Assembly: GCF_902364025.1 (NCBI RefSeq)
Contig: NZ_CABJCG010000004.1
Span: 124,001-188,000 of the forward strand
DNA: 64,000 bases
Source of the DNA: Enterocloster lavalensis
GTDB lineage: Bacteria > Bacillota > Clostridia > Lachnospirales > Lachnospiraceae
Direction: 5' to 3'
Position 1 is the first letter of the stretch. Each line of letters begins with the position of its first letter. The notes under the pieces are model-generated. The model was not told the DNA's origin. It saw nothing but the letters and a program-made list of their open reading frames with translations, and ran no database searches. Below, piece after piece: positions 1-64,000 of the stretch. Made by a program: the position numbers and the translations under genes.

Positions 1-2436
1 CAGAAGCTTATCGGCAGGCGCTGCGCCCTCTCCCGGCTGCTTTGCAACCACCACATATAACTGGTTTGACTCCAGCCCGCCGAGTACGGCACGCGGTGAG
101 GCTCCGGAAGGCATAACCCAGCCGTCTTCATCCGCACCCGGAACGTCCATCACATCCCCTTCTATATTGAGAATCGCATACATGGTCCCGGACTTTGCAG
201 GCTCAACCACCACCTGCTTCATACCGGCCCCGTCGTCCTGAACATCGTAGTTGCTTCCGAGAGCCGGTACCGTCACTCGCGTCGGCGGACTGAAGGCATC
301 CGGATCCAGATTCTCCGGAAGGATCACTCCCGCAGCCGGGTTGGCGTTCATTTTCAGCTCATAGACATAGTAGCTGGTACATGGATTCAATCCGGTAAAT
401 CCGGTATTCCTTAACTGGCTTCCCAGCTTGGTGTCAATCACCTTGAAATCCATATCCGTCAATGCGTATCTGCGGTTTTCGTTGGCGCCTGACACGTTCA
501 CCTTACCGCTTCCATCGCTGACTATGGTTCCCTGGGCATCCGGCATTGTCAGGATAGTATCATCCTCCAGTCCGATGGGGACAAACCGGGCCGTATAGGT
601 CTGGTTCGCATTGATTGTCTGCGAACTCTGCATCCTGTTCCCATTTTCGTCAAACCAGCCGTCAAACCTGTAGAAATTATCGGGATGGGTACTGGGAAGC
701 GTGAGGGACGACCAGGATGTCCCTATCTCGATATGGCTTGTCTTGCTACCCTCTATGGTGCCATGAGGCCCGGAAACAAATTTCAGATCAAACCATTCGC
801 CCTGAGTCTCCTCAAAACTCGCAAATAATTTGATGGAGGCGTTGATTACCGTGTCGTCCGCCAGCCTCGGTCCTGTTTTATTGCTTCCGTTGGATGTGGC
901 CTTGTACCAGCCGTCAAAACTGTAGTGGGCCGACGGCGTGGGCATGAGACCTTCCGTCACCTGGGCCAGGGTGCTGTCCCCGGACTTTTTGACAAACTTA
1001 GGGGCCGTACTCCCGTTAAAAGATCCATTCTGCCCATTGTAGAATTCCACTTTTGCCCAATAATTCTCATCCGCCAGATCTTCGGTGTAGGTGAGGGTCA
1101 CCGTTCCGCCCTGAAGATTGGGGGTCAGGCTCAATTTCTTCGTCTCCTGGTTCAGGGATACATCTAATAAACTGTCCTCCCACTTGATATTCGGAGGATA
1201 AACATAACCCGACAGTTCCTCCACGTCGACTTCCACCGGCACGTTGGGCGGTACAACCCGACTCTCCTCCTCACGCAGGATATTGTGGTGGTTATCCACT
1301 CGTTTCACCCGAAGGATGGTTTCAAAACTGGGGTCCAGCTCATATTTATAGGTAAATGTTATAGCTTGGTTGGGCATCGTTCCAGTAAAATGAAAGTTGG
1401 AAGGATTCAGGTTGACCCCCGCATCCTCTGCGGAGATAACGCCCGCGCCGTCCAGATCCGTGACTCCGCCGACTGTCAATTCCGCTGATTTAACCAGATA
1501 GGAATTAATCACCGCCGGCTCGATCACATAATCGGATTCCACCGGAAGCGCCCTGCTCTCCGGGGCTTTTATCTGGTTGTCGTTCATATCCACATACTGA
1601 ACCGTAATCAGGAATTTTTTCGCCGGATCAGGCTCATAGCGGTAAGCCGCCGTCAGACTGTCGTTGGGCATACTGCCCCTTACCGCGTTGGTAGATGGGT
1701 TGATGCTGGCCCCGCCCTCCGTCATGGTGCCGTGTCCGCTCTCCTCGCCGTATTTGCGGACTTTGTTGTTCTTTAATATCACGGAATTAAACCGGTATCC
1801 CGGTATATCCCTTCTGTAGGTTGCGGATATGGGATTATTGGCCATCTGCGTACTTTCCCAGGACGATTCAAAAAATTTTCTTAAATCGGGATCCTCATAA
1901 TTCTCCGGCCATGCGCTGCTGTCGTCTGCCTCATTCCTCGCCGGGTTAAAATCCCTGTAATGCTCGACCCGGAATGTATAGGGGCTTGTTTCATTTCCCT
2001 TCCACACCGCGTTATAGGTCGTCACGGAATCATACGGGAAGGCATAGGGAAGCGTTTCCACCAGATTGCCGTTGGCTCCATACCAGCCGTCAAACGTATA
2101 GCCGTCCCATGAGATTTCATTAAAATCCGGGAGCTTCGGCCTTACCCCGGAACCAAAGTCATCCATGGGCAGTCCTGAAAAGTTGGCGGAGCTGGTCAGG
2201 GGACTTCCCGCCAGTCCGCTCGCCACAAACAGACTGCCCTCCATGGCCCCGTCCACCGCCACGCTGCTGTAGCTGGAGAGCGGGATTCCCGGCCCGTTCT
2301 GGGGATCGAATCGAATCTTGACCGGATCCCCAAAACTAACCGCATATGCCGGGTATCCCGGGGCGGCCATGGAAAATACCATGGCCGCCGCCAGCATCCC
2401 TGCCAGCTTTGATTTCATATTATACCTCTTTCTCAT
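1..2436 (-). CDS. Giant InlB/MucBP-like repeat surface protein, 3' end outside window
   Basis: An open frame of 812 codons runs from an ATG at 2436 off the left edge, so the C-terminus and any anchor are not visible. The ATG is 6 nt after AGGAGG, and that site overlaps the TAG stop of the preceding gene, which suggests coupled translation. The N-terminus (MRKRYNMKSKLAGMLAAAM, then a small-residue core ending near AYA) is a signal peptide. The body repeats Tyr/Trp-rich beta modules of the InlB B-repeat type (phrases such as FDGWYGANG and FDGWFDENG) and MucBP-like modules (GTMPNQAITFTYKYE). It resembles the neighbouring 2076-residue protein in design. The likely role is an extracellular adhesin or wall protein; ligand unknown. 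It is the last visible gene of the operon behind the invertible segment at 12102-12346. Confidence 0.8.
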   Translation of the reverse strand, partial: MRKRYNMKSKLAGMLAAAMVFSMAAPGYPAYAVSFGDPVKIRFDPQNGPGIPLSSYSSVAVDGAMEGSLFVASGLAGSPLTSSANFSGLPMDDFGSGVRPKLPDFNEISWDGYTFDGWYGANGNLVETLPYAFPYDSVTTYNAVWKGNETSPYTFRVEHYRDFNPARNEADDSSAWPENYEDPDLRKFFESSWESTQMANNPISATYRRDIPGYRFNSVILKNNKVRKYGEESGHGTMTEGGASINPSTNAVRGSMPNDSLTAAYRYEPDPAKKFLITVQYVDMNDNQIKAPESRALPVESDYVIEPAVINSYLVKSAELTVGGVTDLDGAGVISAEDAGVNLNPSNFHFTGTMPNQAITFTYKYELDPSFETILRVKRVDNHHNILREEESRVVPPNVPVEVDVEELSGYVYPPNIKWEDSLLDVSLNQETKKLSLTPNLQGGTVTLTYTEDLADENYWAKVEFYNGQNGSFNGSTAPKFVKKSGDSTLAQVTEGLMPTPSAHYSFDGWYKATSNGSNKTGPRLADDTVINASIKLFASFEETQGEWFDLKFVSGPHGTIEGSKTSHIEIGTSWSSLTLPSTHPDNFYRFDGWFDENGNRMQSSQTINANQTYTARFVPIGLEDDTILTMPDAQGTIVSDGSGKVNVSGANENRRYALTDMDFKVIDTKLGSQLRNTGFTGLNPCTSYYVYELKMNANPAAGVILPENLDPDAFSPPTRVTVPALGSNYDVQDDGAGMKQVVVEPAKSGTMYAILNIEGDVMDVPGADEDGWVMPSGASPRAVLGGLESNQLYVVVAKQPGEGAAPADKLL

Positions 2437-2446
2437 CCGGTTCCTC

Positions 2447-5400
2447 CTACTGAATCCACGCACCGTCGGCACCTGTCCGGTATCCGTCTGGTGTTACTTC
2501 ATTCTGATACATTGCGCCCAATGGGCGTCCTGCGCCTCCTCCATAGGTCCACCGCTGTCTGACAGGGTCGTAGGCATATACGCCGGCTCCCACCGGGGAG
2601 AAGTAGTACCATTTCCCGTCTATATTCCTCCAGCCCAGGGCCATCGCGCCGCTGACCGGATCCAGATAATACCAGTTGTTGTCCGCCGTATCCAATCTCC
2701 AGCCTGTGACCATTTTTCCGTAAGGTAATTCTGTCTCCGTGTTGCAGTAATACCAGTTGCCCGCCTTATCGCAGATCCAGCCGCTCTGCATGATACCCTT
2801 TTCGTCAAAGTAATACCAGCCGCTGTCTTCCGGTCTGGCTCCCTCCGGGTAAGTCAGTCTGGCCCACATGTCGTTCAGGCGCATTCCTCCGTTGAGCACG
2901 AAGCTCATCTGCTTCTCGCCGGACGGTCCGACGCTCTCCTCCCAGTTGCCGTTGGTCCCGATCCGATAGCTCAATGGCGCGGTTCCTGTAAACGGCGTTT
3001 TCTTGCTGCTGCCGCCACCGCCGCCGCCTCCACCGCCGCCTCCCTTACTGCCGCCCTTGTTTCCGCTTTCCTGAAGGTCGTCGTAGTGGTCATACCTGCC
3101 GTCCAGCAGTTCCTTGTAAGGAGCCGTCTTATCCTTCAGCTCGCTGAGAGCTTCCACCAGCTGGTCAATGGTCGCCTTGGGTTCTTCACGGTCCAGGACT
3201 TCCAGCGCCGCCTCAATGTACTCCTTCAGTTTCTTGCTCTCGTTCAGCTTCAGGAAATGGTCGTCGCTTATGCCGATGGCTGCCCGGATCGCTTCCTCCA
3301 GCTCCTTTCGGATATCGTCCAATTCCTTCTCATTGTCCTCATAGTACGCATATACATAGGTCTTGCGTTTTATCTTGCGGTCCGGTTCAAACTCCCGGAA
3401 ACGGTCCTCGCGGTAGCTCCAGCCCAGATAGCTGTACTCCGCCCCTGTCGGGCTGATGAAATAGTCGAGCTGTTCCTCCAGCCCTCCGAACTCCGACTCA
3501 TAATAGGAATCCTCCGGGGATTCTTCCCTTCGCACCTTGAACCAATAGCGGTAAAGATCCGGAGCCGTGTTATTCAGGAAATACACCCGGTACGCGCAGT
3601 TGTACACCATGATGTACCGCCGCCCTTCCGTGGCGGTAAAGGTGAACAGACCGCCCGTTTCCTCCGGTTCATAATCCATCGGCACAAGGCTTACCATTAT
3701 TTCCGTATCTGCATCCCCGCTGATTTCATACAGCTGGTAATCCATCATATCCACATCCTGCCTGCCAAGCTGCACATAGGTCTTAAAGGATGCCTCCGAG
3801 GCGCTTGCCCGGTTTACCTTTCTGCCGTTCACATACCGTTCGATGGACACGTCCAGACCCCAGGCCGCCTTGTAGGCCGCTTCATGGTCCATATCGTAGC
3901 TGCCTCCGGTCTTGATGGCGTTGGATTCCGATGCGCGCACGCTGTTCTTTCTGTAGACTACCTTATAGGTCACGTCCGCATGGTTTACGTCCAGCAGCTC
4001 CCGGTCTGCGTCCGTGGTCAGCTCGTCCTCCAGGTCCGGTATCTCTCCCGGATCCAAAGCCAGCTCCTCGCGGCTGCCTCCCCGTACCTCGTCCACCACG
4101 GTGGCGTTGCTTGGGGTTGCCGCCCGCTCATATACCGCTTCCAGAACCAGGTTCGTATCCGGCATGGTGAAACTGGCTTCCCTGGTATTAATCTTATCTT
4201 CCACCCCTTCAACGGAACCGATGATAAACCTCCAGTGAGAGAAGCGGCGGTTTTCATCGTTGACTGCTTCCGCCTTGATTTTCACCAAATCGCCCTTGTG
4301 GGTCTCCTCATAGCGGTCTTCCCCTACCGGTTCATCCCCCGCGCTTACCACCTCGCCGTTCAAGGTCTCGATGATGTAAGACGGAAGCTCCAGGTCTCCG
4401 CCCGGATCCGTGGTGATGACGCTGCCGTCCTCCCTGCAGCTTTCCGCCGTGATCGAGCTTTGGCCCTTCGGGCGGGCTACCACCGTATACTCCTTGTTAT
4501 AATCAAGACCACTAAAGCTTACGCTTCCCGGATTTCCCGACACGCTCTGCCATCCGCCTGCGCCGGTCTCCGGCGTCGTTACAACACGGCCGCTGTCATC
4601 AAGCACGGCATAGTCCGATTGGGCGTCCGCCGGCCGGATGATCAGCCTCGTTTTACCCTCGTCTTCCTCGTCGTAGAGAATCTTGTAGTTGGTATCCACT
4701 ACCGGCGTCAATACCTCCACGCCGCTGCTTAACGTGCCTTCTGCGGACCCAATCATAGCTCCGGCCTGGACTTTTGTCTGGCCTGTCGCCTCGTACACCA
4801 GATAACGCATGCCGGGATACAGGTCGTCAAATACGGTGCGGCTTGTGAGCAAGTTACCCTTGTTGACTTCCAGCACCTTCCCGTCAAGATCCGTAAGGAT
4901 ATATTTATAACCTTGCGTAGTGCCGAATACCGTGACGCGGCCCTTGCCCTGACTGTTAAGCCCTGCGGCCGGTTCCGGGTCCTTCACCTCCGTGCCGAAG
5001 ATGGCCGGGTCCGGATAGAACTGAATGGTATAGGTCTGACCGTTGACCAGGGACATATCGTCGTCCACAGGTTCGCCCTGTACATACCAGTCGTCCACCA
5101 GATAGTTCACCTCAGGCGTATAAGCCGGAAGGCTGGACGTAATGTCCCCCCATTTCTTGTCAAAGGTGGTGCGCAGGGTCAGGGGTTCCCCTGCGTCGAT
5201 GGAACCGTGGCTGCCTGCTGCAAAATTGATATTAATCCAGGCATCCGGATTCTCCTCAAAATAAGCGGTTATTGTTGCCGGAGCCGTGAACTGGTAATCC
5301 TGGGGCAGGATTGTCTCGCCATTATCCAGATTCCCGTTTCCGTCCGTGTCAATAAACCAACCGCCGAAGCGGTAATAGCCGTTAACCGGCTGGGTCTGCG

Positions 5401-8400
5401 GCATGAGCCGCCGTTCCTTTATGACAGCCAGGGTGTAGGACTGGACCTGCCCTTCCGACGTGCCGTCGTTTAGCAGCACGCTGGCCTTAAAGCTTCCGCC
5501 CGATAATGCCTGCACGTCCTGGGATACATCGCTTCCTCCCTGCAGGGTACCGTTTTCGCCGGGCTCATATGTGATATCTCCCCACAGAGCCGGTATCCTG
5601 TCATGTTTGTACTTAATTGTGACATTGTCATTCGGCATGATTCCGGACCAGTCATTGCTGTTAAACTGGATCTGTGAATCCGCCGGGCTGACCGTATGCG
5701 CCTCCAGGCTGTATCCATATTGCTCCCGGTATACGCCCTGCACATTGCTGTCCGCTTCATAGGGACCTGAATTCTCAGGAGGTATGATGTCCGTTAGGCG
5801 GCTGTCCGCCGTCCCGTTATCTTCATATTTGACCGTTATCTCATATCCCTGGATGGACGACTCATACAGATAGACAAGGCGTACCGGCTGATTGGGCATG
5901 ATGCCGTTAAACACTAAGCTTTCATCAAAATCCCCTCTCACGCCGTTTACCAGGCCGTCTGCCAGTTCGCCCGCCTGATCTCCCAGTTCAAACCGGTAAC
6001 CGGTACACTGATAACCGTAAACCTGGGCCGGCTGGGCCGTGATCTCATTTTCCGGATAGTACAGACCCGACTGGTCTGCGGATACCGTGGTCCCGTTATT
6101 GGTTTTATGCTGGACCTCGAACAGAGACCTGGCATCGGGATCGTCATATCTCACCTTATAGCCGTACCGTATGGTTGCATCCTGTCCCGGCATCTTTCCG
6201 TTAAATGTGCCCGCGCTGTTAAACTGGCCGATTGGCACCGATGTGCCGCTAAAGTTATATTCCGACGGGGTCGTGCTGGAATCATCCAGGCTCCAGGTAT
6301 ATCCCCTGACCGTCTTTTTTTCCTCCAGAATCGGCTCCTCCACGCTATAGGCGCTGTCCAGGGTATTGGTTTCAAACATAATATCCCCTGAGGCATTGGA
6401 GTGCTCTACCGTGTAATTGAATTTGACATTGGGATCCGCCTCAAATATCGCATAGTAGGTTACAGGCAGCTCCGGGTAAACAGCCGGCAGCCTGTCAATA
6501 AACTGCGGGTTGTCCCAGTCGTTTACCGAACTCCAGCCTTTAAATATGTAACCATACCGTGTTGTTGTCGGAAGCAGTGAGTTGACCGGATTCCCGGCAG
6601 TGCCAACCAGCGTCTCCGGTTCCGGCGTCCCTCCGTTGCTGTTGAAAATGATCTGTGATCCGATCTTCTGGTATTCGTAGCTCACCGCCACATCCTGGTT
6701 GGGCATGGTTCCCGTAATCCGGCCGAAGTCCGCCCCGGGCGTCAGGTTTGCCGTCAGGGACGGCGGCGTCCCCTGCTCAATAACCACGCCGGACAGCTCA
6801 TATCCTGTGATGTCCGGTCCGGGCGCAATGTCCACCGGTTCTCCCGACCCCTTGGAGATTGGCGGAATCGGAGCGACGCCGGAGATAGAACCGCCTGTCT
6901 GCGCATCCTTTACGACAAAACTGATCTGAAGGCCGTTTCGTTTGATGACCGCATTTTTATCATTTCCCGCGCCAGCGCCGGACAGATTTTTTGTTCCCAC
7001 TGCCACATACAGGCCGGTGCCGTCGGCTTTTGCCTGATCTGCGAAGAAATTATCCGCAAAGGGGCTTGGGGCCGTATCCACACCGCTCCCCGCAAGTGGC
7101 GACGCGATCTTTATCTCCTGCCCCGCTTCCGTGGAGATTCCTCCCGGCGACGCGGCCGGCTGTCCGGCTGTCGTGACTCCGATCCTCGATGCGTTCAGAT
7201 CGCCTGTCACGGTAATCGTCCGTCCCGTCTCCAGATATATATTGGACTTGGCGCCCGAGGGAGTCGTGTTGTCCTCCACCATCACGTCATTGAGCACATC
7301 AAACCTTCCTGTGCTGTTAAAGTAAACAGCGCCCTTGCCCTCCGACAGGTTTCCGGATACCTTGCCATAGTTCATGGACAGGGTTGCGCTTCCCGTCACA
7401 CTGAGCGCGCTTCCCTGGCTGCTGCTGTTCCCATGGCAGTTTTTCAGTTGTGCCCCGCTGTTTATCTCAATCCGGCCGGATGTGGCTGACACAAGAGAAT
7501 CGCCGCTCAGCTTGCCATTGCCGTCCAGCACAAGGTCCGTCAGCTTCAGGGTTGCCCCGGTCACATTAAAGATTGGCCCGGTATAGGAACCGGCGCGCTT
7601 TAACGTCTTGATATAATCCGCATTCTCGTTGGTGGGGTTGCCGTTCCTGTCATAATCCGTACTTGCAATGGTAATATCCTTACTGGAGCCGGAAACCGTA
7701 ATAGGGGCTGTAATCTCCGGATAATCCATGATATAGATATATCCCTTCTTGTTCCCAATCTGCCCCATGGCGTATTCAATGGTTTTAAAGGGGCTGCTGT
7801 AGGTGCCGTCGGCAGCATTTGAATCCACTCCGGATGCGGATACATAGTACGATGTATCCCGGATTGCAAACGCCACCCTTTTGTGGACCGTTTCATATGG
7901 ATGGAGCTGGAAATGCCAGGAATAGGCCATGCCTGAGTCATCGCTGCTCAGGGAATCGCCGCCGCCTTCATTAAACACATTCTCCCCCCAGAACTTATAA
8001 TACCCAATCCATCTCGTGGTTGTGGGCGTAACGCCAAGGCTGCTGTCATTGGTGATACAGTCAAAGGTGGTTTTCACATATTGGTTTACCATATGGAAAC
8101 CGCGGTTATTTTTATAAATCGTAGCATTGTCATCTTCTTTGCTGCCGCCGATCATAACGTCCGTACCTGTTCCAAGTTTGACGGTTCTGCCTTGGGCGCC
8201 TCCCTGTCCGGTCTTGTCGTAGACGTAATAATCCACAAACACATATTTATTGTCCGGGCTTGGCGAAAGGGCGATCTTAAGCTCGATTCCCATATTGGTC
8301 AAATCTTCCACCGCGCCGTTGGCGCTTCCGTTGGCTTTATATTTTGCGCCGCCTTCTACCTGGATATAGGTGGTGTATCCCTGCCAGTCAAAGGTGGTCT

Positions 8401-8677
8401 TAATCCCGCTTTTGGAATATCCGGTCTGCCCTGCCTGCAGGCCGCACAGGTCGAAACGGTAAGAGTTTCCGCTGGGAGACTCCCCTGTCCCGCCTCTGGG
8501 GCCAATCCACGCGTAGGCCGTACCCTCGCTGGCTCCATTTCCCAGATTCTCATTGGGAAGCTCCGTGGAGGCATATGCGACCACCGCCAGCTGCGACGTA
8601 CCCAGGCCCACGGTCAGACAAATTGTTAAAATCAAGGAAACAAAACGTTTCCACAACTGATATCGTTCCTTATTCAT
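2447..8677 (-). CDS. 2076-residue secreted surface protein with C-terminal wall-binding repeats
   Basis: This protein has a signal peptide (about residues 1-36, ending VVAYA), then a region around 290-560 with parallel beta-helix character (short repeats such as SGSATLSMNYGKVSGN). A long series of InlB B-repeat and MucBP-like modules follows to about 1500, then a charged helical stretch near 1800-1880, an 11-glycine linker, and 3-4 choline-binding-type repeats at the C-terminus (GWYYFDEKGIMQSGW, NWYYLDPVSGAMALGW). The end repeats should hold it non-covalently to wall polymers; no LPXTG motif is seen. The next gene in the operon starts 10 bp downstream. The likely role is adhesion or surface display; the ligand cannot be read from sequence. 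Its long antisense frames are shadows of this gene. Confidence 0.88.
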   Translation of the reverse strand: MNKERYQLWKRFVSLILTICLTVGLGTSQLAVVAYASTELPNENLGNGASEGTAYAWIGPRGGTGESPSGNSYRFDLCGLQAGQTGYSKSGIKTTFDWQGYTTYIQVEGGAKYKANGSANGAVEDLTNMGIELKIALSPSPDNKYVFVDYYVYDKTGQGGAQGRTVKLGTGTDVMIGGSKEDDNATIYKNNRGFHMVNQYVKTTFDCITNDSSLGVTPTTTRWIGYYKFWGENVFNEGGGDSLSSDDSGMAYSWHFQLHPYETVHKRVAFAIRDTSYYVSASGVDSNAADGTYSSPFKTIEYAMGQIGNKKGYIYIMDYPEITAPITVSGSSKDITIASTDYDRNGNPTNENADYIKTLKRAGSYTGPIFNVTGATLKLTDLVLDGNGKLSGDSLVSATSGRIEINSGAQLKNCHGNSSSQGSALSVTGSATLSMNYGKVSGNLSEGKGAVYFNSTGRFDVLNDVMVEDNTTPSGAKSNIYLETGRTITVTGDLNASRIGVTTAGQPAASPGGISTEAGQEIKIASPLAGSGVDTAPSPFADNFFADQAKADGTGLYVAVGTKNLSGAGAGNDKNAVIKRNGLQISFVVKDAQTGGSISGVAPIPPISKGSGEPVDIAPGPDITGYELSGVVIEQGTPPSLTANLTPGADFGRITGTMPNQDVAVSYEYQKIGSQIIFNSNGGTPEPETLVGTAGNPVNSLLPTTTRYGYIFKGWSSVNDWDNPQFIDRLPAVYPELPVTYYAIFEADPNVKFNYTVEHSNASGDIMFETNTLDSAYSVEEPILEEKKTVRGYTWSLDDSSTTPSEYNFSGTSVPIGQFNSAGTFNGKMPGQDATIRYGYKVRYDDPDARSLFEVQHKTNNGTTVSADQSGLYYPENEITAQPAQVYGYQCTGYRFELGDQAGELADGLVNGVRGDFDESLVFNGIMPNQPVRLVYLYESSIQGYEITVKYEDNGTADSRLTDIIPPENSGPYEADSNVQGVYREQYGYSLEAHTVSPADSQIQFNSNDWSGIMPNDNVTIKYKHDRIPALWGDITYEPGENGTLQGGSDVSQDVQALSGGSFKASVLLNDGTSEGQVQSYTLAVIKERRLMPQTQPVNGYYRFGGWFIDTDGNGNLDNGETILPQDYQFTAPATITAYFEENPDAWININFAAGSHGSIDAGEPLTLRTTFDKKWGDITSSLPAYTPEVNYLVDDWYVQGEPVDDDMSLVNGQTYTIQFYPDPAIFGTEVKDPEPAAGLNSQGKGRVTVFGTTQGYKYILTDLDGKVLEVNKGNLLTSRTVFDDLYPGMRYLVYEATGQTKVQAGAMIGSAEGTLSSGVEVLTPVVDTNYKILYDEEDEGKTRLIIRPADAQSDYAVLDDSGRVVTTPETGAGGWQSVSGNPGSVSFSGLDYNKEYTVVARPKGQSSITAESCREDGSVITTDPGGDLELPSYIIETLNGEVVSAGDEPVGEDRYEETHKGDLVKIKAEAVNDENRRFSHWRFIIGSVEGVEDKINTREASFTMPDTNLVLEAVYERAATPSNATVVDEVRGGSREELALDPGEIPDLEDELTTDADRELLDVNHADVTYKVVYRKNSVRASESNAIKTGGSYDMDHEAAYKAAWGLDVSIERYVNGRKVNRASASEASFKTYVQLGRQDVDMMDYQLYEISGDADTEIMVSLVPMDYEPEETGGLFTFTATEGRRYIMVYNCAYRVYFLNNTAPDLYRYWFKVRREESPEDSYYESEFGGLEEQLDYFISPTGAEYSYLGWSYREDRFREFEPDRKIKRKTYVYAYYEDNEKELDDIRKELEEAIRAAIGISDDHFLKLNESKKLKEYIEAALEVLDREEPKATIDQLVEALSELKDKTAPYKELLDGRYDHYDDLQESGNKGGSKGGGGGGGGGGGSSKKTPFTGTAPLSYRIGTNGNWEESVGPSGEKQMSFVLNGGMRLNDMWARLTYPEGARPEDSGWYYFDEKGIMQSGWICDKAGNWYYCNTETELPYGKMVTGWRLDTADNNWYYLDPVSGAMALGWRNIDGKWYYFSPVGAGVYAYDPVRQRWTYGGGAGRPLGAMYQNEVTPDGYRTGADGAWIQ

Positions 8678-8698
8678 TCTTCACACCGCCTCCTAAAA

Positions 8699-10339
8699 TT
8701 AAAAATTCAAGCGTTCTTCCTCCGGCAAGCCGTCCAGCAACGGTTCCATATCGCTTCCGACAATCAGGCCGCCTGCATATTTATCCTCCTTGTTATCCGA
8801 ATCATAATGATAGAATCCGGTTCCTTCTTCCCCCTTATACCACCTCGGTTTAAACTCGTCGTCCACCCTGGCTGCGAATCGGTTATTTATGATAATGAGC
8901 CATCCTCCGTCTTTATCCCTGACAACCTTTTTCTTTCCGGTGACGGTCTTTCCGCTGGCGTTGACCACGCGATAGGAATCATCGTCCTCGCGGACCACAC
9001 CGTAACCATATTCCTCGTCCGCCTCCAGCCTAAGCCCGTTTATATAGTAGGAATCCTTTACCTTCTTTAAGCGGTTGCGGCTTCCATAGGCGACGCCGTC
9101 GCTTTTAAACCCAAAGGTGTACACCCCGTCCTCCAGTTCAATCTCCAGTTCTTTTCCGGTCTGCATGGAGCCGTCGTTCAACTCGTCCGGGGAGAAGAAA
9201 TAAAGGTCCGCCTTCTCGATACCGTATATATTTCCCTCTATAAAATCCTCCGATGACCACGCGTCCATATCGTACTGGGCAACAAATGTGCTGCGGGTAT
9301 CAAAGAGCACAAATCCGGTCTGCATCCTGCCCAATCCGTCAAAGGCATAATACCGGCCGTTGACTTTCTTTATTTTATTCTGATAGACCTCGCCATTCTG
9401 GTCCGTGCGCCACCAGCTGTACTCCCCGTCGTTGAAGTCGTCCTGAATCAGATTGTCCGACGGATACATCCAGAGCCAGACGTTTCTCTGAAGGCTTCCG
9501 CCATCGTACCCCGCGTAGAACCGGGTGGGTATATCGCTGGTGGGATTGCTTTTATCCGCATTGCTGACGCTTGCCACCTGGGTCCACCACGGTAGCATGA
9601 TGCCATACTCGTCAAAGCCGTATGTGCCGCCGCCAATATTTCTTTGGATCAGGCGGTCCCCATTGCTTTTTACCTTTTTGGACTGGTTGTTGAAATACAG
9701 CCACACCTGGTCATATTCATCATAATTCCTGCCGCTGATATCGCTGGACAGCTCCTCCAGCCCCTTTAACTCCAGCTGCGAATAGTCCAGCCAGCTCTCT
9801 GTCTTTAACGCGCCGTCCTCATCCGCATAGTACACGCCGTCCTCCAGCGGATTGTCATCCTCGCCCAGGGGATTGCCGTCCTCGTCAAACCATCCGGTCA
9901 GCATAAGGCCGCTCTCATCAAATATGTAACGCCTGCCGTCCACGGTCCTCTTAAAAGAGGAGTCGGTGCCGCGGTACGCCTTACCGTTTCCACCAAAGTA
10001 ATACCACCCGGCCTCATGGCCGTTTCCGTCCGCCTCATCCACCAGAACCCATGTATTTTCAGCCCGTGCTCCATCCTCAAACACATAATACAAACTGTTC
10101 CCCTGTTCAATGAAGCAATCTTTCACCATAATCCCCTGATCGCCCAGATAGAACCAGGAGTCCCTGGACTGCTTCCAGGTATTTTTCAGCGGGTTGTCAT
10201 CTTCATCTAAATATTTCCACTCCTCGCCATCGCTCATCCATCCTTCAACCGCATAGGCAGTCATCGGCTGGAACCTGGCCGGCGCAAGCGCCGTAATGAC
10301 CAGCGCACCGGCAAAAATCATGATTCTCCTTTTCTTCAT
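8699..10339 (-). CDS. Secreted choline-binding-type wall repeat protein
   Basis: This 546-residue protein has a signal peptide (MKKRRIMIFAGALVITALAP, cleaved near TAYA) followed almost entirely by degenerate cell-wall-binding repeats of the W-x-Y-x-D/G type (EEWKYLDEDDNPLKNTW, GWYYFGGNGKAYRG, GRYYAFDGLGRMQTGF). Such repeats bind choline or teichoic-acid-like wall polymers in Firmicutes. No catalytic domain is recognisable, so it may be a structural wall protein or scaffold. It lies 21 bp upstream of the 2076-residue gene and about 60 bp downstream of the 3D-domain gene, on the same strand, and probably shares their transcript. The acidic stretches (DEDD, EDDD) are unusual for an adhesin and more like a spacer. 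Confidence 0.8.
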   Translation of the reverse strand: MKKRRIMIFAGALVITALAPARFQPMTAYAVEGWMSDGEEWKYLDEDDNPLKNTWKQSRDSWFYLGDQGIMVKDCFIEQGNSLYYVFEDGARAENTWVLVDEADGNGHEAGWYYFGGNGKAYRGTDSSFKRTVDGRRYIFDESGLMLTGWFDEDGNPLGEDDNPLEDGVYYADEDGALKTESWLDYSQLELKGLEELSSDISGRNYDEYDQVWLYFNNQSKKVKSNGDRLIQRNIGGGTYGFDEYGIMLPWWTQVASVSNADKSNPTSDIPTRFYAGYDGGSLQRNVWLWMYPSDNLIQDDFNDGEYSWWRTDQNGEVYQNKIKKVNGRYYAFDGLGRMQTGFVLFDTRSTFVAQYDMDAWSSEDFIEGNIYGIEKADLYFFSPDELNDGSMQTGKELEIELEDGVYTFGFKSDGVAYGSRNRLKKVKDSYYINGLRLEADEEYGYGVVREDDDSYRVVNASGKTVTGKKKVVRDKDGGWLIIINNRFAARVDDEFKPRWYKGEEGTGFYHYDSDNKEDKYAGGLIVGSDMEPLLDGLPEEERLNF

Positions 10340-10400
10340 CCTACTGTCCTTCCAATCCTTATTTAAAATATTTATGTTGAACCCTTTATCAGGGATAAAT

Positions 10401-11255
10401 CTACTCCTCTAAATACACATACTTTTCTTTCCTGCCGTACCGGACCGCCTCTTCGTGGGTATCAAAGTAGATATCCAGCCGGTTTCCCTTTATGGCCTTT
10501 CCGGTATCCTCCACCACGTAAGACACGCCGTCAATCACAATCCGGGTGCCCAGCGGAATCACGGACGGGTCTGCGGCAATGGTATGGGCCGCCTTGGGCA
10601 CGGTTTCCGACTTGGTCAGTTTCTCCTCCTTCTCCCCACAGCACAGCGAGCAGCTGCAATAGCCCGTGACCTGGAACTCCCCCAGATAGTCCGCTCCTTC
10701 TAAAGGCCCGTCGGAATGTCTGTACACAGCGCAGGTTTTCCGGCCAAACTGCAGCGCCTCCTCATCGCTGTCAAAATAAATCCGCAGCTTTTCCCTGGCG
10801 GCCTCATCCACCTTATCCTCAATCACATAGGTATCTCCATCAATCAGCACCGTGTCCCCTATTTTGAAAACAGACAGCATACCGGCCGCCGTACGCCCTT
10901 TCACAGGGAGCTCACCGGAGTACGTCAGATCCTTTCCATCCGAACTGTAGGCAGCCACCTCCAGCTCTCCCAAATAGGTGAACTCCGGCTGGGATGACGC
11001 CTGGACCACCGCCTCGGACGGGCTTACGTCCAGCGGTTCCACCGTATACGGATTGTCAGGAGTTCCGGCTCCCCTCAGCTCCGTGTGGGCCTGTTCTGCA
11101 GCCGCCGTATGGAGCTGGAACAATGTAAATCCTGCCGCCAGGACAGTGAGACCGCAGCCAAAGAGAAACGGCCTCAGAAATTTCCTCATCCTGTTATGCC
11201 TTAGACAGGATTTACGGAATTCCGTCATCCTGTATCCATGAAGATTATTCGTCAT
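10401..11255 (-). CDS. 3D-domain protein, signal-anchored
   Basis: The C-terminal part (CSCSLCCGEKEEKLTKS ... HTIAADPSVIPLGTRIVIDG ... VEDTGKAIKGNRLDIYFDTHEEA) is a canonical 3D domain, the MltA-related double-psi barrel with conserved aspartates found in clostridial wall enzymes of the YocH/YabE type. A second, degenerate 3D-like module precedes it (AAYSSDGKDLTYSGELP ... DGDTYVIEDKVDE ... LRIYFDSDEEALQFGRK). An N-terminal hydrophobic helix (FLFGCGLTVLAAGFTLFQL) is a signal peptide or anchor. The expected role is peptidoglycan cleavage or binding outside the membrane. I chose the ATG at 11255, behind GGGGGAAGGG. A GTG at 11276 and ATG at 11273 overlap the upstream stop codon and remain possible; if used they imply translational coupling to the transglutaminase gene. 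Confidence 0.8.
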   Translation of the reverse strand: MTNNLHGYRMTEFRKSCLRHNRMRKFLRPFLFGCGLTVLAAGFTLFQLHTAAAEQAHTELRGAGTPDNPYTVEPLDVSPSEAVVQASSQPEFTYLGELEVAAYSSDGKDLTYSGELPVKGRTAAGMLSVFKIGDTVLIDGDTYVIEDKVDEAAREKLRIYFDSDEEALQFGRKTCAVYRHSDGPLEGADYLGEFQVTGYCSCSLCCGEKEEKLTKSETVPKAAHTIAADPSVIPLGTRIVIDGVSYVVEDTGKAIKGNRLDIYFDTHEEAVRYGRKEKYVYLEE

Positions 11256-11272
11256 ACCCTTCCCCCTGAGCA

Positions 11273-12067
11273 TCACAAATTATTATGCATAGAATCCGAA
11301 TCCATCTCTTTCTGTGTTAAAAACTTCCAAGAGCTGCTTCCTAAACTCTTATCCCAGGTAATATCACAGTATCTCCACTCCCCGTCAATCCAGGTTCGGT
11401 TCCACGCATGGTTTCCGGCGTACACAGGTTCACATACGAGGCCCGCGTCCCTGCACAGCATCAGATAGGCGGATACATATCCCCAGCACACAGAGCTGCC
11501 GTTTATGACCGCGTCATAAACGGTCCTGTTCTCCAGCGTCTGGTCATAGGAGACATTCTCATAGACCCAATGATAAAAATATTCGGCCTTCTCCCTGTCC
11601 CCCAATGTCTGACAGGCCTTCACCACATCAGAGAGCCTGTCCTGCACCTGCCGGTGTTCCGACACCGCCCTGTCCGGATTCTCACAGGAAATGTAGACGG
11701 CATACTCCCCATTTTCATCTGATGAATACAGCGTCACCTCCTCTTTCCCCAGATATATGTACCGGTAATAATATCTGCCGAAGGAAAATACCTCCTCCTC
11801 AGACGCAAAAACGAGATCGGTTTTTATAAGGCCGTCTCCCGCCGTCCCATCTTTGAGTGCATCCATCACAGCTTCCCCAAGCGTTTCAAATTTCTGGTTC
11901 CGGCTGGTCATCTGACTGGCGGGTTTCCCTCTCAGGGCCGTCTGCCCAACTGCTGCTTCCGGCTGCTGCATCGCAAATAAAGTTCCTTCAAATGGAATAT
12001 TCATAACAAATAAAAAGGCAAAAAAAGGCGGAAAAATCTTGATTTTTTGATTTTTTATCCCTCCCAT
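11273..12067 (-). CDS. Secreted transglutaminase-like protein, first gene of the switch-controlled operon
   Basis: This 264-residue protein has a hydrophobic N-terminal segment (about 10-32). Its transglutaminase core has the Cys-His-Asp triad visible as C194 (SSVCWGYVSAYLMLC), H220 (AGNHAWNRTWIDG) and D235 (YCDITWD). Bacterial members are usually cysteine proteases or amidases acting on the wall or on surface proteins. Here it may process or cross-link the large surface proteins made from the same operon (inference). It is the first gene after the invertible segment: the left 26-bp inverted repeat (12076-12101) ends 9 bp upstream of the ATG. The start site is uncertain because no Shine-Dalgarno sequence precedes this ATG; GGGAGGG lies just inside the frame. 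Confidence 0.8.
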   Translation of the reverse strand: MGGIKNQKIKIFPPFFAFLFVMNIPFEGTLFAMQQPEAAVGQTALRGKPASQMTSRNQKFETLGEAVMDALKDGTAGDGLIKTDLVFASEEEVFSFGRYYYRYIYLGKEEVTLYSSDENGEYAVYISCENPDRAVSEHRQVQDRLSDVVKACQTLGDREKAEYFYHWVYENVSYDQTLENRTVYDAVINGSSVCWGYVSAYLMLCRDAGLVCEPVYAGNHAWNRTWIDGEWRYCDITWDKSLGSSSWKFLTQKEMDSDSMHNNL

Positions 12068-12075
12068 CCCGTTTT

Positions 12076-12372
12076 TACAACTGAATATTTCTTTTGTTGT
12101 AATTAAAAACGGCCGAAAGGCTGAAAAAATGGGGTAATTACGGATTACGGGAAATTTTAGAAGAGTTCATTGAGAAACGCGAGAGAAAATAAATAACAAA
12201 TAATCTGCCAAAATAGTCGAACTGGTTTAATTTGCAACCCAGTTTGCTTACTGTACTCTTTTTTATCGAATAATTTTCAAAAATATGTAGAATTTTGTCA
12301 ATGAATGTAGTATACTTTTTTTAAATCTGTCAGGGGTATCCTATCGTACAACAAAAGAAATATTCAGTTGTA
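12076..12372. repeat. Invertible DNA segment (inverton) with perfect 26-bp inverted repeats
   Basis: The 26 bases at 12076-12101 (starting TACAACTGAATATTTC) are the exact reverse complement of 12347-12372. Between them lies an AT-rich 245-bp segment (12102-12346) with no gene. The right repeat sits inside the last codons of the adjacent tyrosine recombinase gene, and the left repeat lies just upstream of the surface operon. This is the layout of site-specific promoter inversion switches. The segment contains a leftward promoter (consensus -35 at 12301-12296). Just before the left repeat, reading leftward, is a weak GCC-TTTC-GGC hairpin followed by TTTTT that could modulate read-through. Inversion itself is inferred; only one orientation is visible. 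Confidence 0.85.
12273..12301 (-). promoter_or_regulatory. Putative promoter inside the invertible segment, reading toward the surface operon
   Basis: On the minus strand a perfect TTGACA (12301-12296) is followed after 17 bp by GAAAAT (12278-12273, 4 of 6 matches to the -10 consensus). It would start a transcript about 200 nt upstream of the transglutaminase gene. In the opposite orientation it would point into the antisense strand of the recombinase gene, so flipping should switch the operon off. The -10 is weak, so an additional factor may be needed. Confidence 0.55.
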
Positions 12373-13226
12373 TCCTGCACTAACAGTTTCATTTTTTCCA
12401 GCTGCAATCTGTGCTGACTTCCACTTTCCTTTGTATAAATTCTGGTCGTGTTAATGTCCCTGTGTCCCAAAATATCGGCTAATTTCGACAGGTTTTTTTC
12501 TATTTCATAGTAGGTCCTCGCAAAAAGGTGTCTTAGGTTGTGGGGAAATATCTTTTCACTCTTAACGTCGGCTTCCATGCCAAGCGCCTTCATCTCCCTC
12601 CATATATTACTCCGGTCCAACGCCTTTCCGCTTTTTGTGATAAAAATCATTCCCGCGCTGATCTTCTTTTTTGACGCATAGGCCTGAAGAAGCGCACAGA
12701 GCTGTCTGGTCAGCAGCACGGTCCTGATCCTGCCCTTGCACTCGATCTCGGCCTGTCCCTTATGGATAGCCGCCACGGTGATAAACGACAGCTCCGATAC
12801 GCGGATCCCGCTTGCGCAGATGGTCTCCAGCACCAGGGCCAGCCGTTCATTCCCATTGGCAATCGCTGTTTTTACCAACCGCTTATATTCGTTCTTTGAC
12901 AGCTCCTTCCGCTCCGGGTAAAACGAACTTTTGCTGATTTTTAAAAACTTACTCTCACAGCCGTCCCATCGATAATATTTGAAAAATCCGTTGAGCGCGG
13001 CTATGACGCAGTTGATGGTGACCGGGGTTATGCGCCTTCGCAGGTCTGCTTTCCACAGAAGTACCATCTCCTTGGTAACCGGTTCGTCCCCTGTGTACTC
13101 TTTAAACTGCTTTAAATACTGTCTGTATTTCTTTATGGTCTCGCCGCTTTTTTCACAGCGTTCGAGCCATTGACCATACTCCTCTATCTTCTGATCCGTT
13201 ATGATTCTTTCATTTTTTCGTTTCAT
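12330..13226 (-). CDS. Tyrosine recombinase (probable invertase of the adjacent switch)
   Basis: This 298-residue protein has an N-terminal SAM-like core-binding domain and a C-terminal catalytic domain. All residues of the family are visible: R142 (GIRVSEL), K164 (CKGRIRT), H229 and R232 (PHNLRHLFA), H255 (LGHRD) and nucleophile Y264 (TTRIYTK). I chose the ATG at 13226 because AGGAGG lies 5 nt upstream; a longer frame to 13292 lacks this. The right inverted repeat encodes the residues DTTEYFFCC, so the tail after it is TIGYP now and would become a single Asn followed by TAA after inversion (298 to 294 residues). The enzyme therefore stays intact in both states. No phage genes are nearby, which favours a dedicated DNA invertase over a prophage integrase. 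Confidence 0.88.
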   Translation of the reverse strand: MKRKNERIITDQKIEEYGQWLERCEKSGETIKKYRQYLKQFKEYTGDEPVTKEMVLLWKADLRRRITPVTINCVIAALNGFFKYYRWDGCESKFLKISKSSFYPERKELSKNEYKRLVKTAIANGNERLALVLETICASGIRVSELSFITVAAIHKGQAEIECKGRIRTVLLTRQLCALLQAYASKKKISAGMIFITKSGKALDRSNIWREMKALGMEADVKSEKIFPHNLRHLFARTYYEIEKNLSKLADILGHRDINTTRIYTKESGSQHRLQLEKMKLLVQDTTEYFFCCTIGYP

Positions 13227-13395
13227 TCCAGCCTCCTGTAATGTGTATTTAGATTTAGTCTGCTCTGATGGTAAAAAAACATCCAATTTCAAGCTACAAT
13301 CTAGCGTTTACCCAATAACTATATACGTTTTTAACATTTTGAATGCTAAAAAATCATTAATTTTTTTTAAATAATACTTACGCATTTACAGGCAA

Positions 13396-13429
13396 TAAAA
13401 AAGAGGCCGTTCCAAATGGAACGCGCCTC
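13396..13429 (-). terminator. Intrinsic terminator of the YitT gene
   Basis: On the minus strand GAGGCGCGTTCC-ATTT-GGAACGGCCTC (13429-13403) forms a near-perfect hairpin followed by TTTTTTATT. It ends the yitT transcript about 10 bp after the stop codon and insulates the recombinase gene from it. Confidence 0.88.
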
Positions 13430-13438
13430 CCGCCGTAT

Positions 13439-14338
13439 TTACTCCAACGGCTTGCGGTAAAACCGCCCCACAAACCGCTGGGTCTTTAAAACATTGATAA
13501 TCACGTGCTCATCCACATGACGGATCAGGTGAATGGCATCCGTGGATTCATAGGATGAAAGCACGGTGTTGAGCAGATACATTTTCTTTTTGCTGTACCC
13601 GCCGTAGGCCTCCACACAGGAGATGCCGTGGTGAAAATGATGAATGTAGGCGTCGATCACCTCCGGGCCCTTCACCGTGGTGATCTGAAGGGTCACCTGA
13701 TCGTACCGGTGGTGGAACGAGCCGATCATGCGGGTGGATATAAACTGGAAAATAATGGAATATCCTGCGTACTTCCAACCGAACACGTACCCGTAGATAC
13801 AGTACATCACGGCGTTTCCGAAAAACACCCAGGTCCAGATGGACATGCCCGTCCGGTTGGAGATGTAGAGCGCGATAAAATCCGTGCCGCCGGTGGAAGC
13901 GTTTCCCCGCAGGGCAATCACAATGGAAGCTCCCCAGATCACGCCGCCGAAAATGACGTTCAGCACTTCGTCGTTGAAAATGGGCCGGAAGGTAAACACC
14001 TGCAGAAACAGGCTGCACAGCGCCACCTGGACCAGCGAAAAGGCGGTAAAGCGCAGGCTGATTCCCTTGCAGCACAGGATGGCCACCGGGATGTTGAGCA
14101 GCAGCATGGTCACCTGCATGGGGATATGAAAGCCCCGCAGCTCCCCCAGGCGCTCCACCAGCATGGCTAACCCGGTAAAGCCCCCGGAAATGATCCCGGA
14201 CGGCCTCGCAAATACCTGCAATACATAGGACTGAACCAAAGCGGAGAGAATGACCGCTGACAGTGTGATGGTGTAACGGACTTCTCTCCGGTGCTTTAAT
14301 TGTTCGATATAGTCGCTGATCATACGAATTCGATTCAT
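13439..14338 (-). CDS. YitT family membrane protein (YitT/DUF2179)
   Basis: This 299-residue protein has about five to six hydrophobic segments in the first 200 residues (VILSALVQSYVLQVF, MLLLNIPVAILCC, VIWGASIVIALRG with the family GNASTGGTDFIAL signature). A soluble C-terminal DUF2179 domain follows (QITTVKGPEVIDAYIHHFHHGISCVEAYGGYSKK). The family is common in Firmicutes; the substrate is unknown and a transporter role is only presumed. The start at 14338 follows AGGAG by 8 nt; a longer frame to 14512 overlaps the Rrf2 gene and looks non-coding. It lies 53 bp downstream of the Rrf2 regulator on the same strand and likely shares its promoter. Confidence 0.88.
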   Translation of the reverse strand: MNRIRMISDYIEQLKHRREVRYTITLSAVILSALVQSYVLQVFARPSGIISGGFTGLAMLVERLGELRGFHIPMQVTMLLLNIPVAILCCKGISLRFTAFSLVQVALCSLFLQVFTFRPIFNDEVLNVIFGGVIWGASIVIALRGNASTGGTDFIALYISNRTGMSIWTWVFFGNAVMYCIYGYVFGWKYAGYSIIFQFISTRMIGSFHHRYDQVTLQITTVKGPEVIDAYIHHFHHGISCVEAYGGYSKKKMYLLNTVLSSYESTDAIHLIRHVDEHVIINVLKTQRFVGRFYRKPLE

Positions 14339-14391
14339 GAGCAGAACTCCTGTTTGTTTTTTCGGGAAAACTGCGGGCGGACCGGATTGGA

Positions 14392-14826
14392 TCAGATCAC
14401 GTAATTGTCCTGCATGGCCCTCTGCCACTGCACCAGATCGTCCAGGGTGTAGCCGTCCACCACGTCCCTTATGGCGCCGTCCAGCTCCTTCCAGAGCTTT
14501 AAGGTCACGCATTCCTGCTGGCGCGCGCAGGGGTTGTCATCCCCCGTAAGGCAGTCCACCGGCGCCAGGCTTCCCTCGGTGACGCGCAGAATCATGCCTA
14601 CCGTGTAGTCCTTCGCCGGGCGGGCCAGATAGTAGCCGCCCTGGTTTCCCCGGATGCTGCGGACATAACCCGCTCTGGATAGTATGGATATAATCTGCTC
14701 TAAATATTTGCCGGAAATCTCCTGGCGTTTCGCGATGTCTTTTATTTTTACAGGCTCCCCGTCCGCGTGAAGGGCCAGATCAACCATCGTGCGGAGGGCA
14801 TAGCGCCCTTTGGTGGATATCAGCAT
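14392..14826 (-). CDS. Rrf2 family transcriptional regulator with three cysteines
   Basis: This 144-residue protein is of normal Rrf2 length. The N-terminal winged helix is typical (MLISTKGRYALRTMVDLALH ... SGKYLEQIISILSRAGYVRSIRGNQGGYYLA). Three cysteines at C92, C100 and C106 (DCLTGDDNPCARQQEC) sit where IscR and NsrR bind an iron-sulfur cluster, so it may sense iron-sulfur status, redox or nitric oxide (inference). The C92-C100 spacing is longer than in E. coli IscR. A palindrome lies within its own promoter (14876-14892), which suggests autoregulation. The yitT gene follows on the same strand and no isc or suf genes are nearby. Confidence 0.88.
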   Translation of the reverse strand: MLISTKGRYALRTMVDLALHADGEPVKIKDIAKRQEISGKYLEQIISILSRAGYVRSIRGNQGGYYLARPAKDYTVGMILRVTEGSLAPVDCLTGDDNPCARQQECVTLKLWKELDGAIRDVVDGYTLDDLVQWQRAMQDNYVI

Positions 14827-14868
14827 AATTTGTCACGTCCTTTTGTGATTCTTCTCGGTGTTATGAAT

Positions 14869-14898
14869 ATCATACTATTCCTGTAGGAAATATGTCAA
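14869..14898 (-). promoter_or_regulatory. Promoter and possible operator of the Rrf2 gene
   Basis: TTGACA (14898-14893), an 18-bp spacer and TATGAT (14874-14869) read toward the Rrf2 gene. The imperfect palindrome TATTCC-TGTA-GGAAATA (14876-14892) fills the spacer, where a bound repressor would block RNA polymerase. Autoregulation by the Rrf2 protein is inferred. Confidence 0.7.
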
Positions 14899-14939
14899 TA
14901 GGGAGTTTTAAAAGGGAACCCTTGTCAGAAAACAGGATC

Positions 14940-15076
14940 CGCATACAAAGAGAAGCTGCCTTTCCCCCACAGAAAGCAGCTTCTGGTCACGATCATAAAC
15001 CGTCACACTATTTAGTTTATCTGGCATCCCCATACCAAACAAAACGTTGTAAGGCACTTCATTGTGCTTCTTACAG
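14940..15076 (-). ncRNA. Candidate structured small RNA with its own promoter
   Basis: Downstream of a near-consensus minus-strand promoter (15109-15081), the predicted transcript of about 135 nt folds into successive hairpins. The first is TGTAAG ... CTTACA with an inner GCAC/GTGC stem, the second TGGTAT-GGGG-ATGCCA, the third ATAAAC ... GTTTAT. The fourth is a strong closing stem, AGAAGCTGC ... GCAGCTTCT (14984-14951). There is no credible ORF in it. The last hairpin is followed only by CTCTTTG, a poor terminator, so the 3' end is uncertain and the RNA could also be a leader of the Rrf2 gene. It does not match a riboswitch, 6S or SRP RNA pattern I know. Confidence 0.5.
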
Positions 15077-15080
15077 ACAC

Positions 15081-15109
15081 ACTATAGCATCGCGGGGGTA
15101 TTTTGTCAA
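15081..15109 (-). promoter_or_regulatory. Strong promoter upstream of the candidate small RNA
   Basis: TTGACA (15109-15104), a 17-bp spacer and TATAGT (15086-15081) form a near-consensus vegetative promoter on the minus strand. No coding gene starts soon after it: the Rrf2 gene has its own promoter 180 bp further on. Confidence 0.75.
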
Positions 15110-15278
15110 TATTTTTTGTGCAATTTAGTGAATTGCGACATCTTTCGACTTTATTTTTTCGATTAATTTTTCCGTGCTTGTCCGTGTGTGAAATACATCT
15201 GTCTTTTTGCATAATTTCCCGGGGTGTGCGCATACTCATTTTAGACTTATTTTTGACACGCTTTTAAGGAGGAACTTC

Positions 15279-16688
15279 ATGGAATTCTCAACGAACCTGC
15301 AGGATAATATCGATTATCTCCACAAAAAGTTGAATGTGCAGAACAACTTCGACGTGGTTTACCGGACCCTTCACATCGGCGGGCGGACGGCCTGCCTGTA
15401 CTTTATAGACGGCTTTGCGAAGGATGAGACTCTGCTGAAAATCCTCCAGGTGTTCAGCACCATAAAGGAGGAGGACATGCCCGGGGACGCCCACGGGTTC
15501 ACCAAGCGGTATGTTCCCTACGGCGAGGTCGGCCTGATCAAAAAGGACGACGATATGATCGTCCAGCTGCTCTCCGGCGTCTCCTGCCTGCTGATCGACG
15601 GGTACGACACCTGTATCGCCATCGACGCCCGCACCTACCCCGCAAGGGGCGTCAGCGAGCCGGAGAAGGACAAGGTTATGCGCGGTTCCCGGGACGGCTT
15701 TGTGGAAACCCTGGTATTCAACACCGCCTTAATCCGGCGGCGCATCCGCGATCCCCGGCTGACCATGGAAATCATGACCGCGGGCGAAAGCTCCCACACG
15801 GACATCGCCATCTGCTATATGCAGAACCGTGTGGACCAGCCCTTGCTTGAAATGATCAAAAAGAGGATTCAAAACCTGAAGGTGGACGCCCTGACCATGA
15901 ACCAGGAGAGCCTGGCCGAGTGCATTTACCCCCACAAATGGTTCAATCCCTTCCCCAAGTTCAAGTTCTCCGAGCGGCCGGACACCGCGGCGGCCTCGGT
16001 GCTGGAGGGTAATATCATCATTCTGGTGGACAACTCCCCCGCCGCAATGATCCTGCCCTCCTCCGTGTTCGACATCATCGAGGAGGCGGACGATTACTAC
16101 TTTCCGCCCATCACAGGCACCTACCTGCGCCTGTCCCGGATGTTCATTTCCCTGCTCTCCCTGATGCTGACGCCCATCTGGCTGCTGCTCATGCAGAACC
16201 CGGAGCTGATCCCCTCCTGGCTGGCCTTCATCCGGGTGTCGGACCCGCTAAACGTGCCCCTGATCTGGCAGCTTCTGATCCTGGAATTCGCCATCGACGG
16301 CCTGCGGCTGGCGGCGGTGAACACCCCCAACATGCTGACCACGCCCCTGAGCGTCATCGCCGGTATCGTGCTGGGCGAGTACGCGGTGAAATCCGGCTGG
16401 TTCAACAGTGAGACCATGCTGTACATGGCCTTCGTGACCATTGCCAACTACTCCCAGGCCAGCTTTGAGCTGGGCTACGCCATGAAATTCATGCGGATTC
16501 TGATCCTGATTCTCACAGCCATCTTCAACATCTGGGGCTTCGCCGTCGGAGTCATCCTGTCCGTCTGCGCCATCGTCTTCAACAAGACCATCGCCGGAAA
16601 GAGCTATATCTATCCGTTAGTCCCATTCAGCCTCTCCGAGCTGAAAAAGCGGTTCCTGCGCGGACGGCTTCCTCACACGGAAAAATAG
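15279..16688 (+). CDS. GerA/SpoVAF family spore germination membrane protein
   Basis: This 469-residue protein fits SpoVAF and GerA-type A subunits. The N-terminal soluble part holds the family signature RDGFVETLVFNTALIRRRIRDPRLTMEIMTAGESSHTDI (about residues 125-165). The C-terminal half has about five to six membrane segments (MFISLLSLMLTPIWLLLM, LIWQLLILEFAIDGLRLAAV, ILILILTAIFNIWGFAVGVIL). The protein would sit in the spore inner membrane and take part in germinant-triggered release. AAGGAGG lies 6 nt before the ATG at 15279. No gerB or gerC-like partner follows, which favours a SpoVAF-like or orphan role. A forespore (sigma G) promoter is expected, but I could not find one with proper spacing. 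Confidence 0.85.
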   Translation: MEFSTNLQDNIDYLHKKLNVQNNFDVVYRTLHIGGRTACLYFIDGFAKDETLLKILQVFSTIKEEDMPGDAHGFTKRYVPYGEVGLIKKDDDMIVQLLSGVSCLLIDGYDTCIAIDARTYPARGVSEPEKDKVMRGSRDGFVETLVFNTALIRRRIRDPRLTMEIMTAGESSHTDIAICYMQNRVDQPLLEMIKKRIQNLKVDALTMNQESLAECIYPHKWFNPFPKFKFSERPDTAAASVLEGNIIILVDNSPAAMILPSSVFDIIEEADDYYFPPITGTYLRLSRMFISLLSLMLTPIWLLLMQNPELIPSWLAFIRVSDPLNVPLIWQLLILEFAIDGLRLAAVNTPNMLTTPLSVIAGIVLGEYAVKSGWFNSETMLYMAFVTIANYSQASFELGYAMKFMRILILILTAIFNIWGFAVGVILSVCAIVFNKTIAGKSYIYPLVPFSLSELKKRFLRGRLPHTEK

Positions 16689-16715
16689 ACCGGGGGCAAC
16701 CGCCGGTTTTCACCA

Positions 16716-16782
16716 AAAAGGCCGGATTCCTCCGGACATCCCTTCCTTCTGCGGGCTGTCCGGCGAATCCGGCCTCTTTTTT
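16716..16782. terminator. Bidirectional terminator between the germination gene and galT
   Basis: A long stem (GGCCGGATTC at 16720 pairing with GAATCCGGCC ending at 16774, plus inner TCCGGACA/TGTCCGG) is flanked by AAAAAG on the left and CTTTTTT on the right. It can end transcription from both convergent genes. Confidence 0.85.
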
Positions 16783-18303
16783 CTATACCTCCGCGAATCC
16801 CACGCTGGCCAGGAACCGGCCAAAGGCCGCCCGTCCATTTTCATCGCACTTGTAGACTCCCGCGTCCTCCAGCACTCTGGCGAACACGTTTCCAACCTCG
16901 GTTCTCAGGACGTCGTTTACATTTTCCCGGGTAACCGCAACTCCGGCGGCCGCGTAGCGGGGCAGGAACTCCTCCACCCAGTCCGCGTGTTTTGCCAGCT
17001 CCCCGTCCCCACGGATATCCCGGCCCTCCGCTATGAAATCAGCCAGGTCCGCCAGCTCCTTCTTCAGTCTGGAGGGCAGCACCGCCAGACCCATCACCTC
17101 GATCAGGCCGATATTTTCCTTCTTGATGTGGTGCAGCTCCTGGTGGGGATGGTACACGCCCAGGGGGAATTCTTCGGTGGTGAGGTTGTTTCTGAGCACC
17201 AGGTCCAGCTCAAACTTGTCCCCCACCTTGCGGGCGATGGGCGTGATGGTATTGTGAGGTTCCCCGTCCGTCTCCGCGAAAATGAACGCGGACTCGTCGC
17301 TGTAGCCCCTCCAGGCCGCCAGCACCTTATCCCCCAGCTCCACCAGCCGGTCGGAATCCCCGCACCGCAGGCGCAGCACGGACATGGGCCAGAACACGAT
17401 ACCCGCCTCCACGTCCTCAAAACCTTCCAGGGTAAAATACTTCTCAATGGGCGCTTTGGCCATGGCAAAGGTGTAATGTCCGCCCTGGAAATGGTCGTGG
17501 CTCAAAATGGAGCCGCCCACAATGGGCAGGTCCGCGTTGGAGCCCAGGAAATAGTGGGGGAACAGCTTGATGAAATCGAACAGCTTCACAAACGTGGCCC
17601 GCTCGATCTTCATGGGAATGTGCTCCCCGTTGAACACGATGCAGTGCTCGTTATAATACACATAGGGGGAATACTGGAATCCCCACTCCCCGCCGTTGAC
17701 GGTGATGGGGATCACCCGGTGGTTGTTCCGGGCCGGGTGGTTGGTTCTGCCCGCGTAACCCACGTTCTCCATGCACAGCTGGCATTTGGGGTACCCGCTC
17801 TGCTTGGCCAGCTTGGCCGCGGCGATGGCCTTGGGATCCTTCTCCGGTTTGGAAAGGTTCACCGTGATGTCCAGCCGGCCGTAACGGGTGTCAGCCGTCC
17901 ACTTCATGTCCTTTTTGATGCGGTAGCGGCGTATGTAGTCCGAATCCTGGCTCAGCTTGTAGTAATACTCCGTGGCGGTCTCAGGCGACTGCCCGTAGCG
18001 TTTCCAGAATTCCCGGTTCACCTCCGAGGGTCTGGGCATCAGGCAGTTCATCAGCCTGGTGTCGAACAGGTCCCGGTACACCACGCTGTCGCTCTCCAGC
18101 AGGCCCCTGGCGCAGGCGTCGTCCAAAAGTTCCTTCAGGATCTCCTCCAGGCCGGCGTAGGCCCTGGGCGCTTCCGGTTCCCGGTACTCTGAAAGGCCCA
18201 TCACATCCAGAATCTGGTTGCGCGCGTAGATGGCGTCCTCCTGTTCAATCAGCCCTGTCTCCAGGCCGTACTCCACCAGTCCTCTGATCGCATCATCAAT
18301 CAT
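16783..18303 (-). CDS. galT: UDP-glucose--hexose-1-phosphate uridylyltransferase (class II GalT)
   Basis: This 506-residue protein has the usual length of the Firmicutes GalT class, longer than the E. coli type. It exchanges UMP between UDP-glucose and galactose-1-phosphate in the Leloir pathway. Family segments are HPARNNHRVIPITVNGGEWGFQYSPYVYYNEHCIVF, the histidine motif LSHDHFQGGHYTFAM and HPHQELHHIKKENIGLIEVMG. I chose the ATG at 18303 because AGGAGGGG lies 7 nt upstream; the longer frame to 18342 has no such site. A good promoter lies upstream. galK and galE are not in the window. It ends at a terminator shared with the germination gene. Confidence 0.93.
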   Translation of the reverse strand: MIDDAIRGLVEYGLETGLIEQEDAIYARNQILDVMGLSEYREPEAPRAYAGLEEILKELLDDACARGLLESDSVVYRDLFDTRLMNCLMPRPSEVNREFWKRYGQSPETATEYYYKLSQDSDYIRRYRIKKDMKWTADTRYGRLDITVNLSKPEKDPKAIAAAKLAKQSGYPKCQLCMENVGYAGRTNHPARNNHRVIPITVNGGEWGFQYSPYVYYNEHCIVFNGEHIPMKIERATFVKLFDFIKLFPHYFLGSNADLPIVGGSILSHDHFQGGHYTFAMAKAPIEKYFTLEGFEDVEAGIVFWPMSVLRLRCGDSDRLVELGDKVLAAWRGYSDESAFIFAETDGEPHNTITPIARKVGDKFELDLVLRNNLTTEEFPLGVYHPHQELHHIKKENIGLIEVMGLAVLPSRLKKELADLADFIAEGRDIRGDGELAKHADWVEEFLPRYAAAGVAVTRENVNDVLRTEVGNVFARVLEDAGVYKCDENGRAAFGRFLASVGFAEV

Positions 18304-18353
18304 CAAAAGTCCCCTCCTGCTTCTCAAAGTGTTCTTTTCCAACGTTTTCCTTT

Positions 18354-18382
18354 ATTATATGCCCCGCCGGGCCTGAACACAA
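18354..18382 (-). promoter_or_regulatory. galT promoter
   Basis: TTGTGT (18382-18377), a 17-bp spacer and consensus TATAAT (18359-18354) on the minus strand, about 50 nt before the galT start. Confidence 0.7.
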
Positions 18383-18421
18383 TGGCAATTTTTTATGTGT
18401 TCTAGCAAAATTCTACGCACT

Positions 18422-18937
18422 TTACCTGGATACGGCCCGCTTGATCCGCTGGACCACCATCCCGCCCAAAAGGCCGATCAGGCTGCCCGCAATGGTCCCC
18501 GCGGCCAGCAGCACCGGCAGGTAGGCGAACAGAGCCGCCTGCTCCACCACCGCAGCCGCCACCGCGATCTGGCCGATGTTGTGGGCCGCGCCTCCGGCCA
18601 CGCTGATGCCCACCATGCCGAACACCTTAAAACGCTTCAGAAACGCCATCACAAGCAGGCTCAGAATCCCGCCCGCCAGGCTGTAGAGGATCATGGACGG
18701 GGTTCCGAAGGTAAAGCCCATGAGCACGATGCGCACCAGGCTGATAAACGCGGCCCCGCCGGCCCCCACGGTGTAGAGGGCCGCGATCACCGCCAGATTG
18801 GCCAATCCCAGCTTGACGCCGGGCACCCCCAGGGAGATGGGGATCAGGCTCTCCACATAGCTTAGAACAAAGGCCAGGGCGATCAGCAGGCCGTAGAGCG
18901 CCACGTCCCTGGCATCCATATTTTTCCTACGCTCCAT
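18422..18937 (-). CDS. Gx transporter family membrane protein (EetB-like)
   Basis: This 171-residue protein has about five membrane helices and the Gx/HepPP-synthase-component-I signature (YVESLIPISLGVPGVKLGLANLAVIAALYTVG, GTPSMILYSLAGGILSLLVMAFLKR, GAAHNIGQIAVAAAV). Family members resemble ECF S components. One, EetB, belongs to the Listeria flavin-based extracellular electron transfer locus together with a NusG-II protein (EetA). The divergent FMN-binding and NusG-II genes next door support the same association here (inference). I chose the ATG at 18937 because AAGGAGG precedes it by 10 nt. The spacing is a little long, and an internal ATG at 18922 is an alternative. Confidence 0.85.
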   Translation of the reverse strand: MERRKNMDARDVALYGLLIALAFVLSYVESLIPISLGVPGVKLGLANLAVIAALYTVGAGGAAFISLVRIVLMGFTFGTPSMILYSLAGGILSLLVMAFLKRFKVFGMVGISVAGGAAHNIGQIAVAAAVVEQAALFAYLPVLLAAGTIAGSLIGLLGGMVVQRIKRAVSR

Positions 18938-18973
18938 CGCGCGCAAACCTCCTTTAATTCCCATTCCATCCTC

Positions 18974-19002
18974 TTGTGCGAACGTTGCATCTGTGTTAAA
19001 AT
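18974..19002 (+). promoter_or_regulatory. Promoter of the FMN-binding/NusG-II operon
   Basis: TTGTGC (18974-18979), a 17-bp spacer and TAAAAT (18997-19002), about 40 nt before the FMN-binding gene and divergent from the Gx gene. Confidence 0.6.
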
Positions 19003-19042
19003 TATAACTGTCCTAACTAATTTAACCATAAGGAGTGTAAGT

Positions 19043-19534
19043 ATGAGCAAGACACAAATGAGTGCTGTCAAAAAGAACTATTTCGGCCTGGGGATCATGG
19101 CCATTCTTTCCGCACTGGTCATCGCTGTTTCCGGCCCCCTGTACCAATCCATGAGCAACCATCCGGATATGCCCCTGGCCGACGGCGTCTACACCTACAA
19201 GGACGAGCAGCCAGACGACAACGGCTTTTACAGCATGGTCACCGTGACCGTGCAGAACGGCCGCATCACCGCCTGTACCTGGGACTGTGTCAATGATGAA
19301 AATATCGGGAAGCGCCAGCTCTCCGTGGAAGGCCACTACGTCATGACGGAAAACGGCCCCACCTGGAAGGACCAGGCCGACGCCCTGGCCTCCTACGTGC
19401 TTCACCACCAGACTACGGGCGGTCTGATCAACGCCGAGGGTTACGCCATGGATGCCGTGTCCTCCGTGAGCATCAACGCCTATCCCTTTGTCAACGGCTT
19501 ATCCGACTGCCTGGACCAGGCAGCCATCCGGTAA
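19043..19534 (+). CDS. FMN-binding domain protein, membrane-anchored
   Basis: This 163-residue protein has one N-terminal membrane helix (about 12-32) and an extracytoplasmic FMN-binding domain (DGVYTYKDEQPDDNGFYSMVTVTVQNGRITACTWDCVN ... AEGYAMDAVSSVSINAYPFVNGL). Proteins of this type carry covalent FMN on a Thr in a D-x-x-S-G-A-T motif attached by ApbE and pass electrons outside the membrane. Here the motif reads D137-A-V-S-S-V-S143, so Ser stands where the acceptor Thr is usual; flavinylation is therefore uncertain. AAGGAG lies 7 nt before the ATG. The NusG-II gene starts 3 bp after the stop. No ApbE gene is in the window. Confidence 0.85.
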   Translation: MSKTQMSAVKKNYFGLGIMAILSALVIAVSGPLYQSMSNHPDMPLADGVYTYKDEQPDDNGFYSMVTVTVQNGRITACTWDCVNDENIGKRQLSVEGHYVMTENGPTWKDQADALASYVLHHQTTGGLINAEGYAMDAVSSVSINAYPFVNGLSDCLDQAAIR

Positions 19535-19537
19535 TCC

Positions 19538-19903
19538 ATGAAAGCCAAGGGTCCGTCCCTGCCGCGCAGAGACTTAATCCTGATACTGGCGATCCTGTCG
19601 GTGGCCGGAATCTGGTACGGTATCACCCGCTATCAGGCCTTAAAAGGCCCCTCCGAGGTGGCCCAGGTCACGGTGGACGGCAAGCTGGTGGAAACCCTGG
19701 ATTTGAGCGTAAACGCCACCGTCACCATCACCGGAGCAGGAGGCGGCACCAACGTGCTGGTGGTTCAGGACGGGGAAATCTGGTGCAGCGAGGCTTCCTG
19801 CCCGGACAAGCTCTGCGTCAAACAGGGCAAAAAGCACCTGAGCACGGACACCATCGTCTGCCTGCCCAACAAGATGGTGGTCACCGTCACCGGAACGGAC
19901 TGA
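19538..19903 (+). CDS. NusG domain II protein (EetA-like)
   Basis: This 121-residue protein has one N-terminal membrane helix (about 11-30) and an outward-facing NusG-II domain (VDGKLVETLDLSVNATVTI ... NVLVVQDGEIWCSEASCPDKLCVKQGKK ... CLPNKMVVTVTG). The cysteines C83, C88 and C93 are typical of this extracytoplasmic family, which includes EetA of flavin-based extracellular electron transfer. It follows the FMN-binding gene by 3 bp and is surely cotranscribed. The likely role is in an extracytoplasmic flavin or electron transfer assembly with the Gx protein (inference); its exact function is not known. Confidence 0.85.
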   Translation: MKAKGPSLPRRDLILILAILSVAGIWYGITRYQALKGPSEVAQVTVDGKLVETLDLSVNATVTITGAGGGTNVLVVQDGEIWCSEASCPDKLCVKQGKKHLSTDTIVCLPNKMVVTVTGTD

Positions 19904-19950
19904 GGCGGAACGCGCCGTCCATTTTCCTCATAAAAGTGTCCCATAATACT

Positions 19951-19984
19951 GCCGCAGCCGGCGAAAACCGGCTGCGGTATTTTT
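19951..19984 (+). terminator. Terminator after the NusG-II gene
   Basis: CCGCAGCCGG-CGAAAA-CCGGCTGCGG followed by TATTTTTG; a perfect 10-bp stem. Confidence 0.92.
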
Positions 19985-20014
19985 GTGCGCTCTGTTTGAA
20001 CTGTTACGTTTGAA

Positions 20015-21991
20015 TTATCGGATCACCGTGACCTTCTCTCCCACCACCTGCCAGTTGCTCACCGGGTTCTCCCGGCCGTCTACCTTTTTCAGGTGCTCCA
20101 GCCCGGCCAGGGGATTTAAGTCCGTCACGTAGTTCTTGCTGATGTCCAAAGTCTCCAGCAGGGGCAGCGTAGCCGCCGGCTGGATCTGGGCCAGCTTGTT
20201 GTCCGCCAGGGAGAGGTCCGTCAGCCCCGGATAATGGGACAAAAAGCCCAGCTCTGCGTCCAGGGCCACGTCGTCCCAGTTCACCATGCTGATTCCGCCG
20301 TACCGGTCCGCCTTCACGTTCTTGTACAGCTTTACGCCGTTCATGGACAGGGAAAGGAGGCCCGGATTGTCCTTTAACCGGCTGAAGTTGATCTCCATAC
20401 TGGCGCCGTTCAGGTTCAGGGACACCAGCCCCTCCTTGTTGAGCAGCGCGGAAATATCCGTGTAGAACGTGGTGCCGGACAGATCCAGCTGGGTCAGCGC
20501 CGGAAGGTTCGCCAAAAAGTCCACGCTGTTTAAGTATTCCCAGCTCTTGGTACCCTTTAAACGCTCAAGCTGCGTCAAACCGGAAAATGCGCCGGGATCG
20601 TCGATGCAGTAGCCCGCGATGGTCAGGTCCGTAAGCCCGCCCATGCTGCGCAGGAACGAACAGCCGTTGAATCCGGCCAGAGTCAGCGTTTTCATGTTGG
20701 TCATGCCCGAGAGATCCGGGTCCGGCTGGTTGGAGTATTTATCGATGGTCAGGGACTCCAGGCCCGTCAGTCCGGTGATGGCGCTGTAGTCGGGCAGCTC
20801 GTAGTTGCTGGTCAGGCTCAGCTCCTTTAAATTTTCGCAGGAGGAAAGCGGAGCGATGGAGATACATTGGCTGTCGTCCAGCGCAAAGCGCTCCAGCTGC
20901 GGCATACTGTTCACAAAACTGATATCCTTCACATGTTCCAGGTCCAGGCGCAGCTCCGTGAGTCCGCTCATGGTGAAGAACACGGAAAAATCCGTTAGGT
21001 TGGGACAGTATTCCATGGACAGGGACTTCAAATTCTTAAGGGACGCCAGGTCCTTGATGTCGGTCAGATCATCGCTTCCGTGCAGCTCCAGCCGCTCCAG
21101 GCCCGTGAACTGGCCGATTCCCTCCAGGGAAGTCTGATTGTAATCGTAGATCAGCCCGGTCAGCTGGCCCGGATCGTCCACCAGGGCGGCCACCTCGTCC
21201 GGAGAAATATACTGCACGCCCAGCGTCCTTAACTGTTCCAGACCTTCCAGGTCGCCGGGTTTTAAGGTGCTGTGCAGGGACAGCGTTTCCAGGCCCTTTA
21301 GCGCTCTTAGGCAGGAGAAATCATTGAACAGCTCCCAGCCCATGGTCATACCGGCCGGAAGGTCCCCCTCAAAGGTATGGATCGCCATCTCGCCGTCCGC
21401 CCCCAAATCTCCGTCCAGGCCATAGGACACCCGGAAATACTTCCGGTCCGTGTGCGTGTCCCAGAGGCCGGGCTTCAGCTCCAGATAGCGCAGCTTCATA
21501 AGCTCCTGTTCGCTGACCTGATCCGGCGTGCGCCCGTAGATGCCTAAGATCACCTGCTCCATCCCCTGGGACCACACCACCGGCTTTTCGGGAGCTTGTG
21601 TGGGCTCCGCAGCTATCGCCGTCTCGACCACCGCGCTGGTGGCCTTGGCCGAGCTCTTCTTTCCGGCCGAACCCCGGGCGGACACGGCGATAGCGGCCAC
21701 AAAGACCACGGCGGCCGCCACGGCGATGATCACAAACCGCTTCCGCTCCTCCTCATGAACCTTCTGCGTCTCCTGAGGCAGAGAGGTCCTGGGTTTTACC
21801 TCCTGAAAGGAATGAGGCGGAAGGTCGCCCACGTTTCGGCTTCCAAAATTCCCCAATTTATACTCATCCCCGGATTCCTGTTCCACCATGTAGCGGGTCT
21901 TGCAGTATTCGCAGACCGCCTCGCCCGGATGCTCCGGGTCCAGTTTTACCGTGCCGTTACAGGCCGGACACTTTAATTCCACCAGTTTCAT
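20015..21991 (-). CDS. Zinc-ribbon, single-pass leucine-rich repeat protein
   Basis: This 658-residue protein starts with a zinc ribbon (C8, C11, C27, C30: CPACNGTVKLDPEHPGEAVCEYC), then has a basic linker and one membrane helix (about 85-106, FVIIAVAAAVVFVAAIAV). A Ser/Ala/Thr-rich stalk follows, and then about 18 internalin-like leucine-rich repeats of 21-22 residues (LKNLKSLSMEYCPNLTDFS, LPLLETLDISKNYVTDLNPLAGLEHLKKVDG). By topology the ribbon would be cytoplasmic and the LRR domain outside. No catalytic domain is seen; the role may be extracellular recognition. GGAGGGGG precedes the ATG. It is the last of a same-strand series behind hemW and the AlkD-like gene. Confidence 0.8.
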   Translation of the reverse strand: MKLVELKCPACNGTVKLDPEHPGEAVCEYCKTRYMVEQESGDEYKLGNFGSRNVGDLPPHSFQEVKPRTSLPQETQKVHEEERKRFVIIAVAAAVVFVAAIAVSARGSAGKKSSAKATSAVVETAIAAEPTQAPEKPVVWSQGMEQVILGIYGRTPDQVSEQELMKLRYLELKPGLWDTHTDRKYFRVSYGLDGDLGADGEMAIHTFEGDLPAGMTMGWELFNDFSCLRALKGLETLSLHSTLKPGDLEGLEQLRTLGVQYISPDEVAALVDDPGQLTGLIYDYNQTSLEGIGQFTGLERLELHGSDDLTDIKDLASLKNLKSLSMEYCPNLTDFSVFFTMSGLTELRLDLEHVKDISFVNSMPQLERFALDDSQCISIAPLSSCENLKELSLTSNYELPDYSAITGLTGLESLTIDKYSNQPDPDLSGMTNMKTLTLAGFNGCSFLRSMGGLTDLTIAGYCIDDPGAFSGLTQLERLKGTKSWEYLNSVDFLANLPALTQLDLSGTTFYTDISALLNKEGLVSLNLNGASMEINFSRLKDNPGLLSLSMNGVKLYKNVKADRYGGISMVNWDDVALDAELGFLSHYPGLTDLSLADNKLAQIQPAATLPLLETLDISKNYVTDLNPLAGLEHLKKVDGRENPVSNWQVVGEKVTVIR

Positions 21992-22011
21992 TTAATTACC
22001 CCCTCCAGCCT

Positions 22012-22761
22012 CTAAGGCATTTCTCGTCTGTCTATTCCGCCGGCAGGCCCGGCCTGACGCTTCATACTCCGGATCACCGCCCTGGTCTGCCCATCGATCC
22101 GCAGCGACTCACAAATCTTCTGCAGCGCCTTGTTGTAGGTCCAGTCGTCCAGATGGTTCTTCTGCAGATAGGGCATAACCCGCTCCGGCATCTTCACATA
22201 GAAAATGGACACGGCCCAGGCCACCGCCATCTTGGAATAGTACGCCTGGCTCCGAATCCGGTCCAGAGCGCCCAGCGCCCGGTCCACATAGTCCTCATCG
22301 ATAAAATAATCCAAAAGCATCACCGCGCCGAACCGGCACTCGTACTCCAGCTCCGAGTCCAGATAGGGGGCCAGAAGCTCCCACATCTCCTCTTTATGCT
22401 TCCCAGTGATCTTTAACGTGCCGCAAAAGCTGTCGCACACCGCCCAGTTGTCGATCACCGGCACAAAGTCCCGTATGTACGCGGACGCTTCCTCCCACGC
22501 TCCGGCTCCGGCGCCCACCACCATACCCCAGAGCAGGCGCTCCTCGTGGCAGGTTTCACCCTGCTGCCAGGCGGTTCTCACCTGGTCCACGTAACCGCGC
22601 CAGTCACCCTTTGCGATCTCCCGCGCCAGCCTGCGCAGGGCGGGCGTCCTGACGCCCAGCATATCCTCCACGCCGGGCAGCAGCTTACAGTTAAAATCCC
22701 GGTATCCCGGTTCCGCCAGTTCTTCCAGCCGGCGGCGAATCTCCGAACGTTCCAATGTCAT
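22012..22761 (-). CDS. DNA alkylation repair (AlkD-like HEAT) protein
   Basis: This 249-residue all-helical protein has the AlkD family pattern (LPGVEDMLGVRTPALRRLAREIAKGDW, IDNWAVCDSFCGTL, YYSKMAVAWAVSIFYVKMPE, WTYNKALQKICESLRI). AlkD removes alkylated purines without base flipping. Many Firmicutes paralogs of this 'DNA alkylation repair' family are of unknown function, so the enzymatic role is not certain. I chose the ATG at 22761, which has GAGGAG 7 nt upstream; the longer frame to 22848 overlaps hemW. It lies 11 bp after hemW and is probably cotranscribed. Confidence 0.85.
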   Translation of the reverse strand: MTLERSEIRRRLEELAEPGYRDFNCKLLPGVEDMLGVRTPALRRLAREIAKGDWRGYVDQVRTAWQQGETCHEERLLWGMVVGAGAGAWEEASAYIRDFVPVIDNWAVCDSFCGTLKITGKHKEEMWELLAPYLDSELEYECRFGAVMLLDYFIDEDYVDRALGALDRIRSQAYYSKMAVAWAVSIFYVKMPERVMPYLQKNHLDDWTYNKALQKICESLRIDGQTRAVIRSMKRQAGPAGGIDRREMP

Positions 22762-22772
22762 TTGTATTCTCC

Positions 22773-24032
22773 TCACGCGGATGTGAGCAGGAATTCGCCG
22801 AGCACAAAATTGCTCACGTCCATTCCCCACTCGGTCAGCGACAGCCACACGCCCTCCCGCCTCAGCAGGCCGTTTTTCACCAGGCGCTCGATCACCGGGC
22901 CGTACACCGAGTCCAGCTTGACCCCGAAGGTGGCCACAAAATCGATCTCCGAAATGCCGCGGATCATCCGCAGCCCCAGAAACATGAATTCCTCCATCCG
23001 CGCCTCCCGGCTCAGGCGGGTAAACTGCGGCCGCAGGCGTTCCGCCCAGCCCTCCGCGGCAAAATCAAGGCCCAGATACCGCTCCAGGTCCCGCTCGTTG
23101 CAGAACCGGCAGCCGCCTAGAAAGGAGGAAGCTCCCAGCCCCAGACCCAGATACTCCACCTCGGTCCAGTAGCCGATGTTGTGGCGGCACGCAAAGCCCG
23201 GCCGGGCATAGTTGGAAATCTCGTACCGCTCGTAACCCTGCTCCGCCAGAAACGTGCGGGTCAGGTGGTAGATCCGGTTCTCCTCCTCCTCGTCCGGCAG
23301 CTCCGGGTAATCCCTCCGGCGCAGGCCGAACCGGTCCGGCGCCTCCCCCGGGCAGGTACTGGGCTGGCGCGCGCTTTTTTCGGCCGTTTTCTCACATCCT
23401 GCGCCGTAGCGGTCCCAGAAGGGTGTACCTTCCTCGATGATCAGGCTGTAGGCGGAAATGTGCTCCGGCTTCAGCATGGTCACCTTTTTTAAGGTGTTCC
23501 GCCAGGACTCCAGGGTCTGGCCCGGGATGCCGCTCATCAGGTCCACGTTGATGTTGGCAAAGCCCGCCATCCTGGCGCACTGGAAGCTCTTTAAAAATTC
23601 TTCAAAGGAATGGATTCTGCCCAGATTCTCTAACTCCCGGTTGTCAGCGGACTGAAGGCCGATGCTGACCCGGTTAATCCCCGCGGCCCGGTAGATGTGG
23701 AGCTTGTTCTGCAGCAGGGTTCCGGGGTTCACCTCGATGGTGATCTCCGCGTCCTGGGCCACGTCAAAGGCCCGGCGCACAGCCAGGCAGACGTCCCGGA
23801 TCAGCTCCGGTTCCAGGACAGAAGGGGTGCCCCCTCCAATGAATACGGTCACAACCTGGTATTCCTGGCAGGAGGCACCCTCCGCCTCGATCTCGCGTAT
23901 GAGCTGTTCCACATACGCCTCGTGTACTGCCGCCAGCGTCCGGAAGGAAAGAAAATCGCAGTACAGGCATTTCCGGGCGCAAAATGGGATGTGAATGTAC
24001 AGCTCCAACGGTTTTTTCTGTTTTTTAGTCAT
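22773..24032 (-). CDS. hemW: Radical SAM heme chaperone HemW
   Basis: This 419-residue protein has the radical SAM cysteines C18-x3-C22-x2-C25 near the N-terminus (HIPFCARKCLYCDF), then FIGGGTPSVL, NRVSIGLQSAD and the C-terminal HemW domain. HemW inserts heme into respiratory enzymes and was long misannotated as oxygen-independent coproporphyrinogen oxidase. An Arg/Pro/Glu-rich insertion of about 35 residues follows GTPFWDRYG (near 215-250) and is not typical of the family. The Shine-Dalgarno sequence is weak. The gene sits between lepA (27 bp upstream) and the AlkD-like gene; the lepA-hemW order is common in Firmicutes. Confidence 0.93.
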   Translation of the reverse strand: MTKKQKKPLELYIHIPFCARKCLYCDFLSFRTLAAVHEAYVEQLIREIEAEGASCQEYQVVTVFIGGGTPSVLEPELIRDVCLAVRRAFDVAQDAEITIEVNPGTLLQNKLHIYRAAGINRVSIGLQSADNRELENLGRIHSFEEFLKSFQCARMAGFANINVDLMSGIPGQTLESWRNTLKKVTMLKPEHISAYSLIIEEGTPFWDRYGAGCEKTAEKSARQPSTCPGEAPDRFGLRRRDYPELPDEEEENRIYHLTRTFLAEQGYERYEISNYARPGFACRHNIGYWTEVEYLGLGLGASSFLGGCRFCNERDLERYLGLDFAAEGWAERLRPQFTRLSREARMEEFMFLGLRMIRGISEIDFVATFGVKLDSVYGPVIERLVKNGLLRREGVWLSLTEWGMDVSNFVLGEFLLTSA

Positions 24033-24059
24033 AAATGTCTCATCTTCTCAGTTCTGTCT

Positions 24060-25874
<1,815 letters not shown>

Positions 25875-25898
25875 GTTTTATCCTCTTTCTTATGGTTT

Positions 25899-25953
25899 AA
25901 AAATGGAACGGTTCAGACGCGGCGCTCGAAACCAACTTTTCCGCCGTCTGAAC
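25899..25953 (-). terminator. Possible terminator between spoIIP and lepA
   Basis: On the minus strand GTTCAGAC (25953-25946) pairs with GTCTGAAC (25918-25911), with inner CGGCGG/CCGC pairing, and TTTTT follows after about 7 nt. A second hairpin (GGAGGGC-GCGCT-GCCCTCC) lies just after the spoIIP stop. Termination may be partial. Confidence 0.5.
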
Positions 25954-25987
25954 TGTTGCCTGGATTGGAGGGCAGCGCGCCCTCCGC

Positions 25988-27277
25988 TTACTGAATAGTA
26001 TCATTTTTTCGGCTACTTTGCAACACCATATCCAAAAGTTCTGACAGCGGCTCCATGGCGTTTCTGGCCTCCTCGTAGGTGTTGGTCTGGGCTCCCACTT
26101 CGATCAGAGCGGAGCGGGGGCGCAGGTGGAGGTTGTAGCGCAGTCCCTTCAAATAAATCTTGCGCGTAAATCCCGGATAATATGCCTGGGCGTCCAGCTG
26201 CATCTGGAAGCTGAAGGCCAGATTCTGCTCCCGGTAAGGATTTTGCAGGTACTCGATGGGCCCCTCCGGCGTCTGGCTCATGCCGTTAAAAAACATGATC
26301 TGCGCGGTCGGTTTTCCGTCCACATCCGTCACCAGGTGAAGGCTCTCCCCCACGCCGTCCCGGTGGATGTCCAGCACCACCTGTACCGACGGATTTTCCT
26401 CCAGGATCTTGCTGATCCCATCGTACGCATATGTATAAGCCTTGCTGCGGTCCAGCTTCCCGTCCACCAGGTCGTACACCGAGGTGTCGTGGATCACGTT
26501 GTAGCCCTTTGCCGTCAAAAGCTCGGTCAGGTAATTTCCGATCCCCACCACGGTCTCCCCCGGCCCTGAGTCCTTAAACGCCTCCTGGGAGTGGGTGTGG
26601 TAGATCAGAATCTGGGGTTGGCTGTTATCCTCCCCGATGGAGAGATCCTCGCCCAGAAGCCGCGCCGCGCTTATCTCATCCCGCCCCGCCGTGGTGGAGG
26701 TGTGAACGCTGTAAAAATGCTTCATCAAAAAATCATAGTCCGCCAGCTGCTCCATCACATAGGTAGGCCCGGTCACCGCCCGTGAGGTAACCCCCACCAG
26801 CGCCGCCCCTGCCGGCACGGCTCCCGCGTCCGTCTCCCCCTGGGCCAGCGCCTGCGCCCCGCCCGCGTTCTGGTCCGCGCCGTTGTCTCCCGCCTGACCG
26901 GCCGTTGTACCGCCGTTTTGTGTTTCGCCGTTCTCCGCCTTAGTTTCCCCCGTTTCCTCATTGCCATACCAGGCCAGGTACTGGTGTTCCTCGTAAAATG
27001 TTTTCACCGCCTCATACTGCCGGTAGGCCGGGTCCGGATCGCCGGTCTCCCATCCGTCTCCGGTGCGCCCACCCGTTCCCCCGCTCCCCGGCCGGGCCTG
27101 ATGCCACACATAATCCACCAGCCACCGGCCGCCGGTTTCCACAGCGCGCCGGCAGGCGTCCCAGTCCAGATTCTCCGCCGCCGTCCCGGCAGCCCGACCT
27201 GCCAGCAAAAGGACCAGAATCAGCCCGGTACCGGCCGCAAACCACCGGATACCTCCCGCCAGACCTCTTCTCCTCAC
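25988..27277 (-). CDS. spoIIP: Stage II sporulation protein P
   Basis: This 429-residue protein has an N-terminal anchor (LAGGIRWFAAGTGLILVLLLAG), a Gly/Thr/Gln-rich linker (about 90-160) and a C-terminal amidase/endopeptidase domain. The domain shows QILIYHTHSQEAF, VVLDIHRDGVG and LIEVGAQTNTYEEARNAMEPL, with the His and Glu of the catalytic site. SpoIIP works with SpoIID and SpoIIM to degrade septal peptidoglycan during engulfment. The start is a GTG at 27277 with GAGG only 4 nt upstream, which is a tight spacing. The gpr gene is not next door, unlike in Bacillus where gpr-spoIIP are adjacent; gpr is at 48055 here. Confidence 0.92.
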   Translation of the reverse strand: MRRRGLAGGIRWFAAGTGLILVLLLAGRAAGTAAENLDWDACRRAVETGGRWLVDYVWHQARPGSGGTGGRTGDGWETGDPDPAYRQYEAVKTFYEEHQYLAWYGNEETGETKAENGETQNGGTTAGQAGDNGADQNAGGAQALAQGETDAGAVPAGAALVGVTSRAVTGPTYVMEQLADYDFLMKHFYSVHTSTTAGRDEISAARLLGEDLSIGEDNSQPQILIYHTHSQEAFKDSGPGETVVGIGNYLTELLTAKGYNVIHDTSVYDLVDGKLDRSKAYTYAYDGISKILEENPSVQVVLDIHRDGVGESLHLVTDVDGKPTAQIMFFNGMSQTPEGPIEYLQNPYREQNLAFSFQMQLDAQAYYPGFTRKIYLKGLRYNLHLRPRSALIEVGAQTNTYEEARNAMEPLSELLDMVLQSSRKNDTIQ

Positions 27278-27389
27278 TATGCCTCACGTCCCTTCACCCG
27301 CAGATTCTTGCGTTCAACCGCATTACTATAATCATATGCGGGAGGAGGGTGGGAATTGCAAGGAAGATGTGGGGGGGATGCAGCCGTTC

Positions 27390-27632
27390 GTGAGAGGCGG
27401 GGGAACAGGGGGGGAGGTTCCAAGCTCCGCGGTAGGAGAGTCTAAGGCCCAAGGGGACGGGAAAGACGGGCACCGCTCCGAGCTCCAGCGCCGGCCTGAT
27501 GCCGGCCCCTCCGCCTCCGCTTTGCTCCGGGCTTTGAGAGCCCTGCGCAATCCCGCCTTTCCCGCCCCCTTGGACCTAAGACTCTCCAAACCGCTCCACA
27601 GTCACCTCCCCCCCTGTTCCCCCGCCTCTCAC
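27390..27632 (-). repeat. Palindromic intergenic element, copy 1 (reverse orientation)
   Basis: This is a 243-bp element whose first 29 bases (27390-27418, GTGAGAGGCGGGGG...) are the exact reverse complement of its last 29 (27604-27632). The inner half-arms also pair imperfectly. The apex holds GGCCGGCATCAGGCCGGC-type and GGGCTTTGAGAGCCC-type hairpins. It matches copies at 27923-28166 and 43748-43991. Short frames inside it are not genes. It lies upstream of spoIIP. Confidence 0.88.
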
Positions 27633-27745
27633 CCACTACGCGTTCTCTCTTTTCTCCACTTGCATTCCCACATTTTGGGAGGGGAGACGCCAGCCCAAAA
27701 TAATACTCGTAACTTTAGCTTGTTATTTCTTATTATAATATGGAC

Positions 27746-27800
27746 CAAAAAGTTCCTGGACAGGGCTGCCTCATCGTCAGCGGCCCTATCCGGGAACTTT
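27746..27800 (-). terminator. Probable terminator of the BMC operon
   Basis: On the minus strand AAAGTTCC (ending with GGA and GGGC inner pairs) forms a long stem over 27800-27749 and is followed by TTTTTGG. It lies about 380 bp beyond the alcohol dehydrogenase stop, with palindromic element copy 2 in between, as if the element had separated gene and terminator. The rest of 27633-27922 shows no gene. Confidence 0.65.
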
Positions 27801-27922
27801 CAAAAGGAACATTTTATCAACTTAAGGTCGGAACATCGTACGGATACAACCCAAACCCCAGCGGCCCTCCTTTTCGCCACCCCAGGGGAGGAAGTTGAGG
27901 GAGTGCTTTCGACCCCTAGCGG

Positions 27923-28166
27923 GTGAGAGTCAGGGGAGCGGGGGCTGGGGTGACTGTGTAGCGGTTCGCAGCGTCTTAGGCGGAATCGGCGCGAAAAGGT
28001 GGGATTGCGCAGGGCTTACAAAGCCCGGAGCAAAGCGGAGGCGGAGGGGCCGGCATCAGGCCGGCGCCGGAGCTCGGAGCGGTGCCCGCCTTTTCGGGTC
28101 GATTGCGCCTTAGACGCTGCCACCGCGGAGCCCTGGAACCCCAGCCCCCGCTCCCCTGACTCTCAC
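27923..28166 (+). repeat. Palindromic intergenic element, copy 2
   Basis: This is a 244-bp element with perfect 29-bp terminal inverted repeats (27923-27951 and 28138-28166) and an inner pair GCAGCGTC ... GACGCTGC extending to AAAAGG/CCTTTT. Flanking bases CGACCCCTAGCGG on the left and GAACGGATGC on the right are also shared with the other copies. The right flank ends at the stop codon of the alcohol dehydrogenase gene (28178). Confidence 0.9.
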
Positions 28167-28177
28167 GAACGGATGCC

Positions 28178-29353
28178 TCAAACCCCTCCCCGCCAAGCCT
28201 CCCCATAAACCTCTACTACTTGCTCCCTGTCAGCCCTCACCAGATTATCCCCCATACAAAAATCCCTCACCGCCAACTCCGCCAAATCCCCAAATTTCTC
28301 CGGATCCACCCCCTTAAGCTCCTTCAGCGTCTGAGGCATCCCCAAAGATTTCGAAAAAGTACGAACATATCTCACGCACGCCTCCGCCGCCTTCCCATCC
28401 GTCATTTTCGCCGCCCCCGGCAGCTCAAGCGCCTCAGCGATCCGCTGGAAGCGTCCACAGGCTTCGGCCGATTTCCCGTTAAACCTCATCCCATAAGGCA
28501 GTAACACGCTGTTGCAAATCCCATGGGGCAGGTTGAAATGTCCGCCCAAGGCATGAGCCATGGCGTGTACGATCCCCAGCCCCGCATTGGAAAAAGCCAT
28601 ACCCGCCGTGTACTCGGCGTAGGCCATCATCTCCCTGGCCTTCACGTCCTGCCCGTCCTTCACGGCAGCGGGCAGATAATCCTTGATCACGCGGATTGCC
28701 CACATGGCGTCCTTGTCCGTAAACGGCGTGGCCCGGACGGACAGCACAGCCTCGATGGCGTGGGTCATGGCGTCCATCCCCGTGGAGGCCGTCAGTCCCG
28801 GCGGCATGGTCATCATGAAGTCCACGTCGTTGACCGCAATGCTCACCATGCAGTTGGTGTCCATGATGCACATCTTGGAGTGGGTGGCCGGGTTGGTCAC
28901 AATGTAGAAGGACGTCGCCTCCGAGCCGGTGCCCGCCGTGGTGTTCACCGCCACAATGGGAAGTCCGGGCCGGGCGGACAAATCCACGCCCTCGTAGTCC
29001 TCCACCTGGCCGCCGTTGGCGATGACAATGCTCACCGCTTTGGCCGTGTCGATGGCCGAGCCGCCGCCCACCGCCACCAGAAAATCCACCTCAAGGGCCC
29101 TGGCCGCCTGGATGCAGTCATTCACCACCTGGATGGTGGGGTTGGGCTGGACCAGATAGAAAACGGCGTACTCCGCTCCCGCCGCCAGTATCTGCTCTCC
29201 CACCCGGTCCGCCGCCTTGTGCTCAAACAGAAACCGGTCCGTCACAATCAGCCCTCTGCGGTAGCCGCGCTTTTTCAGCTCACCCGGCAGCAGTCCGATG
29301 GAGCCTCTGCCGAAAAAGCTGGTCGTCACCGCGTTAATTCTCTCTCTGCCCAT
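28178..29353 (-). CDS. Iron-containing alcohol dehydrogenase of the BMC operon
   Basis: This 391-residue protein belongs to the group III iron alcohol dehydrogenases, near FucO and PduQ. The NAD-binding motif GGGSAIDTAKA (about 95-105) and the metal-site segments DAMTHAIEA and GIVHAMAHALGGHFNLPHGICN are visible. It would reduce an aldehyde (lactaldehyde, propionaldehyde or glycolaldehyde) to the alcohol and so recycle NADH made by the aldehyde dehydrogenase. It is the last gene of the BMC operon, 39 bp after the vertex protein gene. No obvious N-terminal encapsulation helix is seen, so it may act in the cytosol or be bound through other contacts. Confidence 0.9.
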   Translation of the reverse strand: MGRERINAVTTSFFGRGSIGLLPGELKKRGYRRGLIVTDRFLFEHKAADRVGEQILAAGAEYAVFYLVQPNPTIQVVNDCIQAARALEVDFLVAVGGGSAIDTAKAVSIVIANGGQVEDYEGVDLSARPGLPIVAVNTTAGTGSEATSFYIVTNPATHSKMCIMDTNCMVSIAVNDVDFMMTMPPGLTASTGMDAMTHAIEAVLSVRATPFTDKDAMWAIRVIKDYLPAAVKDGQDVKAREMMAYAEYTAGMAFSNAGLGIVHAMAHALGGHFNLPHGICNSVLLPYGMRFNGKSAEACGRFQRIAEALELPGAAKMTDGKAAEACVRYVRTFSKSLGMPQTLKELKGVDPEKFGDLAELAVRDFCMGDNLVRADREQVVEVYGEAWRGGV

Positions 29354-29392
29354 ATCGTTTCCTTCTCTCCTGCTTCAGATATGATTTCAACC

Positions 29393-29653
29393 TTATTTGC
29401 CCAGCTGGGGCGGGGCATCCACAATCCCCACCACGTAGGCGTCCACCGGAGCCGAGCGGTCCAGCGCGTGCTGGGTGGTCTCGTCCGTGGTCACCAGCAC
29501 CAGCTCGCCGATGCCCGCGCCGATGGTGTCGGCCGCCACAAACAGCTGGGACTTGTCCCCGAAATAGGGTTCCACCAACAGCAGCTTAAACCCCACCAGG
29601 TTCCGGCATTTCCGGGTCGACACCACCGTACCGCGAATTGTTCCCAAAATCAT
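29393..29653 (-). CDS. EutN/CcmL-type BMC vertex protein (BMC-P)
   Basis: This 86-residue protein is of standard length for the pentameric vertex family, with the typical start MILGTIRGTVVSTRKCRNLVGFKLLLV and the core LFVAADTIGAGIGELVLVTTD. Pentamers cap the vertices of the icosahedral shell. The ATG overlaps the pduL stop in an ATGA, so translation is coupled. It is the only BMC-P gene in the window, although shells often have more than one. Confidence 0.93.
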   Translation of the reverse strand: MILGTIRGTVVSTRKCRNLVGFKLLLVEPYFGDKSQLFVAADTIGAGIGELVLVTTDETTQHALDRSAPVDAYVVGIVDAPPQLGK

Positions 29654-30306
29654 CTGGTTCCCTCCTTTACCAGTTCCAGCAGCTGGCCCTGTTTGAGCCG
29701 GAACGCGTTGGCGTCGTCCGTGTCCACGTGAAAATCCAGCCGTCCCTTTTCCGAAACCCGGATCACCACCTGGCCCATGAGGCCGCCCCTAGGGCCGCCC
29801 ACCCGGACCGATACCCGCTCCCCGTCCTCCACGCCAAACCAGCGCGCGTCCTCCGGCGTCATGTGGATATGGCGGTCCGCGATTATGAGACCTGCGCTCA
29901 GCTCCAGAACGCCCGCCGGTCCCTTAACCGTGATTCCCGGCGTGCCCGACAGCTGCCCCGAGGTGCGCACCGGCGCGTCGATTCCCAGCTTCAGGCAGTC
30001 CGTTCCCGACAGCTCCACCTGGCTGGCCGGGCGCTCCGGGCCCAGCACCCGCACTCTGGCGATGGAACCTCTGGGACCCGTCAACTCCACCTGCTCCTCG
30101 CAGGCGAACTGGCCCGGCTGGCTCAACGGCTTCATGGGCCTCAACCGGTGGCCGGGGCCAAACAGCGCCTCCACATCCTCCCTGGTCAGATGAATGTGGC
30201 GGGCTGATATTCCCACCGGCACCTGGTAATACCCGCCGGCAAACTCCCGGACCTGGGCGGCCACCAGCTCTGCCACAAGGGCCGCCATGTTCTCTCTATC
30301 CCACAT
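29650..30306 (-). CDS. pduL: PduL-type phosphate acyltransferase
   Basis: This 218-residue protein has the two PduL barrel domains with their metal-site His motifs: VPVGISARHIHLTREDVEALFG near residues 30-50 and LIIADRHIHMTPEDARWFGV near 140-160. It converts an acyl-CoA to acyl-phosphate and regenerates CoA inside the shell, feeding ATP synthesis by a kinase. The N-terminal helix (ENMAALVAELVAAQVREF) resembles an encapsulation peptide. It precedes the vertex gene by a 4-bp overlap and follows the 98-residue shell gene by 30 bp. Confidence 0.93.
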   Translation of the reverse strand: MWDRENMAALVAELVAAQVREFAGGYYQVPVGISARHIHLTREDVEALFGPGHRLRPMKPLSQPGQFACEEQVELTGPRGSIARVRVLGPERPASQVELSGTDCLKLGIDAPVRTSGQLSGTPGITVKGPAGVLELSAGLIIADRHIHMTPEDARWFGVEDGERVSVRVGGPRGGLMGQVVIRVSEKGRLDFHVDTDDANAFRLKQGQLLELVKEGTR

Positions 30307-30336
30307 TTAAATCGCTCCGTTCTTTTGCGCTGCAGT

Positions 30337-30633
30337 TTATTTCAAAAAGGGCAGAATTGCGCCCACGGAACCGTGGGGTCTGGGGATCACATGGACCGCC
30401 ACCAGCTCGCCGATTCTGGAAGCGGACTCCTGACCGGCCTCCACTGCGGCCTTCACCGCGCCCACATCTCCCTGCACCATCACGGTCACCAGGCCGGAGC
30501 CGATCTTTTCCGTGCCCACCAGCTCCACGTCCGCCGCCTTCAGCATGGCGTCCGCCGCCTCGATGGACGCGGTCAGTCCTCTCGTCTCGATCATTCCCAG
30601 CGCCAGCATTCCTCTTTTAATTCCCTCTGCCAT
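30337..30633 (-). CDS. BMC-H shell protein (PduA/EutM type)
   Basis: This 98-residue protein is one BMC domain: [59 protein letters not shown] with the C-terminal [10 protein letters not shown]. It forms hexamers that tile the shell and let small substrates through the central pore. It is very similar to the 92-residue protein at 31215, so the two are recent paralogs or share one sublattice. Its start overlaps the end of the upstream BMC gene by 17 bp, with GAGGAG inside that gene. Confidence 0.95.
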
Positions 30634-31030
30634 TTTTTGTTCTCCTCTCTCGCTTTAAATCCCGGGGATTTTCCCCTGTCTTGTGATCCGCTGCCGTCTG
30701 TTTTTCCCCGGCCGCGGCTTTTTCCGCCTCATGGCTTTCAATCATGTTCAAAAGCTTCAACACCTGGGGGTGGGGATTGCTGATGGTCACCGCCACCTTG
30801 ACGTTGTGTTCCCCCACGATCCTGCCGGCGGCCCTGGCAGCCTCCATGGCCGCCTCCACGCCGGAGGTTGAGCCCGCCAGCACCGTGTGGCACATCTTGC
30901 CGCCCAGCCGCTTGTGGCAGCTCACCAGCTCCACCTGCGCGGCCTTAAGCGCCTGATCCACCACCACCACCGTGTTGGCAAAATAACTGACCTCCAATAC
31001 ACCTATGGCGCTCTGCCTCAAATTGATCAC
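30617..31030 (-). CDS. BMC-domain shell protein with charged C-terminal tail
   Basis: This 137-residue protein has one BMC domain (about 1-90: [60 protein letters not shown]). A Lys/Glu/Arg-rich tail of about 40 residues follows ([33 protein letters not shown]). The domain diverges from PduA types and is more like the PduU/EutS or PduK-like minor shell proteins (uncertain). The tail may bind cargo or anchor the compartment. The start is a GTG at 31030 with a poor ribosome site; a 184-bp gap precedes it. Confidence 0.85.
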
Positions 31031-31214
31031 GCCCCTATCTCTGCTCGTCTATGCCTGTACAGGCCGCCGTCCGGTCGATCTGCCCCAGCGCCGCCGGCCA
31101 TTGGTCTGCCGCCGTCCGCCGGTCTGCCTCGTCTGCCGCCGACAGCCGGTCTGCCTCGTCTGACGCCGCCGGCCGGCTCACCTCAGCGCCGCCGTCCACC
31201 GGTCACGCAAGCTC
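31031..31214. repeat. GC-rich gap with short degenerate repeats between two BMC genes
   Basis: The gap lacks a gene and holds repeats of CCGGTCTGCCTCGTCTG (two close copies around 31118-31165) and GCCGCCG-rich words. BMC operons are usually tightly packed, so this may be an expanded repeat or the remains of a lost gene. Confidence 0.55.
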
Positions 31215-31493
31215 TCACTTAAGCCCCGGCAGAATTTTCCGGATGTCGTCGTGAGGTCTGGGAATCACATGAACCGCCACCAGTTCGCCGATCCGGGAGG
31301 CCGCCGCTTCCCCCGCCTCGGTGGCTGCCTTCACCGCGCCCACCTCGCCGGTCACAATCACGGTCACCAGACCGGAGCCGATCTTCTCCGTGCCCACCAT
31401 CTCCACATCCGCCGCTTTCAGCATGGCGTCCGCCGCCTCGATGGACGCGGTCAGCCCTCTTGTCTCAATCATTCCAATCGCTGTTGCTGCCAT
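31215..31493 (-). CDS. BMC-H shell protein (PduA/EutM type)
   Basis: This 92-residue protein is a canonical hexameric BMC shell protein ([61 protein letters not shown], ending [14 protein letters not shown]). AGGAGG lies 8 nt before the ATG, the best ribosome site among the shell genes, which fits a major shell component. It is nearly the same as the 98-residue paralog downstream over the domain core. Confidence 0.95.
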
Positions 31494-31527
31494 AATTTTT
31501 TTCCTCCTGATTTATAGCGGTCCCTGA

Positions 31528-31851
31528 TCACTCCGCCTCTTCTTGAAATTTCACTTTTGAGATACACGATAACGCTTTTGTCCCGTCGTAGGGCCGTTCG
31601 ATCACTTCCACCAGCACATCCTCCGGCCGGTTCAGCTTAAGCGCGGCTCTGCGGGCGACCTCGCAGGCTACCTTCACGTCGTCCACGCTGCCCGCGAACT
31701 TCACCTGGGCCGTCAGCGGGATGAACGCGGAGGCGTCCTTGGGGTTGATGGTGTCGATGCCGATGATCTCAATATCCGCCGCCTTGCACGCCCTGTCCAT
31801 GGCGTACAGCACCGCGCCGTACCCGGCGCACTCCAGAAAGCCGATGGCCAT
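31528..31851 (-). CDS. BMC-domain shell protein
   Basis: This 107-residue protein has a single BMC domain (MAIGFLECAGYGAVLYAMDRACKAADIEIIGIDTINPKDASAFIPLTAQVKFAGSVDDVKVACEVARRAALKL) and a short acidic tail. It lacks the PduA-type [10 protein letters not shown] loop and has a longer insertion (INPKDASAFIPL), so its pore probably differs from those of its two paralogs. GGGAGGTGAG precedes the ATG. The aldehyde dehydrogenase gene ends 14 bp upstream. No tandem-domain (BMC-T) gene is present in this operon. Confidence 0.9.
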   Translation of the reverse strand: MAIGFLECAGYGAVLYAMDRACKAADIEIIGIDTINPKDASAFIPLTAQVKFAGSVDDVKVACEVARRAALKLNRPEDVLVEVIERPYDGTKALSCISKVKFQEEAE

Positions 31852-31865
31852 ACCGTCTCACCTCC

Positions 31866-33311
31866 CTAGATGATCCGCAGGCCGCCCTCCGCCAGCATAC
31901 AGCGGCGGCGCCTGGTAAAGCTTCTGGCGCAGGTCAGGCCCTCGCCTGTGGGACCCGCGATGGTCATGGTGGTGTGTCCTTCCCCGCCGATGCCAAGCCC
32001 CCTCAGGGTGGCCCCGTTTTTCACATAGATGGTCGTCTCGATTTCTTTTCCAAATTTTGTCATATTGTAGACGTTGGTGGAAAAAATGCTGGAGGTGTGG
32101 CGGTTTCCCTGCTCCGCCTCCACACTGCACTGAATACACTCGTCAAAGGTGCGGCAGCGCACGATGGGAAGCACCGGCATCAGCTGTTCCACCATCACGT
32201 AGGGATGGCATTTGGGAACGTCGCAGATCAAAAGTCTGGTGTTCTCATGCCCTGAAACGCCGATGGCCTTCAAAAACAGACCTGCGTCCTTGCCCACCCA
32301 TTTCTTGTTGACCTCGTATTTCCCGTCCTTCTGGATCAGGGCCAGCTTCACGATGGCCTCGGTCTCGGCCGGTGTGAGCAGATAGGCGCCCTGCTCCACC
32401 AGACCGCGGATCAGTCCGTCCGCGGACGCCTCCATCACGAACACTTCTTTCTCCGCAAAGCAGAACAGGTTGTTGTCAAAGGAAGCGCCCCAGTAAAGCT
32501 CCCGGGCGGCCAGCTTCACATCCGCCGTGTCGTCCACGATCACCGGCGGATTGCCCGCCCCTGCGCCGATGGTCTTTTTGCCGGAGCGCAGCAGGGCGTT
32601 CACCATCCCCATGCCTCCGGTTCCCACCATCAGGCGGATCTTGGGGCTGGAGGTCATCTTGTTCACAGCGTCCATGGTGGGTTCCCGCTGCATGGTGATC
32701 AGATTGGCAGGCCCGCCGTTCTCCACAATGGTCTTGTGCAGCAGCTGCAGACAGAAGGCGCAGCACTTTTTCGCTCCCGGGTGCACGTTGAACACCACGG
32801 AATTTCCGCCTGCAATCATGCTGATGGTGTTGTGGATCACCGTCTCCGTGGGGTTGGTGGAGGGTGTGATGGCCCCGATCACCCCGAAGGGCGCGTATTC
32901 CTCGATCATCAGCCCCCCGTCCCCGGAAATGGCGTCCGTGGTCAGGCATTCCACGCCGGGCGTCTTGTCCGCCACTGCCAGATGCTTTTCAACCTTGTCC
33001 TCCATCCGGCCCATGCCGGTCTCGTCCCGCACCATCTGCGCCAGTGTGCGCGCGTTCTCCCTGGCCATCACGCGGATGGCCTCGATCACCCGCCTGCGGT
33101 CCTCCACTTTATAATGGAAGGCCCACTCCCGCCCCGCCGCGTAGGCGGCGTCGATGGCGTCCTCCACCCGCTCGAAAACTCCGTTATCGCCCCGGGGGCC
33201 CGGGGTGCCGGGCGCGGGCGGGTACGCTCCCCCGGCGATTGTTCCCTGCTGCTCCATCGCCGCCATGACCTGGCGCACGATGCGTTCAATATCCCTGGTC
33301 TCTATCTCCAT
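31866..33311 (-). CDS. CoA-acylating aldehyde dehydrogenase with N-terminal encapsulation helix (PduP/EutE-like)
   Basis: This 481-residue protein oxidises an aldehyde to acyl-CoA with NAD. The catalytic cysteine is C284 (SFDNNLFCFAEKEV), with the family segments GVIGAITPSTNPTETVIHN and GAGAGNPPVIVD. The first 20 residues (ETRDIERIVRQVMAAME) form an amphipathic helix followed by a Gly/Pro linker, the hallmark of BMC encapsulation. I chose the ATG at 33311 because GGGGAGG lies 6 nt upstream. Given the aldolase next to it, the substrate is probably L-lactaldehyde or glycolaldehyde (inference). Together with PduL and a kinase elsewhere it would yield ATP. Confidence 0.93.
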   Translation of the reverse strand: MEIETRDIERIVRQVMAAMEQQGTIAGGAYPPAPGTPGPRGDNGVFERVEDAIDAAYAAGREWAFHYKVEDRRRVIEAIRVMARENARTLAQMVRDETGMGRMEDKVEKHLAVADKTPGVECLTTDAISGDGGLMIEEYAPFGVIGAITPSTNPTETVIHNTISMIAGGNSVVFNVHPGAKKCCAFCLQLLHKTIVENGGPANLITMQREPTMDAVNKMTSSPKIRLMVGTGGMGMVNALLRSGKKTIGAGAGNPPVIVDDTADVKLAARELYWGASFDNNLFCFAEKEVFVMEASADGLIRGLVEQGAYLLTPAETEAIVKLALIQKDGKYEVNKKWVGKDAGLFLKAIGVSGHENTRLLICDVPKCHPYVMVEQLMPVLPIVRCRTFDECIQCSVEAEQGNRHTSSIFSTNVYNMTKFGKEIETTIYVKNGATLRGLGIGGEGHTTMTIAGPTGEGLTCARSFTRRRRCMLAEGGLRII

Positions 33312-33323
33312 CTGCAACCTCCC

Positions 33324-34481
33324 CTATGCCTTCAGCTGTCCCACAACCCGCCTTACGATTTCCGCAATCAAGGCTTCCTTGTCCTCGGGGCCGGGACCGG
33401 TGGACGGGCTGCCGGGACCGGCTGCCGCATTTGCCAAACCGGCTCCCGCGCCCAAACCGCCGCCCGACATCTTCCCGGAATCTCCCGGCCGCACCAGCGG
33501 CGTCACGCCTTTAAGCGTCGCCTGCGGTCCGGTCTGTGTCTCTCCGGCCGCCGCGCAGCTCCCGCAGGGGCTTGCCGTCCGCTCTGCTCCGGTCACTGCC
33601 GGTTTTCCTCCGACCGCCGCGTAGCTCCCGCAGGGCACGCCTGCAAGCTCTGCTCCGGTCACAGCCGTTTTCCCTCCGGCCGCCGCGCAGTTCCCACAAG
33701 AAACTCCTGCCAGCTCCGCTCCGGCCGCAGCCGGTTTCTCCCCAGCCGCCGCGCAGCTTTCGCAGACCTTCGTCAGCTGGCCGCCGTTCATGCAGGGCGG
33801 GACGCCCCCGCCGGTGATGCCCATGTTCTTGCGGATTTCCAGCAGCCGGTCCACCTGCTCGCAGGACAGATGGTTCTGCTGGCCGATGATATTTCCGGTG
33901 TACATAAGGATGGTGGCGTAATACTCCACCGACTCCAGGCGGTAGAACGCCTGGTAAATGTCGTCTCCCCAGGTAAGCGCTCCGTGGTTTGCCAGCAGCA
34001 CCCCGTTATAGTGGTTGACAAAGGGAGCGATGGAATCCGGCACCTCCTGGGTTCCCGGAGTCGCGTACCGGGCCACCGGGATGGTGCCCAGGCTCAGAAT
34101 GGCCTCGGTCAGAATCGCCGCGTCCAAGGGCTGGCCCGCAATGGCAAAGCACGTAGCCATGGGCGGATGGGCGTGGGTCACCGCCTGCAGCCTGGGGTTC
34201 TCCTGGTAGACCCGCAGGTGCATCTTGATCTCCGAGGACGGTTTTAACCGCCCCATCAGCACCTTTCCGTCCAGATCCATTTTCACCAGCATGTCCTGGG
34301 TCATGAAACCCTTGGAAACCCCTGTGGGCGTGGTCCAGATGGTGTTGGGCCCCACCCGGCAGCTGATGTTGCCGTCGTTGGATGCGACAAAGCCCTTGGC
34401 GTACATTCGCCGCCCGATATCCAGGATCGCCTTCTTCGCCTCGAAGTCCGATTTGTATTTCATGCCCTGAATCGTCATCAT
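33324..34481 (-). CDS. Class II sugar-phosphate aldolase with cysteine-repeat linker and encapsulation tail
   Basis: Residues 1-215 are a class II aldolase/adducin domain of the fuculose-1-phosphate type, with zinc ligands H103, H105 (VTHAHPP) and H166 (ANHGALTWG) and acid/base-site E84. It would cleave a ketose-1-phosphate to DHAP and an aldehyde. After it come four units of exactly 22 residues carrying Cys pairs (C240/C243, C262/C265, C284 with Tyr replacing its partner, C306/C309) in an Ala/Gly background. A Gly/Pro linker follows, then an amphipathic end (EALIAEIVRRVVGQLK) typical of encapsulation peptides. The family is usually about 215 residues; this one has 385. The start is the ATG at 34481; a GTG at 34493 is an alternative. 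It is the first gene of the BMC operon. Confidence 0.9.
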   Translation of the reverse strand: MMTIQGMKYKSDFEAKKAILDIGRRMYAKGFVASNDGNISCRVGPNTIWTTPTGVSKGFMTQDMLVKMDLDGKVLMGRLKPSSEIKMHLRVYQENPRLQAVTHAHPPMATCFAIAGQPLDAAILTEAILSLGTIPVARYATPGTQEVPDSIAPFVNHYNGVLLANHGALTWGDDIYQAFYRLESVEYYATILMYTGNIIGQQNHLSCEQVDRLLEIRKNMGITGGGVPPCMNGGQLTKVCESCAAAGEKPAAAGAELAGVSCGNCAAAGGKTAVTGAELAGVPCGSYAAVGGKPAVTGAERTASPCGSCAAAGETQTGPQATLKGVTPLVRPGDSGKMSGGGLGAGAGLANAAAGPGSPSTGPGPEDKEALIAEIVRRVVGQLKA

Positions 34482-34583
34482 GTTTTCACTCACCTCTGCT
34501 CTCTAAAAAGTTATCTCCTCAACCAACACGAAACATTCTCAATCCCGCGCTTCGGACCTGGGTCCGCACGGGCTGATAACCAT

Positions 34584-34612
34584 ATTATATTGTGTTTGTA
34601 TTGTTTCGTCAA
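34584..34612 (-). promoter_or_regulatory. BMC operon promoter
   Basis: TTGACG (34612-34607), a 17-bp spacer and consensus TATAAT (34589-34584) on the minus strand, about 100 nt before the aldolase gene. The leader contains a small CGGAC/GTCCG hairpin. The TTTTTG repeat cluster lies directly upstream of the -35. Confidence 0.82.
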
Positions 34613-34653
34613 CATTTTGTTTTTGATTGTTTTTGATTCTTTTTGTTTTTGCC
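34613..34653. promoter_or_regulatory. Operator-like TTTTTG repeat cluster in the divergent BMC/DeoR region
   Basis: The words ATTTTGTTTTT, GATTGTTTTTGATT and CTTTTTGTTTTTG repeat at 10-bp spacing between the two divergent promoters. DeoR-family repressors often bind such spaced direct repeats. ATTTTGTTTTT recurs at 40787-40797 and 40890-40900. Confidence 0.6.
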
Positions 34654-34697
34654 AATTTTTTAATATATTTCTTTTGTATTTGCCAGCAAACAACAGC

Positions 34698-34712
34698 TTG
34701 TAAACGCATTTT
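34698..34712 (+). promoter_or_regulatory. Candidate catabolite-responsive element
   Basis: TTGTAAACGCATTTT matches the CcpA cre consensus WTGNAANCGNWNNCW except at one C. It lies just before the -35 of the DeoR gene in the divergent region, where CcpA could repress the island when better sugars are present. Confidence 0.45.
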
Positions 34713-34716
34713 CTAT

Positions 34717-34744
34717 TTGAGTTTTCTTTTCTTTATGCTATAAT
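34717..34744 (+). promoter_or_regulatory. Promoter of the DeoR regulator
   Basis: TTGAGT (34717-34722), a 16-bp spacer and consensus TATAAT (34739-34744), about 40 nt before the ATG. Confidence 0.75.
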
Positions 34745-34786
34745 AAAAGAAAATCTTTATGGATATCTCCATAAAAAGGAGGCTAT

Positions 34787-35554
34787 ATGCTTGCCGTAAC
34801 CCGTAAATCCGAAATTAAAGATATTGTACTGGAAAAAAAGAGCGTAACCGTCACCGAACTGGCCAAGATTTTCTCCGTCACCGAGGAGACGATCCGCAGG
34901 GACTTAAAACAGCTGGAGAGCGAGGGATTTCTGACCCGCACTTACGGCGGCGCCTTCATACAGGACGGCGTCGAGAACAACATTGACTTATCCATCCGCG
35001 AAACCGCCTATTTGAAGAACAAACAGGCCATCGCCTCCCGATGCCGGGAGCTGATCCACAACGGCGACTCCATCTTTCTCGATTCTTCCACCACCACCCT
35101 GACCATCGCCAAGGCCATAAGCGACATGCGCCTGACTGTGGTGACCAACTCCCTGATGATTATCAACGAGCTGTGTGACAAAGCCAATATTCATCTTATC
35201 GCCATCGGCGGCAACTATACCCCGAGGGAAAAAGCTTTCAACGGCCTCAGCACCCAGGCCTGTCTGGAAACCTTCTATCTGGACAAGACCTTCATGTCCT
35301 GCCGCAGCCTGTCCATGGAGCACGGAATCACCGATTCCCTGGAATCCGTGGCCGCCGTCCGCCAGTCCTTAGCCCAGCGGAGCAAGGAAGTGTATCTGGT
35401 GGCCGATTTTTCGAAATTTGACAAGACCAGCTTCATCCACATCACGGACTTCGACGCCATCACCGGCCTGGTGACGGACCGGAAGCTGAGCAGCCAGTGG
35501 GTGGATTTTCTGAACAGCCACAATGTGGCGGTGTACGAGGCGCAGAACGAGTAG
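34787..35554 (+). CDS. DeoR/GlpR family regulator of the sugar-phosphate island
   Basis: This 255-residue protein has an N-terminal DeoR helix-turn-helix (SVTVTELAKIFSVTEETIRRDLKQLESEGFLTRTYGGA) and a C-terminal sugar-phosphate sensor domain (GDSIFLDSSTTTLTIAKAI, VVTNSLMIINEL, LIAIGGNYTPREKAFNG, VADFSKFDK). Such proteins are repressors released by phosphorylated intermediates. AAGGAGG lies 4 nt before the ATG. It is divergent from the BMC operon and close to the PTS operon; repeated TTTTTG words in both control regions suggest it controls both, with a sugar phosphate made by the PTS as inducer (inference). Confidence 0.92.
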   Translation: MLAVTRKSEIKDIVLEKKSVTVTELAKIFSVTEETIRRDLKQLESEGFLTRTYGGAFIQDGVENNIDLSIRETAYLKNKQAIASRCRELIHNGDSIFLDSSTTTLTIAKAISDMRLTVVTNSLMIINELCDKANIHLIAIGGNYTPREKAFNGLSTQACLETFYLDKTFMSCRSLSMEHGITDSLESVAAVRQSLAQRSKEVYLVADFSKFDKTSFIHITDFDAITGLVTDRKLSSQWVDFLNSHNVAVYEAQNE

Positions 35555-35596
35555 ATGGGCCAGAGAACCGAAGCCCGAAAACGAATATTTGACCGC

Positions 35597-35634
35597 AAAA
35601 AGCCGGAACCCCGGGTATGGGATTCCGGCTCTTT
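35597..35634. terminator. Bidirectional terminator between DeoR and YcxB-like genes
   Basis: AGCCGGAA (35601-35608) pairs with TTCCGGCT (35623-35630); flanked by CAAAA on the left and CTTTC on the right. The leftward direction has the better T run. Confidence 0.75.
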
Positions 35635-35647
35635 CGTCTGTCCCGCT

Positions 35648-36187
35648 TTACCGGAATACAGAGCGCTTCAGGGGATAAAAACGCTCCGGAATCTTTTCCT
35701 TGACCATTTCCCTAAACTGATCCACCTTTTTTGTGTTTCCCATGCCGCGTTTGGGCAGAATGACAGCCTCTCTCCGGTTCAGCTGGATCACAAACACGTC
35801 CTTAAGCTCCTCCAGCTTTGTCACCTCGCCCCATGTATTGCTGCCCGACTCGCCGGTGGACCGGTTGCAGAAGGTCAGACCTTCCTCGTCCGCCACGATC
35901 TGGCGCTCGGCCTTAAATCCGGACAGATACGCATCCTTGTACTTTGAAACGTTGATCTCCATGGTGATAACAGCGGCCGGGAAGGACACGGCCACCAGCA
36001 GGGCGCACACATGGACGATCCGGGTCAGCTCGATCACACCGGTCAGATCCAGGACGATCAGGCCGGTAAATACCAGCCACACCACCAACAGGATGATCCG
36101 CCTTATCCAGGAATTTCCAAATGTCCGGCTCACCATCATCTGGTGGTAGTCCTCCAGGGACATCTTAAAGTTAAACACCATTCTCAT
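35648..36187 (-). CDS. YcxB-like membrane protein
   Basis: This 179-residue protein has two adjacent membrane helices (about 32-50, IILLVVWLVFTGLIVLDL, and 58-76, VHVCALLVAVSFPAAVI) followed by a PH-like soluble domain (YLSGFKAERQIVADEEGLTFCNRSTGESGSNTWGEVTKLEELKDVFVIQLNRREAVILPKR). That matches the YcxB-like C-terminal family, whose function is unknown. I chose the ATG at 36187; an upstream TTG at 36193 is possible. It lies 33 bp after ptsH and may ride on the PTS transcript. Confidence 0.8.
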   Translation of the reverse strand: MRMVFNFKMSLEDYHQMMVSRTFGNSWIRRIILLVVWLVFTGLIVLDLTGVIELTRIVHVCALLVAVSFPAAVITMEINVSKYKDAYLSGFKAERQIVADEEGLTFCNRSTGESGSNTWGEVTKLEELKDVFVIQLNRREAVILPKRGMGNTKKVDQFREMVKEKIPERFYPLKRSVFR

Positions 36188-36220
36188 ATGCAATCAACCT
36201 CTCTGATTTTTACTGGTTTC

Positions 36221-36493
36221 TCACTCGCCGAATCCGGAATCGATCAGCGCAATGAGCGCGTCCACCGCCTCCTGCTCGTCGTCGCCCTTGGCCGTGATCT
36301 CCACCTCTTCCCCCTGGCACAATCCCAGGGACAGCAGGAAGATAATGCTCTTAGCGTTGGCCTCATCGTCCTCCTCGTCCACTCTGTGGATCGTGATGCT
36401 GGAGCTGAATTTGCCGGCCGCCTGCACAAAATCAGAAGCCGGGCGGGCGTGAAGCCCTGTTTTATTCTTAATTACCGTAGTCCCTTTTACCAT
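36221..36493 (-). CDS. ptsH: Phosphocarrier protein HPr
   Basis: This 90-residue protein has the phosphorylation site H15 in TGLHARPAS and the regulatory serine region EANAKSIIFLLSLGL (S49, equivalent to Ser46 in Bacillus HPr). It carries phosphate from enzyme I to the PTS IIA proteins, and when phosphorylated on serine it works with CcpA. The acidic loop EEDDEA before the serine is unusual for the housekeeping HPr. It follows ptsI by 27 bp. Its place inside a substrate-specific PTS cluster suggests either the general HPr in an odd location or a dedicated copy. Confidence 0.93.
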   Translation of the reverse strand: MVKGTTVIKNKTGLHARPASDFVQAAGKFSSSITIHRVDEEDDEANAKSIIFLLSLGLCQGEEVEITAKGDDEQEAVDALIALIDSGFGE

Positions 36494-36520
36494 AACTGTA
36501 TTTACCTCTTTCCTATCGAT

Positions 36521-38242
36521 TTATAAAATGTCCTGCAGCTCGCTTGTCAGGTACTCCTGAATCTCAGCCGCGGTCTCCATGTCGCATACCCTGCAGGCGA
36601 TCTCCCGGGCGCGGGAAATGGTCATGCCGGTGATCATCTTCTTGGTCTGGGCCACGAAGGCCCGCCCCATGCTCAGCTTTCTCATCCCCAGGCCCACCAG
36701 CACGGCCGCGGCCAGCTCGTCTCCGCCCAGCTCCCCGCACACGCAGATGGGTTTACCCGCCCGGTTGAAGGTCTCCACCACCGTGCGGATCAGGCGGAAC
36801 ATGGCCGGGTGGTATTTCTGGTAATACGTGCTGACCGCCGGGTTCATGCGGTCCACCGCGGTGGCGTACTGGCAGAGATCGTTGGTGCCGATGCTGGCAA
36901 AATCCACCTCCCGGACCGCCATGTCCGCGATCAGCGCGATGGAGGGAATCTCGATCATGATGCCGGTCCTGACGGTTCCAAAGGGTTTACCCTCGGCCTT
37001 CAGCTCCTCCCCGGCCTCCCGCAGCGCGGCTTTTGCCCTGCGGATATCGTCCATGCTGCCCACCATTGGGAACATGATCCAAAGATCCCCCGCCACGGCG
37101 GCCCTCAGCGCGGCCCGAAGCTGGGTCTTAAAAATCTCCGGGTAGGTGAAGCACAGGCGCAGCGCCCGGTTTCCCAGGAAGGGGTTCTCTTCCTTCGGCA
37201 GCTCCAGGCAGTCCAGCTTCTTGTCCCCGCCGATGTCCAGAGTCCGCAGCGTCACCGGCCGCCCTTCAAAGGCCTTCAGAACCCTGGTGTAAATCTCCAC
37301 CTGCTCGTCCTCCCCGGGCAGGGTATCCCGGCCCATGTAGAGGAATTCAGATCGGAACAGGCCCACGCCGTCGGTGAAACAGGCGGCCTCCAGCTCCTCC
37401 GGGGAGGCGGAACCGATGTTGAGCTCCACGTCGATGCGGACACCGTCCCCGGTAACCGGCTCTGCGCCCTGGTATTTTTTCGTCTCCCGGGCGTGAATCC
37501 GGCAGGCTTCGCCCTTTTTCTCCAGGGCCGCAGTCTCCTCCGGGGACAAATCCGTGGCCAGGACTCCGTCGATGGCGTCAACGCCCACTACCTGTCCCTC
37601 CGTCAGAAGGTTCATGGCATCGCTCACGCCCAAAAGGGCCGGAATCTCATAGCTCCTGGCAATGATCGCGGTGTGGGAGGTAGCCCCTCCAACCTCCGTC
37701 ACAATGGCCAGAACCATCTCACGTTTCAGGGAAGCGGTGTCCGACGGGAACAGATCCTGGGCCACCACGACCACAGGCTCCGTGAGCGCGCCTAAGTTTA
37801 CCTCCCCGGCTCCGTCGCAGCTGCGCAGAAGGCGAAGCCGCACATCCTTCATATCCGCGATGCGCTCCCGGATCATGTCGTCCTTCACCCGGCTCAGCAT
37901 CTTGATAAACTTGGAAAATGCACGGTCAACCGCCCATTTCACATTGTAATATTCGTCCCGGATCAGCCCGGATACCATCTCATCCAGCGCCGGATCGGCC
38001 AGAATCTCCGCGTGAGCCCCAAGGATCGCCGCCTTGTCCGCGTCGCCCTCTCCCAGCCGCTCCCGCATGGCGGAAAGCTCGGCTCCGGCCCGCTCCCTGG
38101 CGGCCCGGTAGGCGGCTAACTCCTCCTCCGCCTGTTCCGGGCGGATGCTGGTCTGTTCCACCACGGCCTGGTAGGGAACGTACTTGTAAACCCTGCCAAC
38201 CGCCGCGCCTTTGGACACCGGATTTCCCTGATGTGTAACCAT
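36521..38242 (-). CDS. ptsI: PTS enzyme I
   Basis: This 573-residue protein has the normal enzyme I length. The active-site histidine is H190 (VTEVGGATSHTAIIARS); the PEP-binding domain shows GVGLFRSEFLYM, RTLDIGGDKK and GELGGDE. It takes phosphate from PEP and passes it to HPr. I chose the ATG at 38242 behind GAGGAGG; the longer frame runs into a terminator hairpin. The leader also holds a CCACGG/CCGTGG hairpin (about 38268-38286). The gene lies downstream of the IIC gene with a terminator-like hairpin between, so EI and HPr may be made by partial read-through from the PTS operon. Confidence 0.95.
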   Translation of the reverse strand: MVTHQGNPVSKGAAVGRVYKYVPYQAVVEQTSIRPEQAEEELAAYRAARERAGAELSAMRERLGEGDADKAAILGAHAEILADPALDEMVSGLIRDEYYNVKWAVDRAFSKFIKMLSRVKDDMIRERIADMKDVRLRLLRSCDGAGEVNLGALTEPVVVVAQDLFPSDTASLKREMVLAIVTEVGGATSHTAIIARSYEIPALLGVSDAMNLLTEGQVVGVDAIDGVLATDLSPEETAALEKKGEACRIHARETKKYQGAEPVTGDGVRIDVELNIGSASPEELEAACFTDGVGLFRSEFLYMGRDTLPGEDEQVEIYTRVLKAFEGRPVTLRTLDIGGDKKLDCLELPKEENPFLGNRALRLCFTYPEIFKTQLRAALRAAVAGDLWIMFPMVGSMDDIRRAKAALREAGEELKAEGKPFGTVRTGIMIEIPSIALIADMAVREVDFASIGTNDLCQYATAVDRMNPAVSTYYQKYHPAMFRLIRTVVETFNRAGKPICVCGELGGDELAAAVLVGLGMRKLSMGRAFVAQTKKMITGMTISRAREIACRVCDMETAAEIQEYLTSELQDIL

Positions 38243-38294
38243 GTTTGTCTCCTCCTCAAAGCCAGTCTGTTCTCCACGGGAAAAGTCCGTGGTC

Positions 38295-38333
38295 AAAAAT
38301 GCTGCACTGCCGTTTAAACAGTGCAGCATTTTC
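38295..38333. terminator. Terminator or attenuator between PTS IIC and ptsI
   Basis: AAATGCTGCACTG (38297-38309) pairs with CAGTGCAGCATTT (38319-38331), a 13-bp perfect stem. Reading leftward it is followed by TTTTTGACC. It should end most of the IIA-IIB-IIC transcript; no clear promoter was found between it and ptsI. Confidence 0.85.
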
Positions 38334-38361
38334 AGTCATTCATCGAATTATGCTGTTATCC

Positions 38362-39777
38362 CTATTGTGCAGCAGATGCAATCCCTCCGGGATTCAGAGC
38401 CTGATTCTCCAGAGCCGCGTAGATCTTCTCTTTGTTCTTGCGGATCAGCACGTAGGAAACCGCGTAGACCGCCACAAGAAGCGCGATTAGGATCGGATTT
38501 TGGCTGGCGAATATCAGGAAGGTCAGGTAACCGATGGGCTGTCCGATGATAATAAAGGACGTAACCATCATTGCGCCGCCGGAACCCAGGGAGCCGCCGG
38601 CCACCTTCACAACCTCCGTAAATGTGCTGCCGCAGGCGGAGCAGATATACAGGAAGATGATACATACAATGGTGGAACCGATGACGGATTTCACCACGTT
38701 GCCGTTGGACATTGCCACGATGGGCTGGATCACGTAAGGAATCGCAACCAGGTCTACCATCGGCAGAGTTGTGTTGCCGGGCAGAACGAACGCAAGCAGC
38801 AGGATGATGGGCATGGTCAGCAGGCCGGAAACCAGGGTTGCAGTCTCTCCGTAACCGGTAGCGTCGTTTACTGCCAGGTACCACTCGCCCTTGAAGCCTT
38901 TGGTCTTTTTCTTGGAAGCCTCTGTCAGAGCCGTAAATGCGCCGGAGAAAATGGAAGAGATCTTCGGGAACACGGACATAACAGCGGAAGTCGCAACGCC
39001 GCAGCTGAGGATTTCGCCCCAGGCAGCCAGCTGGGTGATTCTGGTAATGTTGCCCACGAAGCCGATCAGGATACCAAGGATCAGGCCCAGGGTCATGGGC
39101 TCGCCGATGATTCCCAGTTTTTTACGCATGCCGTTGGGATCCATCTGGATCTTGTACAGGCCCATTTTGTTGAGCAGCCAGTTGAGCGGGATGGCGATCA
39201 CCGCCACCGTGGCCGTATGTAAGGAAGCGATGGAACAGCCGGGATAGCCGTAGTAGGTGGACCATCTCTTGGCGATCACCTCGGTGATCAGCAGGGTGAT
39301 TAACAGCTGCATGGTCATCAGGCAGATGGCAAGGAACATATTGCCGGTCAGAACGTACAGCATGGAACCCCAGCAGAAGTAGGAATAGTTGTTCCACAGA
39401 TCGCCCGCCTGGAAAACGGTGGTGTATCTGGACAGGAACAGTCCTACCTGAAGCAGGATTGCGATTACCACGAACACCATACCGGCCTGTGTGGAGTACG
39501 CCACAACCGAGGTATTGGGCCAGCCCGCATCGTATACCGGCAGGTTCACGCCGCTGGTCTCAACCATGCGGGTGATGATCGGCTCGATGATGGGACCGTA
39601 GGCTCCGATTACCAGGTTAAAGCCCTGCAGGCCGACACCGGCGGACAATGCGGAGATAAAAGCCTTTTTGGGCTTTACCTTAAACGCAAGGTTGATGACG
39701 AACATAATCATAGGAACGAATACGACTGCGCTAAATGTGTCAAAGAATGCCTTTACTGCTCCAAAAAACATATCCAT
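38362..39777 (-). CDS. PTS galactitol-family IIC permease
   Basis: This 471-residue membrane protein has about ten hydrophobic segments and is of the EIIC-Gat family (GVGLQGFNLVIGAYGPIIEPIITRMVETSGVNLPVYDAGWPNTSVVAYSTQ, YYGYPGCSIASLHTATVAVIAIPLNWLLNKMG, FKGEWYLAVNDATGYGETATLVSGLLTMP). It forms the channel for the sugar or polyol that is phosphorylated during uptake. Gat-family systems act on galactitol and other polyols or pentoses, so the substrate cannot be fixed from sequence. AAGGGGG lies 7 nt before the ATG. It ends just before the strong hairpin ahead of ptsI. Confidence 0.92.
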   Translation of the reverse strand: MDMFFGAVKAFFDTFSAVVFVPMIMFVINLAFKVKPKKAFISALSAGVGLQGFNLVIGAYGPIIEPIITRMVETSGVNLPVYDAGWPNTSVVAYSTQAGMVFVVIAILLQVGLFLSRYTTVFQAGDLWNNYSYFCWGSMLYVLTGNMFLAICLMTMQLLITLLITEVIAKRWSTYYGYPGCSIASLHTATVAVIAIPLNWLLNKMGLYKIQMDPNGMRKKLGIIGEPMTLGLILGILIGFVGNITRITQLAAWGEILSCGVATSAVMSVFPKISSIFSGAFTALTEASKKKTKGFKGEWYLAVNDATGYGETATLVSGLLTMPIILLLAFVLPGNTTLPMVDLVAIPYVIQPIVAMSNGNVVKSVIGSTIVCIIFLYICSACGSTFTEVVKVAGGSLGSGGAMMVTSFIIIGQPIGYLTFLIFASQNPILIALLVAVYAVSYVLIRKNKEKIYAALENQALNPGGIASAAQ

Positions 39778-39803
39778 GGTTTATCCCCCTTATCTTTCCA
39801 CAG

Positions 39804-40115
39804 TTACTTTCCAGCTGCTTTGAAGATCTCCAGTGCTTTTTCCAAAAATTCATCCTCTCCCAATCCGGTGATCAGACCGATGGCAGGCAGAGCCGGTGTG
39901 CCGTTTAACTCATCCTCGTCGATGGGGCTTGCGTAGGCGACCAGATCATATTTGTCCCGCGCAAGATAAGTTCCCATCTCGCTGGGATTGGCTTCCATCG
40001 CGGAAACCTCATAGCCCTCGTCCTCGAACATCTCCGTCAGCTTGTTGGCAATCATCGAAGATGTCACAATGCCCGAGCCGCACACGGTTAATAATTTGAT
40101 ACTTTTCTTTCCCAT
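39804..40115 (-). CDS. PTS IIB protein (Gat/lactose-type fold)
   Basis: This 103-residue protein has the phosphorylated cysteine C12 in the P-loop-like motif LLTVCGSGIVTSSMIANKL near the N-terminus, as in galactitol-type IIB proteins. It takes phosphate from IIA and gives it to the sugar held by IIC. The gene sits between IIA (57 bp upstream) and IIC (26 bp downstream), in the usual A-B-C order. Confidence 0.93.
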   Translation of the reverse strand: MGKKSIKLLTVCGSGIVTSSMIANKLTEMFEDEGYEVSAMEANPSEMGTYLARDKYDLVAYASPIDEDELNGTPALPAIGLITGLGEDEFLEKALEIFKAAGK

Positions 40116-40172
40116 AGATAAAACCTTCCTTTCTGAGATAAATATTATAGTTGTTCCACTGTGCTCCGCGGG

Positions 40173-40622
40173 TTAAAACAGCTGCGGGTTCACAATAGAA
40201 TAAACTTCGTCCACATCCCCGGCCTCCCGGATCTGATTTAACGCCTCCGGGTTCTGGATCAGCTTCATGATCTTGCGCAGCAGCTTGATCTGGTCCTTGG
40301 GATCGGTAATCGCCAGCATAAACAGCAGGCGCGGGTGAAGGGTGATCTCCGGCGAGCCCATCTGGTGAAACTCCACCGGTTCTCTCAGCACGCAGATGCC
40401 CATGGCGGGCTCGTTTACATGCTCCGCAAATGTGTGGGGCACCGCAATATCAAACGCGGTGGCAGGCAGCGCGGTGGGGTACTGGGCCTCCCGGGCTACA
40501 ATGGCATCCGGATAGCTGGGTTTGGCAACCCCGGACTCCACAAACAGTCCGGCCATGATCCGCAGCGCCTCTTCAGCTGTTTTTGCTTCCACATCCAGTC
40601 TGATCAGCTCTTTTCTCAGCAT
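40173..40622 (-). CDS. PTS IIA protein (fructose/mannitol-type)
   Basis: This 149-residue protein is a IIA of the fructose-mannitol superfamily with the phosphorylatable H63 in FDIAVPHTFAEHVNEPAMGICVL and the segment PRLLFMLAITDPKDQIKLLRKIMKLIQNPE. It receives phosphate from HPr. It is the first gene of the PTS operon, with a good promoter about 75 nt upstream. Confidence 0.92.
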   Translation of the reverse strand: MLRKELIRLDVEAKTAEEALRIMAGLFVESGVAKPSYPDAIVAREAQYPTALPATAFDIAVPHTFAEHVNEPAMGICVLREPVEFHQMGSPEITLHPRLLFMLAITDPKDQIKLLRKIMKLIQNPEALNQIREAGDVDEVYSIVNPQLF

Positions 40623-40698
40623 TTTTTCAAATTCTCCTTAATATTGTTTTAGTGAATTCATGAAAATACAAAAAACTTTCTCGAAAATTTCTGGGTAT

Positions 40699-40727
40699 AT
40701 TGTATCATATTCTTTTCGTTTTAACAA
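40699..40727 (-). promoter_or_regulatory. PTS operon promoter
   Basis: TTGTTA (40727-40722), a 17-bp spacer and TACAAT (40704-40699) on the minus strand. Confidence 0.72.
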
Positions 40728-40903
40728 TACTTTTTATCATAATTTTGTTTATTTATTTTTGTTTGTTTTTATTTTACGCCTTAATAATTTTGTTTTTCTT
40801 GATTTATATTTGTTTTAAGGCGAAAATGCACATTTTTTACATGATTTATACCTTATTTTTGATCCAAAACTCAAAAAATACCATATTTTATTTTGTTTTT
40901 GTC
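40728..40903. promoter_or_regulatory. AT-rich divergent control region between PTS and RpiB/TIM/RuBisCO-like operons
   Basis: The gap holds no gene; a frame reading through it is a low-complexity Phe/Leu/Ile string. It contains ATTTTGTTTTT at 40787-40797 (followed by CTTGATT) and 40890-40900, and a partial copy near 40742. The same word is in the BMC/DeoR control region, so a common regulator is likely. Confidence 0.55.
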
Positions 40904-40932
40904 TTGATTGTAGGGTTTTCCTGTGCTAATAT
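40904..40932 (+). promoter_or_regulatory. Promoter of the RpiB/TIM/RuBisCO-like operon
   Basis: TTGATT (40904-40909), a 17-bp spacer and TAATAT (40927-40932). The operator-like ATTTTGTTTTT ends 3 bp upstream of the -35. Confidence 0.75.
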
Positions 40933-40969
40933 GGGTTTAACAAGACCGTATCGCAAGGAGGATTTCCAG

Positions 40970-41440
40970 ATGAAGAAAACCATAGTCATCGGCTGTGACA
41001 ACGCGGCCGTCAGCATGAAGAATCAGCTTAAAGCGTACATGGAAGCAGCAGGGTACACGGTGGAGGACATGGGCTGCGACAGCCCGGACGATCCGATCTA
41101 CTATCCCTACGTGGCTGCCAAGGCCTGCCAGGCCATCATTGACAGCGGTTATACTAAGGAAGGAGTTCTGATCTGCGGCACCGGGCTTGGCATGGCCATG
41201 ACCGCCAACAAATTCCCCGGCATCCGCGCAGGCGTCTGCCACGACAGTTTTTCCGGCGAGCGTTTAAAGCTCAGCAACAACGGCAATGTGATCTGCTTCG
41301 GCGAGCGCGTGATCGGCGTGGAACTGGCCAAGAAAATTCTGGGCGAATGGCTGACCCTGGAGTTCAAGGACGGCTCCTCCACCCCCAAAGTGGCGGCGAT
41401 TAACGAGCTGGAACATCACAATATGAAGGCCGGGGCCTGA
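40970..41440 (+). CDS. RpiB/LacAB-family sugar-phosphate isomerase
   Basis: This 156-residue protein has the RpiB fold motifs GCDNAAVSMKNQL, the catalytic C69 in VLICGTGLGMAMTANKFPGIRAG, and ERLKLSNNGNVICFG. RpiB proteins isomerise ribose-5-phosphate, allose-6-phosphate, galactose-6-phosphate or, in EryI/DerI, D-erythrulose-4-phosphate to D-erythrose-4-phosphate. Next to a TIM-like gene the tetrose role is the most attractive (inference). AAGGAGG lies 8 nt before the ATG at 40970; the longer frame upstream is AT-rich non-coding DNA. It is the first gene of the operon. Confidence 0.92.
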   Translation: MKKTIVIGCDNAAVSMKNQLKAYMEAAGYTVEDMGCDSPDDPIYYPYVAAKACQAIIDSGYTKEGVLICGTGLGMAMTANKFPGIRAGVCHDSFSGERLKLSNNGNVICFGERVIGVELAKKILGEWLTLEFKDGSSTPKVAAINELEHHNMKAGA

Positions 41441-41463
41441 CCGGCAGCGGATGGAGGGTACAT

Positions 41464-42312
41464 ATGAAACGTTTAGACCGGCTTTACATGGGAACCAACA
41501 CAAAAATGTATAAGACCATCTCCGACACCACCGCCTTTCTCTCCCGCCTGGACCAGCTGACGGCGGATATCCCGGCGGACCATTTGGAGCTGTTCGTCAT
41601 CCCGTCCTACACCTCCCTGGAATCCGCCTCGCGGACCGTGGCCGGGGGACGGATCCGGGTCGGAGCCCAAAACATGGGCTGGGAGGATGAAGGCCAGTTC
41701 ACCGGGGAGATTTCCCCCGTCATGCTGCAGGAAATCGGAGTAAACCTGGCCATGATCGGCCACTCTGAGCGCCGCCACGTATTCGGCGAGACGGACCGTG
41801 AGGAAGAGAAAAAAGTAGCCAAGGCCATCTCCTCCGGCTTCACCGCCCTTCTATGCATCGGCGAGACCGCCGAGGACAAAGCCTACGGTCTCAGCGACGA
41901 AACGCTGCGCGCCCAGCTGAAAATCGGCCTCCACTCCATCACCGCAGAGCAGGCCGCCAACCTCTGGATCGCCTACGAGCCAGTCTGGGCCATCGGCGTA
42001 AACGGCGTCCCGGCGGACGAGCATTACGCCGACGAGCGCCACCGCGTGATCAAGGAAACTCTGTCCGAGCTCTTCGGCCCTGAAACCGGCCTGGACATCC
42101 CGGTGCTCTACGGCGGCAGCGTAAACCCCGAAAACGCTCCCCTTCTAATTCAGATGCCCCACATAGACGGCCTGTTTATCGGCAGAAGCGCCTGGGACGC
42201 AGACCGTTTCAACGCGATCATACGCACCGTCCTGCCGCTGTTCGGCAGCCGGAAAAACGCTGCCTCCCCCCAATCCGGCAGCTGCAAATCCCAAAAGGAG
42301 GAAATCCGATGA
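41464..42312 (+). CDS. Triosephosphate isomerase-like protein (EryH/LerI-type candidate)
   Basis: This 282-residue protein is a TIM barrel with all catalytic residues: N12 and K14 (GTNTKMYK), H100 (IGHSERR) and E172 (AYEPVWAIG). The N-terminal motif GTNTKM replaces the usual GNWKMN of glycolytic TpiA, and the C-terminal tail is about 20 residues longer than usual. EryH and LerI, TIM paralogs that isomerise tetrulose phosphates, also sit next to an RpiB paralog. I infer such a role; a true TpiA is the alternative. The stop overlaps the next ATG by 4 bp. Confidence 0.88.
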   Translation: MKRLDRLYMGTNTKMYKTISDTTAFLSRLDQLTADIPADHLELFVIPSYTSLESASRTVAGGRIRVGAQNMGWEDEGQFTGEISPVMLQEIGVNLAMIGHSERRHVFGETDREEEKKVAKAISSGFTALLCIGETAEDKAYGLSDETLRAQLKIGLHSITAEQAANLWIAYEPVWAIGVNGVPADEHYADERHRVIKETLSELFGPETGLDIPVLYGGSVNPENAPLLIQMPHIDGLFIGRSAWDADRFNAIIRTVLPLFGSRKNAASPQSGSCKSQKEEIR

Positions 42313-43586
42313 GCCATCCATCCCTGTTCGTTCTCCCGGAACACGTCCGGGACCAGGATTACGCCCTTGCCACCTACTATATCCAGCTGGATCCGTCGGT
42401 GGATGTGGTGAAAAAAGCGGAAACCATGGCCGTAGGGCAGACCGTTGGCACATGGGTGCCGGTGCCCGGCGTCACCGACGAGATGCGTGAAAAGCACATG
42501 GGCCGTGTCGTGAATATTCTGGACGCCCCGCCCTGCGAGCTGAGCACCCAGATTGGCGACGGCCTGCGCACCTACTTCATCCAGATCGCCTACCCCACCG
42601 TAAACTTCGGCCCCCAGTTTCCCATGATGTTCACCACCCTGCTGGGCAACGACGCCTCCACCAGCGCCCAGGTAAAGCTGGTGGACCTCCAGCTCCCTGA
42701 AGCCTTTCTCAGCCATTTCAAAGGCCCCAAATTCGGCATCCAGGGCCTGCGTGAGCTGACCGGCGTCTGGGACCGCCCGCTCCTTCTCAACATGATCAAG
42801 CCCTGCACCGGCCTGACCCCCGAAGCCGGAGCCAAAATCTTCTACGAAACCGCCCTGGGCGGCGTAGACTTCATCAAGGACGACGAGCTTCTGGCAAACC
42901 CGGACTTCTGCCCCGCAGCCAAGCGGGTCAAAGCCTACAACGAAGCCGCCAAAGCCGCCTACGAAAAAACCGGCAAGGAGACCATCTACATCTGCAACAT
43001 TACCGACTCCTCCGCCCGTCTCAAGGACACCCTAAGCGCCGTCTTAGAAGCCGGAGCCAAAGCCGTGATGTTATGCTTTTCCACCGTAGGCTACAGCACC
43101 TTCCGCGCCATCTCCGAGCAGATCCCCATCCCGGTCATGGGCCACTACGCGGCCAGCGGAATCAGCAACGAGGGCCTGAACAGCGGTCTCAGCTCCCACC
43201 TGTCCATCGGAAAATTCCCCCGTATGGCCGGAGCCGACCTGGTCATGATGAACACCCCCTACGGCGGCTACCCCCTGACCCGGCAGCAATACTTCAAAAC
43301 CGCCCACCAGTTAAGCCTGCCCTGCTGTCATTTAAAGCCCACCATGCCCATCTGCGGCGGCGGCGTCCACCCCGGCATGGTCCAGCGCTTTATCGACGAC
43401 TTCGGCACTGACATCATCCTGGCCGCCGGAGGCGCCATCCAAGGCCACCCCCAAGGCCCCGCCGCCGGCGTCCGCGCCATGTCCCAAGCCATCACCGCCG
43501 CCCTAACCCACACCCCCCTAACCACCGCCGCCACCCACCACCCCGAACTAAAAACCGCCCTAGACCTCTTCTCCCCCCCCCCCTAG
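42309..43586 (+). CDS. RuBisCO-like protein (form IV)
   Basis: This 425-residue protein has the RuBisCO large-subunit fold. Conserved are K164 (NMIKPCTGLTPE), the carbamylated-Lys/metal site K190-D191-D192-E193 (GGVDFIKDDELLANPDF), H279 (GHYAASG) and GGGVHPGM. The loop-6 lysine of true RuBisCO is absent (MNTPYGGYPLT instead of GKLEG), so CO2 fixation is not expected. RuBisCO-like proteins known to retain the metal site include D-apionate pathway enzymes (OiaX, OiaT, OiaC) and MtnW-type enzymes. With RpiB- and TIM-like neighbours, an OiaX-like decarboxylase giving L-erythrulose-1-phosphate is a plausible guess. The gene ends in a run of 11 C just before TAG, and its last 150 bp are very C-rich. 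Confidence 0.92.
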   Translation: MSHPSLFVLPEHVRDQDYALATYYIQLDPSVDVVKKAETMAVGQTVGTWVPVPGVTDEMREKHMGRVVNILDAPPCELSTQIGDGLRTYFIQIAYPTVNFGPQFPMMFTTLLGNDASTSAQVKLVDLQLPEAFLSHFKGPKFGIQGLRELTGVWDRPLLLNMIKPCTGLTPEAGAKIFYETALGGVDFIKDDELLANPDFCPAAKRVKAYNEAAKAAYEKTGKETIYICNITDSSARLKDTLSAVLEAGAKAVMLCFSTVGYSTFRAISEQIPIPVMGHYAASGISNEGLNSGLSSHLSIGKFPRMAGADLVMMNTPYGGYPLTRQQYFKTAHQLSLPCCHLKPTMPICGGGVHPGMVQRFIDDFGTDIILAAGGAIQGHPQGPAAGVRAMSQAITAALTHTPLTTAATHHPELKTALDLFSPPP

Positions 43587-43588
43587 AG

Positions 43589-43638
43589 CAAAAAAGGAGC
43601 CCCAAGTCCCCCACCCCCGACCAGAGGCTCCTTTTTTG
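43589..43638. terminator. Bidirectional terminator after the RuBisCO-like gene
   Basis: AGGAGCC (43595-43601) pairs with GGCTCCT (43626-43632), with AAAAAA before and TTTTTT after. Confidence 0.85.
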
Positions 43639-43747
43639 CTCCCTCTCCCCCAGCAATTCAACGGCAAAAACATGTCTGCCAAAGCAACTCCATAGCCCCT
43701 CGCAACCTCCCCGTCCCACCCCCATCGCCCTTCTCGACCCCCAGCGA

Positions 43748-43991
43748 GTGAGCGGCAGGGGAGCGGGGGCTGAGGTGACTGTGTAGCGGTTCGCAGCGTC
43801 TTAGGCGGAATCGGTGTGAAAAGGCGGGATTGCGCAGGGCTCTCAAAGCCCGGAGCAAAGCGTAGGCGGAGGGGCCGGCATCAAGCCGGCGCCGGAGCTC
43901 GGAGCGGTGCCCGCCTTTTCGCGCCGATTCCGTCTTAGACGCTGCCACCGCGGAGCCCCGGAACCTCAGCCCCCGCTCCCCTGCCGCTCAC
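43748..43991 (+). repeat. Palindromic intergenic element, copy 3
   Basis: This is a 244-bp element with perfect 29-bp terminal inverted repeats (43748-43776 and 43963-43991). The inner arms are GCAGCGTCTTAGGCGGAATC and its near complement, and the apex holds GGGCTCTCAAAGCCC and GGCCGGCATCAAGCCGGC. Relative to copy 2 the arms differ at several bases, each matched on the other arm. The rest of 43639-44014 has no gene. Confidence 0.9.
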
Positions 43992-44014
43992 GCCCGGATG
44001 CATCTAAAAACCCC

Positions 44015-44047
44015 CAAAAAAGAAGAGGCATGCCCAAGCACACCTCT
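44015..44047 (-). terminator. Terminator of the CAP-domain gene
   Basis: On the minus strand GAGGTGTGC-TTGG-GCATGCCTC (two G-U pairs) is followed by TTCTTTTTTGG. Confidence 0.75.
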
Positions 44048-44058
44048 CCATTCAAATC

Positions 44059-44772
44059 CTAGTATGTAAACACCTGCACCCAATACCCCACTCCACTTCC
44101 ATTCTCATAATACCCCACTCCAATATCCGTAAACTGCCCATTCAAAATATTCCCCCGATGCCCCGCGCTATTCATCCAAGTCTCCATCACCGCCTCCGGC
44201 GTAGGCTGTCCATACGCAATATTCTCCCCCGACCCGCGGAAGCTCACCCCATTCTGCGTCAAAACCGTACTAAACCCGCTCCCATCCGGTCTGGTATGAG
44301 AAAAAGACCGCTCAATCTCCTTCGCTCTCACCTCGGCGGCCCCCATCATCCGGCTGTTCACCTTCACCGGCTGAAGCCCCGCCTTTGCGCGCTCCGCGTT
44401 CACCAGCTCCACCACCTTCGCAGCATAAGCGCTCACGCTGCCGTTCTGATCCGGCTGGGACGGCACCCCGATGTCCGGCAGCTGGGAATTCCCGCCGTCC
44501 GGCAGCACAGGCAACTCCATATCCGGGAACACCGGCATATTGTTATCCGGCATATTCGGAACATTAAAATCCGGGAACACAATCTGCGGCCCATTTCCAT
44601 CTGGTCTCATATTTCCCCAGCCAATCACCTGTCCGTTCCCATAATCGCAACCGTAAGAACCGCTTCCCCCAACCACGTAAGTCAGCACCGCCGCCTGGGA
44701 TGTCATCGCCATGGTTCCGGTCATTGTCATGGCCGCCAGGGCCGTCATTGCATATAATGGTAATTTTCTCAT
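44059..44772 (-). CDS. Secreted CAP (SCP/PR1-like) domain protein
   Basis: This 237-residue protein has a signal peptide (MRKLPLYAMTALAAMTMTG, cleaved near SQAA), a Pro/Asp/Met-rich linker (VFPDFNVPNMPDNNMPVFP) and a C-terminal CAP domain of about 120 residues. The domain motifs are ELVNAERAKAGLQPVKV, SFSHTRPDGSGF, GENIAYG and WMNSAGHRGNILN; the metal-type His residues are H in SHTRPD and in GHRGNI. Close relatives are the YkwD-like proteins of Firmicutes; function unknown, possibly wall- or spore-related. AGGAGG lies 7 nt before the ATG. It is a single gene with its own promoter and terminator. Confidence 0.92.
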   Translation of the reverse strand: MRKLPLYAMTALAAMTMTGTMAMTSQAAVLTYVVGGSGSYGCDYGNGQVIGWGNMRPDGNGPQIVFPDFNVPNMPDNNMPVFPDMELPVLPDGGNSQLPDIGVPSQPDQNGSVSAYAAKVVELVNAERAKAGLQPVKVNSRMMGAAEVRAKEIERSFSHTRPDGSGFSTVLTQNGVSFRGSGENIAYGQPTPEAVMETWMNSAGHRGNILNGQFTDIGVGYYENGSGVGYWVQVFTY

Positions 44773-44817
44773 GTTTTGCCTCCTGTATTGTTACATAAAT
44801 TTTACATTTCTGTTACA

Positions 44818-44846
44818 AACATAGGATAACATAAAAAATATGGCAA
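44818..44846 (-). promoter_or_regulatory. Promoter of the CAP-domain gene
   Basis: TTGCCA (44846-44841), a 17-bp spacer and TATGTT (44823-44818) on the minus strand. Confidence 0.55.
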
Positions 44847-45236
44847 TTACACTAGGAGATCCCTGGCAGAAAACCCAGCCATCTGCCATTGACGCCGCGG
44901 CCGCCGCACAAAAACACCCTTCCGGGAATCCGACGCGGATTTTTATTCCTTTTTTATCCGTTTTTTCCGTTTACATCCTTTTCCGGCAACGTTTTTTAGG
45001 CTATAATAAAGGATGCCGGTTTACATCCAACCAATCGGGCGTTTTCTCAAAAACTGCCTGCAAAAACCGGCCCACGGCCTCCCCTGCCCGCAGCAGGCGG
45101 ACAGCCCATACGTTTCGCAAGAGCCAATGCCAACCGCCGCGGCATTTCCCCCGCAGGCTGCCGCCCGGACCAGGCGGATCGCCATGATCCAGGCCCATAG
45201 CCCTTCGCGAAAATAAACAGAAAGGCAGATAAACAT
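44847..45236 (+). other. Long untranslated region before sdaAB
   Basis: No gene is supported here; short frames on both strands have no ribosome site or recognisable product. A consensus TATAAT at 45002-45007 has only a poor -35 (TTTTCC, 17 bp upstream) and would give a leader of about 225 nt. The leader is GC-rich with several possible stems (for example GCGGCATTT/GCCGC words near 45140-45175) but does not match a T-box or a known riboswitch. Confidence 0.4.
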
Positions 45237-45896
45237 ATGAATGTATTCGACATCCTGGGGCCCGTGATGATCGGCCCCTCCAGCTCCCACACCGCCGGAG
45301 CGGCGCGGATCGGGCGCATCGCCAGAACGCTTCTTGGCACCGAACCGGTGAAAGCGGACATCCTGCTTCACGGCTCCTTTGCCAAGACTTACAAGGGCCA
45401 CGGCACCGACAAGGCGCTGATCGCAGGCATCATGGGCATGGAGACCGACGACCCGCGTATCCGTCTGGCCCCGGAGCTGGCCCGCGAGCAGGGCCTTGAG
45501 GTGAACATCACCACCGGCGACATTGACGGCGCCCACCCCAACACCGCCCGGGTGATTCTCACCGATGCCCACGGACGCACGGTAATCCTTTTGGGCAGCA
45601 GCATCGGAGGCGGCAACATCCTGGTGCGCGAGATCAACGGCATGGACGTATCCATCACCGGGCAGCACACCACCCTCATCGTGCTCCACCGGGACGCCCC
45701 CGGCACCATCGCCTCCGTCACCGAGGTACTGGCCGATGCCGGAGTCAACATCTGCAACTTCCGCCTGTCCCGTGAGCAGAAGGGCGGACAGGCTGTTATG
45801 ACCATCGAGATCGACGGCAGCTTCGGGCAGGAGCTCAACGACAAGGTGCAGGTTCTGCCCAACATCTTCTCCAGCACCATGCTCCAGCCCATCTGA
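45237..45896 (+). CDS. sdaAB: L-serine dehydratase, iron-sulfur-dependent, beta subunit
   Basis: This 219-residue protein has the beta-subunit domain (MNVFDILGPVMIGPSSSHTAGAARIG, HGSFAKTYKGHGTDKALIAGIMG) and a C-terminal ACT domain (TTLIVLHRDAPGTIASVTEVLADAGVNICNFRLSREQKGG). With the alpha subunit it deaminates L-serine to pyruvate and ammonia. AAAGG precedes the ATG. A 310-bp gap with tandem repeats separates it from sdaAA, whereas these two genes usually lie within a few bases. Confidence 0.95.
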   Translation: MNVFDILGPVMIGPSSSHTAGAARIGRIARTLLGTEPVKADILLHGSFAKTYKGHGTDKALIAGIMGMETDDPRIRLAPELAREQGLEVNITTGDIDGAHPNTARVILTDAHGRTVILLGSSIGGGNILVREINGMDVSITGQHTTLIVLHRDAPGTIASVTEVLADAGVNICNFRLSREQKGGQAVMTIEIDGSFGQELNDKVQVLPNIFSSTMLQPI

Positions 45897-45931
45897 CGGG
45901 AGAGTTTTTCGGCGTGGCCGGAGGCCCCGCA

Positions 45932-46080
45932 GCGGCCGGAACTTCTCTCTGCTGCCGGAATCCCCTCCGCGGCCGGAACTTCTCTCTGCTGCCGGAATCC
46001 CCTCCGCGGCCAGAACTTCTCTCTGCGGCCGGGAATCCCGCCGCGGCCGGAACTTCTCTCTGCTGCCGGGAATCCCCTCC
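45932..46080. repeat. Four 37-bp tandem repeats between sdaAB and sdaAA
   Basis: Units begin with GCGGCCGGAACTTCTCTCTG at 45932, 45969, 46006 (with one A change) and 46043 and share CTGCCGGAATCCCCTCC. Period is 37 bp, the last unit 38. There is no gene in 45897-46206. The units could form GGCCGG/CCGGCC stems in the transcript. Confidence 0.88.
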
Positions 46081-46206
46081 GCTGCCGGAGCTCCCGGCCC
46101 GGCCGGCAAACAGCGGATCAGACACCGGCACGGGCGCCCCACCCTCACCAATTCCGCCCCTTACCGGGCGGCAGACAATCTTACAACTACGGAAAGGAAT
46201 TTTCCC

Positions 46207-47148
46207 ATGGAAATCGAATTTACTTACAATACCCTCTCCTCCCTGATCGCGGCGGCTGAGAAATCCGGCCTGCCGGTCTCCCGTCTGGTGCTGATGCAGC
46301 AGGCGGAGCAGATGGAGCAGAGCGAGGATGAAATCTACCGGCACATGGAGGAAACGTACCGGGTCATGGCCTCCTGCATTGAACCCGGCTGCGCCCCGGA
46401 CCTGCGCAGCACCAGCGGCCTCACCGGAGGCAGCGCTTACAAGATGAGCCAGGTCTCAAAGTCCGGCAGGAGCCTGACCGGCTCCCTGCTCTCCGGCGCG
46501 CTGTACCGGGCGCTGGCGGTCTCTGAGCTGAACGCCTCCATGGGCCGCATCGTGGCCGCGCCCACCGCCGGAAGCTGCGGCATCCTGCCAGCCGCCCTGC
46601 TGACCATGCAGGAGGAGCGGGACATCCCGGAACGCGACTGCGTCATGGCCCTGTTCACCGCCTCCGCGGTGGGCATCGTCATCGCTAACAACGCCAGCCT
46701 GGCCGGAGCCCAGGGCGGCTGCCAGGCTGAGTGCGGCTCCGCTGCGGCCATGGCTGCCGCAGCCATCACCGAGCTGGCGGGCGGCACCCCGGCCATGATC
46801 TCCCACGCCGTTGCCATCGCCCTGAAAAATATTCTGGGCCTGGTCTGCGACCCGGTGGCCGGGCTGGTGGAAATCCCCTGCATCAAGCGCAACGCCTCCG
46901 GCGTGGCCGGGGCCTTTGTGGCCGCTGAGCTGGCCCTTGCCGGAATCGAGAGCGCCATCCCCGCCGACGAGGTCATTTGGGCCATGAAAAAGGTGGGCGA
47001 CACCATGCCCACCGCTCTCAAGGAGACGGCCGAGGGCGGCCTGGCCGCCACCCCCACCGGGCGAAGGCTCCACGAGCAGGTATTCGGCACCGCGGCGGAC
47101 GGCCTGACAGGCGGCTGCGCGGCCTGCGGAGGCTGTCCCTCCCGGTAA
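46207..47148 (+). CDS. sdaAA: L-serine dehydratase, iron-sulfur-dependent, alpha subunit
   Basis: This 313-residue protein is the catalytic subunit with the 4Fe-4S cysteines visible (APTAGSCGILPA, GAQGGCQAECGSAAAMAAAA, CDPVAGLVEIPCIKRN). The C-terminal tail CAACGGCPSR has three more cysteines, typical of the family. AAAGG precedes the ATG at 46207. The following hairpin ends the transcript. It acts with the beta subunit at 45237 in serine catabolism. Confidence 0.96.
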   Translation: MEIEFTYNTLSSLIAAAEKSGLPVSRLVLMQQAEQMEQSEDEIYRHMEETYRVMASCIEPGCAPDLRSTSGLTGGSAYKMSQVSKSGRSLTGSLLSGALYRALAVSELNASMGRIVAAPTAGSCGILPAALLTMQEERDIPERDCVMALFTASAVGIVIANNASLAGAQGGCQAECGSAAAMAAAAITELAGGTPAMISHAVAIALKNILGLVCDPVAGLVEIPCIKRNASGVAGAFVAAELALAGIESAIPADEVIWAMKKVGDTMPTALKETAEGGLAATPTGRRLHEQVFGTAADGLTGGCAACGGCPSR

Positions 47149-47155
47149 GTCCCAT

Positions 47156-47198
47156 GCGGGTTGTAATCCGGATACCCGGATTCTCAACCCGCTTTTTC
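47156..47198 (+). terminator. Terminator after sdaAA
   Basis: GCGGGTTG ... CAACCCGC with an inner AATCCGG/CCGGATT stem, followed by TTTTTC. Confidence 0.93.
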
Positions 47199-47250
47199 AA
47201 TTCTGCACATCTGCAGTTGATAAGAAATGATGAAAGGCAGGGAGCCACAG

Positions 47251-47910
47251 ATGAACAGGCTGCTGGTTGAAATTGAAAAATTCAAGAAGTGGTCGGAATT
47301 GACCTTTCCCTGCCGCATCGCCGGTGATATCGGCGGAGAATGGGAAACCGGTTACAACGGCTGGGATGCGGTCTACGCCGCATTTGAAGAAGCGCTTAAC
47401 CGGCAGCGCCCTGAGGATTTTACCGCAGATGAGCTGGCCCCGCTTCTATATATAATTGCCCGGGACAATGAATGCGAGATCCTCGCTCAAATTCTCTCTG
47501 AACACGATGTCTGGTTTGTAAAGGTCTGCCATCTGGCCCTGCAAAGTTCGGATCCGGAGGCCAGGTGGCAGCTGGCATCCCGGCTGCATGGGATGAAAGA
47601 CCACGACCAGGCCAGGCGCTTCCTGGAAGCATTTGTCCGAGATGAGGACGAGTACGTTTCCCGGAGAGCGCTGTTGGAAATGCCCGCTTTGCAGCCGGAC
47701 AGGGTGGAGGACTATGCCGCCTGGTTTTGGGACCGGGATTGCCACGCCGAGATGCAGGAATACCAGCGTATGGCGGCCCTGACTGTGCTGGAAGACGTCC
47801 ATTCCCCGTTGCTGGAAGAATATCTGGAACGCGCCCGCTCTGACGGCCGCCCATACCTGCTCAGCTGCGCGGACCGGATACTTTCACGGCGGAAACGACC
47901 TGGTGCCTGA
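47251..47910 (+). CDS. Hypothetical helical (HEAT-like) protein
   Basis: This 219-residue protein is predicted to be soluble and helical, rich in Glu, Arg and Trp. Repeated helix pairs (DELAPLLYIIARDNECEILAQILSEH, VCHLALQSSDPEARWQLASRLHGM, ARRFLEAFVRDEDEYVSRRALLEMPAL) look like HEAT repeats. I do not recognise a specific family; proteins of this kind are sometimes immunity or scaffolding proteins. I chose the ATG at 47251 behind GGGAG; an upstream ATG at 47227 is possible. It is a lone gene between a terminator and a repeat-rich gap. Confidence 0.7.
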   Translation: MNRLLVEIEKFKKWSELTFPCRIAGDIGGEWETGYNGWDAVYAAFEEALNRQRPEDFTADELAPLLYIIARDNECEILAQILSEHDVWFVKVCHLALQSSDPEARWQLASRLHGMKDHDQARRFLEAFVRDEDEYVSRRALLEMPALQPDRVEDYAAWFWDRDCHAEMQEYQRMAALTVLEDVHSPLLEEYLERARSDGRPYLLSCADRILSRRKRPGA

Positions 47911-47929
47911 CCGCACTTGTTATGCGCGC

Positions 47930-48054
47930 CCCGCGCCTTAAACGCACCCGCAACTTAAACGTACCCGCAACTTATATACACCCACGCCTCAAATACCCCC
48001 AGCTTTAAACGCGCTCGCACCTTAAGCACACATCCTGCGATTAAAAACACACCC
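47930..48054. repeat. Degenerate 17-bp repeats after the HEAT-like gene
   Basis: Words like CTTAAACGCACCCGCAA and CTTAAACGTACCCGCAA repeat at about 17 bp and decay toward 48054. The region separates two convergent genes and shows no clear terminator. Confidence 0.5.
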
Positions 48055-49044
48055 TTAAAACACCGCCCTGTGAATCCCCTCAGAGATGGTGAAGCTCAGC
48101 TGCTTCACCGTCTCGTCGATGTCCGGCGGCGTCACGTACAGCGGCCCGAACTCCGGCTCCAGAAGCTCCCGGATCAGCTCATACTGCTCCTCCGAGTCCA
48201 TATCCCCCACCCATTTGCCGGTGGCCTTTGTGCTCTCGCTCTGGGACAGGGCGTTAATCAGGGCGGACACCGTGTCGTGGACAATGGCCGCGGCCCCCAC
48301 CACCGTGGGCACGCCGATGGCCAGCACCGGGATTCCCAGGCTGTCCTTTGTCAGGCTGTGCCGATGGTTTCCCACACCGGAGCCCGGATGGATCCCCGTG
48401 TCCGTCAGCTGGATGGTGGTCCCCAGCCTGCGCACGCTCCTGGCCGCCAGGGCGTCGATGACAATCAGCATCTGGGGCCGGGTCTGGTGGATGATCCCCT
48501 TCAAAATCTCAGCGGTCTCCATTCCGGTCTGAGCCATTACCCCCGGGATGATGCCGCTGATGGCGGGCAGGTCCCGCTTTTTCAGGAAATCCTCCCCGTA
48601 CTCCCCGGTCAGATGTCTGGTCACCTGGAGGTTGTTCAGCACCCGGGGCCCCAGGGAATCCGGCGTGACGGAAGGATTTCCCAGTCCGACCACCAGCACT
48701 GAGAGCGTTTCCCGCTCCTGGCCTTTTAACATCTGGTCCATCAGCTTTTTCAGCTGGGTCCCCAGCTCGTCGGAAATCTCGCTGTGGTACTCGTCGTCCT
48801 TTTTGGACAGCCGGTCCGCCTCCAGAGTCAGGTAGGTGCCCATGGGTTTTCCCATGGCCTTTGCGCCCTGTTCATTTAAAATCCGGACCTCCGTCAGCTT
48901 GACACCCGTCTGTTTGCGGTCCCACTCTTTTAGAGACACGCCGGAGACCTCCCCACCGTCGCCCTCAAAACTCTCCCGCTCTTCCAGAGCCAGGTCCGTC
49001 CGCACCTCAAACTGCCCGATTCTGCTCTTTTCCATCTCTTCCAT
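48055..49044 (-). CDS. gpr: Germination protease (GPR endopeptidase)
   Basis: This 329-residue protein is the spore protease that degrades small acid-soluble proteins at germination. It starts with the propeptide-like MEEMEKSRIGQFEVRTDLALEERE. The core motifs are VLVVGLGNPSVTPDSLGPRVLNNLQVTRHL, AISGIIPGVMAQTGMETAEI, LIVIDALAARSVRRLGTTIQLTDTGIHPGSGVGNHR and GVPTVVGAAAIVHDT. It is made in the forespore as a zymogen and cuts itself. A sigma G promoter is expected but I could not point to it. It is divergent from rpsT, the same arrangement as in Bacillus. Confidence 0.96.
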   Translation of the reverse strand: MEEMEKSRIGQFEVRTDLALEERESFEGDGGEVSGVSLKEWDRKQTGVKLTEVRILNEQGAKAMGKPMGTYLTLEADRLSKKDDEYHSEISDELGTQLKKLMDQMLKGQERETLSVLVVGLGNPSVTPDSLGPRVLNNLQVTRHLTGEYGEDFLKKRDLPAISGIIPGVMAQTGMETAEILKGIIHQTRPQMLIVIDALAARSVRRLGTTIQLTDTGIHPGSGVGNHRHSLTKDSLGIPVLAIGVPTVVGAAAIVHDTVSALINALSQSESTKATGKWVGDMDSEEQYELIRELLEPEFGPLYVTPPDIDETVKQLSFTISEGIHRAVF

Positions 49045-49172
49045 TTACCGTATCCGCCTTTCGCACATTTTATTTAAGGAACATTTTCAATCGTCCGGAC
49101 GGCCAATTTTGCCGCCGCCTGCACGCTTACGAATATTTTTCCAAAAACCTCCCTAAAATATGTATTTAGATA

Positions 49173-49201
49173 TTGACTTTTCCTTCTGAATTGGCTAAAA
49201 T
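49173..49201 (+). promoter_or_regulatory. rpsT promoter
   Basis: TTGACT (49173-49178), a 17-bp spacer and TAAAAT (49196-49201), about 90 nt before the rpsT start. Confidence 0.8.
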
Positions 49202-49292
49202 ACAAAGGTATGTTTACATTGAACTGTCCGTGTCCAGGCTTTGATGGAAAACACAAAGATAATTATTCATGAAGAAACGGAGGTGTATTTCA

Positions 49293-49556
49293 TTGGCTAA
49301 CATTAAATCTGCTAAGAAGAGAATTTTAGTAAACGAGACGAAAGCTGCTAGAAACAAAGCGATCCGGTCTAAGGTTAAAACTATGGTTAAGAAGGTTGAA
49401 GCTGCTGTTGCTGCTGGGGACAAGGCTGCTGCCCAGGCTGCTCTGCTGGCTGCCACTTCTGAGATCGACAAGGCTACCACAAAGGGAGTTTATCACAAGA
49501 ACACTGCTTCCCGCAAAGTGAGCCGTTTATCCAAGGCTGTTAATTCCATCGCTTAA
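49293..49556 (+). CDS. rpsT: 30S ribosomal protein S20, TTG start
   Basis: This 87-residue protein has the S20 start (M)ANIKSAKKRI and a Lys/Ala-rich helical body (AIRSKVKTMVKKVEAAVAAGDKAAAQAALLAA). The start codon is TTG at 49293, placed 7 nt after GGAGGTG; an in-frame ATG at 49269 would add eight residues (MKKRRCIS) not found in S20 and has no ribosome site. Codon use is A/T-rich at third positions compared with neighbours, as expected for a highly expressed ribosomal gene. It ends at its own terminator. Confidence 0.96.
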   Translation: MANIKSAKKRILVNETKAARNKAIRSKVKTMVKKVEAAVAAGDKAAAQAALLAATSEIDKATTKGVYHKNTASRKVSRLSKAVNSIA

Positions 49557-49575
49557 TAGATAGAGACAACCTTTC

Positions 49576-49608
49576 TCCTTCCGGACCAACCCACCGGGAG
49601 GATTTTTT
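49576..49608 (+). terminator. rpsT terminator
   Basis: TCCTTCCGG ... CCGGGAGGA followed by TTTTTT. Confidence 0.88.
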
Positions 49609-49628
49609 ATGCCCATTGCATTCAACCG

Positions 49629-49678
49629 AAAAAAGGGGCGCGGTCAGCGGGATGAAACCGCCGGTCCGCGCCCCTTTT
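49629..49678 (-). terminator. Terminator of the GPH/GH3/HAD operon
   Basis: AAAAGGGGCGCGG ... CCGCGCCCCTTTT with an inner CGGTC/GACCG-type stem. On the minus strand it is followed by TTTTTTCGG, just after the transporter stop. Confidence 0.88.
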
Positions 49679-49681
49679 GGG

Positions 49682-51082
49682 CTATCTTGCCGCTCTTCTC
49701 TTTTGCAGTATCTCAGAATTCTCCTCAACCTTCTTTTTGTTCAGCGGATACACCACCAACAGCATAAAGGTCACGCAGAAAAACAACAGCGCCGGAACCA
49801 AAGTGGAGATGGTGTACAGCCCGTTTAACACCTCGGCCGTCTGCACCTTTGCCGCCGACTCGTACCCGATCAGCCCCATGGCATAGCCGCTTAAGCCGCC
49901 GGCCAGGGCCTGGCCCACCTTGCGCGCAAAGTAGTACACCGCGTAGATCGTGCCGTCCTCCCGCTTTCCGTTCCTCACCTCAGCGTCGTCGATCACGTCC
50001 GTGATGTTGGCCCAGATCACCAGGTTAAAGAAGTTCACGCCCAGAAATCCGATGGCGCTGGAAATCATGTAAATCCAGGGGTTTGTCAGCTTCAGTGCGA
50101 ACAGTACCAGGTACACGGCTCCCGTAAAGGCTGTGGCCACCGCGGCGGCCTCCTTCTTGCCCATCCGCCCGGTGATCCGGCCCACAAATCCGGCCAGCAC
50201 CAGAGACAGCATGATGTTGATGAAGGTGTAGCTGGAAAATGCCTTCACATCCCCGAAATAGTCGGCGTACAGGTACATGTTCAGGCCGCTGATCAGCAGC
50301 TGGCTCAGCATGAGGAACAGGGCCGCCCCGATGATTCCCAGCATCGCCCTGCTGGAAAAGATCGTTGCAAATGTCTGGAGCAGCGTGACCTTGGGGGCGT
50401 CCGGGTCCTTCTCGATCCGCACCCGCTCCGTGGTGCACTTGTAGCAGATCACATAGCAGAGAATGGCGCAGACGGAGAATATTCCCGCCACCACCGGAAA
50501 GATGCTGCCGCCGCCCCGGATCACCTGGGCCCCGTCCACATCCGTGGTGTAGATGATCACCGGGCCCAGGACTCCGATCACCAGCTGGGCCAGGTTGGCG
50601 CCCACGCCCCGGAAGGTGGACAGCGCCGTACGCTCCTCCGGCTTCTCCGTGATGGCGGATGCCATGGAGCCGTAGGGGATGTTGATTCCCGTGTAGCAGA
50701 TGCTGCCCCAGAGCAGGTAGGTGACGTACATATAGACGATCTTCACCGTCATGGAAGCCCCTGCAAGGGACGACTGGTACATCAGGAAGCTGGCGATGGC
50801 CACCGGGCCGGCCATCCGGCGGATCCACTGTTTAAAGCGGCCGTCCTTTCCCGGCTTGCAGATATCCACAATCCGGCCCATGGTGACGTCGGTGAAGGCG
50901 TCCACCACCCTGGCTATGAGGAACAGCGTTCCCACCGCCGCCCCCGGAATCCCCAGCACCTTCATATAAAAGACCATCAAAAAGGTGCTGGCAAATATAA
51001 ACGTGAAATCATTTCCAAAATCCCCAAATAAATATCCAATCTTATCGCTGAGCCCAAAGGGCTTTACCTGTTTTTGGTCCAT
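49682..51082 (-). CDS. GPH-type MFS sugar:cation symporter
   Basis: This 466-residue protein has twelve membrane segments and family signatures of glycoside-pentoside-hexuronide transporters (KIGYLFGDFGNDFTFIFASTFLMVFYMKVLGIPGAAVGTLFLIARVVDAFTDVTMGRIVD, INIPYGSMASAITEKPEERTALSTFRGVGANLAQ). It would import a glycoside or its hydrolysis product, matching the GH3 gene upstream. It is the last gene of the HAD-GH3-transporter operon; AGGGAG precedes the ATG. Confidence 0.93.
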   Translation of the reverse strand: MDQKQVKPFGLSDKIGYLFGDFGNDFTFIFASTFLMVFYMKVLGIPGAAVGTLFLIARVVDAFTDVTMGRIVDICKPGKDGRFKQWIRRMAGPVAIASFLMYQSSLAGASMTVKIVYMYVTYLLWGSICYTGINIPYGSMASAITEKPEERTALSTFRGVGANLAQLVIGVLGPVIIYTTDVDGAQVIRGGGSIFPVVAGIFSVCAILCYVICYKCTTERVRIEKDPDAPKVTLLQTFATIFSSRAMLGIIGAALFLMLSQLLISGLNMYLYADYFGDVKAFSSYTFINIMLSLVLAGFVGRITGRMGKKEAAAVATAFTGAVYLVLFALKLTNPWIYMISSAIGFLGVNFFNLVIWANITDVIDDAEVRNGKREDGTIYAVYYFARKVGQALAGGLSGYAMGLIGYESAAKVQTAEVLNGLYTISTLVPALLFFCVTFMLLVVYPLNKKKVEENSEILQKRRAAR

Positions 51083-51100
51083 CTGTCTTTTCTCCCTAAT

Positions 51101-52810
51101 TTAAAATCTGGTTTCCCATCTCCCGCAGAACACGTTTTCATTGTACCGGCCCGTAAACGGACTCTCGCCCGCCATCTTTTCCAGCGTGGCGGCAAACGTC
51201 TCGTGGGTCGGCAGATAGGAATTGATATAGCAGCGCGCCATGGGCACGTCGATCAGGTTGTTGGTGTTGCTTAAGGACACCACGAAGGTGGGCAGCTCCG
51301 ACATATACCAGGGCTGTTTTGCCGGCTCATCCCATTTGATCCGCATAGTGTTGAACTGGGCGAAACCCTGGACGTTTAACACCAGCAGAACGGCGTCGTA
51401 TTTCTGCCGGAACTCCTCCATTTTCCCCTTTTTCTGTTCCACCGCCGCGTCCACCGAAAATCCCCGGGCCTCCAGCTGCTCCACGATGTCCTGGATCACC
51501 GCGTCGTCGTTGCTCTTGAACTTCTGCCCCGCGATCACCGTTGCCTCGGAACCGATGTACACCAGCTTTAACCGCCCGTACCGCTCCTTTGTCATGGGCA
51601 GGTAATGGCAGCGGTCCTTGACCAGGGTGATGAAACGGTCCGCCATCTCCTTTGCCGCCTCATGGTGCTCAGCGCAGCCCACCACGGCCAGATTCTCCCT
51701 GGGCGGCACCAGATTCCCCTCCTCCTTTAAGACGTGCAGGTTCAGGGCCGCCTTCACGCCCAGAATCCGGTGCAGGGCGTCGTTTAAGCGCTCCTCGGTG
51801 ATAATCCCCTTGCGGTAGCCGTCCATCATGTAGCCGAAGTCCTCGTCCCGGTCGTTGAAGAACAAAAACATATCGCAGCCCGCCGCAATGGCCCCGGGTA
51901 CCTGCTCGCTGCGCGGGATGGTGGCGCCGAACATGCCGATCATGTGGGAGGCGTCCGTCACCACCAGTCCGTTGAAGCCCAGCTGGCCCTTTAACAGCCC
52001 GGTGATCAGCTCGGGAGCCAGGGTGGCGGGGCGTATCTCCTCGTCCTTCATCCCGGGGCAGAGCTTTTTGGAGTAAGCCGGAAGGGCGATGTGGCCCGCC
52101 ATGATGGTCATGCAGCCCTCGTCGATCAGGGCTTTATAAACCTTGCCGAAGCTCTCGTCCCACTCCTCCACGCTCATGCCGTTGATGCCCATGATCAGGT
52201 GCTGGTCGTTCTCCTCCGTGCCGTCCCCGGGGAAATGCTTCATGCAGGTTGCAAAGTTCCTGGTTCTCATCCCCTTAAAGAACGCCTTGCCGTAGCGGAT
52301 TACGTCCTCCGGGCTGTCGTTAAAGGCCCGCAGCTGCACGATGGTGTTGCGCCAGTTGTAGGTCAGGTCCACCACCGGGGCGAAATTCCAGTTGCAGCCC
52401 ACGGCCTCGCTCTCCTTTGCGCTGATGGCCGCCATCCGGTACACTTCCTCCTCGCTGTCCATAGCCGCCATGGCCGCGCCGTTGGCTAACGTCGTGCCCT
52501 CGTTGACGCCGCCGTTTCCGCCCATCTCACAGTTGGAGGCGATCAGCAGGGGGATTTTGGAAGAATCCTGCAGGTTCTTCGCCATCTCCCACAGCTCCTC
52601 CTTGGGGGCGTTGTGATAGCGGATGGCTCCGGGATGGTATGTACTCAGCACCGCCTGAATGGCTTCCGGCCTGCGCTCGTCGGCGTTTGCCACCATGTTG
52701 ACAAATAGCTGGCCGATCTTCTCCTCCACTGTCATAGAAGCGATGGTGTCCTCCACCCATTTGATCTGTTCCTCATTTAAATAGTAAGGTTTCTGTCTTA
52801 AATCTACCAT
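51101..52810 (-). CDS. Glycoside hydrolase family 3 protein (NagZ-like)
   Basis: This 569-residue protein has an N-terminal GH3 barrel with KHFPGDG (191-197) and the nucleophile D286 in GFNGLVVTDASHMIGMFG. There is no signal peptide, so it acts inside the cell after uptake. The KHFPGDG motif and length fit the beta-N-acetylglucosaminidase branch of GH3, which uses an Asp-His dyad. A C-terminal alpha/beta domain follows (LVYIGSEATVIAGQKFKSNDDAVIQDIVEQL). It lies between the HAD gene (17 bp) and the GPH transporter (18 bp), so one operon imports and cleaves a glycoside. Confidence 0.9.
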   Translation of the reverse strand: MVDLRQKPYYLNEEQIKWVEDTIASMTVEEKIGQLFVNMVANADERRPEAIQAVLSTYHPGAIRYHNAPKEELWEMAKNLQDSSKIPLLIASNCEMGGNGGVNEGTTLANGAAMAAMDSEEEVYRMAAISAKESEAVGCNWNFAPVVDLTYNWRNTIVQLRAFNDSPEDVIRYGKAFFKGMRTRNFATCMKHFPGDGTEENDQHLIMGINGMSVEEWDESFGKVYKALIDEGCMTIMAGHIALPAYSKKLCPGMKDEEIRPATLAPELITGLLKGQLGFNGLVVTDASHMIGMFGATIPRSEQVPGAIAAGCDMFLFFNDRDEDFGYMMDGYRKGIITEERLNDALHRILGVKAALNLHVLKEEGNLVPPRENLAVVGCAEHHEAAKEMADRFITLVKDRCHYLPMTKERYGRLKLVYIGSEATVIAGQKFKSNDDAVIQDIVEQLEARGFSVDAAVEQKKGKMEEFRQKYDAVLLVLNVQGFAQFNTMRIKWDEPAKQPWYMSELPTFVVSLSNTNNLIDVPMARCYINSYLPTHETFAATLEKMAGESPFTGRYNENVFCGRWETRF

Positions 52811-52827
52811 GTTTGTCCTCCTCCTGT

Positions 52828-53682
52828 TTATCCCTGCAAATTATTTACAAATTCTTCCAGAAGCTGTTTCTGGTCGTCCTGGCCGAACGCATTTCCAGCC
52901 AGCCGCCGCACGGCTCCCGGCAGCTCCCGCCAGCTCTCGTACTCACGGGCCACCAGGATGGGGTAGAACCAGACCCCGTTTGCCTCCGCGGCGCTGCGGT
53001 CTCCGGGCGCGTCGCCCACCATCATCACATGGTCCGCCGGGTAGCCGTATTTCAGCAGTTCCCGGATACAGGATGCCTTGGAACCGGCGTTCTGGGCCAG
53101 CACAACGTCCACATCCCGCAGCAGGCCGTTCCCGCCCCACTCCTTCACAACCGCGTCCTGGTTGGCGGAGGAAACCACCGCGATGTCCGCGTACTGATGG
53201 ATCAGCGGGATTCCCTCTTTCACGCCCGGAAAAACGCGCTTGCTCTCCTCCGGCAACTGTTCGATCTCCCGGTTCACCGCCTGGGACCAGTGAAGGGCCT
53301 TTTTCAGGCAGGGACTTTCTTCCCTGATAGCCGCCCTCTCCAGCGCGCCGTTGCTCAACTCATCCGACTCCTCCACCCAGTGGTTCAGGGCTTCCAGCCC
53401 CTCGATCTTCCGGTAATCCCGGTCCACCCCGGCCAACACCAGGGCCAGCGCTTTAAACCGGTTGATTCCTCTGGTCATGGAGTAGAGGTTTACCTGGTTC
53501 CAGCGGAACAAAACCGGGTCCCGCCAGTTTTCCAGCCCCCATTCCTCCACCATGCAGGGACCGAAGCACCGGTGATGCTTGATGTCCATGGTGTCCATGG
53601 CGCAGCCGTCCGAGTCGATGCAGACCAGATAATCCTTTTTCCGCTCAAAACCCGAAAACGGGTTCATTTCCATCTGTTCCAT
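52828..53682 (-). CDS. HAD superfamily hydrolase
   Basis: This 284-residue protein has the HAD motif I with D23 and D25 (LVCIDSDGCAMDTM), motif II in VVSSANQ and motif III/IV in HVMMVGDAPGDRSAAEANG. A helical cap lies between. The likely activity is a phosphatase on a small phosphorylated metabolite; the substrate is unknown. AAGGAGG precedes the ATG. It is the first gene of the operon with GH3 and the GPH transporter, divergent from the AraC regulator. Confidence 0.88.
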   Translation of the reverse strand: MEQMEMNPFSGFERKKDYLVCIDSDGCAMDTMDIKHHRCFGPCMVEEWGLENWRDPVLFRWNQVNLYSMTRGINRFKALALVLAGVDRDYRKIEGLEALNHWVEESDELSNGALERAAIREESPCLKKALHWSQAVNREIEQLPEESKRVFPGVKEGIPLIHQYADIAVVSSANQDAVVKEWGGNGLLRDVDVVLAQNAGSKASCIRELLKYGYPADHVMMVGDAPGDRSAAEANGVWFYPILVAREYESWRELPGAVRRLAGNAFGQDDQKQLLEEFVNNLQG

Positions 53683-53712
53683 CGCTTCCTCCTTTTACCG
53701 CCTCTTGATGGA

Positions 53713-53741
53713 TTGACTTTACCGTAAAATCAGAATATAAA
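53713..53741 (+). promoter_or_regulatory. Promoter candidate of the AraC gene
   Basis: TTGACT (53713-53718), a 17-bp spacer and TATAAA (53736-53741), about 115 nt before the ATG. Confidence 0.55.
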
Positions 53742-53763
53742 AAAGGGATAATCTTGCTTTAAA

Positions 53764-53832
53764 ATCGTATGATTTTTTGGTATACTGTAATTCAGTCCAA
53801 TATTTTTATATTTATGTGTAAAATTATACGAT
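53764..53832. promoter_or_regulatory. Inverted pair of operator-like sites in the HAD/AraC divergent region
   Basis: ATCGTATGATTTT (53764-53776) and the reverse complement of ATCGTATAATTTT (53820-53832) match at 12 of 13 bases and face each other with centres 56 bp apart. They are good candidates for binding sites of the adjacent AraC regulator. Confidence 0.55.
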
Positions 53833-53860
53833 TAATTTTTTGTTAAAATGGAGGTTTTCC

Positions 53861-55138
53861 ATGGAACTTGACCATCTCACCCTCTTTTCCCAGATCGTCC
53901 AGGCCCACAACATCAACTGTCTCCTGGTGGACCGGGATTTTTCCAACCTGTACAAGGCGGACATGGAGCTGCGCAGCAAGCTTTACTCCAACTACGACTA
54001 CGCAAGGCTGCGGGACGCCATCCTGAAGCACTGCCGCCGCGGCGAGCTTTTGAAGCTGAAAGACGACTTTGGCCTGATCCTGTACATTTTCCCGCTGCCC
54101 ACGGACTCCCTGGCCCAGATGGGACAAGCGGTGTGCGTCATCGCCGGCCCGGTGCTGGAGGCCGCCCCCGACCCGGGCGAAATCCAGAAAATCATGTTCC
54201 GCAAAAAGCTTCCGGACAGCCTGTTTCGGGAGCTGCAGGAATTTTACAGCAGCATCGCCGTGCCCCCGGAGCTCAAATCCCTGGAGTCCACCCTGATCAC
54301 CATCGCGGACCACCTGTTCGGGGAAGCCCATGTGCTGCGCTCCTACCCGGAGTCCGGGGACCTGACCCTGGAGTCCCCCTCCCAGTTCCAGGCGTTAAAC
54401 GACGCCCCCTCCATCGCCATCAACACCATCGAGGAGCGCTACGAGGTGGAGGACCAGATGCTGGAGGCCGTCGCCTGCGGGGACCACATGAAGGCGTCCC
54501 GGTACCACAGCCTGTTCAAGACCTACCGGATCACCCCCAGAACGGAAAACGCCCTGATCAACCGGAAAAACATGCTGATCATCCTCAACACCCTCTGCCG
54601 CAAGGCCGTCCAGAAGGGCCACGTGCACCCCTATTACATCGACGAGCTCTCCACCCAGTTCGCCATCCGCATCAACCAGTCCCGGTCCATGACCGATCTG
54701 GACGCCATCGACAACGAGATGATCCACAAATACTGCCTGCTGGTGCGCAACCACTCCATGAAAAACTACTCCCGCCTGGTCCAGCGCTGCATCACCTACA
54801 CGGACTTCCACTACGCCGAGCCCCTGACCCTCTCCTTTTTCGCGGACATGTGCCACGTGACCAAGTCCTACCTCTCCAACCTGTTCCGCAAGGAGACCGG
54901 CAGCACGCTGACGGACTACATCCACGCCGTGCGGCTGCGCCACGCCCTGGTTCTGCTCAACTCCACCACCATCCCCATCCAGGTGGTGGCGGCCAGCTGC
55001 GGCTACAGCGACTTAAACTACTTCATCAAGCTGTTCAAGCGGGAAAACGGAATCTCGCCCAAGCAGTACCGGGTACAGATGAACCGGAACGAAAGCGCAT
55101 TGTGCATCAAAAAATCCCCGCCGGAGCCATTGCCGTGA
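53861..55138 (+). CDS. AraC family transcriptional regulator
   Basis: This 425-residue protein has an N-terminal sensor of about 150 residues (LTLFSQIVQAHNINCLLVDRDFSNLYKADMEL ...), a helical middle region and a C-terminal AraC DNA-binding domain with two helix-turn-helix units (LTLSFFADMCHVTKSYLSNLFRKETGSTLTDYIHAVRLRHALVLL and IPIQVVAASCGYSDLNYFIKLFKRENGISPKQYR). I chose the ATG at 53861 with GGAGG 6 nt upstream. It probably activates the divergent HAD-GH3-transporter operon. Its 3' end forms part of the convergent terminator. Confidence 0.92.
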   Translation: MELDHLTLFSQIVQAHNINCLLVDRDFSNLYKADMELRSKLYSNYDYARLRDAILKHCRRGELLKLKDDFGLILYIFPLPTDSLAQMGQAVCVIAGPVLEAAPDPGEIQKIMFRKKLPDSLFRELQEFYSSIAVPPELKSLESTLITIADHLFGEAHVLRSYPESGDLTLESPSQFQALNDAPSIAINTIEERYEVEDQMLEAVACGDHMKASRYHSLFKTYRITPRTENALINRKNMLIILNTLCRKAVQKGHVHPYYIDELSTQFAIRINQSRSMTDLDAIDNEMIHKYCLLVRNHSMKNYSRLVQRCITYTDFHYAEPLTLSFFADMCHVTKSYLSNLFRKETGSTLTDYIHAVRLRHALVLLNSTTIPIQVVAASCGYSDLNYFIKLFKRENGISPKQYRVQMNRNESALCIKKSPPEPLP

Positions 55139-55161
55139 AAGCAATGACCCCGGCGGGGATT
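55107..55161. terminator. Convergent terminator between AraC and the ABC operon
   Basis: AATCCCCGCCGG ... CCGGCGGGGATT with an inner CATTGC/GCAATG stem. On the minus strand it is followed by TTTTTTGATG. It overlaps the last codons of the AraC gene. Confidence 0.82.
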
Positions 55162-55173
55162 GATTTGTGCGTT

Positions 55174-56685
55174 TTATTCGGTCAGACCGGCCATCAGCGG
55201 TCCCAGAGTCTCCCTGGAAGCGTCCTTCTGGTCAATGATGCCCATGATCTTACCCTCGAACATCACCATGATGCGGTCGGACAGCTCGATCAGCTCATCC
55301 AGCTCCGTTGACACCATCAGCACCGCGGTGCCACGGTCCCTCTGGCCCATGATCTGGGACTGAATGTACTTGGTCGCGCCGATGTCCAGTCCCCGGGACG
55401 GGTGAACCGCTACCAGCAGGTTGGGCGTGCGGTCCAGCTCTCGGCCCACCACGAACTTCTGCTGGTTTCCGCCGGAGAGGTTGATGGCCTTCTCCTTGAT
55501 GGTGGGCGTCTTGACCTTAAACAGGTCGCAGATACTTTTGCTGTGCCCCGCGATCCATTTCCAGTTGAGGAAATTGTGCAGGGAGAACAGCTTTCGGTCG
55601 TAGCTGACCAGGATCAGATTCTCCTCCACGGACATGGCGCCGACCATGCCGTACTTGTGGCGGTCCTCCGGGATATGGGACACGTCCAGGTTCAGAATCT
55701 GCTTGGGGGTGAAGTGGGTGGTGTCCACTCCGGTGATGGTGATCTTGCCGCTGCTGGCCTGGCGCAGTCCGGTGATACACTGCACCAGCTCGGACTGGCC
55801 GTTGCCGTCCACACCGCACACGCCCAGGATTTCGCCGCCCTGGACGGAGAAGCTCACGTCCTTTAACATGGGAAGTCCCCGGTCGTTGTCGCAGCACAGG
55901 TTCTCCACCTTCAACCGCTCGCCCCGCAGGTTCAGGGGCTTTTTGTCGGTCTTTAACTCCACCTGGTGGCCCACCATCAGGTTGGCCAGCTCCTGGCGGT
56001 TGTGCACCTCGCTGATCTCCACGGTGGCGGCCAGCCTGCCCAGGCGCAGCACGGTGCAGCGATCGCAGATTTTCATGATCTCGTTGAGCTTGTGGCTGAT
56101 GAAGATCACGGTGTGCCCCTCGCCGGTCAGCATGTTCATCATGTCAAAGAGTCCGTCCACCTCGTCCGGCGTCAACACGGCGGTGGGCTCATCCAGGATC
56201 AGCAGCTTGGCGTCCCGGTACAGAGCCTTTAGAATCTCCAGACGCTGCTGCTGGCCCACGGACAGCTGCTCCACCCGCACCCAGGGGTCGATCTCCATGT
56301 TGTAGCGTTTTCCAAGTTCTGTAAAACGCTGGGCCGCCGCCTTTAAGTCCAGCACGGCCTTGTTGTCCTGAAGTCCCAGAATCACGTTCTCAATCACGGT
56401 CAGGGCGGGGATCAGCATGAAATGCTGGTGCACCATGCCGATTCCAAGGGCGATGGCCTGCTTGGGGTCCTGGATCTTCACCGGCTTGCCGTCGAAGAAA
56501 ATCTCGCCCTCGTAGGAGTCGTACATGCCGTACAGGCAGTTCATCAGAGTTGATTTGCCGGCGCCGTTTTCGCCCAGCAGCGCGTGAACCTCGCCTTTTT
56601 TGATGCTCAGGTTCACATCTTCATTTGCCACCACGGAAGCAAACCGTTTGGTGATATGCTTCATCTCTAAGATATATTCAGACAT
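55174..56685 (-). CDS. Nucleoside-type ABC importer ATPase (two ABC domains)
   Basis: This 503-residue protein has two ABC domains. The first is complete: Walker A GENGAGKSTLMN, signature LSVGQQQRLEI and Walker B LLILDEPTAVLTP. The second has a degenerate Walker A (GVDGNGQSELVQ) and the signature LSGGNQQKFVVGREL, with a Walker B-like LLVAVHPSRGLD. This layout is typical of sugar and BMP-type nucleoside importers such as YufO/NupO. It energises uptake through the two permeases just upstream. It is the last gene of the operon and ends at a convergent terminator. Confidence 0.95.
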   Translation of the reverse strand: MSEYILEMKHITKRFASVVANEDVNLSIKKGEVHALLGENGAGKSTLMNCLYGMYDSYEGEIFFDGKPVKIQDPKQAIALGIGMVHQHFMLIPALTVIENVILGLQDNKAVLDLKAAAQRFTELGKRYNMEIDPWVRVEQLSVGQQQRLEILKALYRDAKLLILDEPTAVLTPDEVDGLFDMMNMLTGEGHTVIFISHKLNEIMKICDRCTVLRLGRLAATVEISEVHNRQELANLMVGHQVELKTDKKPLNLRGERLKVENLCCDNDRGLPMLKDVSFSVQGGEILGVCGVDGNGQSELVQCITGLRQASSGKITITGVDTTHFTPKQILNLDVSHIPEDRHKYGMVGAMSVEENLILVSYDRKLFSLHNFLNWKWIAGHSKSICDLFKVKTPTIKEKAINLSGGNQQKFVVGRELDRTPNLLVAVHPSRGLDIGATKYIQSQIMGQRDRGTAVLMVSTELDELIELSDRIMVMFEGKIMGIIDQKDASRETLGPLMAGLTE

Positions 56686-56697
56686 CCTTCTCCCTCC

Positions 56698-57606
56698 CTA
56701 TTCTTTTCTGTAGGCAACGCCGCTGCACGCCGGTTTGTTGCTGCGCTTGGCGAACATACACAGGGCCACAATGGTGATCAGGTAGGGCAGCATGTTGAGG
56801 AACTGGTAGTATCCGCCCAGGCTGGTGGTCAGCAGGCGGTATTTTAACGCGTCGGCCGCGCCGAACAGCAGGGCTGCCAGCAGAACCGTCTTGGGAGAAT
56901 AGTTTCCGAACACGCACACCGCCAGGGCCATGAAGCCCTTGCCGCTGACCATACCCTCGGTGAAGGAGCTCAGCTGTCCCATGGACACGAAGGAACCGGC
57001 CAGTCCGGCCATCATGCCGGAGAACAGCACCGCGCCGTAGCGGATGCGGAACACGTTGATTCCCACGGTGTCGCAGGCCTTGGGATATTCGCCAACGGCG
57101 CGGACCTTTAAGCCGATGTTGGTGCGCTGCAGCACGAACCAGCACAGGGGAACGCAGATAAATGCAAAGTAAACGGGAAGGGACCAGTTAAACAGCACGT
57201 CTCCCGCCACGGGGATCTTGGACAGCCCCGGAACCGGCAGGTTGACGTAACCTTTTACCTTGGCTCCGTTTAACAGCAGGCGGTTTAACGTGATGGTAAA
57301 GCCTCCGGCAAAAATGTTGAAGGCGGTGCCGACCACGATCTGGTTGGAGCGCAGGGTGATGGTGAAAAATGCGAAGATCAGGGACATCACCAGCCCTCCG
57401 AAGATGGCTGTCAGCGCGCCGACCAGGGACGAGCCGCTAAAGGATGCGCCGACGCAGCCCAGCAGAGCGCCGATCAGCATAATTCCCTCAGTTCCGATGT
57501 TTACAATACCCGCGCGTTCGCTGAATACCAGTCCCAGCGCGGCCAAAAGCAGAGGGGTCGCGGTACGGATATCCGCGGTGAGAAAGTTTGTAATCAGATC
57601 AACCAT
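56698..57606 (-). CDS. Nucleoside-type ABC importer permease (YufQ-like)
   Basis: This 302-residue protein has about eight to nine membrane segments and the family start ATPLLLAALGLVFSERAGIVNIGTEGIMLIGALLG. A loop carries NIGLKVRAVGEYPKACDTVGINVFRIRYGAVLFSG, which contacts the ATPase. It pairs with the next permease to form the channel. Its start overlaps the end of the other permease gene by 8 bp. AGGAGG precedes the ATG. Confidence 0.95.
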   Translation of the reverse strand: MVDLITNFLTADIRTATPLLLAALGLVFSERAGIVNIGTEGIMLIGALLGCVGASFSGSSLVGALTAIFGGLVMSLIFAFFTITLRSNQIVVGTAFNIFAGGFTITLNRLLLNGAKVKGYVNLPVPGLSKIPVAGDVLFNWSLPVYFAFICVPLCWFVLQRTNIGLKVRAVGEYPKACDTVGINVFRIRYGAVLFSGMMAGLAGSFVSMGQLSSFTEGMVSGKGFMALAVCVFGNYSPKTVLLAALLFGAADALKYRLLTTSLGGYYQFLNMLPYLITIVALCMFAKRSNKPACSGVAYRKE

Positions 57607-58693
57607 TGCTCGTACCTCCTGTGGCGTTATGAGATTTGCCCGGAATCAGGGATTTTCCGGTCCTGCCAAACCAGATAAACAGCTCGCGGCTGACAGCAAA
57701 GATGATAATCATACCCTGGATCATGTAGATGGAGGCGGAGGGAACCTTCGCCAGAAGCTGCATCTTCACGCCGCCGGCATTTAACGCTCCGAACAGGATG
57801 CCGGAGACGATGATTCCCAGCGGATGACATCCGCCCAAAAGGGCCACGGCCACGCCGCTGAATCCGAAGTTGTTGGAAAATCCCTCGGTCAGGAAATACT
57901 GGAGTCCGATAATGTTGATGGTGCCGCCCAGCCCTGCGAAGCCGCCTGCGATGAACATGGACAGCAGGGAGTTGACGGGAATGTTCATGCCGGAGTAACG
58001 GCCGGCGTTGGGGTTCATGCCGATCACGCGCATCTCATAGCCGCGGGTGGTCTTCCACATGAAGATGTAATACACCACCACCGCCAGCAGGGCCAGGATG
58101 ATGCCGAAGTGAAGCCGGGTCTGGGGAAGGATGATGGGAAGCTTTACCGCGTCCACCACCGATGGCATACGGGGGGCCGCGCCCGGCGTCATATCCTTAA
58201 AGGGCGGGTTGGTCACGCAGTAGCTGACGAACTCCAGCGCAATATAGTTGAGCATGATGGTGGTGATCAGCTCGCTTGCGCCGAATCTCATCTTCAGCAC
58301 CGCCACGATCAGCCCCCACAGAGCGCCGCCGATAAAACCGCACAGCAGAACCAGAATGATATGTAACACAGGGGGAAGTCCCTGGATATGGGCTCCCACC
58401 ATGGAGCCGCAGATGGCTCCCATGTATAACTGCCCCTCCGCGCCCAGGTTTACGAGGCCGCACCGCAGCGCGATGGCATAACTTAACGCTGTAAAGATCA
58501 GCGGAGTTGTCTGAATCAGAGTTTCGGCGATGGAGTTTTTGCTGCCGAAGGCGCCTTTTAAAAGGCTGGAATACGCTTTCCCCACATCATAACCCATTGC
58601 CGACATGATAATCGCGCCCAGGATCAGTGCGACTAAAATGGAGGCCAGGGGGAAACTTATCTCTTTTAATTTGTTAAGATTCCGTTTTTGCAT
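57599..58693 (-). CDS. Nucleoside-type ABC importer permease (YufP-like)
   Basis: This 364-residue protein is the longer permease of BMP-type importers, with an extra N-terminal membrane helix (ISFPLASILVALILGAIIMS) and the core SYAIALRCGLVNLGAEGQLYMGAICGSMVGAHI and MRVIGMNPNAGRYSGMNIPVNSLLSMFIAGGFAGLGG. I chose the ATG at 58693, 5 nt after GGAGGG. The gap to the binding-protein gene holds a hairpin (58731-58768) that may lower permease expression relative to the binding protein. Confidence 0.93.
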   Translation of the reverse strand: MQKRNLNKLKEISFPLASILVALILGAIIMSAMGYDVGKAYSSLLKGAFGSKNSIAETLIQTTPLIFTALSYAIALRCGLVNLGAEGQLYMGAICGSMVGAHIQGLPPVLHIILVLLCGFIGGALWGLIVAVLKMRFGASELITTIMLNYIALEFVSYCVTNPPFKDMTPGAAPRMPSVVDAVKLPIILPQTRLHFGIILALLAVVVYYIFMWKTTRGYEMRVIGMNPNAGRYSGMNIPVNSLLSMFIAGGFAGLGGTINIIGLQYFLTEGFSNNFGFSGVAVALLGGCHPLGIIVSGILFGALNAGGVKMQLLAKVPSASIYMIQGMIIIFAVSRELFIWFGRTGKSLIPGKSHNATGGTSNG

Positions 58694-58724
58694 ATCAACC
58701 CTCCGAAAAATGATCACTTATATT

Positions 58725-58768
58725 TTTAAACAAGGCTGCCAGAAACTAAACCGCTCTGAACAGCCTTG
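58725..58768 (-). terminator. Attenuator-like hairpin between BMP and permease genes
   Basis: CAAGGCTG (58768-58761) pairs with CAGCCTTG (58738-58731) and is followed by TTTAAAAATA. Partial termination here would give more binding protein than permease. Confidence 0.6.
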
Positions 58769-58812
58769 AATGTCACGACACGAAAGTTGTGCTTTTTAGA
58801 TATGGTAACCGT

Positions 58813-59895
58813 TTACTGGAGAGAAATCTCGATTTCGCCCTTGGACATCTTGTCGATGGTCTCCTGAAGTCTGGCCTTGGCCTCGTCGCTGGCCTTGGTA
58901 CCCATCCAGTCGGTTGCATACACTACGCCCTTGTTTGCGCCGTAGGTCTCAACCTCGGTTGCCTTTAACTCGCCCTTCATAAAAGCGTCGAAGGTAACGT
59001 CGTAAGCGATTGCTACATCTTTAACGATGATCAGCTGGGTTGCTGTGGGAGCGGAGGTCTCCTGGCCAAGGCCGCAGCCGATTGCCATAACGCCCTTCTC
59101 CTCGCCTGCTTCCATGATGCCGGTGCTGGCGTCATTGGCCATGGGGGCGATCACGTCCGCGCCGCCCTCGATGATGGAGATAGCGGTCTCTTTTGCCTGG
59201 TTTACATCCGTGAAGCTTCCGGTGTTGATGCGCTGCGCCTCTACGTTTAAGCCGTAGGTTGCGTTCACATAGTCAACGCCCTGCTGGAATCCGGAGGACC
59301 CCAGCTTGATGGGGTTGATCTCCTGTCCGCCTACGAAACCTACCTTGCCGGTCTCGGTGAGCAGAGCAGCCGCCACGCCCTGTAAGAAGCCCTGCTCCTC
59401 GTCGGCGATGCGCACGGAAATGAAGTTGTCGGTGATCTCGGTGCCGTTGATCTGAACGAACATGGTGTCCGGGAAATCCTTGGCAACGGGCGTGCAGTAA
59501 TCCTGATAGGAGTTGGTGGTCAGATATACCAGGTTGTAGCCCTCGGAAGCGTATGTACGGGCAGCCTCAGCCGCGTCGGTATCGCTGACGTTCTCCATAT
59601 AGGAAGTCTCAGCGCCCAGCTTCTCGATGTTCAGTAAGCCGTTGTACTGTGTCTCATTCCAGTTGCCGTCGTTGATGGCTCCGCCGAAAATAGCCGCTAC
59701 CTTGAAGGAAGATGCGTCTCCGGAGGGCGCTGCCGTGTCGGCTGCCGCCGTGCTCTCTCCCTCTGCCGCTGCTGCGGTGGAATCAGCCGGCGCTTCTGTT
59801 GCCGCTGCGGTCGTCTCCTTGGCTCCTCCGCCGCAGGCGGTAAGTGCTGTCACTGACATTGCCATCGCCAACATCATTGCTGTGATTTTTCTCAT
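58813..59895 (-). CDS. BMP family substrate-binding lipoprotein
   Basis: This 360-residue protein has a lipobox with C21 (SVTALTACGGG), an Ala/Thr/Glu-rich linker and a BMP (basic membrane protein/PnrA) domain: VAAIFGGAINDGNWNETQYNGLLNIEKLGAE, TNSYQDYCTPVAKDFPDTMFVQING, GFVGGQEINPIKLGSSGFQQGVDYVNATYG. Family members bind purine nucleosides for the ABC importer downstream. AAGGAGAGG precedes the ATG. It lies 45 bp after the TetR gene on the same strand. Confidence 0.94.
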   Translation of the reverse strand: MRKITAMMLAMAMSVTALTACGGGAKETTAAATEAPADSTAAAAEGESTAAADTAAPSGDASSFKVAAIFGGAINDGNWNETQYNGLLNIEKLGAETSYMENVSDTDAAEAARTYASEGYNLVYLTTNSYQDYCTPVAKDFPDTMFVQINGTEITDNFISVRIADEEQGFLQGVAAALLTETGKVGFVGGQEINPIKLGSSGFQQGVDYVNATYGLNVEAQRINTGSFTDVNQAKETAISIIEGGADVIAPMANDASTGIMEAGEEKGVMAIGCGLGQETSAPTATQLIIVKDVAIAYDVTFDAFMKGELKATEVETYGANKGVVYATDWMGTKASDEAKARLQETIDKMSKGEIEISLQ

Positions 59896-59940
59896 AGTTC
59901 CTCTCCTTTTAAATAGGTTATTTATTTAGAGCGTTACGCT

Positions 59941-60552
59941 TTAAATACTTGGGTTGCAGATAAGCGCCAGCCTGGCCTTGACGGCATCCCTGGCCGCGTC
60001 GAAATAGTTGTCCAGGTCAAAAGCCTCCGAATCGATCAGGTACTGAAGGGTCGCGCCCTCCAACAGGGACACAAACATGGCCGCGCACAGATCCAGCTCT
60101 TTTTCCTTGGCCCCCGGGGCGTGCGGACGCAGAATATCCTTGATGTCGCTGCGCCAGTTCTGAAAGGACCGCTTGAACTCCCGCCGGATGTCCTCGTCGC
60201 TGCGGGCCTGGACCCAGAAATCGATCTCCGCGTAGTCGTATTTCCTCAGATTGCGTATAAATTCTATTTTCTGCCGGATAAACACATTCAACTGGGCGTC
60301 CAATGTGTCCTCCGCTTCCTGCTCCAGGGCGCTTCTGATCTCAATGCAGCGGTTCAGCACTTTTTTCTGAACGGCCAGCAGAAGTTCCCGTTTTGACCGG
60401 AAATAGTAATGGATGTTGGATTGGAAGAGATTCGCCCGCTCGGCGATCAGGCGCAGCCGCGTTCCGCTGATTGCCCGGTCCTCGATCACATCCAGCGCAG
60501 CCTCCAAAATCACCTCTTTTGTAGGCTCTTCTTTGCATGAAACTTGATCCAA
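59941..60552 (-). CDS. TetR/AcrR family regulator, TTG start
   Basis: This 203-residue protein has an N-terminal TetR helix-turn-helix (ILEAALDVIEDRAISGTRLRLIAERANLFQSNIHYYFRSKRELLLAV) and a C-terminal helical sensor domain. The start codon is TTG at 60552, 8 nt after AAGGAGG. It lies directly upstream of the BMP operon and probably controls it and itself. A near-palindrome AGCGTTACGCT lies in the 45-bp gap before the BMP gene (about 59929-59941). Confidence 0.9.
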   Translation of the reverse strand: MDQVSCKEEPTKEVILEAALDVIEDRAISGTRLRLIAERANLFQSNIHYYFRSKRELLLAVQKKVLNRCIEIRSALEQEAEDTLDAQLNVFIRQKIEFIRNLRKYDYAEIDFWVQARSDEDIRREFKRSFQNWRSDIKDILRPHAPGAKEKELDLCAAMFVSLLEGATLQYLIDSEAFDLDNYFDAARDAVKARLALICNPSI

Positions 60553-60635
60553 TAATTGTGCCTCCTTCAGTTTGGCTGTACAAGGCGAAATGATGTTGAT
60601 CCGGAATTTTGTCAGATGACCAAATTCACAAGGCT

Positions 60636-60665
60636 ATTATACCCATAGATACCAGATATTGTCAA
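60636..60665 (-). promoter_or_regulatory. Promoter of the TetR gene (and BMP operon)
   Basis: Consensus TTGACA (60665-60660), an 18-bp spacer and consensus TATAAT (60641-60636) on the minus strand. The leader is about 80 nt. The rest of 60553-60873 holds no gene and only a weak GCGC/GTGC hairpin followed by seven T (near 60787-60808) that may end the downstream-facing DeoR transcript. Confidence 0.82.
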
Positions 60666-60873
60666 TAGATTCACGAAATAAAGCGTGTTATAAAATTGTT
60701 ACAACTTTTTAAGCTTTCATAAGTAAAATATAGTTAATGTATCTGAACACAGGCGGTTTTTCGCAAAGTCCTTCCCCTGTCGCTCCAAAAAAACGCACAA
60801 AAGCGCCGCTGTCATGAGCCAAAACGCCGCCATTTCCCCATCCGCCCTCTGCAAGCCCTCGGGGCAGGCGGCA

Positions 60874-61653
60874 TTAAACCTCCTGTTTGCCCCCGCCGCC
60901 CACTGTCACCACCTGGATTTTCAGCTCCTCCATCCGCTTTCGCTCCCGATCGTCAAACACCTTCGTTGTGACGACTCCGGTATAGTCCTGAAGGCTGTTG
61001 ATCTTCATCAGGGCCTGGCGGTTGAACTTGGAGTGGTCCACCACCAGATAACTCTTATTGGCGTTTTTGGTAACCATCCGCTTGAGCGAGGCCTTGTCCA
61101 GCGTCGGGGTAAGCACGTTGAAATTGGAGTCAATGGACATTGCGCCCATAAACGCGATCCCCACGTGGATATAGGACATCATCTGATTGGAAAAGGTTCC
61201 GAAAATGCTTCCGGTCTCCTTCTGCACCGTCCCCCCGCAGATCATCAGCTCCACGCCGCTGCGGTGCAGCAGAAATCCGGTCTCGATGTCGTCGGTGATC
61301 ACGGTGAGATCGGGAATGTCCATGATCCGCCTGGCAATCTCATAGATCGTGGTCCCTGAGTCCAGAAACACCGTATCCCCCGGCTTGACCATCGCTGCGC
61401 AGGCCTCCGCCAGCAGCCGTTTCTCCTCCATCATGGTCACCATCTTTTCCGTGTAGGTGGTCTCGTGTTTGATCACCGCCACGCCGTGACGCCGCTCGAT
61501 AATCCCCTCCCGGTCCAGCTTGTCCAGATCCCTGCGAATGGTCATCTGGCTCACGTCCAATATCTGCGCCAGCCGGTCCACCTGGATATTTCCCTTCTCG
61601 CTGACCAGCTCCACAATCCGGTTCTGCCGCTCTTCTGCCGCCGTCATGTTCAT
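60874..61653 (-). CDS. DeoR/GlpR family regulator of the tetronate-type genes
   Basis: This 259-residue protein has a DeoR helix-turn-helix (RIVELVSEKGNIQVDRLAQILDVSQMTIRRDLDKLDREGIIERRHGVAVI) and the sugar-phosphate sensor domain (GDTVFLDSGTTIYEIARRI, VITDDIETGFLLHRSGVELMICGGTVQKETGS, LVVDHSKFNRQAL). I chose the ATG at 61653 behind AGAGGCGGGG; an ATG six bases further in is possible. It is a different protein from the DeoR at 34787. Downstream of pdxA2 and the GntP gene on the same strand, it has its own promoter. Confidence 0.92.
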   Translation of the reverse strand: MNMTAAEERQNRIVELVSEKGNIQVDRLAQILDVSQMTIRRDLDKLDREGIIERRHGVAVIKHETTYTEKMVTMMEEKRLLAEACAAMVKPGDTVFLDSGTTIYEIARRIMDIPDLTVITDDIETGFLLHRSGVELMICGGTVQKETGSIFGTFSNQMMSYIHVGIAFMGAMSIDSNFNVLTPTLDKASLKRMVTKNANKSYLVVDHSKFNRQALMKINSLQDYTGVVTTKVFDDRERKRMEELKIQVVTVGGGGKQEV

Positions 61654-61686
61654 CCCCGCCTCTCTTCCGATTCCCATTTTAAGCCA

Positions 61687-61715
61687 ATGTTACACGTTCC
61701 CCATCTTCCTGTCAA
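61687..61715 (-). promoter_or_regulatory. Promoter of the second DeoR gene
   Basis: TTGACA (61715-61710), a 17-bp spacer and TAACAT (61692-61687). An AATGCCGG ... CCGGCATT hairpin just upstream (about 61730-61762) may end the pdxA2 transcript, though it lacks a T run. Confidence 0.65.
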
Positions 61716-61793
61716 TACCACGGACAGAATGCCGGACGCAATCGCTGCGCCCGGCATTTTCCAAAAAGTCCCATATTTTACAATATCGATTTC

Positions 61794-62789
61794 TTATCCC
61801 CTGAATGCGGGGGAGTATTTTGCCGCAAGGCGAATGGCCTCCACCATGCTCACGTCGCTGGCGATCCCGGTCCCGGCGATATCCATGGCGGTTCCGTGGT
61901 CCACGGAGGTCCGCAGGATGGGCATCCCCGCCGTCACGGCGATGGTCCGCTCAAAATCCAGCGTCTTGGTGGCGATGTGGCCCTGATCGTGGTACAAAGA
62001 CAGCACGCTGTTGAATTTTCCCTGCAGCGCCATGTGGAACACGGAGTCCGCTCCCACCGGTCCGGCCACCTTGTAACCCTGGGCCTGCAGCTCTTCCACC
62101 GCCGGATAGATGGCCTCCATCTCCTCGTCCCCAAACAGCCCGTGCTCCCCGCTGTGGGGGTTCAGCCCCGCGATGGCCATGGTGCCGTCCTCCACCCCCA
62201 GCTGTTTTAAGGCCTGGGTGCAGCGCTTCACGTAGTCGATGACCCGCTCCTTGGTGATCATGTCGCAGGCCTTCCGCAGAGACACGTGCCTGGTGAGGAA
62301 AAACACCCTCATATTTCTCACCTCAAACATGGTCAGCGGGTCCGGCGTGCCGGTTAACGCCCCGAAAATCTCCGTGTGTCCGATGTAGGGCACCCCGGCG
62401 GCCCGCAGGGACTCCTTGTTGATGGGCGTGGTGGACACCGCGGCGGCCTTCCCGGCATTTGCCAGGGAAATGCTCGTTGCGATGTATTCGTAGGCGGCCT
62501 GGCCGCACATTGCGCTGATCTCCCCCCGCTTGAACTGCCCAAAATCCACGTTGGCCAGATCGATCAGGTTGATCACGCCCTGCTCAAACCGGCCCTGCTC
62601 CGGCTCGTCTATGGTATGGATGGTCAGGGGAAGGTTCACGATATCTGCCGCCTGCTCCATCACCCGTCTGTCTCCCACCACCACACACCTGGCGCGCTGA
62701 ACGGTTTCCTCCCGCGCCAGCGCCTTGGCCACAATCTCCGGCCCGATCCCGGCCGGGTCTCCCATGGGAATCAATATAATCGGTTTCAT
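61794..62789 (-). CDS. PdxA2-type 4-phosphotetronate dehydrogenase
   Basis: This 331-residue protein belongs to the PdxA family ([120 protein letters not shown]) with the His metal ligands in SGEHG and VDHGTA. Besides vitamin B6 synthesis, PdxA2 paralogs oxidise D-threonate- or D-erythronate-4-phosphate. A GntP permease upstream and a DeoR regulator downstream favour that catabolic role. The matching four-carbon acid kinase (DUF1537) is not in the window and may lie beyond the right edge. Confidence 0.92.
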
Positions 62790-62828
62790 CTTTTTTCCTC
62801 CATTTTTTAATATCCGTTTGATGTTCAG

Positions 62829-64000
62829 TTATCCCAGAAAATGGTTCATCACAAGCAGCATCGCCAGCGCCGCGAATCCCGACAGCGTGGTGGTCACGCT
62901 CCACACCCGCATCTGCTCCCTGGTGTCGCTGATTCCGATGGACTCATTGATCACCCAGAAATAGGAATCGTTGAAATGGGAAAATGGGATTGCGCCGATG
63001 CAGGCGGCCAGCGCCGCGAACACCGGATTTAAGTTCAGCGTTCCGATCATGGGCGCCACCACGGAGGCGGCCGTCATCATCGCCACGGACCCGGACCCCT
63101 GGGCCACCCTCAAAAGCGCTGCAATCAGGAACGGGAGCAGCAGAGGCGGGATGCTGGTTTTGATGATGTTGGAGGCGATGTACTCCCCCAGTCCGCTGTT
63201 CTGGATGATCATTCCCAGGGCTCCGCCGCCGCCCACCAGGAGCATGAGCTTGCCGCTGGCCTTCAGTCCCTCTTCCATCGCATTTAAGGTGTCGCTCTTG
63301 CCAAACTGGCGCATCAGGCCGTAAATCGCGATCAGAAGCCCCAGGGCCAGGGCCACGATAGGCTGCCCCAGCAGGGAAACCACGCCGTTTTCCACACCGG
63401 CCGACTTTAACCCGGTCTTTAACAGGATGAACAGAATTGGAAATAATATGGGCGCAAACGCCATCAACGGCGAGATCGAAAGGGCGTCTCTGTCCGCTGC
63501 TGCTGCCGCCTCGGGCTCAGCCTGCGCCTGCCCTGGCTCATATTCCCTGGTCCAGCCCTCCCCGTCCGGTATCTGGCAGATTTTCCTGCCCAGGTATTTT
63601 CCGTAAATCAGGCTGACCAGAATAATGGGAACGGAGAGCACGGTGCCGTAGAGCATAAACTGCCCGATGTTCACATTCAGGATTCCCGCCACTCCGATGG
63701 GACCGGCCGCAGGGGGAACCAGCGAATGGCTGGCCACCAGGCCGCCCGCCAGAGCGATTCCCAGGGCTACCACGGATTTTTTCGTCTTTTTGGACAACGC
63801 CTTCATAAGCGGCGCCAGAATAATAAAACCCGAGGTGCAGAAGATGGAGAGCGAGGTCACAAACCCGGAGATGGCCAGCGCTTCTTCCTCCCTGTTTTTT
63901 CCAAATATTTTGATAAACGTGTTGGCCATCACCCGGGTGGCCCCCGACATCTCCAGCAGTTTTCCCAGCATCACGCCGAAACCGATGATAATGCCGATGC
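62829..64000 (-). CDS. GntP family organic acid permease, 5' end outside window
   Basis: The frame runs open to the right edge; the visible 390 codons include about ten membrane segments and GntP signatures (IGIIIGFGVMLGKLLEMSGATRVMANT, GFIILAPLMKALSKKTKKSVVALGIALAGGLVASHSLVPPAAGPIGVAG, GGGGALGMIIQNSGLGEYIA, GAIPFSHFNDSYFWVINESIGI). An internal ATG at 63974 is not the true start because the conserved GFGVMLGK motif begins before it. GntP proteins import gluconate or tetronates by proton symport. With pdxA2 40 bp downstream, the likely substrate is a four-carbon sugar acid. Confidence 0.92.
   Translation of the reverse strand, partial: IGIIIGFGVMLGKLLEMSGATRVMANTFIKIFGKNREEEALAISGFVTSLSIFCTSGFIILAPLMKALSKKTKKSVVALGIALAGGLVASHSLVPPAAGPIGVAGILNVNIGQFMLYGTVLSVPIILVSLIYGKYLGRKICQIPDGEGWTREYEPGQAQAEPEAAAAADRDALSISPLMAFAPILFPILFILLKTGLKSAGVENGVVSLLGQPIVALALGLLIAIYGLMRQFGKSDTLNAMEEGLKASGKLMLLVGGGGALGMIIQNSGLGEYIASNIIKTSIPPLLLPFLIAALLRVAQGSGSVAMMTAASVVAPMIGTLNLNPVFAALAACIGAIPFSHFNDSYFWVINESIGISDTREQMRVWSVTTTLSGFAALAMLLVMNHFLG

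Follow-up and report, generated by a model that had tools for sequence, protein, structure and literature searches.

The window, a 64-kb stretch of Enterocloster lavalensis DNA, probably carries a self-contained phase switch, in which a tyrosine recombinase inverts an adjacent promoter segment and the assembled state leaves a surface operon OFF. According to the proposed mechanism, the recombinase (12330..13292, minus strand) would recombine two 26-bp sites and thereby invert the putatively invertible segment between them (12102..12346, 245 bp, no strand), which was delimited from the arms found here and in relatives. One main promoter with its −10 element at 12311-12316 would be carried by the segment; in the assembled orientation it would drive transcription towards the recombinase, entering the gene from its 3′ end. 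After inversion the −10 element would lie at 12132-12137 and leftward transcription would cross the operon-side site and enter the transglutaminase/3D/choline-binding operon (ON). Inversion would also remove the antisense promoter from the recombinase gene and swap the last residues of the recombinase, which changed from TIGYP to N when the segment was inverted in silico. Because the site next to the recombinase belongs to the coding sequence of this enzyme, a flip is predicted to change the end of the recombinase, and the orientation of the segment may feed back on recombinase level or activity.

The operon-side site (12076..12101, plus strand) is oriented opposite to the recombinase-side site (12347..12372, minus strand), which lies within the 3′ coding end of the recombinase. 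An earlier note on this DNA had described two perfect 26-bp inverted repeats, and the arms are indeed exact reverse complements with a spacing of 245 bp. By our own arithmetic a perfect 26-bp pair is expected about 5 × 10−7 times by chance in 64 kb, so that the pair was not attributed to chance. The segment between the arms had also been called gene-free, which did not hold, because the recombinase ORF extends to 12330 and includes the right arm as coding sequence. Partial two-fold symmetry (TACAAC...GTTGTA, recognized by eye) was found inside each single arm. Two-fold symmetry is expected of a tyrosine-recombinase core site, and because each arm is itself partly symmetric, the arms were taken as two whole sites in opposite orientation. 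For comparison with inverted-repeat (IR) motifs, the family site sequence is TACAACNNAWTNYYTMTTTTGTTGTA.

The complete tyrosine recombinase gene reported earlier beside the segment was confirmed by a match to PF00589 (2e-26) and by the alignment of the catalytic positions Arg, His-x-x-Arg, His and Tyr with 4a8e. Its ORF was read from a TTG start at 13292; the relatives P0002-P0006 start at the residue corresponding to 13226 in the window. Twenty-one loci with arms reading TACAAC...GTTGTA were picked by eye as the close family, and L026, with a shorter TTTTGTTGTA-type arm, was placed among the other 64 loci. The recombinase-side arm overlaps the recombinase gene in 20 of the 21 close-family loci, the exception being L040, where the recombinase leaves the frame ahead of the arm. 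In 15 of the 20 overlapping loci the arm encodes the terminal octapeptide YNxxxLLL followed by the stop. It is read in a different frame (DTTEYFFCC...) in the window, L031, L032 and L033, and the recombinase reading frame of L034 extends beyond the arm. Inversion alters the length of the recombinase at 5 of the 21 loci (window, L031-L034) and changes nothing at 9; at 7 further loci a residue is altered only if whole arms swap. Members of the wider family have ACATAAT-type arms, and there the site is mostly located just past the recombinase stop. As a side observation, the recombinase proteins P0028, P0079 and P0103 have a chimeric look, combining family members or a family member with another recombinase, which reflects either recombination between paralogues or metagenome assembly errors. 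Three near-identical copies of recombinase end plus site on one scaffold of L042 (10871, 15024 and 18273), one of them running into N, are likely a scaffolding artefact.

The distribution of the repeat pair was analysed by a recombinase search in 61 genomes around the nearest genome, 21 of which gave a match at 1e-30; from a further search of the species genomes, 78 loci were kept. Following the exclusion of 34 loci (L001, L002, L003 and L012 as duplicates, L110-L139 as flank or extended copies), 106 loci were counted, and 10 truncated ones were set aside, leaving 96 testable relatives. An inverted-repeat pair near the recombinase 3′ end was present in 85 of these and absent in 11, and it measured at least 18 bp in 81 of the 85. 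Omission of one member of each of five near-duplicate pairs (98-100% identical) among the 85 gave 80 of 91. Inverted-repeat recombination sites around a short segment, the arrangement of an inverton, are found in the window, and a repeat pair of this kind occurred in 1 of 287 random control stretches of equal length from the same loci. Within the genus, a degenerate form of the 26-bp site was detected in 22 copies in 7 of 17 genomes, exclusively as 11 facing pairs; the reversed-pattern control returned 0. All 11 genus site pairs adjoin a recombinase match, and the gene next to the arms in the window is intact; by this linkage only, the neighbouring recombinase is taken as the enzyme that would act on the sites. 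Sequence comparison places the repeats in a Clostridia-wide family of putative recombinase-linked switches. Cultured organisms with members of the family include [Clostridium] asparagiforme DSM 15981, Hungatella hathewayi DSM 13479 and Clostridiales bacterium 1_7_47_FAA. A single distant relative was found in viral contigs. G013 and other genus genomes contain several related recombinases each, up to 7 at 1e-30, and several independent switches may therefore coexist in one cell.

The direction of the promoter was assessed from conserved elements in the spacers. In the window, the conserved motif AATGTAGTATACT (12304..12316, plus strand) faces the recombinase and includes a −10-like TATACT at 12311-12316, for which TAGAAT at 12288-12293 is a possible −35. 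The close-family pattern, [AT]ATGTAGTAnnnT, ends 24-33 nt from the faced arm; at the 21 loci it is directed towards the recombinase in 19, towards the operon in one with a reversed spacer (L025), and is absent from one (L034), where TATAGT faces the recombinase instead. It was found in 0 of 4200 dinucleotide shuffles, a control that does not correct for the choice of the pattern after the sequences had been viewed. An earlier pattern excluded TATACT and consequently missed the clade of the window; its looser control, on 10500 mononucleotide shuffles, produced 93 hits. The 64 other spacers, of which 59 are distinct, were examined for a perfect TATAAT at the motif distance; it is directed towards the recombinase in 15 of them and towards the operon in 4, compared with about 1.7 each in shuffles. 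With one mismatch allowed the counts were 44 and 15, against about 14 and 15 in shuffles. Because the conserved −10-like element, which we infer to be part of a promoter, faces the recombinase and points away from the operon, the assembled orientation is probably OFF, and the earlier assertion that the promoter faces the operon (ON) is probably incorrect.

The same inversion switch could instead use a leftward promoter, in which case the assembled orientation would be ON, but this is unlikely. The candidate (TTGACA, 17 nt, GAAAAT; 12273..12301, minus strand, with TTGACA at 12301-12296) faces the operon, matches the consensus at 10 of 12 positions and reaches the highest score of a simple sigma-70 matrix in the window (11.47 vs. 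9.74 for the best recombinase-facing site). TTGACA also stands at the same place in all four loci of the window's clade. However, these four are the only ones among the 21 close-family spacers to contain it (0 of the 17 others), the −10 GAAAAT lacks the first T, and the recombinase-facing −10 is the one kept throughout most of the close family. By the same matrix the operon-facing strand scores higher in 8 of 21 loci. As to the leftward TTGACA promoter postulated before, its sequence is present with GAAAAT at 17 nt, but a consensus promoter scan of 11900-13600 yielded 3 promoter-like sites, compared with an average of 3.5 in shuffles. At 12280-12316 of the window, the promoter-like motif occurs together with two TGTAG repeats at a spacing of 20 bp, a combination recognized by eye also in L035, L037 and L004. 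The repeats are similar to half-sites of BlaI/MecI-type operators, and on account of this likeness a repressor may bind there.

To compare the state of the switch between relatives, spacers were aligned in recombinase orientation, and among pairs with matches the best match was same-strand in 111 and opposite-strand in 17. As hairpins yield short opposite-strand matches, weight was placed on long ones only. The spacer of L025 is reversed relative to that of L007 (80% over 142 of 211 nt; the two also share a 52 nt same-strand match at the hairpin), that of L062 against L053 (70% over 155 nt) and that of L096 against L016 and L017 (93% over 59 nt for L017). Further evidence came from the recombinase of L034 ([Clostridium] asparagiforme DSM 15981), which ends in YNAISILLYSEAWAR as assembled and in YNAISILL when inverted. 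The protein P0013 has the same residue at 291 of the 293 positions in the alignment, where a single gap of two residues occurs, and ends exactly at YNAISILL, as predicted for inverted L034. Judged from the sequence, P0013 is good but not final evidence of the inverted state, because no source is recorded for it and the same end could arise by a point mutation. The same short end is found in the chimeric-looking P0103, the long one in its relative P0011. The phase variation by site-specific inversion put forward in the earlier note is well supported by comparison, namely by the exclusively facing site pairs beside recombinase matches in the genus, the repeat-pair frequencies in relatives and controls, and the reversed segments in some relatives.

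Comparison of orientation across relatives gave a divided result, as reversal was seen in L025, L096, L062 and P0013, but no inverted copy was found in the window's own clade, where four of four loci share one orientation. Among the 120 proteins listed, 7 recombinase ends read LGYS or FGYS, like the assembled form of the clade, and the end predicted for its inverted form did not occur; the database was clustered at 90%, and rarer forms may therefore be hidden. This single orientation, together with 1-2 mismatches in the arms of L031, L032 and L033, would fit sites that inverted formerly but no longer do so in the window's clade, leaving the operon in a fixed state. Such a locked switch is improbable, however: the arms of the window are perfect, its recombinase is intact, and arms differing from each other occur in 11 of the 21 close-family loci, always at positions 7-10 from the outer end only, the inner 16 bp agreeing in all 21.

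On the recombinase-sense strand, a strong T-tailed hairpin was found in Lacrimispora-type relatives, where it would shield the operon while OFF. In L025 the T-tailed hairpin is located on the opposite strand compared with L007, as inversion predicts. A hairpin scan of the window spacer found no T-tailed hairpin on the recombinase-sense strand, and a terminator was rejected as the main mechanism there. When four pieces of the window were folded, the z-scores were 0.19, −1.24, −1.27 and −2.62, the last belonging to a short hairpin within 12095-12130. The arrangement of the RecV/cwpV type, with the promoter outside and the terminator inside the segment, was not found in the window. A switch of transcript elongation, by which a terminator in one orientation stops read-through from an upstream promoter, has a precedent in C. 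difficile cwpV as described in the available text of PMC2784873 and would suit the hairpins of the Lacrimispora-type relatives with their reversal between L025 and L007, but is very improbable for the window, with no such hairpin on its recombinase-sense strand and single folds that are unremarkable or weak.

The promoter inversion favoured here would control five closely spaced ORFs to the left of the switch, all on the minus strand and reading away from it. The same-strand operon of five surface genes described earlier was recovered with its domains, the fifth ORF being cut by the window edge. The first gene (11273..12067) encodes a transglutaminase-like, likely secreted protein (PF01841) and is followed by genes for a 3D-domain protein (10401..11276, PF06725), a choline-binding-repeat protein of 546 aa (8699..10339, PF19127), a protein of 2076 aa with choline-binding and InlB-type repeats (2447..8677, PF19127 and PF09479), and the truncated MucBP/InlB-repeat protein (1..2472), whose counterpart in L147 is complete, with an ORF of 1478 aa. 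For the first gene the start (12030-12067) is unsure, as its ATGGGAGGG could overlap the ribosome-binding site; in L031 the match to this protein begins only at residue 41.

The same operon genes stand behind the switch in L031, L032, L033 and L035, as far as these loci reach, and in part in L132 and L133. Elsewhere the switch precedes Tad pilus genes (RcpC/CpaB, T2SSE and T2SSF; L037), a BTAD-domain regulator, a Cna_B giant and camelysin-like proteins (L135) or a SpaA-fold giant (L138); the downstream genes of L134 and L034 are without such domains. From 13441 onwards, the right flank of the window aligns at 94.5% with the nearest genome, G001, no match to window 1-13440 was found in the 19.5 kb of the G001 region compared, and window 7-13290 is colinear with G009 at 86%. 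On these alignments, switch and operon therefore appear to vary jointly, as one block, from one near relative to another. The best matches in G001 reached 69% for the window recombinase and 34% for the 546-aa protein. No description of this operon, or of a recombination site inside the gene of its own recombinase, was found in the titles and abstract openings of the open-licence papers searched.

Like the invertible capsule promoters of Bacteroides (Mpi), the switch would employ promoter inversion for surface products. Mpi is a single recombinase with many distant sites, whereas here every site pair stands next to its own recombinase. E. coli fim (fimS, FimB/FimE) likewise has a short invertible promoter segment that adjoins a tyrosine recombinase gene and precedes a surface operon, but differs in having two recombinases; in the window the site lies within the coding sequence of the recombinase. 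The fim element has 9-bp repeats and 314 bp, according to the portion of text used from PMC8777976. In the portion used from PMC2784873, the orientation of the fim switch is described as changing the fimE transcript: in phase OFF a Rho-dependent terminator shortens the fimE mRNA, and in phase ON a longer, more stable fimE mRNA biases the switch to OFF. By analogy, a fimE-like control of the recombinase by orientation is plausible here. The C. difficile cwpV and flg switches (RecV) share a tyrosine recombinase and surface products, as far as the available parts of PMC7446863, PMC5903667 and PMC2784873 describe them; cwpV has imperfect 21-bp repeats 195 bp apart and differs from the window in that recV is not close to cwpV and in having its promoter outside the invertible element (PMC2784873, same parts).

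Probably the switch of the window belongs to inverton group 139 of Jin et al. 2025, a likeness that comprises the Clostridia host and the nearby tyrosine recombinase, both found in the window. In the text sections of that paper (PMC11892184), group 139 comprises 33 invertons, 32 of them from class Clostridia, with a previously unpublished IR motif and the strongest link to a nearby tyrosine recombinase group, invertase group 35. For its member from Clostridium sp. D5, the coordinates give 26-bp arms 205 bp apart, and orientation shifts over culture passages. If the family of the window is group 139, its flipping has already been shown by reads, and the additions made here would be the overlap of site and gene, the promoter direction, the orientation bias in assemblies and this operon. 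The same text sections hold no mention of the recombinase-gene overlap, the promoter direction or this operon.

The kind of switch is known, and what differs is the position of the flip site within the gene of its own probable recombinase. Tentatively, this may represent a class of switches in Clostridia in which the final codons of the recombinase gene double as its recombination site, so that flips can rewrite the C-terminus and move an antisense promoter on or off the recombinase. Orientation might then set the dose or activity of the recombinase, keep the operon mostly OFF and be readable from the protein in some clades, with the cassette wired to choline-binding proteins, Tad pili, a Cna_B/camelysin-type operon and SpaA-type giants. 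The recombinase C-terminus reports orientation in the window's clade and in [Clostridium] asparagiforme, so that both states can be searched for in protein and assembly data. That assemblies favour the recombinase-facing orientation is a testable statement on the resting state of these operons, and if orientation feeds back on the recombinase, the switch would be an independent analogue of fimE control. Taken as a family, the loci point to a modular phase-variation cassette that is widespread in gut Clostridia and coupled to several kinds of surface genes.
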